The notes under the pieces: model-generated
Told to the model about the DNA's origin: nothing
Databases searched by the model: none
What the model saw: the letters and a program-made list of their open reading frames with translations, nothing else
Source: an uncultured Bacilli bacterium
GTDB taxonomy: Bacteria; Bacillota_I; Bacilli_A; RF39; UBA660
Length of the DNA stretch: 34,910 nt
Direction of reading: 5' to 3'
NCBI GenBank assembly: GCA_947623825.1
Contig: CANQHQ010000012.1
Span: 1-34,910 of the forward strand
Translations under genes and position numbers: made by a program
In this document: positions 1 to 34,910 of the stretch, piece after piece
Layout: each line of letters begins with the position of its first letter
How positions within the stretch are numbered: the stretch's first letter is position 1

Positions 1-83
1 GGAGAAAATTAGGAATCGTGAAGGGTGGAAATTTTTTATATTTTCTCCTGAGCGCATTCCTTTTTTTTAGAAAAAAATGCTCC
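1..83. other. Paired hairpins upstream of the surface-protein gene
   Basis: Bases 1-9 (GGAGAAAAT) are perfectly complementary to 40-48 (ATTTTCTCC). GAGCGCATT at 50-58 pairs with AATGCTC at 76-82 apart from one bulged G. The loop of the second hairpin is rich in T and A. The two stems lie back to back just before the ribosome-binding site of the 114-3518 gene. They could be the end of an upstream terminator or a leader RNA structure. The window edge cuts the context, so no function is assigned. Confidence 0.35.
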
Positions 84-113
84 TTGTTTTTATTGTGAAA
101 GGAAGAATGTTAG

Positions 114-3100
114 GTGAAAAAAGCGTTTCTTTGGATTCATAAAAGAGTTGGAGTTCTTACGATTGGTTTATTGGCTATTTTCATGGTTGGAATAGGACTT
201 TTGCTGAATTCTTATGCCTTAAGCGAACCAATACCCAAGATTTCTTTTTCATCCCAAACGTTAAGTTATGAAGAGAATGATCCGGGAAGTTGGCGGGTTG
301 ACAAGGGTGCGGAATGGATTGGCTTAGGGAAAGCGAGAATTACCTTTCAAGTAGATACGATTTTAAAGACAGAAAATCCGAATACAGATGTCATTCTAGT
401 TCTTGATATATCTGGATCTATGGCAGGAGAAAAGTTAGAGCGAGTGAAGAAAGATTCCATCGATTTATTAACTGCGTTGTTATCAAATAAAAACAATCAG
501 GCAGCATTAATTACGTTTGATACAAACTCTGAACTAGTGTCTGGTTTTACTAATGACACAAATAGTTTAATAGAGGTGATAAGTAGTTTAGAAGCTATAG
601 GAACTACTAATTATTATCAACCGCTTGTCCATGTAGATGAAATTTTGAAAAATTATTCCAAGAAAGAAGATACAGAGTGTGTTGTTTTATTCTTAACGGA
701 TGGATATCCGAATGAGGATATTCCGAATCAAATAGGGGAATATCAATATTTAAAAAGTGAATATCCGTGGTTAAATATCCATGGGGTTCAATATGAAATG
801 GGAGAAGAAATTTTAGAACCTATCAAAGAAGTTAGTGATAACCAGTTTATCGCGGATATGACTACGTTGAATAATGTCTTGTTTGATGCTTCTGTTCTAC
901 CTATTCCTTATGATAAGTTTATCTTAACGGATTGGATTCATAATGAATATTTTGATTTAAAGGAGGTTTCGAATATTCAACCTTCTTTTGGAAAAGTAGA
1001 GTTAGAAAATGATAACGGAGTACCCAAAGTGACATGGGATTTAAGCGGTTTAAAGTCAGGACAAAGTGCCACGTTAACGATAGATATTGATTTAAAAGGA
1101 GATTCTTACACAGGAAGTGAAATTAATCCAACTAACAAGAGTAGTAAAGTGGTTTCTCAAATAGATGGGGATAAAGAAGATGTTACAACAAAGGAAAGTC
1201 CTAGTTTAAAAACACATTATAAAGTGATTTACGATGGAAATGCCCCAAGTGGATGTAGTGTAGGTGAGGTACCTGAAGCAAAAGATTATGCTGTATACGA
1301 AACAGTCGGAAAAAGTGATGCAGTTCCTATTTGTGAAGGTTATCAATTTAAAGGATGGGAAATTGTAACAGAAGAAGTGAAACAACTGAATGGTGACTAT
1401 TTTCAAATGCCTGAGAAAGATGTAACATTACGAGCAGAATGGGGAAAAATGGGATTATCGAAGTCGGTGGAAGGAGAAGTTTATATTCAAAGAGGTCCAG
1501 TTCTGCAAAAAATAGGATCCGGCTATTATGATAAAGAACTTTGGCAATATAAAGATTCTATTACGAAGATAGTCTTTGAAGGGGAACAGACATCAAAAGA
1601 AGGCTCTACAGAGGAACTCACTTGGGATATTTCGGCAGCCAAAGATGGCTCGGTAAGAGGATTACTGGTACCGAATTCCGATGATCCTTCTACCTATACT
1701 GCTTACATTCAAGGATTAGAAGGAAAAGTGATTGCCAATTCGGATAGTTCTTATTTATTTGGTGGCGAGTATTTTTCTTCCTTTTCAAAATTAAAGGTGA
1801 TAGAAGATTTAGAATTATTAGATAAGAGTCAAGTAACCAATATGAGTTCTATGTTTGAATATTGTAAATCCTTAACAAGTTTAGATTTAAGTGACTGGGA
1901 CACAAGGCAAGTAACTGATATGAGTCGTATGTTTTCTGATTGTGAATCCTTAACCAGTTTAGAAGGCTTAAGTAGTTGGAACACTCATCAAGTAACCGAT
2001 ATGTATGGTATGTTTTCTGATTGTAAAGCCTTGAATAGTTTAGAAGGTTTAAGTAAATGGGACACGAGTCAAGTAACCGATATGAGTTCTATGTTTTCAG
2101 GTTGTTGGCTCTTAACCAATTTAGATTTAAGTAGTTGGAACACTGGTCAAGTAACCCGTATGAGTTCTATGTTTCGTAATTGTAAGGTCTTAACCAGCTT
2201 AGATTTAAGTGGCTGGGAAACAAGTAAAGTAACCGATATGGATGATATGTTTTATTGGTGTTTTCACTTAACCAGTGTCGGAGATTTAAGTGGCTGGGAC
2301 ACAAGTCGAGTAAAGGATATGAGTTCTATGTTTGATGAATGTTACGACTTAACCAGTTTAGATTTAAGTGGTTGGGTACCGAGTCAAGTAACCGAGATGG
2401 ATAGTATGTTTTATCATTGTATTGCCTTAACCAATTTAGATTTAAGTGGCTGGGATACAAGTCAAGTAACCAATATGCTGAGTATGTTTGATGGTTGTGA
2501 GGCCCTAATCAGCTTAGATTTAAGTGGCTGGGACACGAGTCGAGTACCGGATATGAGTTATATGTTTCGCGATTGTAACGCCTTAACCAGTCTAGAAGGT
2601 TTAAGTAGTTGGGACACGAGTCAAGTAACCGAGATGGATAGTATGTTTTATGGTTGTAAGGTCTTAACCAGCTTAGATTTAAGTGGCTGGGACACGAGTA
2701 AAGTAACCAATATGGATGGTATGTTTCGTGAATGTAGTTCCTTAACTAGTGTCGGAGATTTAAGTAGATGGGATACCCGTCAAGTAACAGATATGTATTT
2801 TATGTTTGATGATTGTAGTCAGTTAACAGCAACAATTAGTATTCTAAATAATTCAGTGACTAGTTATGGTGGTATGTTTAGAAATGCTGCTACCAAAAAT
2901 AATGCTCAAATTACAGTCAATTATTCTAGTGAATCAGAAGCATTAGTAGAACAAATGATTGCTACAAAAAATAATGCAAATTCAAATGTGATAAAAGCAG
3001 ATAGTCCATATGTGGCACATTCTGTAACGATTCAAGGTAGAAATGACATTATTGCAACTCCATCAGGTGGAATTATGTTTACCCAAATTACACTGACTCC

Positions 3101-3518
3101 AACTCAAGAGAATTATATGGTTACTTCGTTTGACATGAATGGAAGAAAAATAGAAGGTAATACTTTTGCTATGCCGAATGAAGAAGTTGTGATTACGAAT
3201 GTGACCATTTCTGAAGGTGTCCTATGGGAATCTAGTCATAACCCATATAATAATAACCTAGATGAAACATATGAGCATACTTTTGAAGGGGCAGGAAGTT
3301 TGACTGTTACCTTGGAGTATCAAACAGAAAGTGCAAGTTGGGATTATATTTATTTATATGATTCTACTCAAAAGCAGTATGGAGAGTATGGAGGAAAAAC
3401 AAAGACAACAGAAACGATAATTATTCCAGGAGATTACATTAAAATTTTATTTCATACAGATGAAAGTGGTAATGACTATTATGGTTTCAAAGCCACTGTG
3501 ATTCCTAATTATGAATAA
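114..3518 (+). CDS. Secreted VWA / B-repeat / DUF285 (BspA-type leucine-rich) / CUB-like surface protein
   Basis: This is an 1134-aa surface protein, probably an adhesin. The start is GTG at 114, with AGGAAG at 100-105 as the ribosome-binding site. Domains in order: an N-terminal hydrophobic signal/anchor (about residues 12-35); a von Willebrand A domain (about 90-265) with the metal-site motif DISGS at 98-102, a Thr pair near 164 and TDG at 195-197; a linking beta domain; an InlB/Listeria-Bacteroides B-repeat (about 368-445, ending LRAEW); thirteen DUF285 leucine-rich units of about 24-26 residues (about 570-905), each of the form DTSxVTxMxxMFxxCxxLTSLDLSGW; a beta linker; and a C-terminal CUB-like domain with WDYIYLYD. 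No LPxTG or C-terminal membrane segment is visible, so the N-terminal segment may hold it in the membrane. A strong terminator follows at 3592. In this family, DUF285 and VWA domains usually mediate attachment to host or matrix ligands. The ligand here is unknown. Confidence 0.85.
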   Translation: MKKAFLWIHKRVGVLTIGLLAIFMVGIGLLLNSYALSEPIPKISFSSQTLSYEENDPGSWRVDKGAEWIGLGKARITFQVDTILKTENPNTDVILVLDISGSMAGEKLERVKKDSIDLLTALLSNKNNQAALITFDTNSELVSGFTNDTNSLIEVISSLEAIGTTNYYQPLVHVDEILKNYSKKEDTECVVLFLTDGYPNEDIPNQIGEYQYLKSEYPWLNIHGVQYEMGEEILEPIKEVSDNQFIADMTTLNNVLFDASVLPIPYDKFILTDWIHNEYFDLKEVSNIQPSFGKVELENDNGVPKVTWDLSGLKSGQSATLTIDIDLKGDSYTGSEINPTNKSSKVVSQIDGDKEDVTTKESPSLKTHYKVIYDGNAPSGCSVGEVPEAKDYAVYETVGKSDAVPICEGYQFKGWEIVTEEVKQLNGDYFQMPEKDVTLRAEWGKMGLSKSVEGEVYIQRGPVLQKIGSGYYDKELWQYKDSITKIVFEGEQTSKEGSTEELTWDISAAKDGSVRGLLVPNSDDPSTYTAYIQGLEGKVIANSDSSYLFGGEYFSSFSKLKVIEDLELLDKSQVTNMSSMFEYCKSLTSLDLSDWDTRQVTDMSRMFSDCESLTSLEGLSSWNTHQVTDMYGMFSDCKALNSLEGLSKWDTSQVTDMSSMFSGCWLLTNLDLSSWNTGQVTRMSSMFRNCKVLTSLDLSGWETSKVTDMDDMFYWCFHLTSVGDLSGWDTSRVKDMSSMFDECYDLTSLDLSGWVPSQVTEMDSMFYHCIALTNLDLSGWDTSQVTNMLSMFDGCEALISLDLSGWDTSRVPDMSYMFRDCNALTSLEGLSSWDTSQVTEMDSMFYGCKVLTSLDLSGWDTSKVTNMDGMFRECSSLTSVGDLSRWDTRQVTDMYFMFDDCSQLTATISILNNSVTSYGGMFRNAATKNNAQITVNYSSESEALVEQMIATKNNANSNVIKADSPYVAHSVTIQGRNDIIATPSGGIMFTQITLTPTQENYMVTSFDMNGRKIEGNTFAMPNEEVVITNVTISEGVLWESSHNPYNNNLDETYEHTFEGAGSLTVTLEYQTESASWDYIYLYDSTQKQYGEYGGKTKTTETIIIPGDYIKILFHTDESGNDYYGFKATVIPNYE
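1821..2829 (+). repeat. Thirteen tandem DUF285-coding repeats
   Basis: These are in-frame tandem units of about 72-78 bp inside the surface-protein gene. Each carries near-identical blocks such as CAAGTAACCGATATGAG, ATGTTT and TTAGATTTAAGTGGCTGG. Units alternate between the SLDLSGW type and the SLEGLSSW or SVGDLSGW type. The high similarity at DNA level suggests recent expansion or gene conversion. Unit number could change by slippage without breaking the frame. Confidence 0.85.
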
Positions 3519-3591
3519 AGAGAAGTAATTGGTATGGTTTAATGTCAAATAGTATTGGTAAAACCAAAAGCTAATGATAAATGAACTTTAT

Positions 3592-3621
3592 AGAGGACTA
3601 AGAAATTAGTTCTCTTTTTTT
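3592..3621 (+). terminator. Rho-independent terminator after the surface-protein gene
   Basis: AGAGGACTAA (3592-3601) pairs with TTAGTTCTCT (3606-3615) around a GAAA loop, with one G-T pair. A run of T follows to 3621. Confidence 0.9.
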
Positions 3622-3670
3622 ATACGTTGTTAGATTATAAACACTCTTAATGAGCGTAATTCTAGTTTTA

Positions 3671-3950
3671 AGATGTATAACCACAAGCGACATGTTTCAA
3701 TTGTTTTAGCATTTTAGTACCTTCAGTAATTCCGTTTGATAAATCATAATCGAAAGAATTAACAATGTGTTTTTCCATTTTTAATAAAATTTTGTTAGAC
3801 TTTTAATATATTTAGAAATGTCATAGGGGATTAGTGATGATAGATACAGTTTTTTCTTTATCACGATTTTTAATTGATTTAAGAAGCCATTGATGATAAT
3901 TGTAAGTAACTTTTAAGGATTGATTGGTATGAATAACACAATTTTCATAA
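3671..3950 (-). pseudogene. Decayed ISL3-family transposase fragment
   Basis: The minus strand of 3671-3772 reads KHIVNSFDYDLSNGITEG and continues to LKQLKHVACGYTS. This resembles the C-terminal block of ISL3-type transposases, usually written SNGxxEGxNxxIKxxKRxxxGYxxF. A less clear stretch upstream in the minus direction (to about 3950) reads HQWLLKSIKNRDKEK, also typical of these proteins. Stops and frame changes interrupt it, no full ORF remains and no terminal inverted repeats were seen. It lies between the surface-protein gene and its broken paralogue. Family assignment is from motif memory, not a search. The rest of 3622-4160 shows nothing else I can support. Confidence 0.6.
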
Positions 3951-4160
3951 AATACGCAAATTTTTGGATGAGGCATTTGAAATATAAGACTTACTTAATT
4001 GTATAAAACGGAAATAAGTTCTTTTAATTTTGAACTAGTGATGGGAAATTTTTGCATACTAAAATAACAGAGTTATTTCTGTTTTGTGTTAATTTGTATT
4101 AATTATATTAAACATAAAATCAAGGTTATTAATTCATTAACTGTCTACTTTTTCTTGACT

Positions 4161-4646
4161 AATGCAGTACGAGGATTATTAGTACCGAATTCAGATAACA
4201 CATCGACTTATACTGCATATATTCAAGGAGTGGGTGGAAGAGTCATTGCGAATCCAGATAGTTCTTACCTATTTAGTTCGTTTTTAGGATTAACGATGAT
4301 TGAAGGATTAAAATTACTAGATACGAGTGAAGTAACCGATATGAGTTATATGTTTTCAGGTTGTTGACTCTTAACCAGTTTAGATTTAAGTGGCTAGAAC
4401 ACAGGCCAAGTAACTGATATGCAGAATATGTTTGCTAGTTGTTCAAAATTAACCAGTTTAGATTTAAGTGGTTGGGATACAAGTCAAGTAACCCGTATGA
4501 GTTCTATGTTTTCTAATTGTACTGCTTTAGAAACAATTACTTATGGGGAAAAATTTATTCATAATCCTTCTGCTAGTGTTAGTGTCATGTTTACAAATTG
4601 CCCCGCGCCTAAACCTACTCATTTCTCTTGGGATGGAGTTTTTTAG
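4161..4646 (+). pseudogene. Truncated DUF285 surface-protein paralogue with two in-frame stops
   Basis: One continuous reading frame matches the middle of the 114-3518 protein: VRGLLVPNSDNTSTYTAYIQG matches that protein's VRGLLVPNSDDPSTYTAYIQG. About three DUF285 units follow. The frame is broken by TGA at about 4364 and TAG at about 4394. Both sit where the intact gene has a Trp codon (TGG), so each is a single G-to-A change. The similarity starts abruptly near 4161, with no signal peptide, VWA or B-repeat upstream. The end (NPSASVSVMFTNCPAPKPTH) differs from the intact gene. It is probably a duplicated fragment or the remains of a second surface protein. A short ORF downstream of the stops could still be translated, but nothing shows that it is. 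Confidence 0.8.
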
Positions 4647-4655
4647 AAAATCAAT

Positions 4656-4693
4656 GAGAAATGGTCTTTGTTCGATTGTTTCTCTTTTTCTTT
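4656..4693 (+). terminator. Terminator between the pseudogene and the polymerase promoter
   Basis: GAGAAATGGTC (4656-4666) pairs with GATTGTTTCTC (4674-4684) with three G-T pairs around a 7-base loop. CTTTTTCTTT follows. Its 3' arm overlaps the proposed -35 element of the next promoter, so read-through into the intron should be limited. Confidence 0.65.
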
Positions 4694-4704
4694 GCCTTTA
4701 TAAT
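4676..4704 (+). promoter_or_regulatory. Promoter of the intron-interrupted polymerase gene
   Basis: TTGTTT (4676-4681), a 17-base spacer and a perfect TATAAT (4699-4704). The same TTGTTT-17-TACAAT layout precedes the gene at 6672. Transcription would begin near 4710-4712, only a few bases before the intron's 5' splice site. Confidence 0.65.
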
Positions 4705-4709
4705 GGAAT

Positions 4710-4715
4710 TAGGTG
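4710..4715 (+). promoter_or_regulatory. 5' half of the split Shine-Dalgarno sequence, also the intron's IBS1
   Basis: TAGGTG ends exactly at the predicted 5' splice site. It is the reverse complement of CACCTA at 4913-4918 inside the intron, the expected EBS1-IBS1 pairing. Joined to the 3' exon (ATTTTATG from 5390) it gives AGGTGATTTTATG. This is the ribosome-binding pattern used at 7589, 9906 and 11174 in this window. Confidence 0.8.
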
Positions 4716-5389
4716 GTGCGTCAGTTCGGTGTATGACATATAGTTGGTGGGAAACCAACATGGTAATCTCTAGCAAAGAGCCATTAGCTAATCTTGGAGC
4801 CGAAGCCGTGAGGTAAGGTTTAAGCGTAGATAAGCAAGAGTTCGAGCCGTAATGCGAAAGCGTGAAGTTATTGAGCCTCGTAAAATAATATATAAGTAGA
4901 TGTTGATAGGGTCACCTACCTAGCAAACAAAATCGGTAGTGTCGTTAAGCGAGACACTATGAGAAATCTACCGGGGTCTTTAGGACATGGCGAGTTCTAC
5001 ATTGTTATGTCATGCATACCTGAGAGAACTTATATGCTCTTAAGTCTAAAAGGTTTAAAACACCAATAGTAAAGAGTAATGAATGTACAAGAACTTGGTT
5101 AACCCAAAACATTCAAAAGGTATATAAGTAGTCGGACTAGTCCATAGTAGTGGTGAAAGAAGTAATGACTCTGGAGCGAAGGGACTAGCATATAAATTGC
5201 CTAATATATGAAACAATTTCTATGTGCAAGACACAATAAAGAAATGTAAAAGGATTATATTAGATATATAGAACAATTTATATGAAAAGCCGTATGCCTT
5301 AATAGGGCACGTACGGTTTTGTGAGGGGCAGTGAGGCTAGCCTTTCACTTAAAGAAAAGAGAGGTGAAGTCGAGACCTGCCTACTCGAC
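4716..5389 (+). mobile_element. Complete ORF-less group II intron inside a ribosome-binding site
   Basis: This is a 674-base ribozyme-type intron. It starts GTGCG, the group II 5' consensus, and ends CTACTCGAC. EBS1 CACCTA (4913-4918) matches the six bases before the splice site. A domain III-like segment spans about 5132-5187 (GTAGTGGTGAAAG and GGAGCGAAGG). Domain IV is a closed 96-base hairpin: CATATAAATTG (5189-5199) pairs with CAATTTATATG (5274-5284), and CTAATATA (5201-5208) pairs with TATATTAG (5256-5263). It has no reverse-transcriptase ORF. Domain V is 5287-5319 with the catalytic AGC at 5288-5290, the CG bulge at 5310-5311 and closing AAGCCGTA/TACGGTTT. Domain VI spans 5323-5386, with bulged branch-point A5383 seven bases from the 3' end. 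All catalytic landmarks I can check are intact. It probably needs a maturase supplied from elsewhere in the genome. EBS2 was not found. Confidence 0.88.
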
Positions 5390-5394
5390 ATTTT

Positions 5395-6582
5395 ATGAAA
5401 AAGAGAATTATTTTTCATATTGATGTGAATAATGCTTTTTTATCATGGACGGCGGTAGATTTACTTAGTAAGGGATATCCGGTTGATATTCGTACGATTC
5501 CTTCTGTGATTGGTGGAGATGAAGAAAAACGTAGAGGGATTGTGACTGCGAAAAGTCCGGTGGCGAAGAAAATGGGAGTGGTTACCGCTGAACCTCTTTT
5601 TATGGCTAGAAGAAAATGTCCTGGACTAAAGATTTTTCAAGGAGATTATGAACTTTATCATCGAAAGTCAGATCAATTATATCAATATCTTTGCCAGTAT
5701 ACGGATAAGATAGAACGATTTTCTGTTGATGAATGTTTTTTAGATATGACGGGGACCAATTATTTATATTCAGACTATGTTTCTTTGGCTCATCAAATTC
5801 GTAAGGAAATTTTTCAAAAATTTGGGTATACTGTTAATATCGGGGTTGCGAATAATAAACTCTGTGCGAAAATGGCAAGTGATTTTGAAAAACCGAATCG
5901 TGTTCATACTTTATTTGAAGAAGAAGTTCCACAAAAAATGTGGCCTCTTTCTGTAGAAGATTTATTTATGGTTGGAAAATCTTCTAGTAAAATGTTAATG
6001 GAAATGGGAATTTTAACGATTGGGGATTTGGCAAAGTTAGATATTTCTTTTCTAAAGAAACGATTTAAGAGTCAAGGAGAAATGATGCATTACTATGCGA
6101 ATGGTATGGATGATAGTCCTGTCGTTTCTGATTATGGCAAAAGTAAAAGCATCAGTACGACAGAAACTTTAGAAAAGGATATCGATAGTACTCCTGTTTT
6201 GAAAAAGATTCTATTACGACAAGCGGATCATGTAGGTCGACAAGCGCGGAAAGAGAAATTATATGCACAAACGGTTGCGTTAATCTTTAAAACAGGGGAT
6301 TTTGTCAATTACAGTCATCAAGTAAAATTGATGAATCCTACCAATGTAACAGAGGAAATTTATAAAATAGCGTTATCGATTTTAAAGAATGGTTGGAGAG
6401 GAGAACCTCTTCGATTGATTGGGATTCGTTTGGGGGATTTTACGAAAGAAAATCATAAACAGATTTCTTTCTTTGATCAGGAGAAAGATGTTCATCAAGA
6501 AGAAATTCAGGAAGTTTTGGATCAAATTACAGAAAAATATGGAGATGGAGTGATTATTCCTGCCAGTTTAAAAGAAAAGTAA
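5395..6582 (+). CDS. dinB: Y-family (DinB/Pol IV-like) translesion DNA polymerase, interrupted in its 5' UTR by a group II intron
   Basis: This 395-aa error-prone polymerase acts on damaged or stalled templates. Catalytic carboxylates are D10 (in FHIDVN) and D112-E113 (in SVDECFLD). F15 aligns with the ribose steric gate. Helix-hairpin-helix and little-finger regions follow, and QISFF at about 356-360 looks like a beta-clamp-binding motif. The N-terminal HIDVNNAFLSW and the PSVIGGDEEKRRGIV block are typical of a Firmicutes subgroup distinct from E. coli DinB. The only good start is ATG 5395; the frame is closed at TGA 5365. No Shine-Dalgarno lies at usable distance in the unspliced RNA: GAGGTG at 5361 is 28 bases away. 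The intron ends 5 bases before the ATG, and splicing brings AGGTG to the right spacing. Expression is therefore predicted to depend on splicing. The symbol is given at family level. Confidence 0.9.
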   Translation: MKKRIIFHIDVNNAFLSWTAVDLLSKGYPVDIRTIPSVIGGDEEKRRGIVTAKSPVAKKMGVVTAEPLFMARRKCPGLKIFQGDYELYHRKSDQLYQYLCQYTDKIERFSVDECFLDMTGTNYLYSDYVSLAHQIRKEIFQKFGYTVNIGVANNKLCAKMASDFEKPNRVHTLFEEEVPQKMWPLSVEDLFMVGKSSSKMLMEMGILTIGDLAKLDISFLKKRFKSQGEMMHYYANGMDDSPVVSDYGKSKSISTTETLEKDIDSTPVLKKILLRQADHVGRQARKEKLYAQTVALIFKTGDFVNYSHQVKLMNPTNVTEEIYKIALSILKNGWRGEPLRLIGIRLGDFTKENHKQISFFDQEKDVHQEEIQEVLDQITEKYGDGVIIPASLKEK

Positions 6583-6619
6583 ATTTTTGTCATGTGTAGT
6601 TTTTCGATTATAAAAATGA

Positions 6620-6648
6620 TTGTTTTTCTGGTTTCTTTTTCTTACAAT
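6620..6648 (+). promoter_or_regulatory. Promoter for the HExxH-protein gene
   Basis: TTGTTT (6620-6625), a 17-base spacer and TACAAT (6643-6648). The start codon follows at 6672, giving a short leader. Confidence 0.6.
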
Positions 6649-6671
6649 AATGATAGAAAGTAGATGATGAT

Positions 6672-7595
6672 ATGAGTCCTGAAATGTTGAATGATTTAAT
6701 GAATCGATGTAAGGTTACGGTAGATTCTTTAACGGAAAAGTACCGTTATCCTAGTAATATTAGTCATTTGCTTTATTTGATTGTTCCGGCTTTTGTCGTG
6801 AAATATGGATTAGAAAATGAACGATATATTTTACGTAGTTTTGATGAAATTCCTATCTTGATTCATGATCAAAGTAATCAAGTTTATCAGGCATATTATA
6901 CTTCTGTGCCAAGTCATGGAGAAGGGGATAAGATCGTCACTAGAAAAGGAATCGTTTTAAATAATTATCAAAATATTGAGTTGATGCAGTTATTAGATAA
7001 TTTGGTTCATGAGTTTAATCATGCGATTAATTCTATAAATAATGAAGTTCTTTGGGATGACAAGGAAGTCAAGATTCGGACGGGATTATCTTATATTATT
7101 TATGATAAAGTTACTTTGAAACCACTTCGAAAAGAAGAAAGTGCGATTATTGAGGAAATTATTAATACGAAACAAACGGAATCGATTATCGATATTATTC
7201 ATTCTTTTTATCAATATGAATTTTCTGATGTAGAGATTTCCAATACTTTGTATTCCATTCATAATTCGATTCAACAGAAGTATCAGTCAAATGCTTATTT
7301 ACTTCAATCGATTGTTTGTCGCCAATTAATGGAAAATAAGACCTTTCTTTCTACTCTTGAGAATTTACGATTTAAAGGAAATGTCGAAGAGATTGTTCCT
7401 TGGTTTGAACAGATTACAGGTGTAGAGAAGAGTTTTGAACGATTGGCTCATATCTTAAATGAAACATTGGAGTTACAGATGGATATTGAAAATAAAAAGG
7501 GACTTCGTTTTTTGAAGATACGGAAAATTCGTTCTTTGAATGAGGAAGCCATGCATTTGGTAGAGTTGTTTAATCAAAATTGTAATTACAGGTGA
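6672..7595 (+). CDS. Uncharacterised protein with a HExxH zinc-peptidase-like motif
   Basis: I do not recognise a named family for this 307-aa protein. VHEFNHAIN places HEFNH at residues 113-117, and acidic residues downstream (E155-E156 or E161-E162, in KEESAIIEE) could supply the third zinc ligand of a gluzincin-type site. A central predicted helix precedes the motif, as in small metallopeptidases. No signal peptide or clear membrane segment is present, so it is probably cytoplasmic. The start ATG 6672 is preceded by GTAGATGATG, a weak ribosome-binding site. The stop TGA at 7593-7595 forms part of the AGGTGA binding site of the next gene, so the two are translationally coupled. Protease activity is inference from the motif alone. 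Confidence 0.6.
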   Translation: MSPEMLNDLMNRCKVTVDSLTEKYRYPSNISHLLYLIVPAFVVKYGLENERYILRSFDEIPILIHDQSNQVYQAYYTSVPSHGEGDKIVTRKGIVLNNYQNIELMQLLDNLVHEFNHAINSINNEVLWDDKEVKIRTGLSYIIYDKVTLKPLRKEESAIIEEIINTKQTESIIDIIHSFYQYEFSDVEISNTLYSIHNSIQQKYQSNAYLLQSIVCRQLMENKTFLSTLENLRFKGNVEEIVPWFEQITGVEKSFERLAHILNETLELQMDIENKKGLRFLKIRKIRSLNEEAMHLVELFNQNCNYR

Positions 7596-7599
7596 TAGT

Positions 7600-8190
7600 A
7601 TGACGAAAGAACAGTTATTACATCTTGCCGATCAATTAAAAAAGAAGCAGTTGTCTAAAGAGGATATTTCTCTTGTGGAACAACTGTTTTTTTTCGAAGA
7701 ATCTCTTCCTTCGACCGTTGATTTTGTGGTTGTTTTGGCAGGTAAAAAGTTAAATCGTATCGAAAAGGGGATTGAAGTAGTCAAAGAGGTAGGCGGAATT
7801 CTTCTTCTTTCAGGTGGAAACTTTGATGAGGGAGAATGGGAATGGGAGAAATATGTGTCGTATGCGGTTTCTCATGGAATAGAAAGGGAGAAGATTCTGG
7901 TAGAGAAAACTTCTACCAATACGTATGAAAACTTAAAAAATTCTCTTGCGATGCTTCCTAAATCTCCTCTTTCTGTTGTCTTTGTTTCTAGTCGCTTTCA
8001 TTTACTTCGTGTCCGTCTTACTTTGAAAAAGATTCTACAAGAAGAAAATTGGATTCATCCCTTCTTTGTGTCTTCTTCTTCCAGAGGGATTTCTTGGGAA
8101 CATTGGATTCTTTTTTCTCGAGCGAGACTTGCTTTTGCGAAAGAATTAGAAAAGATTGTTCGTTATCACTTAGAGTCTTATCTTTCGTAG
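7600..8190 (+). CDS. YdcF/SanA-like DUF218 protein
   Basis: This is a 196-aa protein of the DUF218 (YdcF/ElyC/SanA) family. Visible family features are the beta-strand and turn VDFVVVLAGKKLNRIEKGIE (about 39-58), ILLLSGG (about 67-73), the segment STNTYENLKNS (about 105-115) and VVFVSSRFHLLRVRLT (about 127-142). This family is linked to envelope homeostasis in several bacteria and binds nucleotide-like ligands in some cases; the reaction here is unknown. There is no N-terminal membrane segment. Translation is coupled to the preceding gene through an AGGTGATAGT site that contains the upstream stop codon. Confidence 0.7.
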   Translation: MTKEQLLHLADQLKKKQLSKEDISLVEQLFFFEESLPSTVDFVVVLAGKKLNRIEKGIEVVKEVGGILLLSGGNFDEGEWEWEKYVSYAVSHGIEREKILVEKTSTNTYENLKNSLAMLPKSPLSVVFVSSRFHLLRVRLTLKKILQEENWIHPFFVSSSSRGISWEHWILFSRARLAFAKELEKIVRYHLESYLS

Positions 8191-8214
8191 AATTTTTCTT
8201 TTTTCCTCCTTTCT

Positions 8215-8243
8215 TTGTTAAAATCTATATTTTGTGGTATCAT
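8215..8243 (+). promoter_or_regulatory. Promoter of the flippase/FemX operon
   Basis: TTGTTA (8215-8220), a 17-base spacer and TATCAT (8238-8243). An overlapping ATATAATA just downstream is an alternative -10. Confidence 0.5.
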
Positions 8244-8279
8244 ATAATAAGAACAGAGCATAGAAGGAAGTGAGCTCGT

Positions 8280-9911
8280 TTGCGAAAGAATTCATTTATT
8301 CAAGGAGCATTTATTGCGACTTTTGGAATTGTACTTAGTAAAATTTTGGGAATGCTTTACGTAATTCCTTTTTATTCTATTATTGGGGATCAAGGTGGTG
8401 CCCTTTATGGATATGCTTATTCTATCTATGCGATTTTCTTAGGAATTAGTCAGGCAGGAATTCCTCTTGCGATTAGTAAAATTATCAGTGAATATAATGT
8501 CTTAGGATATTACAGTGCCCGAGATCGAGCCTTTCTATTAGGACGAAAAGTGTTGACGGGACTGGGTGTTCTTTGTTTTATTTTGATGTTTCTTTTTGCG
8601 GAACCTTTGGCCCATGTCATTATTGGTACCGTAGAGGGTGGAAATACCATTGAAGACGTTGTCTTTGTAATCCGGGTGATTTCTACAGCGATTTTGGTTG
8701 TGCCTGCGGTCAGTATTTATCGTGGTTTTTTACAAGGACATAAGTATATTACACCGACTTCTGTTTCACAAGTTTTAGAACAGATTGTTCGTGTTTTGAT
8801 TATTATTTTTGGTAGTTACTTTGCCTTAAAGGTGTTTCATCTTTCTTTAAGAGATGCCGTCGGAATTGCTGTATTTTCTGCTACCGCAGGTGCGATTTGT
8901 TCTTTCTTTTATCTTGTGTTTAAAACAAATAAGAATAAAAAAGAATTGTATAAACGTACTTTGAAAGTAAAAGAACCGAAAATTACGGATAAAGAAATCG
9001 TATATAAAATTTTAGTCTATGCTTTTCCTTTTATCATGATTGATGTCTTTAAATCTTTGATTAATTCCATTGATGTTTTCACATTGATTCCTGTATTAGT
9101 AAATGGAATTGGTTACAGTGCAGCAGATGCCGAAGCCATTATGGGTGTCATTTCTACTTGGGGACATAAGATTAATATGATTATTGCTTCTGTCGCTACA
9201 GGACTAATGGTTAGTTTGATTCCGAATTTGACTTCTAGTTTTATTAAGAAAGATATGGAAGATGTCCGTATGAAAATCAACCAAACGCTTCAATGGTTAT
9301 TGTTTTTTACGATACCGATGACTTGTGGACTTAGTCTTTTGGCAAAACCTGTTTGGACGATTTTCTATGGATCAGGTGGATATGGAGCGAGTGTGTATCA
9401 GTACTATGTTTTTGTCGCTTTAGCCACTACGTTATTTACGGCTTCTATTACGATTTTGCAGTTGTTGAAAGAATATAAGAGAGTCTTCTTTGGACTATTG
9501 TTGGGATTGTTAGTCAATGCTTCCCTTAATATTCCATTCTTATATGGATTCCATCAAATGGGACTTCCTGCTTATTATGGATCGACGACAGCGACGATTT
9601 TAGGGTATTCTTCTTGTACTTTTATGTCTTTGTATTACATTCATAAAAAGTATAAAGTGGATTATGAGGACACTTTAAAGAAGGTATTTAATATTTTCTT
9701 ATCGACTCTTATTATGATTCTCTTACTAGTATTATTCCAACGTGTTTTCCCATATCAAACGACAAATCGAATTTTATCCATTGGATACGTTATGATTTTC
9801 TCTATACTTGGTATGATTATTTATTTCTTCCTTGTATTCAGAAGTCGATTGATTTATGACATTTTTGGAAAAGAAAATGTTACTCATTTTTTAAAAAAAT
9901 TGAAAAGGTGA
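8280..9911 (+). CDS. MurJ/YtgP/SpoVB-like polysaccharide or lipid II flippase
   Basis: This 543-aa polytopic membrane protein belongs to the MOP superfamily (MATE-like, polysaccharide transport/SpoVB group), with about fourteen hydrophobic segments. The N-terminus (RKNSFIQGAFIATFGIVLSK, then GGALYGYAYSIYAIFLGIS and GIPLAISKIISEYN) is typical of the Bacillus YtgP/MurJ type, which flips lipid II across the membrane for peptidoglycan synthesis. The start is TTG at 8280, preceded by AGAAGGAAG. No ATG upstream fits, and residue 2 onward matches the family N-terminus. The gene ends AGG TGA, which forms the ribosome-binding site of the FemX gene 4 bases downstream. A precursor flippase coupled to a peptidoglycan-bridge ligase makes sense as a cell-wall operon. 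The exact substrate is inferred. Confidence 0.8.
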   Translation: MRKNSFIQGAFIATFGIVLSKILGMLYVIPFYSIIGDQGGALYGYAYSIYAIFLGISQAGIPLAISKIISEYNVLGYYSARDRAFLLGRKVLTGLGVLCFILMFLFAEPLAHVIIGTVEGGNTIEDVVFVIRVISTAILVVPAVSIYRGFLQGHKYITPTSVSQVLEQIVRVLIIIFGSYFALKVFHLSLRDAVGIAVFSATAGAICSFFYLVFKTNKNKKELYKRTLKVKEPKITDKEIVYKILVYAFPFIMIDVFKSLINSIDVFTLIPVLVNGIGYSAADAEAIMGVISTWGHKINMIIASVATGLMVSLIPNLTSSFIKKDMEDVRMKINQTLQWLLFFTIPMTCGLSLLAKPVWTIFYGSGGYGASVYQYYVFVALATTLFTASITILQLLKEYKRVFFGLLLGLLVNASLNIPFLYGFHQMGLPAYYGSTTATILGYSSCTFMSLYYIHKKYKVDYEDTLKKVFNIFLSTLIMILLLVLFQRVFPYQTTNRILSIGYVMIFSILGMIIYFFLVFRSRLIYDIFGKENVTHFLKKLKR

Positions 9912-9915
9912 TTCT

Positions 9916-11175
9916 ATGAAATTTAAAACATTAACAGAACAGGAATTTCGTGATTTTTCTTCTTCTTATCCACAAGCCTCGTTCATGCAGACAGTTGAAC
10001 TTGCGCATTTAAAAGAAGATTATTTGAAAAGTAAGGTTCATTATGTTGGCGTAGAGAAGAATAAAAAATTAGTGGCAGCATCGATGATTTTAGAAGACGA
10101 AACGATTTTTCATCAGAAAAAATTTTATGCACCGAGAGGTTTTTTAGTTGATTATCACGATTTTGAATTGCTTCAGTTTTTTACGAAAGAAGTAAAAAAA
10201 TACATTCGTTCTCATCACGGATTTATTTTAACGATTGATCCGAATGTAGTATATCGTGTGCGAAATAGTGATGGAGAAATCATGGATGGAAATCCTCCCG
10301 ATGATTTGTCTATCAATCATTTGAAGCAACTGGGATACCAACACTACGGTTTTAATCTTTATCTTGATTCTTTACAAGCCAGATGGGCTTATCGGATGAC
10401 CCTAGATGAAGATTATGAAACGAAGAAGAGTCGATTTTCTAAAAGTACGAGAAAAAATATTGATTCTTGTATTAAGAAAGGATTGTTGGTAAGAGAAGGT
10501 ACCATCGATGATTTGGAAGTGATGACTGAAATCTTTGATTTGACTTCGAAACGGAAAGATTTTTTTTCTCGTAGTCTTGATTATTATAAAAAGATGTATC
10601 ATCATATGAAAAATCTCATGACGATTTATATTGCTTATTTGGATCCAGAGGTTTATTATCAACATACGAAAACACTTTTAGAAGAAGAGAAAAAGAATTA
10701 TCAAGAAATTATAGAAAAAATGAAAGTAGATCAAGTGGGAAGTAAACTTTTAGCGAAGAAAGAGACAAGTGAGGCTCTATTAAATAAGTATGAAGCAGAA
10801 TTAGAGAAAGCTGAAGCTTTTAAAAAGGAATATCCAAAAGGAAAAGACATTGGTTGTTTGTTGTCTCTTCGTTCTGGACGGGAGTATTTGACTTTATCGA
10901 GTGGTGTTTTGGAAGAATATAAGAGTTTTACTCCGAAATATTTGATGTATGAACATCATATCAAGGAAGCTTATAAAGAAGGATTTCAATATTGTAATTT
11001 TTATGGAATTACGGGAGACTTTCGGAAAGAAAATAAATATTATGGCATTTATGAATTTAAAAAAGGGTTTAATGGGAACGTAATTGAACTAATTGGACAG
11101 TTTGATTTAAAAATTACGAATTTTTATTCTGTTTACAAGATTTTGAAAAAGATTCGTGATACAATAAAGAAGTAG
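9916..11175 (+). CDS. FemABX-family peptidyltransferase (FemX-like), paralogue 1
   Basis: This 419-aa enzyme probably adds amino acids from aminoacyl-tRNA to the lysine side chain of lipid II, building the peptidoglycan cross-bridge. FemABX landmarks are FKTLTEQEFRDF at the start, APRGFLVDY (about 74-82), the R-x-S-K-STRKNID segment before the second acetyltransferase-like domain, and the C-terminal block NFYGITGDF, YEFKKGF and ELIGQFDL. A charged coiled-coil arm (about 248-308, LLEEEKKNYQEIIEKM onward) is inserted in the second domain, as in FemA/FemX. It sits directly after a lipid II flippase gene and before a small membrane protein, with coupled ribosome-binding sites. Which amino acid it adds cannot be read from the sequence. 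Confidence 0.85.
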   Translation: MKFKTLTEQEFRDFSSSYPQASFMQTVELAHLKEDYLKSKVHYVGVEKNKKLVAASMILEDETIFHQKKFYAPRGFLVDYHDFELLQFFTKEVKKYIRSHHGFILTIDPNVVYRVRNSDGEIMDGNPPDDLSINHLKQLGYQHYGFNLYLDSLQARWAYRMTLDEDYETKKSRFSKSTRKNIDSCIKKGLLVREGTIDDLEVMTEIFDLTSKRKDFFSRSLDYYKKMYHHMKNLMTIYIAYLDPEVYYQHTKTLLEEEKKNYQEIIEKMKVDQVGSKLLAKKETSEALLNKYEAELEKAEAFKKEYPKGKDIGCLLSLRSGREYLTLSSGVLEEYKSFTPKYLMYEHHIKEAYKEGFQYCNFYGITGDFRKENKYYGIYEFKKGFNGNVIELIGQFDLKITNFYSVYKILKKIRDTIKK

Positions 11176-11183
11176 GTGATAGT

Positions 11184-11684
11184 ATGAAAGAAAGCTACCG
11201 TTTCGAATATATGGATGAAAATAAATTTCGTGTCAGAGAACGTTCTGTGCGTAAATATAATATGTTGGCTTATAAAAAGTTGACGTTTGAATATTATCCA
11301 CAATTAAAAGAAGGAAACTTTTTAGGAAAACTTGTAAAAGAAAATGAAGATGGTTCTAGGATGTATGAATTGATGCTTCCTACGGATGAAATGTTTCAGA
11401 AAGTGCATGGAATTATGAAACTTCATTATACGGTTTATCCTGAAAAAAGAGTGATTCTTCTTACCAATATTACTCCAGATGGTATCTTGGATGAAGGACA
11501 TCGTTCTGAATTGACTGCTTATAAGGGTGTGATGATTTCGAAGAGTAATCCAAAAAAAGATATGTTTAAAGTAAACTTGTTAAATATGATGAATAAAGGG
11601 GTAGGAAATACTTATATTTTTATGGGAGTCATCGTCTCGATGCTTGGAATTTTCTTACTTGCCTTATATTTTCTTGTTCGATAG
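11184..11684 (+). CDS. Hypothetical protein with a C-terminal membrane anchor
   Basis: This 166-aa protein is not one I recognise. The soluble N-terminal part (about 1-135) is basic and rich in aromatic residues. It is followed by one membrane segment (about 142-164, YIFMGVIVSMLGIFLLALYF) ending close to the C-terminus, so the soluble part is probably cytoplasmic. The start ATG 11184 has TAGGTGATAGT upstream, with the FemX stop TAG inside the site. It is the last gene of the flippase/FemX operon; a terminator follows at 11687. A role with the membrane-bound cell-wall machinery is inferred from context only. Confidence 0.65.
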   Translation: MKESYRFEYMDENKFRVRERSVRKYNMLAYKKLTFEYYPQLKEGNFLGKLVKENEDGSRMYELMLPTDEMFQKVHGIMKLHYTVYPEKRVILLTNITPDGILDEGHRSELTAYKGVMISKSNPKKDMFKVNLLNMMNKGVGNTYIFMGVIVSMLGIFLLALYFLVR

Positions 11685-11686
11685 AA

Positions 11687-11711
11687 AGCACATGAAAATG
11701 TGTTTTTTTTT
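11687..11711 (+). terminator. Terminator of the flippase/FemX operon
   Basis: CACAT (11689-11693), GAAA loop, ATGTG (11698-11702), extended by A-T pairs and followed by nine T. Confidence 0.85.
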
Positions 11712-11815
11712 GTCCTCTTTTTTTATTTTTTGCATATTTTAAATAGAGGAAGACAACCAAGAATTCTTCTTTTTCTTTTTTTCTTTTCTAAATGGAAAAA
11801 TTGTGTCAATTTGGA

Positions 11816-11844
11816 TTGATTTCATTCGTAATTTGATATAGAAT
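11816..11844 (+). promoter_or_regulatory. Promoter of the M60/cohesin-like operon
   Basis: TTGATT (11816-11821), a 17-base spacer and TAGAAT (11839-11844). Transcription would start near 11851, just before the AAGGAG at 11855-11860. This rules out the upstream ATG at 11845 as the start. Confidence 0.65.
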
Positions 11845-11868
11845 ATGGGTTGTGAAGGAGCTGTTAGT

Positions 11869-14800
11869 ATGAAAAATGCAACAAAAAAAATGATGACTAT
11901 TTTATTGGTAGCAGTGATGCTATTTCAGGTATTTAGTCCAATTACTGTTTTGGCTATTGAAAATATTCAAGATCAAAATAGACCATTTCAGTTAATAGAT
12001 GATCCGATAGAAGAACAGGAGGAAGAGCCGAAAGCGGTTTCACTGGATGCTTTTTCTTCCAAAGGGGATATTGAAGTCGATTTGGAGTTTGTTCTTCCGT
12101 TAAAAGATCGGGAAGATACGGATATTACCTTAGAAATTTATAATAAGGAAAATCCTCAAAGTGTTGGTAAAATCTCTTATAAAGATATTTTATCTAGCCA
12201 AGATGGAAATTATGAAACGACTCTTTCGTTTGATGAACAAGTGGTAAAAACGAAAGCAACGAGAAGAGATGAGAGAGCACAAATTTTAGGTGGTGTCGAT
12301 TACACAAGAAATGTTGTCTTTCTTAGTTTTCATGTGTATTCTTTGGATTTAGGAACTTATGAACTCACTTTGAATGGAAAATATTTTGTTCCCTTTCATC
12401 AGACGATTACTTTAAATGACTTTTCTAAAAGAGTGAATCTTACGAATGGAACAGGAATGTTTGAATATGGAGATATCAATCTTGATGGAAAAGTAGATTC
12501 TTCTGATAATACAAAAATGTTGGAAGCAATGGAACAAAAAGATACCAATTATGATTTGAATTTAGATGGTGTTGTAGATATTGCGGATTTAAATTATATT
12601 ACCGCAGTAATTACGGGTACCAAGAAAGAAGCAAGTATCGATGATACGAGTGCCATTCTTTCGAGTGAGTCGATTTCTTTAGAAGTAGAAGAAGAAATGA
12701 TTCAGAATGGGAACTTGAGCGATTTATTTACAGAAGATGGAGTTGTTACTTTTCAACAAACAGAGGAAAAGCCAATTCAATTTACGTTAGATTTTGGTAA
12801 AGAAGATCAACAAGAACCGGTGGAAATGCGCGAGATTCGTATTGCGGTAGGGGAAGAAATTCCTCAAAAGATGACGGTAACTGTTGAAACAGAAGAGGGA
12901 GAAAGCATCCAACAAGAAGTTACTTATCATCAATCTCGTCAAGGATATCATAAATTTACCGATGAAGCAGGTGCGGATACTTTTGTCATTGATTTAGGAA
13001 AACAAGTGGCCGTTAAGAAAGTAACCATTGTCATTACAGAGGCTTCTACGAATCGCTTGGCTGATATTGCGAAGGTAGAATTCTTAAATGATGTAAAAGT
13101 AGAATTGAAAGAACCAGAAGGTTTTTATACACCGGATCCAATTCATGTAGATGGGTCAAAGAGTGAGCAGTTGACGGTTTCTTTTGATCCCGTTCCAAAT
13201 GTTACAGGATATGAAATTAAAATTACAGGACCAAAAATTGATACTGTTTTTCAAACGACGTATACTTCTTTTACGATTGAAGATTTAAAGAATTATGAAA
13301 CGTATCGTATTGCGGTTCAATCTACGAACCAAGAATGGCGTAGTGGATGGAGTGAAGAAGTAACTGGAATTCCACAAGCAACAAGAAAACCACCAAAAGT
13401 AGATATGGTAAGAGCCACTGCGGTTATCGCTGGAATTGATTTTCGTTGGAACATAATGGATGATACGACCTCTTATCAATTATATTATCGGGAAGAGGGA
13501 GCAACTTCTTTTGAAATGGTCGATGAAATCAAAACCAACTCTTATTCTCTTAGAGGATTAAAGCCTTCTACTACTTATGAAGCTTATGTGATTGGAGTAA
13601 ATCCTTTAGGAAAAAGTGAAAGTTATTCTCTTGTCTCTGCCAAAACATTAGAAGCAGGGGCTACCATCGTTCCACAGTATAAATTGATTAATAAAGCCAA
13701 TGGATCTGGTAAAACGGATCATATTGAAGATGTCATTTATAGTCAAGGAACTATGGTAGGTGGAAATCAATTTTCTATGGTCGATGATGACTACAATACG
13801 TATTGGCAATCGAATACTTTTTATGTAAATTCTCATAATCCGAGTATGGGATATCCTATCTTTGTATTGGATGATACCTATGAAATGGATGAATTTGTTA
13901 TTACGGTTCCTGATACGTTTACGAATCAATATAAAGTAGGAAAAAATAATGAGAATGATACGGTTATTCGTTACTGGAATACTAGTCCAGGAGAAGCACG
14001 TACGGAACAAAATCGTACTACCGTTCAGGGAGAATTAACTCTTAAGAAAGATGTCAATGGACGTTCTTACTACGTATTAAAACTTTATGATCCAATCGAA
14101 GCCAATGCGCTTCAATTTGGAGTAACAGAGAAAAACAATCGACCATTATCTCAATTTACAGAATTTAAACTTTATCAGTACGATTCTTTGGTAGATGATG
14201 TGGCTGCCTTGTTTACGGATGATTTGCGTCTTGTTCTTGCGGATGGAGTAGGAATGGATGATATTTCAGAATTAAGAACGAGAGCGAATACCATGGATAA
14301 TGGAGAATATTCTCCTTATCGTGAAAGTGTTTTGGCAGACTTAGATTATGCAGAAAAGATTTTAAAAGATGAAGCCATCGATGATGTTATTACATTGAAT
14401 CCTAATATTTCTAATAGTTACAACGGACATTTGAAGTTCGCTATGACTATTAGTGATTATCAACCGTTAGGAATTGTAGCAAAACCAGGAGAGACATTAA
14501 ATGTTTATGTTGGAAGCAAAGGTAGCGTCAATGCAGAGATTGTCTTTACACAATATCATGCAGATGCAGGTCAATGGAATCGGACTTATACGCAAGAAGC
14601 ACTTCATACTGGTTTGAATGTCATTTCTGTTCCAAAAATTGGGGATGAAAAGGAAGAACGTGGTGGTAGTGTTTATATTCGCTACAAATCGAAACCTAGT
14701 ATGACCAATTTGATTCAAGTTCGTGTTAGTGGTGGTACAAAGATTCCAATGGTGGATACTACCCTTCTTACTACAGAACAAGAAAAGAAAGAGGTCATCC

Positions 14801-17097
14801 AAAAATATATTGAAACTTTGACGGACTATAATAGTAAATTAAAACAAGTTTATGCAGATCAACAGATGGTATTTGATCCATATAGTAGTGTGTTAGGTTC
14901 TACAGAAATTGTCACAAAGTATGGACTTTTCTCTGTTTCTAGTGTAGCAGTAGAAAATGCTTTAAATTCTGGTACTTCTTCTTTAGAGGAAAGGGTAGAA
15001 AGACTCTATGAATCGATGGAAGCCTTTGATGAAATGATGGAATTATTCTATCGTCAAAAGGGATTATCTAGTGATACGGAAGTATCGACAGATAAAATGC
15101 CTCAATCTAGAATTAATATTCGTTACATGCAGATGTTTGATGGTGCCTTTATGTATGCAGGAGGATATCATGTTGGTATTGAATATGGTTCCATTGCAGG
15201 ACTTGTACAGGCACATCGCAATCGTGAAGATAGTACTGGATATTTTGGTTGGGGAATCAGTCATGAAGTAGGACATCAGATTAATCAAAAAGATACCGTA
15301 TTCGCAGAGGTAACCAATAATATTTATGCTTTGCTTGCTCAGACGAGTAATGATTCTAATCATTCTCGTTTAGAGGATAGTCATATCTATGAGAAAATTT
15401 ATGATAAAGTGACTTCTCATACTTTGGGAAGAGCCCAAAATGTTTTTGTTCAGTTAGGCATGTATTGGCAATTACATTTGGCTTATGATACAGAAAAAAC
15501 GTTTGATGATACGAATTCTATTTTGGCAAGAGTAAATCAGATTTCTCGGTCTTATAAGAATACAAATAATTATAAGCGGGATGAACTAACGATTCTTTAT
15601 GCCTCGATGGCTGCCCAAAAAGATTTAACCGATTTCTTTGAAGTATGGGGTCTAAAAGCGAGTGATACATTAAAAGAAGAGATTGCAAATCTTGGATATG
15701 AAAAAGAAACACAAGCAATTTACTATTTGAATGATAGTGCTAGAAGATATCGTTTGAGTGGACAGTCTGGACTATCGAATTCTAATATTTTAACGGCTCA
15801 TCTTGGTGAAGTGGATTCTAAGACGAAGCGTGTAACCCTACAATTTGAAGTGAATGCAGAGTCAGAAAAGATTTTGGGTTATGAAATTCTTCGTAATGGA
15901 GTATCGATTGGATTCGTGGAAAATGGAGTTACTTCTTTCACGGATAATGTAGGTACCGAAAATAATCGTGCGTATGTTTATCAGGTTGTTGCGTATGATT
16001 ATTGGTTAAATAAGACGAACCTTGTGACGTTAGATGAAGTAAAGATTTCTCATGATGGTAGCGTTGTGAAAGATGCCTTTACGATTCAATCGAATGTGAA
16101 AGCACAAGGAGAAATCACGGACTGTGAAGATGAAAATTTCGATGAATCACAACTTAGTGTTTACCATTTAATTGATGGAGATCTTGCATCGGGATTTGAA
16201 GGAACAGAAAAAATTAAAACATTGAATCAAACTTCGGATAAACCAAGTCTTTCTGTCGATAATGGAAATGCTTATGTAATCCTTCAACTTAATCATCCTA
16301 TGGCTGTAAGCGGTATCAAATATCGTGCTTTGGTGAAGGATGGAGTTTTGGCTCCGAATACGATTACAAAATATAAGATTTCTGTAAGTTCTACTGGAGA
16401 AGATGGTAGTTGGCTTGTGGCGAGAACTGGAACATTCCAAGTTAGTGCGGATCATCCAGAAGAGACCGTTTACTTTATGGGACAGAATACGACGAGTCAG
16501 TCTCAATTATGGACTTATAAAGATATTGGATATATCAAGATTGAAGCAGATGGAAATCGCAATGGACTTTCTGGTGCGGAAATTGATGTCATTGCGCCTC
16601 CTGGAGATAATGTAGAAATTCCTGATACCAATGCCATTGGTGTGTTAGAAGAAGATTATTGTTATCTTTCCAATGGTTGTCCAAAAGACAAATTAGATGA
16701 AAACCAAGAGGTAGAAGGAATCATCAAGAAAGGATCTGTGATTATTCAAGGTTCTTATCGTGGTAATCCATCATTCAATCAGGTTCTTATCGGAGATAGT
16801 TCTGATGATCAAAAGAATTATAGTGGATATTTCCTTATTTTCGCAGAATTAGAGGAAGATAAATCCGTTTATGAAGTTGCGAATGGTACTTGGTTATATG
16901 TCATGACGCAGGAACAGTACGAATCTATGATTCAAAGTTCTGATAGTATTCGTGCATACCTTTATCGAGTAGATGATGCCATTTCTCTAACAGGACAAAG
17001 ATTGACGAGTACCTCTAAATCTATTACGAATTTGGTTCCATATGAAAGTTTGGGAAAGGTCAAGATTCAATCTTCCCTTTCTAGTGAAGGAGAATAG
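11869..17097 (+). CDS. Secreted multidomain M60 (enhancin/mucinase-like) metalloprotease with a dockerin
   Basis: This protein has 1742 residues from ATG 11869 (AAGGAG 8 bases upstream). An in-frame ATG at 11845 lies before the binding site and at the likely transcript start. Order: signal peptide (1 to about 32); an Ig-like region; a type I dockerin (about 200-250) with two calcium loops, DINLDGKVDSSD from residue 202 and DLNLDGVVDIAD from 229; a discoidin-like region; two fibronectin III-like domains (about 420-600); a second F5/8C-like region (about 610-760); the M60 domain with HEVGH at 1132-1136 and E1147 as the likely third zinc ligand; then Ig/FN3-like and F5/8C-like modules (about 1310-1560) and a unique tail. 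M60 proteases cleave mucin-type glycoproteins. There is no sorting signal, so retention at the cell may rely on the dockerin. Three bases separate it from the next gene. Confidence 0.88.
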   Translation: MKNATKKMMTILLVAVMLFQVFSPITVLAIENIQDQNRPFQLIDDPIEEQEEEPKAVSLDAFSSKGDIEVDLEFVLPLKDREDTDITLEIYNKENPQSVGKISYKDILSSQDGNYETTLSFDEQVVKTKATRRDERAQILGGVDYTRNVVFLSFHVYSLDLGTYELTLNGKYFVPFHQTITLNDFSKRVNLTNGTGMFEYGDINLDGKVDSSDNTKMLEAMEQKDTNYDLNLDGVVDIADLNYITAVITGTKKEASIDDTSAILSSESISLEVEEEMIQNGNLSDLFTEDGVVTFQQTEEKPIQFTLDFGKEDQQEPVEMREIRIAVGEEIPQKMTVTVETEEGESIQQEVTYHQSRQGYHKFTDEAGADTFVIDLGKQVAVKKVTIVITEASTNRLADIAKVEFLNDVKVELKEPEGFYTPDPIHVDGSKSEQLTVSFDPVPNVTGYEIKITGPKIDTVFQTTYTSFTIEDLKNYETYRIAVQSTNQEWRSGWSEEVTGIPQATRKPPKVDMVRATAVIAGIDFRWNIMDDTTSYQLYYREEGATSFEMVDEIKTNSYSLRGLKPSTTYEAYVIGVNPLGKSESYSLVSAKTLEAGATIVPQYKLINKANGSGKTDHIEDVIYSQGTMVGGNQFSMVDDDYNTYWQSNTFYVNSHNPSMGYPIFVLDDTYEMDEFVITVPDTFTNQYKVGKNNENDTVIRYWNTSPGEARTEQNRTTVQGELTLKKDVNGRSYYVLKLYDPIEANALQFGVTEKNNRPLSQFTEFKLYQYDSLVDDVAALFTDDLRLVLADGVGMDDISELRTRANTMDNGEYSPYRESVLADLDYAEKILKDEAIDDVITLNPNISNSYNGHLKFAMTISDYQPLGIVAKPGETLNVYVGSKGSVNAEIVFTQYHADAGQWNRTYTQEALHTGLNVISVPKIGDEKEERGGSVYIRYKSKPSMTNLIQVRVSGGTKIPMVDTTLLTTEQEKKEVIQKYIETLTDYNSKLKQVYADQQMVFDPYSSVLGSTEIVTKYGLFSVSSVAVENALNSGTSSLEERVERLYESMEAFDEMMELFYRQKGLSSDTEVSTDKMPQSRINIRYMQMFDGAFMYAGGYHVGIEYGSIAGLVQAHRNREDSTGYFGWGISHEVGHQINQKDTVFAEVTNNIYALLAQTSNDSNHSRLEDSHIYEKIYDKVTSHTLGRAQNVFVQLGMYWQLHLAYDTEKTFDDTNSILARVNQISRSYKNTNNYKRDELTILYASMAAQKDLTDFFEVWGLKASDTLKEEIANLGYEKETQAIYYLNDSARRYRLSGQSGLSNSNILTAHLGEVDSKTKRVTLQFEVNAESEKILGYEILRNGVSIGFVENGVTSFTDNVGTENNRAYVYQVVAYDYWLNKTNLVTLDEVKISHDGSVVKDAFTIQSNVKAQGEITDCEDENFDESQLSVYHLIDGDLASGFEGTEKIKTLNQTSDKPSLSVDNGNAYVILQLNHPMAVSGIKYRALVKDGVLAPNTITKYKISVSSTGEDGSWLVARTGTFQVSADHPEETVYFMGQNTTSQSQLWTYKDIGYIKIEADGNRNGLSGAEIDVIAPPGDNVEIPDTNAIGVLEEDYCYLSNGCPKDKLDENQEVEGIIKKGSVIIQGSYRGNPSFNQVLIGDSSDDQKNYSGYFLIFAELEEDKSVYEVANGTWLYVMTQEQYESMIQSSDSIRAYLYRVDDAISLTGQRLTSTSKSITNLVPYESLGKVKIQSSLSSEGE

Positions 17098-17100
17098 GAT

Positions 17101-18012
17101 ATGAAAAAGAAATTACTACTTGTGCTTGTTTTCTTCTTAGGATTTTTCTTTCCTTTTTTCTCTGCCCAAGCCTTAACCGAAATTCATTTTAATGAGAAAG
17201 CAAATGGAGCGATTCGTACCACTCTTCATTTTGAAGAAGGATTTGTTGGTGGAATTGATATTACATTTCATGTGACGGGGAATGTTTTTGTCCAAGATTT
17301 TCAATTTTCGGATAAAATTGCTTCCAATTCTTATGGAAAAGAATTCCAATATGATGGAGAAAAACAATTTCTTACGATTCGCGTGACGACGGGTGGAATT
17401 GGAACGAGTCATAATCTTTTGAATGAAAAGAAAGAATTAGAGTTAGGTACGATTGTTTTGGGGACGACTTCTAGTCAAAATGAGAACTATCAGTTGTCGG
17501 AGACTACATTTCAAATTGTAGATAATACCTGGGCTTCTCAAACGATTGAGCAATCTCATATTGTGTTAGGAGACGAGACTTCCTTTGTCTATCAAGTGAC
17601 GAATTCAGATAGTGGAAATCAGGGAGAAAATGAAAATCCAGGTCAAAGTTCTACTTCCGGTGAAAATCAAAATTCTTCTTCCGATGAAAACCAGAATTCT
17701 TCTTCTGGTGTAAATTCTTCTCAAAATTCTACTACTACGAATCAAGAGGAAAGTACCTCTCCTTCTGATTCCGTTGTTTCTGATGAGAAAGATTCTTCTA
17801 CTTTGAAACCAGAAGATGAAACTTCTACCAATCAAGATGATAAGAAGAAACCTAGTAATTCGAAAGATGTAGATGTATCAGAAGATAAGAAAGAAACGAA
17901 ATCTGTTTCTTGGGTTCCTCTTGCGGTAGGAATCGGTACTGTCGTTGTACTTGGTGGAGGAATTTATTTCCTTGTGATAAAAAGGAAAAAGGATGATACA
18001 GTTTCCTTTTAG
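17101..18012 (+). CDS. Membrane-anchored surface protein with a cohesin-like N-terminal domain
   Basis: This 303-aa protein has a signal peptide (1-24, cleavage after AQA), a beta-rich domain (about 25-165), a low-complexity Ser/Asn/Glu/Asp stalk (about 168-268, with repeated ENQNSSS) and one C-terminal membrane segment (about 271-293) followed by KRKKDD. The beta domain has strand patterns reminiscent of cohesins (GGIDITFHVTGN, FLTIRVTTGG, then KELELGTIVL), but this is a weak, visual assignment. Its ribosome-binding site lies in the last codons of the dockerin protease gene 3 bases upstream, so the two are co-expressed. The simplest reading is a cell-surface anchor for the dockerin protease. 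Alternatively it is a generic stalked surface protein. Confidence 0.7.
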   Translation: MKKKLLLVLVFFLGFFFPFFSAQALTEIHFNEKANGAIRTTLHFEEGFVGGIDITFHVTGNVFVQDFQFSDKIASNSYGKEFQYDGEKQFLTIRVTTGGIGTSHNLLNEKKELELGTIVLGTTSSQNENYQLSETTFQIVDNTWASQTIEQSHIVLGDETSFVYQVTNSDSGNQGENENPGQSSTSGENQNSSSDENQNSSSGVNSSQNSTTTNQEESTSPSDSVVSDEKDSSTLKPEDETSTNQDDKKKPSNSKDVDVSEDKKETKSVSWVPLAVGIGTVVVLGGGIYFLVIKRKKDDTVSF

Positions 18013-18016
18013 ATGA

Positions 18017-18046
18017 AAGGGCGATGGAAAGAAGTCGTCCTTTTTT
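18017..18046 (+). terminator. Terminator of the M60/cohesin-like operon
   Basis: AAGGGCGA (18017-18024) pairs with TCGTCCTT (18035-18042) with one G-T pair. T continues to 18046. Confidence 0.8.
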
Positions 18047-18060
18047 GATTGACTTCTTAC

Positions 18061-18099
18061 AAAAAAATAAAAGTGTTTATGTTAACACTTTTATTTTTT
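18061..18099. terminator. Bidirectional terminator between convergent operons
   Basis: This is a perfect 14-base inverted repeat: AAAATAAAAGTGTT (18064-18077) and AACACTTTTATTTT (18084-18097), with loop TATGTT. A and T runs flank it on both sides. Its right arm contains the stop codon (18091-18093) of the minus-strand FemX gene. Confidence 0.9.
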
Positions 18100-19404
18100 G
18101 ATATTTTGTATGTGATTTTTTACGTTTTTTAAAGTTCTGTAAGAGAAAAAAGCAAATTTATATAAATAGTAGAATGGCTTATTTACGATGAGATCATATT
18201 CTCCTAATAGTTCTACTACTTGTCCTCCAAAGTCTCTTTTGAAAGAATAGAGACCAAAGAGGGGATTCTTTTCGTCAAAGTTTCCGGTAATTCCATAAAA
18301 GTTGTATCGGTCATAATTCTGTTCTATGGCATATTTCATTCCTTCCCAATGAACCGTGTAGGCAGATTGAAATTCCATAAATTTTTGGTATGAACCACCT
18401 ACGAGTGATAATACTTCCTTTCCATAGATGAGAAATAAAATGCCTCCTAGCGGGATAACTTCTCCATTTTCTTCTTTGATCTTTTTGATTTTCTCTTTCT
18501 TTTTTTGAAGTCGTTCTATGGTGGCTTGATCTTCTTGTTGTTTTGCTTTTAATTTTTTTTCATTCATCTTGGCAGGATTTTCTCTGTATTTTTCTTCTCT
18601 TTGTTGTTTTTCTTTTTCAATAGTTTCTATTTCTTTATCGATGGATTCTATCAATTCTTTGGCATGTAATTCCGCAATTAGTATTTTCAAAATCTTGTGT
18701 TCTTTTCCCAAGTGCTTCATCATATCTTGATAATATTCTAATGGGCGGTCAATAAAATCTCTTCGATCACCAGTGTGTTGCATGATGTCTTTGAATAAAG
18801 GAAGTTCCTTTTCGTCAATTTCTCTTACGCGGATACAATCCCGTTCATTTTTTCTAATAATTTGTCTTGTTTTCGGATCCATCTCTTTCATTACATCTTC
18901 GATGGTTCGATTCTTGGTATTCGTTGTGAAAATCCATCTTGGTTGAAGGGTATCCTGCATTAAATTAAAACCAAAATGACGGTATCCTAGCTTTAGTAAA
19001 TTTTCATGGGCTTTTTTGTTATTTTGTCCTCCCTCTACGATGTTTCCTAGTTTATCTCTTTCTTGATAAGAAACGTAAGGGTCAATTTTCACAAAGATAC
19101 CTTTTTCTTTTTTTACGTACTTTTTGATTTCTTCTGTAAAACTTTTTAACAGTTTCTCATCGTTGTAATCGATGAGAAATCCTCTAGGGGAATAGAACAT
19201 ATTTCTTTTGATTGGGGTCATTTTAGAAAGAAGTAGACATCCTGCGATGACTTTTCCATTTTCTTCTTTATATCCTAAAAGATGGGATTTCCAACCATTT
19301 TCTTCTTTTAATTTTCCCCATTCGACGGTTTGATGAAAACTGATTTGCGGATGATGATCTGCGAAATTTTTGAATTCTTTTTCAGATAATGTGACTAATT
19401 TCAT
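18091..19404 (-). CDS. FemABX-family peptidyltransferase, paralogue 2
   Basis: This 437-aa FemX-like enzyme is predicted to extend the peptidoglycan peptide bridge using aminoacyl-tRNA. Landmarks are KLVTLSEKEFKNFADHHPQ at the start, YSPRGFLIDY, DPKTRQIIRKNERDC, and the C-terminal NFYGITGNF, FKRDFGGQVVELLGEYDLI. The coiled-coil arm (about 250-325, including IDKEIETIEKEKQQREEKY) is longer than usual and very rich in Lys and Glu. The start ATG at 19404 has AGAGGTGAAG upstream, which contains the TGA stop of the preceding paralogue, so the two are translationally coupled. Similar in pattern to the plus-strand gene at 9916 but diverged. Confidence 0.85.
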   Translation of the reverse strand: MKLVTLSEKEFKNFADHHPQISFHQTVEWGKLKEENGWKSHLLGYKEENGKVIAGCLLLSKMTPIKRNMFYSPRGFLIDYNDEKLLKSFTEEIKKYVKKEKGIFVKIDPYVSYQERDKLGNIVEGGQNNKKAHENLLKLGYRHFGFNLMQDTLQPRWIFTTNTKNRTIEDVMKEMDPKTRQIIRKNERDCIRVREIDEKELPLFKDIMQHTGDRRDFIDRPLEYYQDMMKHLGKEHKILKILIAELHAKELIESIDKEIETIEKEKQQREEKYRENPAKMNEKKLKAKQQEDQATIERLQKKKEKIKKIKEENGEVIPLGGILFLIYGKEVLSLVGGSYQKFMEFQSAYTVHWEGMKYAIEQNYDRYNFYGITGNFDEKNPLFGLYSFKRDFGGQVVELLGEYDLIVNKPFYYLYKFAFFSYRTLKNVKNHIQNIKK

Positions 19405-19408
19405 CTCT

Positions 19409-20692
19409 TCACCTCTTTTGTGTCTTTTTCGCGATGGTTTTAACTAAGTTACGGTAAATTGGAATTAATTTGGTAAATACGAAGTACATAGGTTTATTTA
19501 AAACATAATCAAATTCTCCTATAAACTCTACATAATTTCCCCCAAATTTCTTTTTGAATTCATGAAGTCCCAATAACGGATTATCTTTTCGTAAATCCCC
19601 AATCGTTCCGAACTGATCGTATGTTTTTATTTTCTTCTTATAATAGTAGTAAATATGTTCTTTATATGTTTTGTAATTCGTATAAGTTTCCGATAAAATA
19701 TTGTGATTTCCCGCATATAATACCCAAGCCATATCATGATATACGATGATAAAATGCGCGCTTAGAACCATTGTATTTCCATATTCTTTTTTGGCCTTTT
19801 GGTATTTTTCTATATCGGAAGATAATTTTTCTATTCGTTTGTCAAATTCTGCTTTTTTTGTTTTTTCACTTTTACTTAGATTTTCTTTTTGAAGGGGAAT
19901 ACATTGGTTTTGTAGCTGTTCTATGGTTTCTTTTTCTTGCTTGATGATTTGATCTAGGTTTGCTTTTCCAAGAAATAGATTACATTCGTTATCTTGATTC
20001 CATATCTCGTAGAGACTTTCGTAATATTGTTGGTTGTGAGTGATAAAATCTTTTCGATTTTCTGTTAAAATCATTAAATCATAGAAAGTTTTCAAGTCTT
20101 CTTTGGTTCCGATTTCGACATCGACTTTGAAATCTTCTGCTTTTTTGATTCTTTGCTTGGTTGTTTTCGAAAATCCTTCTTCAATTTGATTCCAATCTTT
20201 CGTTAAATCGATACGAAAAGAATATCTTGGTTGCATGGTTTCAAAGTTTTTTGTAAATCCTAAATGTTTATAACCTATTTTTTTAAGATTTTTCATAACG
20301 GTATCGTTCTTTTCAGTGATTACTTGTCCTTCTCTATCTTCTTCATGATAGATGATATCTGGATCGATTTTGATAAAAATGCCTTTTCTTTTTTTGGCAT
20401 ATATTTTTAATTGATTCGTGAATTCTTTTACATATTCTAAGTTTTCGAAGTCAATCACATACCCTCTTGGCGCGTAAAAATAAGTATAGCCTAGAGGTAG
20501 TTTTTTTTCTAATAAAAGGGTTACAGCAACCAATTCTTTTTTTTCGTTTTCTAAACCTAAATAATGGGGTATTACTTTTTTTTCTTTTTTGGCAAATTGT
20601 CCCCAAGCATAGCTTTGAAGGAAATGACTTTTTTTATGATTTTTTACAAAATTTTCATAAGTTTCTTTTGGAACATTTTCTATCAAGTGCAT
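19409..20692 (-). CDS. FemABX-family peptidyltransferase, paralogue 3
   Basis: This is a 427-aa FemX-like enzyme, the first gene of a minus-strand pair. Family features are FLQSYAWGQFAKKEKK near the N-terminus, YAPRGYVIDF, FSKTTKQRIKKAEDF and the C-terminal FKKKFGGNYVEFIGEFDYV. The coiled-coil arm spans about 240-305. Where the other two paralogues read NFYGITG, this one reads QFGTIGDL, so its substrate pocket may differ. It ends in Arg (AGG) followed by TGA, and that AGGTGA is the ribosome-binding site for paralogue 2. A TATAAT -10 lies 24 bases upstream of the start. Consecutive FemX-type genes usually add successive residues of the interpeptide bridge. Confidence 0.85.
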   Translation of the reverse strand: MHLIENVPKETYENFVKNHKKSHFLQSYAWGQFAKKEKKVIPHYLGLENEKKELVAVTLLLEKKLPLGYTYFYAPRGYVIDFENLEYVKEFTNQLKIYAKKRKGIFIKIDPDIIYHEEDREGQVITEKNDTVMKNLKKIGYKHLGFTKNFETMQPRYSFRIDLTKDWNQIEEGFSKTTKQRIKKAEDFKVDVEIGTKEDLKTFYDLMILTENRKDFITHNQQYYESLYEIWNQDNECNLFLGKANLDQIIKQEKETIEQLQNQCIPLQKENLSKSEKTKKAEFDKRIEKLSSDIEKYQKAKKEYGNTMVLSAHFIIVYHDMAWVLYAGNHNILSETYTNYKTYKEHIYYYYKKKIKTYDQFGTIGDLRKDNPLLGLHEFKKKFGGNYVEFIGEFDYVLNKPMYFVFTKLIPIYRNLVKTIAKKTQKR

Positions 20693-20715
20693 TTTATCAT
20701 ACCCTTTCTATTTCT

Positions 20716-20744
20716 ATTATAAACGAAAATGTGTTTCGATAAAA
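20716..20744 (-). promoter_or_regulatory. Promoter of the minus-strand FemX pair
   Basis: A perfect TATAAT on the minus strand (20721 down to 20716). The -35 region (TTTTAT, 17 bases away) is weak. Confidence 0.5.
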
Positions 20745-20779
20745 GTTTTTTCCAGGAACATGTTTAATTTCTACCAAAG

Positions 20780-20800
20780 AAAAAAGGGCATGACCCTTTT
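20780..20800 (-). terminator. Terminator of the SDR gene, overlapping its stop codon
   Basis: On the minus strand AAAAGGG (20800-20794) pairs with CCCTTTT (20788-20782) around a 5-base loop, and T continues. The TAA stop of the SDR gene (20801-20799) overlaps the stem. Confidence 0.75.
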
Positions 20801-21683
20801 AATGATTTGCTTCTTGTGAAATCTCTTCAATCGATTTTTGATTTGCTTGGAGAAGGGCACCACTTGTCCATGTAGAAGTTAATCCAAAGTCGATGTAGAT
20901 GAGTTGTCCTGACATATAAGAACAAATATCACTACCGACTACGACTAGTGGATATCCCATATCTTTTGGTTCCGCTGCATAACCATTCCAACTTTTTAAG
21001 AAGATGTTGGAAATCATTTCTTCTCCTTCTTGGAGGTCTCCTTTTGGACTGGTTGAACGATTGAAATCTTCTGTTAATCCTGTCGTTGTATCTCCTGGGT
21101 TAATGGCATTGATGCGAATTCTACGATCGATGTATTCTTTTGACATACATTTATAAGTAACATAAGACTCTAAGCATTGTTTTGCGAATACGTAAGCACT
21201 TTGAATTAAATCTGGATGTTCTTCATACCATTTCATTGCGTCATCCCAAGTTGGTAGGTTGATTAATTCTACGGCTTTCTCATACACTTGTTGCCAACCA
21301 AATCCACCGACAGAAGAGATGAAGGTGACAGAACCGTGGTCGCTGATACGATTTAGAAGTTGTTCTGCCATATACTTTTGTCCGTAGAAATTGACTTTTT
21401 GGACTAATAATTCTTTTCCAGGAAAATAAGCAATTCCGTGACATAAGAAGAGGGCATCGATTTTTTCTGGAAGTTCTTTTACGATTCGATCGATTTCTTC
21501 TTTTTTACTTAAGTCTCCCTGAAAACTTTTGGTGACTGGTAAGTCGATGGGGTTGATGTCGATGGCATAGACGTTTGCCCCTAATTCTAATAAGAGTTCT
21601 GTTGCTGATTTACTCATTCCTGAGGCAGCACCAGTGATGACTACTGTTTTTCCTTCATAGCCAAATAATTTTTTGAGATCCAT
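20799..21683 (-). CDS. Short-chain dehydrogenase/reductase
   Basis: This 294-aa NAD(P)-dependent oxidoreductase has a Rossmann fold. The nucleotide-binding motif is TGAASGM at 17-23 (the usual final Gly is Met), D42 ends the second strand (favouring NAD), and the active site is S123-S124 with Y164-x3-K168 (SAYVFAK). An insertion between the serine and tyrosine (about 133-160) is longer than in minimal SDRs. Its arrangement (KIDALFLCHGIA, KVNFYGQKYMAEQLL) recalls the 3-alpha-hydroxysteroid dehydrogenase-like subgroup, but the substrate cannot be assigned. The start has a strong AAGGAGG site, and TATACT upstream is a possible -10. It appears to be transcribed alone, ending in its own terminator. 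Confidence 0.8.
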   Translation of the reverse strand: MDLKKLFGYEGKTVVITGAASGMSKSATELLLELGANVYAIDINPIDLPVTKSFQGDLSKKEEIDRIVKELPEKIDALFLCHGIAYFPGKELLVQKVNFYGQKYMAEQLLNRISDHGSVTFISSVGGFGWQQVYEKAVELINLPTWDDAMKWYEEHPDLIQSAYVFAKQCLESYVTYKCMSKEYIDRRIRINAINPGDTTTGLTEDFNRSTSPKGDLQEGEEMISNIFLKSWNGYAAEPKDMGYPLVVVGSDICSYMSGQLIYIDFGLTSTWTSGALLQANQKSIEEISQEANH

Positions 21684-21763
21684 TTTTTTCCTCCTTATTC
21701 TATTTCAAGTATAGCATGAGTTAAATTTGGATTTCTATTCTTTTTTTATCAGTTGACGTTTTT

Positions 21764-23611
21764 TTATTCTAATTCGAATAAACCTGTGTATAATTGATAA
21801 TATTTTCCTTTTTCAGCGATTAGTTGTTCATGGTTTCCTCGTTCGATAATTTTTCCATTTTCGAGGACGAGAATTGCTTTGGCATTTCGAATCGTGGACA
21901 AACGATGGGCGATAACAAAGACGGTTCTTCCTTCCATTAATTTATCCATTCCTTCTTGCACTGCCTTTTCTGTACGAGTATCAATACTAGAAGTTGCTTC
22001 GTCTAAAATCATAACAGGAGGGTTACTGACCGCACAACGGGCGATAGCGAGTAGTTGTCGTTCTCCTTGAGATAAACTGTTTCCATTATCCGTAAGAACG
22101 GTTTGGTATCCTTCCGGTAATTGTTCAATAAAATCGTGGGCATTGGCGAGTTTGGCTGCTTCGATACATTCTTCGTCTGTGGCACTTTCTCGTCCATATC
22201 GTAAATTTTCCATAATAGTTCCTGTGAATAGATTTACATCTTGAAGAACCATTCCTAACGATTTTCGCAAATCCTTTTTATTAATTTTTTTGATATCGAT
22301 TCCATCGTATTCAATGGTTCCTTCCTCAATATCATAAAAGCGATTGATGAGGTTTGCAATGGTAGTTTTTCCTGCTCCTGTCGCTCCGACAAAGGCAATT
22401 TTTTGTCCTGGCTTTGCGTAGAGACTGATGTCGTGTAGTACTTTTTTATTTTTAACGTAAGAGAAATCTACATCTGTGAATTGAATGTCTCCTTTTAGCT
22501 CTGTTAAGGTATGTGATTCTTCGTCTTTCCAAGCCCAAATACCTGTATATTTTTTGCTTTCTTTGAGTGTTCCATCTTCTTCTTTTTGAGCATAAACTAA
22601 AGAAATTGTTCCGTTATTTTCTTCACTTTTCTCGTCGATTAATTGGAAGATTCTTCCTGCTCCTGCCATGGCAAGAGCGATAGAGTTATACTGTTGCGAT
22701 AATTGATTGGTGTGCATCGTAAAACTACGAGTAAGAAGAAGGAAAGAGGCAATGGCTCCTACGGAGAGGGTATTTGTTTTTATCGCAATAAAACCACCAC
22801 AGATAGCGATAATGACGTAGAGGAGATATCCGATGTTTCCCATAATTGGCATCAAAATATTCGCATACGTATTGGCATTTTTGGTATTTCGAAATAATTC
22901 TTCATTGATGGTATCAAAATCTTTTTTCGCTTCTTCTTCATGAGTGAACACCTTAATGACTTTTTGTCCATCAATCATTTCTTCAATGTAGGCATTGACT
23001 TTGGCAACCGATTTTTGTCTTTGAATGAAGTAATATGATGATTTTTTACCAATGATTTTCGCTAGGGTCACCATGAATGTTACACCGAAGACAATAATGA
23101 TAGTTAAGGGGATGTTTAGGGATAACATCGAGATAAAGACGGCGATAATCATGGTTCCGTTCGCAATACAGTTCGGAATACTTTGTGAAATCATTTCGCG
23201 TAAGGCATCTGTATCGTTGATGTAGTAACTCATAATATCTCCATGATTGTTTTCATCGAAATAACGGATAGGGAGAGTTTCCATATGACGAAACATATCA
23301 TCCCGAATCATTTTTAGAACGCCTTGACTGACGTCTACGACTTTTCTTGAATAGAGAAGGGTACATAACACACCGATGAGATAGATGAGTGCCATCCAAC
23401 CAATCGCTTGGAATACTTCTGTAAAGACCGGGTTTTCTACTCCAATGAGAGGTGTAATGTAGTCATCGATTAATGTCTCTAAAAATAATTGTCCATAAAC
23501 GTGAGCGACCGAACTAATGAGAATGGCAATGGCGATGATAATGAGTTGCCATCGAAAGTTTTTTCCAATATATTTTAAAAGTCGAGATAGAACGTGTTTA
23601 TTTTTCCTCAT
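21764..23611 (-). CDS. ABC exporter half-transporter, catalytic-site subunit (TM288/LmrD-like)
   Basis: The start is chosen at 23611 (MRKNKHVLS, 615 aa) because AAAGGAG lies 5 bases upstream on the minus strand. A longer start at 23641 has no such site. There are six membrane segments (about 22-315), then an ATPase domain with Walker A GATGAGKT at 409-416, Q457, Walker B ending with catalytic E538 (ILDEATS) and switch H569. The signature is degenerate: LSQGE (513-517) in place of LSGGQ. A 40-residue insert (about 335-373) lies between the two domains, as in many Firmicutes homologues. It pairs with the partner encoded just upstream (14-base overlap) to form a heterodimeric multidrug, lipid or peptide exporter. 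Substrate unknown. Confidence 0.88.
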   Translation of the reverse strand: MRKNKHVLSRLLKYIGKNFRWQLIIIAIAILISSVAHVYGQLFLETLIDDYITPLIGVENPVFTEVFQAIGWMALIYLIGVLCTLLYSRKVVDVSQGVLKMIRDDMFRHMETLPIRYFDENNHGDIMSYYINDTDALREMISQSIPNCIANGTMIIAVFISMLSLNIPLTIIIVFGVTFMVTLAKIIGKKSSYYFIQRQKSVAKVNAYIEEMIDGQKVIKVFTHEEEAKKDFDTINEELFRNTKNANTYANILMPIMGNIGYLLYVIIAICGGFIAIKTNTLSVGAIASFLLLTRSFTMHTNQLSQQYNSIALAMAGAGRIFQLIDEKSEENNGTISLVYAQKEEDGTLKESKKYTGIWAWKDEESHTLTELKGDIQFTDVDFSYVKNKKVLHDISLYAKPGQKIAFVGATGAGKTTIANLINRFYDIEEGTIEYDGIDIKKINKKDLRKSLGMVLQDVNLFTGTIMENLRYGRESATDEECIEAAKLANAHDFIEQLPEGYQTVLTDNGNSLSQGERQLLAIARCAVSNPPVMILDEATSSIDTRTEKAVQEGMDKLMEGRTVFVIAHRLSTIRNAKAILVLENGKIIERGNHEQLIAEKGKYYQLYTGLFELE

Positions 23612-25337
23612 CTTTCTTCTCTCCTTTCTTTTGTGATTCATAAACTTCTTGATAAATTTTATTTGTTTTTAATAGTTTTTTTGGTGTGTCAAAGGCATCC
23701 ACTTTTCCTTTGTTTAGGACGATGACACGATCACAATCTTCGACACTGGCAATTCGTTGGGCGATGATAATCTTGGTTACTTCAGGAATATATTCTTTGA
23801 AAGCTTTCCGAATCATCGCATCGGTTTTGGTGTCCACGGCGCTTGTGGAATCATCTAAAATGATAATTTTTGGCTTTTTTAGTAACGCTCTTGCGATACA
23901 AAGTCTCTGTTTTTGTCCTCCACTGACGTTGGTTCCTCCTTGGTCAATATAGGTATCATATCCATCCGGGAATTTCGAGATAAACTCGTTACAGCAGGCG
24001 ATATCACACACTTTTTTCATTTCTTCTAAAGTTGCTTCTTTGTTACCCCAACGTAAATTTTCTTTGATGGTTCCACTGAAAAGAACGTTTTTTTGAAGAA
24101 CGACCGCTACAGAATCTCTCAAAGTATTTAAATCATAATTTTTGACATTCTTTCCTCCTACTTTGACCGAACCAGTTGTGGCATCATAAAGTCTCGGAAT
24201 TAAGTTAACTAAACTACTTTTACTAGAACCGATTCCTCCGATGATTCCAATCATTTCGCCAGATTGAATTTGAAGATTGATGTCTTTTAGAACGTATTTT
24301 TTCTTCTTTTCACTATAACTGAAGTTTACATTTTCGAATTGAATCGAACCATCTTTTACTTCTTTGATTGGATTTTCTGGCGTTACAATGGTTGGCTTTT
24401 CCTCTAATACTTCAACGACCCTTTCCATGGATGGGATAGAAATAATACACATTACATAGACCATCGAAAGCATCATCAAACTATTTAAGATTTGCGCTGC
24501 ATACGTAATGACTCCGGTTAGTTCTCCTGTCGTTAGACTTCCTCCTACGACAAACGTGGATCCAATCCAAGAGATAAGGATAATCGAACTATAGACACAA
24601 AGACGCATAATAGGAGTATTCCATGCGACTAATTTTTCTGCTTTTAAAAAGGTTTGATAAATCTTATTAGAGATCTGATCGAATTTTTTGATTTCGGTTT
24701 CTTCTTGTACGTAAGATTTTACGACACGAATTCCTCGTACGTTTTCTTGGACCCGATTATTTAAGATATCGTAAGTATGGAACACACTCTCGAATAAAGG
24801 GTGTGCTTTATTGGCAATATAGATGAGACAGAAACCTAATATAGGAATGATTACTAAAAAAATGAGAGATAATTTGCGATGAATCGAAAATACCATGAAG
24901 AGGGAAAATAGTAACATCATCGGTGCCCGAATGGCAATTCTTGTAATCATTTGATAGGTCATTTGAATATTGTTGACATCGGTAGTTAGACGCGTGACAA
25001 GACTAGAAGATGAGAAGGATTCGATATTAGAAAAACTGTAGTCTTGAATTTTATAATACATATCCTGTCGTAGATTTTTGGCGAAACCACTCGAAGCGAG
25101 GGCAGCATATTTTCCTGATAACCATCCTGCGATCAGAGAAAGGATTGAGATCACGACAAGGATTCCTCCAATGAGATAAATCACGTTTAAATTACTTTGA
25201 TTGATTCCATCATCGATCATTTTGGTCATTAAGAATGGAATTAATACTTCCAAAATTACCTCGATACTAACAAAAAAAGGAGTTAGCAAGGTTGCTTTTT
25301 TATATTCTCTTACAGATTTTAGTATTTTTTTTATCAT
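23598..25337 (-). CDS. ABC exporter half-transporter, degenerate-site subunit (TM287/LmrC-like)
   Basis: A 579-aa protein with six membrane segments (about 15-300) and an ATPase domain. Walker A is GGIGSSKS (367-374), the signature VSGGQ (471-475) is canonical, but the catalytic Glu after Walker B is Asp (ILDDSTS, D496) and the switch His is Gln (IIIAQRIAS, Q527). These two changes are the mark of the non-hydrolysing site in heterodimeric exporters. The partner gene has the complementary pattern, so the dimer has one working and one structural nucleotide site. The start at 25337 follows AGAAAGAGG. A TGGTATAAT extended -10 lies about 57 bases upstream. Confidence 0.9.
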   Translation of the reverse strand: MIKKILKSVREYKKATLLTPFFVSIEVILEVLIPFLMTKMIDDGINQSNLNVIYLIGGILVVISILSLIAGWLSGKYAALASSGFAKNLRQDMYYKIQDYSFSNIESFSSSSLVTRLTTDVNNIQMTYQMITRIAIRAPMMLLFSLFMVFSIHRKLSLIFLVIIPILGFCLIYIANKAHPLFESVFHTYDILNNRVQENVRGIRVVKSYVQEETEIKKFDQISNKIYQTFLKAEKLVAWNTPIMRLCVYSSIILISWIGSTFVVGGSLTTGELTGVITYAAQILNSLMMLSMVYVMCIISIPSMERVVEVLEEKPTIVTPENPIKEVKDGSIQFENVNFSYSEKKKKYVLKDINLQIQSGEMIGIIGGIGSSKSSLVNLIPRLYDATTGSVKVGGKNVKNYDLNTLRDSVAVVLQKNVLFSGTIKENLRWGNKEATLEEMKKVCDIACCNEFISKFPDGYDTYIDQGGTNVSGGQKQRLCIARALLKKPKIIILDDSTSAVDTKTDAMIRKAFKEYIPEVTKIIIAQRIASVEDCDRVIVLNKGKVDAFDTPKKLLKTNKIYQEVYESQKKGEKKDEEK

Positions 25338-25393
25338 GTTTGAACCTCTTTCTATTGACTATTTATGAGACGGCTTTCTTTTGTCCCTGTACC

Positions 25394-25402
25394 ATTATAC
25401 CA
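25394..25402 (-). promoter_or_regulatory. Extended -10 promoter of the ABC exporter operon
   Basis: TGGTATAAT on the minus strand (25402 down to 25394) combines TG with a perfect TATAAT. No convincing -35 is seen, which an extended -10 can tolerate. A leader of about 50 bases follows. Confidence 0.6.
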
Positions 25403-25403
25403 C

Positions 25404-25439
25404 AAAAAAAATTAGTTCATTACAAGACTAATCTTTTTT
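25404..25439 (-). terminator. Terminator of the CmpB-like gene, overlapping its stop codon
   Basis: On the minus strand ATTAGT (25432-25427) pairs with ACTAAT (25416-25411) around a 10-base loop, followed by a run of T. The TAG stop codon (25430-25428) is inside the stem. Confidence 0.7.
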
Positions 25440-26135
25440 GTTTCTTTCTTTATTTAGATTTCTATTAATTTCTTTTCGCAAGTTTTCTAAGTGTTCTCTA
25501 TACGTTTCCATATGTGGGAAGGCACTTATTAAACGTTTATGGAGATATCCACGTTTTACAAGAATTTCTCTTACTTTTTTAGAAATTTCTTCCGTGTAAT
25601 CCTTTTCTAGAGATTTCATTTCTTTTCTAAAGTTGAAAATAATTTTGGTGGAAATGGAAAAGTCTATAAGGAGAGATATGGTTAAAAAGATGGCAATGAT
25701 TTGGATTAGATTGGTTGGCCATGTATGAATGATTTTAAGAAGGAACGGGTTCACAATATAGACGATTCCCATTCCTAAAATGCCGAAGGGAATCATTGTT
25801 TCTAAACAAATTCTTCCGTTGATATTCATTTTTCGATTACTGTAATCCCACCACCGCGCATGGAAGATTTTTTCCATATAAAGACTTGTGATGTATTCGA
25901 GAAGGGAACAAATGACGATGGCCATTATGAATAGTAAGAGAGGTTCCGAAGTATATTTTTTTAAAAGAATGAGGATGAGTAAACATCCAAATCCATAAAT
26001 GGGACAGTAAGGACCAATTAGAAATCCTCGGTTGACTAGTTTGTGATCTTGTACGATGGTTACTCCAATTTCCATTAACCATCCTAAGAACGAATAAATA
26101 AAGAATAAAAGAATATACGTTGTAACTGTTTCCAT
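25428..26135 (-). CDS. CmpB-family (putative ABC transporter permease) membrane protein
   Basis: A 235-aa integral membrane protein with about five hydrophobic segments and a charged C-terminal tail. Family marks are NRGFLIGPYCPIYGFG (about 35-50), LEYITSLYMEKIF, RWWDYS (about 94-99) and INGRICLE (about 104-111). This matches the family annotated as putative ABC transporter permease (CmpB). No ATPase partner of its own is present, so transport is unproven. It lies 12 bases downstream of the frameshifted small gene, with GAGGG as its ribosome-binding site. Confidence 0.75.
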   Translation of the reverse strand: METVTTYILLFFIYSFLGWLMEIGVTIVQDHKLVNRGFLIGPYCPIYGFGCLLILILLKKYTSEPLLLFIMAIVICSLLEYITSLYMEKIFHARWWDYSNRKMNINGRICLETMIPFGILGMGIVYIVNPFLLKIIHTWPTNLIQIIAIFLTISLLIDFSISTKIIFNFRKEMKSLEKDYTEEISKKVREILVKRGYLHKRLISAFPHMETYREHLENLRKEINRNLNKERNKKD

Positions 26136-26147
26136 TTTGCCCTCTTT

Positions 26148-26554
26148 TTAATAGTCTTCCACTTTTAATTCTGGATGCGCCTTTTTAAAACTATTTAACG
26201 TGTCGTCATCTGCCCATAATAATTCAATTTTAAAGTAACCAGGAATTTTATCGATATGAGCCTGATAGAATTCTTCCGGAGTATGAAACTCTTCTTCATC
26301 ATAGGAAATATATAATCCCTTTTTTCTTTCTTCTCTTTGGAAGAAAAAGAGTAGTCCCATACCATTACGTGATGTTGTTTTCCGTCTAGATAAAGATAAA
26401 ACTCGTTAATGGCTTCTAATTTGTTTTTCTTCGAGAATTCGATATCTTTTTCTAGTACCATTTTTAGTGTTTTTCCATCTACGACATAAAAAAAGCCACT
26501 ATTCCATTGACTTGCCAATTTTTTAAATAGATTTTTTACTGCGACAATTCCCAT
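26148..26554 (-). pseudogene. Small hypothetical protein gene broken by a one-base frameshift in a homopolymer
   Basis: The 5' part (from ATG 26554) reads MGIVAVKNLFKKLASQW to about residue 77 (DYSFSSKEKKEK). The rest continues in the -1 frame as KGLYISYDEEEFHTPEEF to the TAA at 26148. The break lies in a run of six A on the minus strand (26325-26320). Adding one A restores a single ORF of about 135 codons, ending ELKVEDY. Both parts have the same composition and the downstream part has no start of its own at a suitable site. I do not recognise the family. It has a good ribosome-binding site and sits just ahead of the CmpB-like gene. A real mutation, phase-variable tract or sequencing error are all possible. 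Confidence 0.7.
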
Positions 26555-26640
26555 ACTTCCACCTTCTTTGATTCTTTAGTTCTATTCTACCATTCTTTTC
26601 TTATTCTATCTATCTGTTTTTGAAATTTTCTTTTTTTCTC

Positions 26641-26668
26641 ACGAAAAAAGAACCGTTTTCGGTTCTTA
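26641..26668 (-). terminator. Terminator of the small coiled-coil gene, overlapping its stop codon
   Basis: On the minus strand AAGAACCG (26667-26660) pairs perfectly with CGGTTCTT (26655-26648) around AAAA, followed by T. The stop TAA is at 26668-26666. Confidence 0.85.
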
Positions 26669-26926
26669 CATGAGGTTATAACTATTTGGATTATAGTTCG
26701 ATGTGTAGTTGTTTTCTGGTTCACTGGATGAGAAAGAAGTTCCGCCGAAATTGTTTTCTAAACGATTGACTCTCGAACGAATTCGATTCATTTCTCTTTC
26801 GAGATTGAATATTCTGTTTTCGAGTCTTTTTAGTTCTTGAGAACAATTACAGTTTGGTCTTTGAGGCATTCCAGGAAATCCGAAAGGGTTTGGATTTAGG
26901 TAATTCGGATCCATTTGATTATTCAT
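26666..26926 (-). CDS. Small Asn/Pro-rich protein with a short coiled coil
   Basis: An 86-aa protein. The N-terminal 28 residues are rich in Asn and Pro with a Cys pair (NCNC), the centre (about 30-59) is a heptad-like helix (LKRLENRIFNLEREMNRI) and the C-terminus is Ser/Asn/Tyr-rich. This layout recalls small coat or scaffold proteins of Bacillota, but I do not recognise a family. The start at 26926 follows AAAGGAGATG. It is divergent from trmB, and a strong terminator of its own makes it a monocistronic, probably well-expressed gene. Confidence 0.65.
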   Translation of the reverse strand: MNNQMDPNYLNPNPFGFPGMPQRPNCNCSQELKRLENRIFNLEREMNRIRSRVNRLENNFGGTSFSSSEPENNYTSNYNPNSYNLM

Positions 26927-26960
26927 AAAACATCTCCTTTATTTATTTTATTATATGTTA

Positions 26961-26966
26961 TATAAT
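26961..26966 (+). promoter_or_regulatory. -10 element for trmB
   Basis: A perfect TATAAT 15 bases before the chosen trmB start. It lies within what would be the coding sequence if the upstream ATG at 26955 were used. Confidence 0.55.
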
Positions 26967-26981
26967 AAAGTCGGTGATGGA

Positions 26982-27635
26982 ATGAGACTTAGAAATGTAA
27001 AAAATAAACAACAAATTATGGATGCTTCTTCTTATCTCGTTAAGAATCCAAAAGATTATTGTGGAAAGTGGAATACTTTTTTTGAAAAGAATCAACCGAT
27101 TCATGTAGAAATTGGAACAGGAAAAGGGCAATTTATTCTTGGTATGGCTCTTGCGCATCCGGAATGGAATTTTATTGGAATTGAAAAGTATGATAGTGTG
27201 ATTGCACGGGCACTAGAAAAAATTCCTGAAGGGGTTCCGAATTTATGTATGATTCGAATGAATGCTTTAGAAATCGATGAAGTCTTTTCTCGGGAAGTGG
27301 AAACGATTTATTTGAATTTTTCTGATCCTTGGCCGAAGAAAAGACAAGCCAATCGTCGATTGACGAGTCCTATCTTTTTAAATAAATATGATTCGATTTT
27401 TGTTCAAGACGAAACCATCATTCAAAAGACAGATAATCCTCATTTATTTGAGTATTCTTTGGTCTCTCTTACGCAACATGGGTATGAGTTATTAGAGGTT
27501 TCTCTCGATTTACATCAATCTTCTATCGAAGGAAATGTCATGAGTGAATACGAAGAAAAATTTTCGAAGAAAGGAAAACCAATTTTTTATGTTCATGCGA
27601 AGAAAAATGTATCGAATCTAGTAAAAAAAGATTAA
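26982..27635 (+). CDS. trmB: tRNA (guanine-N7-)-methyltransferase
   Basis: A 217-aa SAM-dependent enzyme that methylates G46 in the tRNA variable loop. Visible marks are the SAM loop VEIGTGKGQF, the acidic strand end IGIEKYDSV and the family signature NFSDPWPKKRQANRRL. The start at 26982 is chosen because CGGTGATGGA precedes it. The upstream in-frame ATG at 26955 would place the TATAAT promoter element inside the gene. Length fits the family. Confidence 0.93.
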   Translation: MRLRNVKNKQQIMDASSYLVKNPKDYCGKWNTFFEKNQPIHVEIGTGKGQFILGMALAHPEWNFIGIEKYDSVIARALEKIPEGVPNLCMIRMNALEIDEVFSREVETIYLNFSDPWPKKRQANRRLTSPIFLNKYDSIFVQDETIIQKTDNPHLFEYSLVSLTQHGYELLEVSLDLHQSSIEGNVMSEYEEKFSKKGKPIFYVHAKKNVSNLVKKD

Positions 27636-27688
27636 ATCTATTTTTCTTTCGAAAATAATTTGATATAATAAATTATAGTAGGTGGGTT

Positions 27689-28351
27689 ATGAAGAAATTA
27701 GCGATATTATTTTCTCTGACATTGCTTTTGAGTGGATGTTCACTCGTTCAAGTACAACAACAGACCTATCAAGAAATGGTACATGATTTGTTGGTAGAGG
27801 ATATCCATTTAAAAAATGTTTCTTTAGAGGGGTATTCGTATTATCTACCGAAAGGGGTCTTATTAAAGAGAAATCAAGGATTGAATTCGATTCTTTATTA
27901 TAAGCATAAAAAGATGTATTTGTATGTCGATGTTTTGTCTTATTATCATAAAGTGGAAAGTGAATACGAAGAAGGAACAGAGAATTACTTTTCTATGAAG
28001 ATCGATCAAAACGGAAAACAAGGTTATTTGGAAATTACAGAAATTTCTACAAAATATTTTGTAGAGTTCATGTATCATTATTCTAAGATAGAGGCGTATG
28101 TAGAAAAGGAAGATTTAAAAGAAACCGTGACAAAGATGGCTTATATCTTGAATAGTGTTCAGTATCAGGATGCTGTGTTGAATACTTTGGTTGGGGATAA
28201 GGCCTTAGATTATAATGAAGAAAATTTCAATATCTTTAAACCAAAAAGAGAAGATGGAAAGAGCTTTTTGGATTACCAAGAAGAAGAAATGGATCGATGG
28301 TTAGACGGAATAGATGAAGATAAAGTAGATATTGATGGTGACTTAGAGTAA
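27689..28351 (+). CDS. Predicted lipoprotein
   Basis: A 220-aa protein with a lipoprotein signal peptide: KKLAILFSLTLLLSGC, lipobox LSGC with C17 as the predicted lipidated residue. The mature part is rich in Tyr, Lys and Glu, with an acidic C-terminal end (DEDKVDIDGDLE). No family recognised. It has its own promoter-like TATAAT at 27664-27669 and the site AGGTGGG. Fourteen bases separate it from the acidic-protein gene, so they are probably co-transcribed. Confidence 0.75.
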   Translation: MKKLAILFSLTLLLSGCSLVQVQQQTYQEMVHDLLVEDIHLKNVSLEGYSYYLPKGVLLKRNQGLNSILYYKHKKMYLYVDVLSYYHKVESEYEEGTENYFSMKIDQNGKQGYLEITEISTKYFVEFMYHYSKIEAYVEKEDLKETVTKMAYILNSVQYQDAVLNTLVGDKALDYNEENFNIFKPKREDGKSFLDYQEEEMDRWLDGIDEDKVDIDGDLE

Positions 28352-28365
28352 GAAAGAGGTGCTTT

Positions 28366-29328
28366 ATGGGATTATTAGAGAAATTGAAAAATACCTTTTT
28401 TGAAGAAGAAGAGTATGTAGATTTAGAAGAAGAGGAACAAAGTAAAAAGAATAAAGCCAAGCGAAAAGAGAAAGAAAAAGAGAAAGAACCACCTGTGGCT
28501 AAGAAAGTAGAACCTTCTCCTTTGGTTGTGGAACCAGTGAAAGAGGAACCGGAAGAAGAAGTTGTGTCAGAAAAGAAGGAACCGGAGATTGTGAGTCAGA
28601 GAGACAATGAGTTGTTGAAACCGGATACGGGAATTCCTTATTTTGAAGATGAAGATTTTATTGATGTATCGGAAGAGACAGTAGTAGAGGAACCGAAGAA
28701 AGAAGAACGAAAGGTTTATGGGGGAGATCCTTCTTTAATCTACGACGGAGTAGGGATGGATACGCCAAAAGATGGGAAACCGTATTCGAATGTTGGCGCT
28801 GGAAAAACAGGATTTAAACCAACTCCCATTATTTCTCCTATTTATGGAATTCTAGATAAGAATTATCGAAAAGAAGAAGTAGTCGATAAAAAAGATAAAC
28901 CTAGTAGTTATGTTTCACGAAAAAATGTAGATTTAGATTTCGTTCGAAACAAGGCTTTCGGTACGTTAGAAGATGATATCGCGAATAGTGACGTAGAGGA
29001 ATCTCCTAAGACACCAACGTATGTTCCTGAAAACGAAGAGTATGAGGATAGTTTACTTTATGATATGACCGATACAGGAGAAGCGCCTTCGGTTGAGAAA
29101 GTCACGATTGCGGATGCCGAGGAATATTTTGAAGATTTAGGGTTAGAATATAATGTAGACTATAAAGATGAACGATATGAGAAAGCAACAGGACGCAGAA
29201 GTAGAATTACAAAAGAGGAAGTATCGGATGAACCACCAAAGAGTGAAAAGAAGACAGGAAAGAAAGAAAACAACTTAGAAAACAATCTCTTTGATTTGGT
29301 TGATTCCGTTTATGAAGAAAGGGAGTAG
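28366..29328 (+). CDS. Acidic, largely disordered protein with a conserved-looking TPIISPIYG motif
   Basis: A 320-aa cytoplasmic protein without signal or membrane segment. Almost all of it is charged and low in hydrophobic residues (long Glu/Lys stretches at about 17-85 and 265-305). Ordered-looking islands are the N-terminal MGLLEKLKNTFF, the central segment GFKPTPIISPIYGILDKNY (about 148-166), FVRNKAFGTLEDDI and the C-terminal NNLFDLVDSVYEE. Such short islands in a disordered chain usually bind partner proteins. It lies between a lipoprotein and the DUF948/YtxH pair, an envelope-related setting. I recall similar TPIISPIYG segments in related uncultured Bacillota, but no function is known to me. 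Confidence 0.7.
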   Translation: MGLLEKLKNTFFEEEEYVDLEEEEQSKKNKAKRKEKEKEKEPPVAKKVEPSPLVVEPVKEEPEEEVVSEKKEPEIVSQRDNELLKPDTGIPYFEDEDFIDVSEETVVEEPKKEERKVYGGDPSLIYDGVGMDTPKDGKPYSNVGAGKTGFKPTPIISPIYGILDKNYRKEEVVDKKDKPSSYVSRKNVDLDFVRNKAFGTLEDDIANSDVEESPKTPTYVPENEEYEDSLLYDMTDTGEAPSVEKVTIADAEEYFEDLGLEYNVDYKDERYEKATGRRSRITKEEVSDEPPKSEKKTGKKENNLENNLFDLVDSVYEERE

Positions 29329-29333
29329 AAAGA

Positions 29334-29633
29334 ATGGATGCAATGATGGAAATGTTTCCGATTTTGATTGGTGTACTTGTCATCTTGTTATTAATCGTAT
29401 TGATTATTCTTGTCGTTAAGTTGATTGGAACGGTCGATAAGGCAAATCATATTTTGGATGATATCGAAGATAAGACGCGTTCGCTCAATGGACTATTTCA
29501 TGTGATTGATAGTGTTACCGATACGTTGTCTGTTTTCAGTGATAGTATTGTCAGTACCATCACATCAATCGTTGGAAAAGTGATTCCAAAAAGAAAAAAG
29601 AAAGAAAAGAAAGAGGAGAGAGATTATGAGTAA
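29334..29633 (+). CDS. DUF948-like small membrane protein (YtxG-like)
   Basis: A 99-aa protein with one N-terminal membrane segment (about 8-31), a helical region (TVDKANHILDDIEDKTRSLN) and a second helical region to a Lys-rich tail. This is the plan of DUF948 proteins, which often lie next to ytxH, as here. The end overlaps the start of the YtxH gene by 8 bases, so translation is coupled. Likely tail- or membrane-anchored with the helix in the cytoplasm. Function unknown; linked to general stress in Bacillus relatives. Confidence 0.7.
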   Translation: MDAMMEMFPILIGVLVILLLIVLIILVVKLIGTVDKANHILDDIEDKTRSLNGLFHVIDSVTDTLSVFSDSIVSTITSIVGKVIPKRKKKEKKEERDYE

Positions 29634-30063
29634 AGAAGAAAAGAAAAGCAGTGGAGCAGGAAAATTTTTGTTAGGGGCTGCCGTAGGGGCAGGATTAGGA
29701 ATCTTGTTTGCGCCAAAGGCTGGTAGTGAAACGAGAAGAGATTTAAAGAAAAAAATGGATGAGCTTATGAAGAAGGCAAAGGAAATCGATATCGAGGAAG
29801 TAAAAGAACAAATCGAGGATAAAATCGATGAAATTAAAGAAGAACTTCGTGATTTAGATCGAGAAAAAGCCTTACAAATTGCCAAAGAAAAAGGACAAGA
29901 TTTAAAAGAAAAATGTGAAGAATTGGTCGATTTGGCAGTCAAGAAAGGTTCTCCTGTATTAGAGAAGGCCGCTAACGAAGTACGGGAAAAGACGATTGAA
30001 GCAGTAAAAGAAGTGTTAGAACGTTTAGAAGAGAAAGATAAAAAGGCGAAAAAGGCAAAATAA
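29626..30063 (+). CDS. YtxH-domain protein
   Basis: A 145-aa protein with the YtxH signature GKFLLGAAVGAGLGILFAPKAG (about 12-33), where a glycine-rich hydrophobic segment is followed by SETRRDLKKK. A long, charged helix fills the rest. YtxH proteins are small membrane-associated stress proteins of Gram-positive bacteria. Its stop (TAA, 30061-30063) abuts the promoter of the T-box operon, with no separate terminator visible. Confidence 0.85.
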   Translation: MSKEEKKSSGAGKFLLGAAVGAGLGILFAPKAGSETRRDLKKKMDELMKKAKEIDIEEVKEQIEDKIDEIKEELRDLDREKALQIAKEKGQDLKEKCEELVDLAVKKGSPVLEKAANEVREKTIEAVKEVLERLEEKDKKAKKAK

Positions 30064-30066
30064 ATC

Positions 30067-30095
30067 TTGGCTTTTCAGTTGTTTTGTGCTATGAT
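30067..30095 (+). promoter_or_regulatory. Promoter of the tyrosine T-box operon
   Basis: TTGGCT (30067-30072), a 17-base spacer and TATGAT (30090-30095). Transcription would start near 30102. Confidence 0.7.
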
Positions 30096-30101
30096 AAGGA
30101 C

Positions 30102-30320
30102 ATTTAGCGAGGACCATTTTATAGTAGGAATTTCCTGATTCTAAAAGAGAGTTCGTGGTTGCTGAAAACGAATGATAGGGAAAGGACGAAGTACAAAAGT
30201 GTGAGCTAAACCGGAAGAGATTCCGTTATCAAAGAGAGTTAGAAAAATTCTAAGAAGCAGGGTGGTACCACGAGGTTTTCGTCCCTGTCCCTTGGAATTT
30301 TTTTCTTTTTTGGGGGGATT
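30102..30320 (+). promoter_or_regulatory. T-box riboswitch, tyrosine-specific
   Basis: The T-box sequence AGGGTGGTACCACG is at 30259-30272, preceded by GAAGC. The leader upstream holds the Stem I-type elements, with AGAGAG near 30147 and a specifier region around GGACGAAGTAC. The UAC at 30192-30194 is a Tyr codon, in agreement with tyrS in the operon. Uncharged tRNA-Tyr would stabilise the antiterminator. Downstream, ACGA/TCGT with AGGG/CCCT and a T run (30289-30310) form a modest terminator. A translational mode is also possible: the GGGGGG ribosome-binding site at 30313-30318 could pair with upstream CCC. Confidence 0.88.
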
Positions 30321-30322
30321 TT

Positions 30323-30850
30323 GTGGAGCGTATACAGAATTTAAGATTTTCAAGTCCAATGCAACTGTTGGATCAATTAAAATTACAAAGAGTGACTGAT
30401 ACGGTGACTTTGGCGAAGAAGTTTGGCTTTTCAGTGGAATTGTTTTGTTCTTCCCATCCGTTATTGAATTCTTATCGGGATATGGGAACGCTTCGGGCAG
30501 GTTTGATTTCGAAACAAAGAAAAATTGGTGTAAATCGAACCATTTGTATTTCCGAAGATTGTGAATTATCTACGAAACGATTTTTTGTTGTTTATTTACT
30601 CGCGAATTACGAATTGTATTCGAAACCGAGAGAAGACTATGCTTGTGTGCACTTAGATGAAGATTGTTTCGATCCACGAGCGTATCGGTATGCCGTTGAT
30701 TTGTTGGTACCCGACGAGATTTATTCTTATCGTTCTATTACACCCGAACTTCTTCTTTCTTTAGCGAAAGAGTATCAGGTTTCTAGTCGATTGATTCTAC
30801 ATAAATTAAATAATAGAGAAAAAGTAAAAAAATTTGAGGTGATAAAATGA
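30323..30850 (+). CDS. Degenerate ImmA/IrrE-like protein without the zinc site
   Basis: A 175-aa protein from GTG 30323 (GGGGGG 5 bases upstream). It aligns by eye with ImmA/IrrE metallopeptidases: IGVNRTICISED, then KRFFVVYLLANYELY where the family has RFTLAHELGHYLLH, then RYAVDLLVP for the usual NxFAAxLLMP, and LAKEYQVSSRLILHKL for LAxxYxVSxxxxxxRL. The HExxH motif is replaced by YLLAN (91-95), so zinc and protease activity are probably lost. It sits between the T-box and tyrS and overlaps tyrS by 4 bases (ATGA), so it is made under tyrosine-starvation control. A regulatory or ligand-binding role is possible, but none is shown. Confidence 0.75.
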   Translation: MERIQNLRFSSPMQLLDQLKLQRVTDTVTLAKKFGFSVELFCSSHPLLNSYRDMGTLRAGLISKQRKIGVNRTICISEDCELSTKRFFVVYLLANYELYSKPREDYACVHLDEDCFDPRAYRYAVDLLVPDEIYSYRSITPELLLSLAKEYQVSSRLILHKLNNREKVKKFEVIK

Positions 30851-32079
30851 CTTTATATGAAGAATTAGAATGGAGAGGACTTATTAAAGATGTTTCTAGT
30901 CCGGAATTAAAAAATAAAATTGATCATGAGAAGATTTCTTTTTATTGGGGAACGGATCCTACAGCGGAGAGCCTTCATTTAGGACATTATTCTTCTTTGG
31001 TAACGGCGAAACGTTTGGCGAAGGCAGGACATCATGCGATTTTATTGGTAGGAGGCGCTACCGGCTTAATTGGGGATCCTAGACCGACCGCGGAACGAGA
31101 AATTGTTTCGAAAGAGACGATTGAACGAAATTTAGAGGGAATTCGGGCGCAAGTCGATCGATTATTTGAGGGGCAAGCGGAAATTGTAAACAATTACGAT
31201 TGGACGAAGAATTTTAGTTTTCTAGATTTTCTAAGAGATATTGGAAAATACATCAATGTCAGTTATATGTTGAATAAAGATATCATTCGTCGTAGATTAG
31301 ATTCTGGTATTACTTATGCCGAATTCTCATATACATTAATTCAGGGAAACGATTTTTTAGAATTGTACCGTACGAAAAACTGCGTGTTGCAAGTCGAAGG
31401 GTCGGATCAATGGGGAAATATTACGACGGGAATTGAACTCATTAAAAAGATTCTTGGAAAAGAAGCTTATGGATTCACGATGCCTTTGATTTTAGACCGC
31501 TATGGAAATAAATTTGGTAAAAGTGAAGGAAATGCTTTGTGGTTAGATAAAGAAAAGACCTCCCCTTACGAGTTATATCAGTACTTGATTAATACCGATG
31601 ACGAGATGGTCATTTCTTACTTAAAAGTGTTTACGTTCTTATCTGTGGAGGAGATCCAACGGTTGGAAGTTTCCAATAAGGAACATCCTGAATTACGGGA
31701 GGCTCAACAGGCTTTAGCGAGAGAAATTATCACCGATATTCATGGAGAAGAAGAATATCTTCATGCGTTAGAATTAAGTCAGGTTCTTTTTAGTGGAGAT
31801 GTGAAAAATCTAACGGCGAAAGAGTTGGAAACGGTTTTTAAGGGAGTACCTAATTTTTCTTTGGAAAATGACATAAATATTCTTGATTTATTAGTAAATA
31901 ATGGTATAGTTACAAGTAAGAGAGAAGCACGTGAACTAATTTCTAGTAACAGTATTACATTGAATGGAACCCTCGTATCTTCCTTTGATTTCATGGTTAC
32001 TAGAGAACAAGCCATCGAAGGAAAATATGTGATTGTTCGTCGTGGAAAGAAAAAGTATTACTTAGGAAGTTATTGTTAA
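30847..32079 (+). CDS. tyrS: Tyrosyl-tRNA synthetase
   Basis: A 410-aa class I aminoacyl-tRNA synthetase charging tRNA-Tyr. HLGH (44-47) is the HIGH motif and KFGKS (222-226) the KMSKS loop. The tyrosine-binding region YAEFSYTLIQGNDFLELY and GSDQWGNI are typical, and an S4 RNA-binding domain occupies the C-terminus (about 345-408, ILDLLVNNGIVTSKREARELI). Length and layout fit TyrS of Bacillota. It starts with GAGGTGAT 4 bases before the ATG, overlaps the ImmA-like gene by 4 bases, and is controlled by the tyrosine T-box at 30102-30320. Confidence 0.97.
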   Translation: MTLYEELEWRGLIKDVSSPELKNKIDHEKISFYWGTDPTAESLHLGHYSSLVTAKRLAKAGHHAILLVGGATGLIGDPRPTAEREIVSKETIERNLEGIRAQVDRLFEGQAEIVNNYDWTKNFSFLDFLRDIGKYINVSYMLNKDIIRRRLDSGITYAEFSYTLIQGNDFLELYRTKNCVLQVEGSDQWGNITTGIELIKKILGKEAYGFTMPLILDRYGNKFGKSEGNALWLDKEKTSPYELYQYLINTDDEMVISYLKVFTFLSVEEIQRLEVSNKEHPELREAQQALAREIITDIHGEEEYLHALELSQVLFSGDVKNLTAKELETVFKGVPNFSLENDINILDLLVNNGIVTSKREARELISSNSITLNGTLVSSFDFMVTREQAIEGKYVIVRRGKKKYYLGSYC

Positions 32080-32095
32080 GAAGAGGAGTGAGAAA

Positions 32096-33853
32096 ATGGC
32101 ACAGGAGAAAAAGGAGACAAAAGTTGTAACAAAGAGTGGTACGTCTTCCCATCGTGCCATTAGTAAAGAACCTAAGAAGAAAAAGGTAAAAAAAGGGGAT
32201 GCCTCTTCTTCTAAAAAGAAAACAGTGCTAGCCCAAAAAACAAATTCTATCAAGCAAAATCAGTTATTGAAAGAGAAACCTTTAGAGAAAACGATTTCTA
32301 CTACACCTTCTTCCCAAGTTCGTTCTACCAAAGAAAGAGCGCAGGAGAAAGCGAAAAAGAAAAGTCAACAAGCGAATGCGAAGAAAAAAGTCGAAAAGAA
32401 AAATACAGAGAAGAAAAAAGTAGAAGTTGAAAAAAAAGAGACAAAACGAAGCGGGTCTAAAAAGAAGGAAAATTTAAACAAGAAAAAGAATATTCCAAAA
32501 AAAGAGAAAGAGAAGAAAAATAAAAAAGAAGAGAAAAAGGCCGTTTATATTAGTCCGAAACAATATCAGAAATTAGAGAAAGAAGAAAGGAAGCATGCAC
32601 GACCTCGTCATCAAGTTCTTTTCCTTTTGATTTTGACTTTTCTTTTGGTGATTGGAATTGATGTGATTCGTGGACTTCAACAAGGAGAGACGTTAAGTTC
32701 TACTTCTGGTCATGATATTTTGAATGATGTCTTGTTGGATAAGAGTGATATTGTCGTTGTGGGTAGTAGTGATTTTCAATATAGTAAAATTCATTCTCCT
32801 TTAGAAAAGAAACAAGTTGCGAAGGTAATGAAATACGATTCCAAAGGAACAGCCCTATTTGAAAAGGCTTATGATTCAGAATCTAATTCTACTTTTCAAT
32901 CCGTGATTTTAGTTTCGGATGGATATGTTGCGGTTGGATCCGTGGATCAGAAAGAAAATGATAAAAAAACAGCTATCATTGTGAAATACGATAAGGAAGG
33001 AAATCTTGTTTGGGAAAACTCAGAACCAAGTGGGGGGCAGGCGGAATTCTATGAAGCTTTTTCCGTTGCTGATGGTATTTGGGTTGTTGGTGCTGGTTCC
33101 GTATCACAAGACGATTCGTTACAGACGAGGGCATTAATCGCTAAATATAATTTTTCTGGGCAATTGGTTTATGAAAAATTATTTGACCAAGACGCTACAA
33201 TATATCGTGGGGGCGTGGTAGTAGGAGACTACCTTTATGCGGTTGGAAAGAAAATGGATGATATCGGAATTCTTTCTTGTTATACCATTGATGGAGTTCC
33301 TCAGTGGACCAAAGAATATGAGTATACGGACTCGCTTGGTTTTACCGACATTATTCAGGCAAATCAATCTCTCTACATTACGGGAGCAAAAAAGATTTTA
33401 CCTAACAATGAAGAGAAAGAGAGTCGAGAGACAAATAATACAGATGCCTTACTTTTGAAGTATTCTTATGACGGAAATCTCTTATTTGAAAAAGTATTTG
33501 GTGGAAGTGGTTTGGAACGATATCATGCCCTTATTCCTTATGGTAACAATCTTTTTGCTGTAGGATTTAGTAGTTCTAAGGATTCTGGACTTAAAATATT
33601 CACAGATGGGCAAATGAAAACAGGGATTCTAGTTAAATTTGATTTCAACGGAAATATGGAGGGAAAAACTGTTTTTGGAGGAAGTAACAACGATTACTTA
33701 ACTTCTATTACGACAGATAAGAGTAATTTATATCTTACAGCTTCTACGAATAGTAAAGATGGAAATATTATGACATCATTAGATAATGGGAGAGATCGTT
33801 TCGGAAGACTCATCAAAGTGGATTCCAGATTACGTGTTTTATTCTTAAGATAA
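32096..33853 (+). CDS. Membrane protein with a lysine-rich cytoplasmic tail and an extracellular beta-propeller-like domain
   Basis: A 585-aa protein with an unusual N-terminal 165 residues made mainly of Lys, Glu, Ser and Gln (very basic, disordered or coiled coil). One membrane segment follows (about 171-190, LFLLILTFLLVIGIDVI). The rest (about 205-585) holds repeated blade-like units such as VVVGSSDFQYS, KVMKYDSKGTALFEKAY, VAVGSVDQK, IIVKYDKEGNLVWE and ALLLKYSYDGNLLFEK. These resemble the repeats of beta-propellers, with the propeller outside the cell. It follows tyrS by 16 bases and ends with its own terminator, so it may share T-box control. Function unknown. Confidence 0.7.
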   Translation: MAQEKKETKVVTKSGTSSHRAISKEPKKKKVKKGDASSSKKKTVLAQKTNSIKQNQLLKEKPLEKTISTTPSSQVRSTKERAQEKAKKKSQQANAKKKVEKKNTEKKKVEVEKKETKRSGSKKKENLNKKKNIPKKEKEKKNKKEEKKAVYISPKQYQKLEKEERKHARPRHQVLFLLILTFLLVIGIDVIRGLQQGETLSSTSGHDILNDVLLDKSDIVVVGSSDFQYSKIHSPLEKKQVAKVMKYDSKGTALFEKAYDSESNSTFQSVILVSDGYVAVGSVDQKENDKKTAIIVKYDKEGNLVWENSEPSGGQAEFYEAFSVADGIWVVGAGSVSQDDSLQTRALIAKYNFSGQLVYEKLFDQDATIYRGGVVVGDYLYAVGKKMDDIGILSCYTIDGVPQWTKEYEYTDSLGFTDIIQANQSLYITGAKKILPNNEEKESRETNNTDALLLKYSYDGNLLFEKVFGGSGLERYHALIPYGNNLFAVGFSSSKDSGLKIFTDGQMKTGILVKFDFNGNMEGKTVFGGSNNDYLTSITTDKSNLYLTASTNSKDGNIMTSLDNGRDRFGRLIKVDSRLRVLFLR

Positions 33854-33860
33854 GATGGTG

Positions 33861-33885
33861 AAAGAGCGAAAAGCTCTTTTCTTTT
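33861..33885 (+). terminator. Terminator of the tyrS operon
   Basis: AAAGAGC (33861-33867), loop GAAAA, GCTCTTT (33873-33879), followed by TCTTTT. Confidence 0.8.
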
Positions 33886-33906
33886 GCAGGAAACGACTGG
33901 GAATTC

Positions 33907-33935
33907 TTGACTTTCTTTCTTTCCTTTTTTATACT
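33907..33935 (+). promoter_or_regulatory. Promoter of the small membrane-protein gene
   Basis: TTGACT (33907-33912), a 17-base spacer and TATACT (33930-33935). This is the best match to a sigma-A promoter in the window. Confidence 0.75.
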
Positions 33936-33959
33936 TATTATGAGGGAAGGGATAAGTAA

Positions 33960-34337
33960 ATGAAAAAAGAAGAAACAAAGAAGAAAAACGAAAAAGAAAA
34001 AAACAGTGTGAAAAAAGAGGCAAAGCAAGATATCGTTGAAGAAGAGGTGCTTGTAGAAACTACAAAGGTTGTGGAAAAGAAAAAAGGAGTTTCGATTCTT
34101 TACTACGTGCTTTTGTTTATCACGATTATTTCTACTGCTCTTTTAGGACTTGCTGGATATAAGAAAATTGAGGCAGGAGATACGTATGCTTCTATCGTAA
34201 AAAATGCTGGTGGAGATCAAGCATATGTTGATTACTATTTTGGAAATCATCAAGCAGAAGGATTTTCTTATTTAGGACTTGCAGGTGCTGTTTTCACTTT
34301 TGGTTTATATGCTTCTAATTCTATGAAAAGAAAATAA
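33960..34337 (+). CDS. Small membrane protein with a charged N-terminal region
   Basis: A 125-aa protein. Residues 1-40 are rich in Lys and Glu, followed by a membrane segment (about 45-66, VSILYYVLLFITIISTALLGL), a short loop (KKIEAGDTYASIVKNAGG) and a second hydrophobic segment (about 100-119, YLGLAGAVFTFGLYA). The plan is similar to the tail of its upstream neighbour (basic tail before a membrane segment). Own promoter and terminator. No family recognised. Confidence 0.65.
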   Translation: MKKEETKKKNEKEKNSVKKEAKQDIVEEEVLVETTKVVEKKKGVSILYYVLLFITIISTALLGLAGYKKIEAGDTYASIVKNAGGDQAYVDYYFGNHQAEGFSYLGLAGAVFTFGLYASNSMKRK

Positions 34338-34374
34338 AAAAGAATCAATGGAATCGGATATGATTCTTTTTTTT
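34337..34374 (+). terminator. Terminator after the small membrane-protein gene
   Basis: AAAAAGAATCA (34337-34347) pairs perfectly with TGATTCTTTTT (34361-34371), and T continues to 34374. Its first base is the last base of the TAA stop. Confidence 0.85.
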
Positions 34375-34390
34375 GTCTTTTATTTTTTCC

Positions 34391-34420
34391 TTGCTAAAAA
34401 GGGATAGAAGAGGGTATAAT
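34391..34420 (+). promoter_or_regulatory. Promoter of the pilin-like gene
   Basis: TTGCTA (34391-34396), an 18-base spacer and a perfect TATAAT (34415-34420). Confidence 0.65.
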
Positions 34421-34443
34421 TTTACTAGAAAGTAGATGATAAG

Positions 34444-34910
34444 ATGAAGAATAAGGGGTTTACATTAATCGAATTGTTGACGGTAGTGATTATTATGGGA
34501 TTGGTCATGGTAATTGCCATTCCTTCCGTTCGAAATTTAACGTATAATAATTCGCAAAAGAAATATCGTATTCATGAAAAAATTGTTCATGAGGCAGCGA
34601 AAGTATATGCCAAGAATTATCGAGGAGAATTTAATAATGAAACAGCGGACTGTTTTAATATTCCCTATCAAGCCTTACTAGATGAAGAATTAGTAGAGGA
34701 AGAGGGAATTACTTGTAGTGGAAGTGTCATCTTACGGAAAAGAAGTAGTGATGGGTATAACTATGAGTATTATTTGAACTGTTATGATGAAGCAGGGACA
34801 TTGATGCATGAGTCTGATCCGATTCCTTTGGCATGTAAAGGAGTGAATGGAAAGTTCAAAGTTGATTATGTTTTGAAAAAAGATGGAGAAAGTGGACAAG
34901 AACCGTATAC
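34444..34910 (+). CDS. Type IV pilin-like/pseudopilin protein, 5' part (cut by the window end)
   Basis: The reading frame is open from ATG 34444 to the window end (155 codons). The N-terminus MKNKGFTLIELLTVVIIMG is a class III prepilin signal: cleavage after Gly by a prepilin peptidase, with E5 of the mature protein, and a hydrophobic helix (about 8-28). The rest reads KYRIHEKIVHEAAKVYAKNY and has Cys pairs (near C60 and C82). It is probably a pseudopilin of a type IV pilus, competence or secretion system whose other genes lie beyond the window. AGTAGATGATAAG precedes the start. Confidence 0.85.
   Translation, partial: MKNKGFTLIELLTVVIIMGLVMVIAIPSVRNLTYNNSQKKYRIHEKIVHEAAKVYAKNYRGEFNNETADCFNIPYQALLDEELVEEEGITCSGSVILRKRSSDGYNYEYYLNCYDEAGTLMHESDPIPLACKGVNGKFKVDYVLKKDGESGQEPY

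Follow-up and report, generated by a model that had tools for sequence, protein, structure and literature searches.

The locus considered here raises the question of why a group II intron should lie between a ribosome-binding site and the start codon that it serves, and whether such sites form a class of target for the intron and its relatives. The window, that is, the whole stretch of 34,910 nucleotides that was analysed, carries an ORF-less element at positions 4716–5389 (forward strand, as are the promoter boxes, intron parts and interrupted gene given below) which was matched by the Rfam models RF02005 (113.7 bits) and RF00029 (46.7 bits, covering domains 5 and 6 at 5285–5389), so that the RNA structures of group II domain 1 and domains 5–6 are both represented. 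Its ends, GUGCG on the 5' side (GTGCG at 4716) and CUCGAC on the 3' side (CTCGAC up to 5389), fit the group II pattern GUGYG...AY.

The 5' exon ends in TAGGTG (4710–4715), which is both the presumptive Shine-Dalgarno (SD) sequence and the intron-binding site IBS1, and the 3' splice site is followed by the spacer ATTTT (5390–5394; 5 nt is the commonest spacer of the AGGTG sub-lineage) and then by the start codon of a 395-amino-acid protein of the DNA polymerase IV (DinB) family (5395–6582; Pfam IMS/IMS_C), for which the NCBIfam DNA polymerase IV models were the best matches, yet below their cut-offs. A -10 box, TATAAT (4699–4704), ends 11 nt before the intron and is preceded at a distance of 17 nt by the -35 box TTGTTT (4676–4681), so that the exons, when joined, read TATAAT-GGAAT-TAGGTG^ATTTT-ATG. 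Orthologues of the dinB-like gene were found in 15 of 16 other genomes of the genus and all 15 were intron-free, with an SD sequence before the start codon at the equivalent place (for example TTATAATattctTAGGTGatggcATG, TTATAATatttttAGGTGatattATG and TTATAATaatatcaAGGTGgttttATG); nearly all of these empty sites also possess the TATAAT box, and TTGTTT or TTGTCT at about the same place as in the window. It follows that the window element separates a start codon from an SD that looks functional, its position between the two being exact. Further upstream, positions 4086–4639 hold the broken remnant of a repeat-containing (DUF285-type) surface protein resembling the intact 1134-amino-acid protein encoded at 114–3518.

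One further copy of the intron was identified in the same metagenome-assembled genome (1.48 Mb; contig C16, G000:C16:12600-14514), 98% identical to the window copy across intron nucleotides 1–480 and inserted at TATAATGGGACTAGGTG^AGCAAGA-ATG, ahead of a licD-like gene. This copy encodes a 423-amino-acid reverse transcriptase/maturase (the intron-encoded protein, IEP) with a YADD motif, matches to RVT_1 and group_II_RT_mat, and a score of 370.9 bits against TIGR04416 (cut-off 300), whereas the window copy has no IEP; the C16 protein probably mobilises the window copy in trans. The two copies differ in the bases between the -10 box and IBS1 although their domains 1 are nearly identical, and hence there is no sign of a strict IBS2. 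Empty sites, together with the presence of several copies per genome, are consistent with the putative splicing and retromobility.

The original prediction held that the exon-binding site of this intron mimics the anti-SD end of 16S rRNA, and the sequence bears this out. Within domain 1, GGGTCACCTACCT is present at 4909–4921 and includes a U (4912) followed by EBS1, CACCUA (4913–4918), which is complementary at all six positions to the six bases 5' of the splice site; the U precedes EBS1 in all extracted introns, and with it the element (4912–4918) resembles the anti-SD. As the host assembly contains no 16S rRNA gene, the comparison used the 16S 3' end of a class-level relative (GGATCACCTCCTTTCT), against which the EBS1 loop aligned as GATAGGGTCACCTACCT / GATGGATCACCTCCT. 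Shuffled domain-1 sequences scored as well against the 16S tail in 2.9% of cases; taken alone, the likeness is weak evidence, and it was not relied upon. The strength of the anti-SD case comes rather from the relatives, in which a shift of the point where the SD is cut is accompanied by a change in EBS1: taggtg is paired with CACCTA, ggaggt with ACCTCC, aaggag with CTCCTT, ttgagg with CCTCAA and aggtgg with CCACCT. With EBS1 taken from the equivalent loop of each relative (the hexamers of three Lachnospiraceae introns were read by hand), a mean of 5.26 of six bases paired with the intron's own IBS1 compared with 3.26±0.16 for shuffled partners (n=46), and 5.33 compared with 3.24 when one intron was kept per distinct EBS1 (n=27). 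In one relative (G016:C12, L006), a deletion of about 5–6 nt has removed most of EBS1 (GGTCAACAG), which now pairs at 4/6 positions only; this copy, still located at AGGTG^ATAATATG, is probably immobilised or dying.

These relatives, nearly all from metagenome-assembled genomes and including L082 of Youngiibacter fragilis and L089 of Erysipelotrichaceae NK3D112, were collected by IEP similarity (80 loci) and by intron DNA, the insertion site playing no part in retrieval. A clade of 54 rows was separated from 24 others in the IEP tree (SH-aLRT 99.8) and has members in the Firmicutes as well as in a few other phyla. Plasmid and phage records, when searched with the IEP, yielded only relatives below 60% identity. 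Among 56 distinct 5' junctions, located by searching for the motif at the 5' end of the intron and retained if 40 nt or more lay upstream, 49 were preceded by an SD-like sequence; we drew this division by eye and afterwards checked it with swap and shuffle controls. The matches are weak in L063, L129, L092 and L056, and further members not of SD type occur among loci that the motif search had left without a mapped junction. Both junctions could be assigned in 32 introns, from which the window intron was excluded since its junction had merged with that of the C16 copy. Joining the exons of these introns gave a mean SD run of 5.97 bases to AAGGAGGTGA, compared with 3.60 for shuffled exons and a maximum of 5.47 in 500 swaps of 3' exons between introns, and the SD letters contributed by the 3' exon matched at 55 of 81 positions (27.8±4.3 when swapped). 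The sub-lineages cut the SD at roughly GGAGGTG^A, GGAGGT^GA, GAGG^TGA, AAGGAG^G and AGGA^GG, while the distance from the SD start to the ATG keeps a median of 14 nt (Spearman 0.83). The swap controls and this steady spacing show that the SD as such is preserved and not only a fixed IBS1. Thus the proposal that any AGGTG site could be entered stands as regards the use of SD sites but needs amending as regards the motif, which is not always AGGTG, as AAGGAGGTGA is cut at different positions by different sub-lineages.

The original prediction also anticipated that relatives would lie shortly before gene starts, and in this site-blind collection an ORF-opening ATG lay 4–13 nt past the 3' splice site in 29 of the 32 introns, compared with 6.5% of positions drawn at random from those loci; by clade, the figures were 30/33 in the clade described above and 2/12 in its sister. 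The predicted pairing of the 20 nt before the ATG with the anti-SD averaged -10.7 kcal/mol in spliced and -1.9 kcal/mol in unspliced transcripts, the spliced form being the stronger in 27 of 27 cases (-11.3 and +0.1, respectively, in the window), so that translation should need splicing. The genes downstream are unrelated and include those for DNA ligase (ligA), LepA (lepA), MnmG/GidA (mnmG), the CCA-adding enzyme, MurJ (murJ), an integrase, a response regulator, PfkB, Fic, SDR, 5'-nucleotidase, UDG, Rep3 and VanZ proteins, and others. The insertions must consequently be many and independent, although introns of the same sub-lineage are related and their sites are not fully independent. With SD sequences before the 5' splice sites, EBS1 complementary to them and the interrupted genes unrelated, the proposal that the SD is a target class is supported. 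Three contigs of one genome (G057: C3, C6 and C18, carrying L024, L030 and L012) end in the first 72–75 nt of the intron behind three different SD-like 5' exons, and assembly was probably interrupted at these points by a high-copy intron family.

SD targeting does not extend to every relative: 7 of the 56 junctions are not of SD type, and four introns (L060, L061, L062 and L064, from Solobacterium and Oscillospiraceae assemblies) apparently lie at the start codon. In these four, ATG forms the end of the 5' exon, an SD-like sequence precedes it in most of them, and EBS1 starts with CAT; this sub-lineage seems to insert right after start codons, with the start codon itself as the putative target. 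In L061 and L062, and partly in L060, the 3' end of the intron seems to supply an SD of its own, with ...ATTTACTTATG, ahead of the ORF (the 3' splice site being uncertain), and the gene may be translated whether spliced or unspliced. Two further clade members from Spirochaetaceae assemblies, L078 and L085, have a homologous 3' exon in common and are located inside an ORF, with 5' exons ending in ctacta| and atatta|, and have apparently switched to ordinary homing.

A feature that the original prediction had not foreseen is the proximity of these sites to promoters. A TATAAT-like box with at most one mismatch ended 5–18 nt upstream of the 5' splice site at 46 of the 49 SD-type sites, and the -10 box was TG-extended in 57%. 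Exact TATAAT within 4–20 nt upstream was present at 30/49 sites, against 2.2±1.4 in dinucleotide shuffles and 10/179 SD-preceded starts among the host genes of these loci (odds ratio 27, p=2e-16), the last figure having been 31/231 before orthologues of interrupted genes, which inflated it, were removed. The exact box was chosen for this comparison because the one-mismatch count at background SD starts (36%) sat near the shuffled level (31%). The notion that any SD would serve as target must therefore be narrowed: SD sites are used, but most of them are found 5–18 nt downstream of a -10 box. In the window's own genome, a pattern search for TATAAT-N2-9-AGGTG-N4-8-ATG returned 25 places and its reversed control none, which delineates a class of host genes with TATAAT directly ahead of SD and start codon; the mRNA leaders of those 25 genes are predicted to be about 10–20 nt long and to begin near the SD. 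Transcription generally starts about 7 nt past the -10 box, and a start at that distance would leave the interrupted genes a 5' exon of only about 4–10 nt.

This promoter preference might arise because open promoters offer melted DNA, because the IEP recognises promoters directly, or because selection favours transcribed copies. We rejected the idea that the IEP reads the -10 box at a strictly fixed distance, since distances of 5–18 nt within and between sub-lineages speak against it. A more specific possibility, which we regard as rather unlikely, is that RNA polymerase, in melting an open promoter, exposes a non-template strand which the intron RNP invades, the SD then being read by EBS1. 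The frequency of exact, TATAAT-like and TG-extended boxes given above would agree with this, as would the variable rather than fixed distance from the -10 box, the lack of an endonuclease domain in the IEP and the lack of an apparent strict IBS2; invasion of this kind is, however, something that we infer and do not observe, and recognition of TGnTATAAT by the IEP, or selection for copies just behind a promoter, would give an identical picture.

The bias toward gene starts might also arise after insertion rather than during it, if introns inserted widely and only those copies persisted that spared the coding region and left an SD after splicing, host selection and not targeting then being responsible. 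That housekeeping genes such as ligA, murJ, mnmG and lepA carry the intron fits such a filter, as loss-of-function insertions there would be purged; however, EBS1 itself matches the SD by complementarity at whatever position the lineage in question cuts it, selection alone would also have kept introns in long leaders and between genes, where they are rare, and sister-clade introns seldom precede start codons, all of which makes survivorship improbable. Still less probable is class C (IIC) behaviour, in which insertion downstream of Rho-independent terminators would make the SD incidental: a terminator-like hairpin with a T run, judged by eye, does lie tens of nucleotides upstream of both own-genome copies, but it is the -10 box and the SD, not the hairpin, that occur at a short and fairly constant distance, EBS1 tracks the SD, and the sites, before unrelated genes, do not look like the terminator-flanking or attC sites of class C introns. 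Homing sites are the commonest group II specificity (PMC4424553), and L078 and L085 do have homologous exons inside an ORF, but it is scarcely credible that the introns home site-specifically to a single conserved gene or mobile element and have inherited the SD position in this way, given that the interrupted genes are unrelated and that even the two own-genome copies precede different genes (dinB-like and licD-like). Homing to one gene is ruled out by gene diversity for the lineage as a whole.

We consider it highly probable that the window element is a non-autonomous member of a group II lineage that has promoter-proximal SD sites as its target class and whose splicing rejoins the SD, a reading drawn from sequence evidence: the site and its empty counterparts, EBS1–IBS1 covariation, the SD across the junction, constant SD–ATG spacing, promoter proximity and the clade-wide pattern. 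Splicing, mobility, trans-mobilisation, the exact transcription start and the reason for the promoter preference are what we infer from that evidence. The excised intron, together with an endonuclease-less reverse transcriptase/maturase (probably that of the C16 copy, acting in trans), would recognise DNA by its anti-SD-like EBS1 and reverse-splice into the sense strand of a gene with a -10 box just upstream, the point of entry lying inside the SD or immediately behind it. The resulting pre-mRNA would start with a very short 5' exon holding all or part of the SD, leaving the start codon beyond the intron without one. Splicing would then bring (AAG)GAGGTGA back to the start codon at normal spacing (the predicted product across 4715^5390 being TAGGTG^ATTTTATG-type), and the gene would be translated only after splicing. 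Ribosomes would not pass from the host gene into the intron. Insertion would be tolerated by essential genes, and it would be harmless because splicing restores the SD. Only tentatively do we extend this to a retroelement lineage that reads the -10 region (perhaps as melted non-template strand) and the SD together, with an RNA that has converged on the anti-SD and host translation that depends obligatorily on splicing.

If this account is true, such a parasite could enter even essential genes at little cost while making host translation splicing-dependent, and the lineage would be a clear case of RNA converging on the anti-SD as well as a route to introns at promoters and start codons (cf. spliced leaders); it might also provide a retargetable tool for placing switches under splicing control at the beginning of genes. 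Bacterial introns are credited in a 2015 review with three known target specificities, namely homing sites, terminators and attC sites (PMC4424553). Specificity for promoter-proximal SDs would add a fourth, and no account of group II introns that target SDs turned up in full-text searches of the literature covered; its novelty is likely, though not certain.

Comparison with known systems places the lineage apart from each of them. Class C introns share an endonuclease-less IEP of about 420 amino acids, a functional class of DNA motif as target and apparently short exon pairing, whereas the SD lineage targets promoter-proximal SDs, re-creates the SD in its joined exons and interrupts the host gene rather than avoiding it. 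Introns of the Ll.LtrB type pair EBS1 with IBS1, as the SD lineage does (at six of six positions in the window, with covariation throughout the lineage), and make the host gene dependent on splicing, as is proposed for that lineage too, but they home to one site of 20–35 bp whereas the SD lineage occupies many unrelated genes, and the C-terminal HNH endonuclease of ML, CL and B types was not found in the 423-amino-acid IEP, for which Pfam returned RVT_1 only. The Clostridium tetani intron C.te.I1 (PMC3919590) resembles the window intron in being ORF-less and, as is predicted for the window, in affecting translation of downstream ORFs through splicing, but it lies behind a stop codon, alternatively splices coding exons and does not belong to an SD-targeting lineage. 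The F3 introns of Thermosynechococcus elongatus (PMC2882425) are also ORF-less and close to start codons, with a start codon of an intron ORF on either side, but they occupy one conserved site inside other introns and not the SDs of diverse host genes.

Follow-up and report, generated by a model that had tools for sequence, protein, structure and literature searches.

The window analysed here is a stretch of 34,910 nucleotides from an uncultured Bacilli bacterium, and the gene under study lies at 28366..29328 on its forward (+) strand. It encodes an acidic, disordered protein of 320 aa (E 18%, K 12.5%, net charge -35), hereafter protein A, which we propose to be a motor-less form of the DNA translocase SftA. 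No Pfam or NCBIfam family matched protein A at E values up to 1. The sequence has no long hydrophobic stretch, and AlphaFold2 modelling with 36 homologues predicted a mostly disordered chain (mean pLDDT 53.9, pTM 0.17) without a folded domain, in which helices are confined to residues 4-12, 122-125, 190-198, 201-208, 248-258 and 308-317. All neighbouring genes discussed here are on the same (+) strand. Upstream are trmB (26955..27635; TIGR00091, 2.2e-49), a conserved neighbour that serves as upstream anchor, and, between trmB and A, the conserved gene of a putative lipoprotein (27689..28351; LPAM_1 signal, weak and below the cut-off). Downstream follow a conserved gene for a small DUF948-like (YtxG-like) membrane protein (29334..29633; PF06103, 0.003, weak and below the cut-off), a YtxH family gene (29626..30063; PF12732, 3.4e-20) and, as downstream anchor, tyrS (30847..32079; TIGR00234, 9.3e-105). 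Elsewhere the window encodes a surface-type protein of 1134 aa that has a VWA domain and five stretches of DUF285 (114-3518), and a 1750-aa protein with Peptidase_M60 (enhancin-like) and fibronectin type III domains (11845-17097), which we take to be of the mucin-degrading type. Two FemAB family genes (9916-11175 and 18091-19404) near a MurJ/polysaccharide flippase-like gene suggest peptidoglycan cross-bridge synthesis.

The initial annotation had described a block of about 19 well-formed residues within a charged, disordered chain with islands at both ends, and the model confidence and charge given above, together with residue frequencies in a 36-row alignment, bear this out. The best-conserved internal block of protein A is FKPTPIISPIYGILDKNY, and residues 149-167 read GFKPTPIISPIYGILDKNY. 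The mean majority-residue frequency was 0.85 in the motif block (150-171), 0.90 in the C-terminal island (308-317) and 0.68 in the N-terminal island (1-20), as compared to 0.33 for the 222 positions that belong to none of the six islands. The putative docking core, FKPTPIISPIYG (28813..28848, +; residues 150-161), was delimited by the alignment and by motif-only profile searches; it is followed by a family-specific extension, ILDKNYRKEE (28849..28878, +), which is defined by the alignment and not found in other motif-bearing proteins. The N-terminal island MGLLEKLKNTFFEEEEYVDL (28366..28425, +) combines a short AlphaFold2 helix (4-12) with an acidic patch and resembles the N-termini of SepF and SftA. 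The second island, TGIPYFEDEDFI (28627..28662, +), was defined by alignment and corresponds in place to 'FRFPLIPD' of SftA. Beyond the motif are LDFVRNKAFG (28933..28962, +; helix 190-198), in which R194 and A197 are invariant among the 36 rows, KVTIADAEEYFEDLGLEYNVDYKD (29098..29169, +; helix 248-258), which is missing in some members, and the C-terminal LFDLVDSVYE (29287..29316, +; helix 308-317). At family level the six islands read MGLLDKxKNxFFEEE, F-x-FP-x-x-FDD-x-DF, FKPSPIISP[IV]YGILDKNYKKED, D-x-D-x-VR-x-KA[YF]G, VTxxDAEEYFxDLGLEYNxDY and LFDLIDSMYE, from the N- to the C-terminus. F.FP precedes the motif in 14 of the 36 sequences, which are related to each other, vs. 0.9% of shuffles; the window's copy is without it.

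Protein A is encoded once in its own genome (1.48 Mb, 61 contigs). In single-sequence searches, 51 of the 58 genomes in its own family (E<=1e-3) and 132 of the 146 in its order (E<=1) had a match. In the following, genome families are labelled f1, f2 etc. (the window's genome belongs to f1), genomes G and loci L. A class sample of 395 genomes includes 54 from f1, and the 36-row profile recovered protein A in 52 of these, i.e. in all except G036 and G043. Two relatives are named and carry the labels Bacilli MAG and Erysipelotrichaceae MAG. Searches of viral contigs and plasmids gave no match to protein A, and PDB chains none to the protein or its motif. Conservation of the motif in homologues, on which the initial annotation had made its proposal depend, was seen throughout, as all 54 loci first collected by whole-protein searches (the window's own included) carry it; 53 fit the loose pattern and the remaining one reads FKATPIISPVYG. 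With so charged a composition the block might be taken for a chance island, and the protein for an acidic low-complexity chain without a specific role. We consider this scarcely credible and rejected it on the conservation of the block, the motif being near-invariant at all 54 loci. Typically there is one copy per genome, the gene order is fixed, and the same motif recurs at significant E-values in other proteins.

A search for the motif elsewhere had also been suggested, and it showed that several otherwise unrelated proteins have the same short motif in common. One of them, protein B, was first reached via weak matches of the protein A profile. A motif profile, A2 (24 columns, 19 typed rows), searched over the 395 genomes, recovered, from outside its rows, protein B of the window's own genome (E 2.6e-10) and f14 translocases of the SftA type (E 6e-5). 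From the matches that we read, five architectures can be distinguished: A and B in f1, C in f19, D in f13, and E, which comprises soluble translocases of the FtsK type that have FVSPIFG in roughly the first 60 residues. Protein B of the own genome (G000:C27:9042-9971; L123, L157) is acidic, anchored by a TM segment and carries FKSSPIISPVYG. The alignment of B proteins shows, in this order, a TM segment on the N-terminal side, an acidic chain that includes EQEENAIIS, FKSSPIISPVYGIE and a C-terminal DEEIRKTNEFLxxLKELQKxL. The own-genome protein B gene lies between those of an RsmE-type RNA methyltransferase (PF04452) and a DUF6020 protein. We regard it as a second candidate division protein of this genome. 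Thirty protein B loci were fetched, and the motif was present in 19 of the 28 readable sequences and absent from nine, mostly shorter ones, which is how a module would behave. Proteins C and D both belong to short, acidic families. Protein C has a short N-terminal hydrophobic segment and two motif copies (e.g. FTPVISPIFG and TVISPMYG), while protein D has two copies and a C-terminal FKLDFKKxDSLIDEIDDNMSLDELMNLYEKKF. Of 295 phylum genomes searched with a broader profile, A3 (22 rows), 111 had a match at E<=0.3, many of these being chance matches in tiny frames. Two further profile matches, a QueE-like radical protein (L140) and RecG (L211), were discarded as false on reading.

SftA (YtpS) is the soluble, septum-associated FtsK-like DNA translocase of Bacillales. 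According to the available parts of two reports, it is recruited by the Z-ring (PMC5357621), and this recruitment is supported by SepF and FtsA (PMC11790237). Protein A and SftA both have the motif FxPTxxPSPxYG, an N-terminal M-x-W-x-K followed by an acidic stretch, an FRFP island before the motif (at family level) and no TM segment, and DUF948 and YtxH genes are found in the neighbourhood of both. We propose FxPTxx[PI]SP[IV]YG in the N-terminal region as a characteristic of SftA, and protein A has it. We took Bacillales SftA from records deposited as plasmids; it had no match in viral contigs. The three islands of protein A are ordered as in these proteins. Anoxybacillus SftA carries FRPTEVPSPVYG and its tail runs MNWLKRLIRYFFQEE ... 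GKFRFPLIPDD ... RPFRPTEVPSPVYGYK, the Listeria tail runs MGWFKDFFFGDMDEE ... GEFRFPLIPDK ... RPFTATDVPSPVYAFN with PSPVYA where PSPVYG is expected, and Rossellomorea SftA, whose gene is at a different locus, has APFSAREIPSPTHGFL. An hhalign comparison of protein A profile A1 with the N-terminal regions of these three SftA proteins gave E 1.4e-4 (probability 53%), and the 21 aligned columns lie around the motif. Elsewhere protein A and SftA resemble each other loosely and over short stretches. PF01580 (FtsK/SpoIIIE ATPase) matches Bacillales SftA at 1e-74 and has no match in protein A, nor was the FtsK gamma domain (PF09397) found there, and protein A has extra islands (VRxKAYG, DAEEYF and LFDLIDSMYE) unseen in SftA. 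Because it has neither ATPase nor gamma domain, we keep protein A apart from the SftA class, but suggest that it may work like the SftA tail.

Among FtsK proteins the motif follows the soluble type. Eight families gave 26 readable genomes (G188 included), and in 22 of these a soluble SftA-type FtsK with an intact [IVA]SPxxG near the N-terminus was found, namely in f10 (6/6), f12 (4/4), f14 (5/5), f21 (3/3), f3 (2/2) and f5 (2/2), and decayed forms (FTSPSG, FVSTYYG, FISPSG, FITPAG) in f16 (2/2) and f22 (2/2). In f8 the FtsK of G175 reads LSPMRG at this place, and in the soluble FtsK of f4 (G171, G230) the motif is absent. Membrane-type FtsK did not have the pattern in any of seven cases (the own genome and six others), and that of f7, B. 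velezensis, Cytobacillus and Latilactobacillus is without the motif; an SPDLG in the membrane region of B. velezensis FtsK is unrelated to it. The own-genome FtsK was considered as a motif carrier and ruled out on reading its sequence.

The position of the gene points in the same direction as the islands. In f1 the order trmB-lipoprotein-A-DUF948-YtxH is nearly constant within contig reach over 72 loci (some genomes counted twice), with DUF948 unmatched in two, YtxH in one and the lipoprotein in one; tyrS is within range in 18 of the 72. The DUF948 (YtxG) and YtxH proteins are constant neighbours of protein A, but unlike it they are membrane proteins without the motif. In Anoxybacillus (NZ_CP015439, L301) the order is trx-DUF1444-ytpR-SftA-one gene-murC-aminopeptidase-DUF948-YtxH-ytxJ, and the neighbourhood of Listeria SftA matches it (trx-DUF1444-YtpR-SftA-..-murC-..-DUF948-YtxH). 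The Anoxybacillus record is a 258-kb 'plasmid' with a chromosome-type block (sftA, murC, ytxGHJ), inside which an iscB gene adjoins the thioredoxin gene. In f19, motor-less protein C is found in the order trmB-trx-C-murC-DUF948-YtxH-LacI-tyrS (trmB or trx being unseen in some contigs), and in f13 motor-less protein D in the order trmB-trx-D-ACPS, where murC does not adjoin D. In f1 neither trx nor murC adjoins A, and trmB upstream and DUF948-YtxH downstream are present. Family f11 has both states of the translocase itself. In G178 an SftA of 803 aa with its motor and the motif VSPITG is placed in the order trmB-2 genes-trx-SftA-murC-small ORF-YtxH-like gene. In G219 (L223 8454-10133) the order trmB-trx-SftA-murC-YtxH contains a ruined SftA of 560 aa, in which both Walker motifs (A and B) and the alpha region are gone, whereas FKAVEFISPISG, with an intact ISPISG motif, and part of the gamma domain are retained. 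Among 20 trmB stretches, an SftA-like gene next to trmB was seen only in G178; trmB was not placed in the f4 stretch.

Taken together, our results indicate that protein A is probably a motor-less SftA at the sftA locus, in which a divisome-docking tail was kept without the pump. Descent from SftA is likely, short of proof, because the homology rests on short islands and on the locus. An independent disordered division adaptor could instead have gained SPIYG by convergence or segment exchange, since protein B, with an unrelated TM segment and C-terminus, has the same 12-residue core in module-like fashion, and only about 21 columns of protein A align with SftA tails. The sharing of the SftA locus in several families, the ruined-motor intermediate in f11 and the common order of the three islands speak against such an origin, which we judge unlikely.

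A count of FtsK domains in 79 genomes (E<=1e-20) is in line with protein A as a tail without a pump. Most f10, f12, f14 and f21 genomes have one FtsK, which is the motif-bearing soluble form; exceptions to the count are G337 with none and G379 with a second, partial match. In f11, G178 has two. The f1, f13 and f19 genomes have one FtsK of 700-800 aa, some of them also with EssC-like proteins of 1200-1570 aa, and a second, SftA-type motor was not found in them by this count. The FtsK N-termini that we read in these three families (the own genome, G031 and G310) are membrane-type.

The initial annotation had proposed a phylogenetic profile against division genes. Over 79 genomes, SepF was matched in 70 and FtsA in 61. 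In 27 genomes of f3, f5, f10, f12, f14, f16, f21 and f22, full-length FtsA was not found; some had no match, and in the others it was partial and fell on an ORF the size of MreB or DnaK. SepF is present in 26 of these 27, the exception being G337, which is also without FtsK at the cut-off used. Six of the eight families clearly retain the motif, and the 22 of 26 FtsK-bearing genomes with an intact motif belong to these eight. On the other side, no motif protein was found in f2, f4 (2/3 genomes) and f6, all of which have SepF. In f10, f12, f14 and f21, FtsA and membrane-type FtsK have seemingly been lost, and the cells would divide by means of one soluble FtsK and a SepF that has diverged.

These distributions bear on the partner of the motif, for which SepF is the best candidate, with FtsZ next. 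SepF suits them better than FtsA, since the eight families above are without full-length FtsA, six of them clearly with the motif, and all but one of their 27 genomes have SepF; FtsA is thus not a general reader of the motif. The support of SftA recruitment by both SepF and FtsA, as stated in the available part of PMC11790237, speaks for FtsA, and against it stand the 27 genomes above, which make FtsA a most improbable partner. The genomes without SepF are those of f15 (3/3), f7 (2/2) and f18 (1/1), as well as G230, G337 and G066, and a convincing motif protein was not found in any of them save G066, a MAG with protein A in which SepF is unmatched, possibly through a gap in the MAG. Direct docking on FtsZ, either on its globular domain or its C-terminal tail, would agree with recruitment of SftA by the Z-ring, as described in the part of PMC5357621 available, and the FtsZ gene lies beside FtsA in the own genome. 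The joint lack of SepF and a convincing motif protein in f15, f7, f18, G230 and G337 argues otherwise, and docking on FtsZ rather than SepF appears somewhat unlikely to us. Mycoplasma-type genomes mostly keep FtsZ. The own genome encodes SepF as a separate gene (G000:C1:681-893), which in L225 (C1:143-1031) is followed by a gene whose sequence suggests a DivIVA-like coiled-coil protein. SepF, the membrane anchor of the Z-ring, shares with protein A an N-terminal helix plus acidic patch, and positions 1-39, 1-44 and 3-50 of profile A1 match SepF N-termini of other families (E 2.2e-4, 3.0e-4 and 0.004). Unlike SepF, protein A has no SepF core domain (PF04472). The hydrophobic moment of its N-terminal helix was no higher than in shuffles.

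We suggest the following mechanism for a motor-less SftA. Protein A would retain the tail features of SftA, i.e. a short membrane-attaching N-terminal segment, the second small island and FxPTxxxSPIYG, and would have lost the FtsK ATPase and gamma domains, with the islands VRxKAYG, DAEEYF and LFDLIDSMYE in their place. The N-terminal segment may touch the membrane at the Z-ring, which would place the protein at midcell, SPIYG may dock on an early division protein, SepF or else FtsZ, and the other islands, above all LFDLIDSMYE, may hold further partners. Protein A would then be a septal scaffold, as the SftA tail must be before the motor works. The idea of a scaffold with docking motifs, perhaps for cell division, was already part of the initial annotation; it gains from the recurrence of the motif in unrelated proteins of the same genomes and in SftA, placed at the Z-ring by the available parts of PMC5357621 and PMC11790237, and the likely origin at the sftA locus and the breadth of the motif lay beyond its view. 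The EzrA QNR motif is a comparable case; according to the part of PMC12288466 available, this short conserved motif in a division protein of Firmicutes docks on FtsA, which belongs to the early division proteins. It differs from SPIYG in sequence and in the protein that carries it, and many of the families with SPIYG lack FtsA, the partner of QNR.

A broader reading, which we put forward tentatively as quite possible if short of probable, is that SPIYG is a Z-ring address tag across a whole phylum of bacteria and in Bacillales that is read by SepF and recruits SftA, the dead-motor pump, the motor-less tails A, C and D and the membrane anchor B, several lineages having dropped the pump and kept the tail. 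A literature search for the motif strings gave no paper on an SPIYG-type motif in a division context, as far as titles and abstract openings show. Recruitment of the SftA tail to the divisome is already known; what seems new is a motor-less form that stands by itself and the motif as a tag common to several proteins. A 12-residue motif on SftA, on motor-less relatives and on an unrelated membrane protein gives a handle on the partly known recruitment of SftA to the Z-ring, and it points to further candidate division proteins in uncultured Bacillota. If the tag reading is true, the SftA tail serves division independently of the pumping of DNA. Evolution having kept this tail where the motor was lost also suggests that it may have a role of its own in division.
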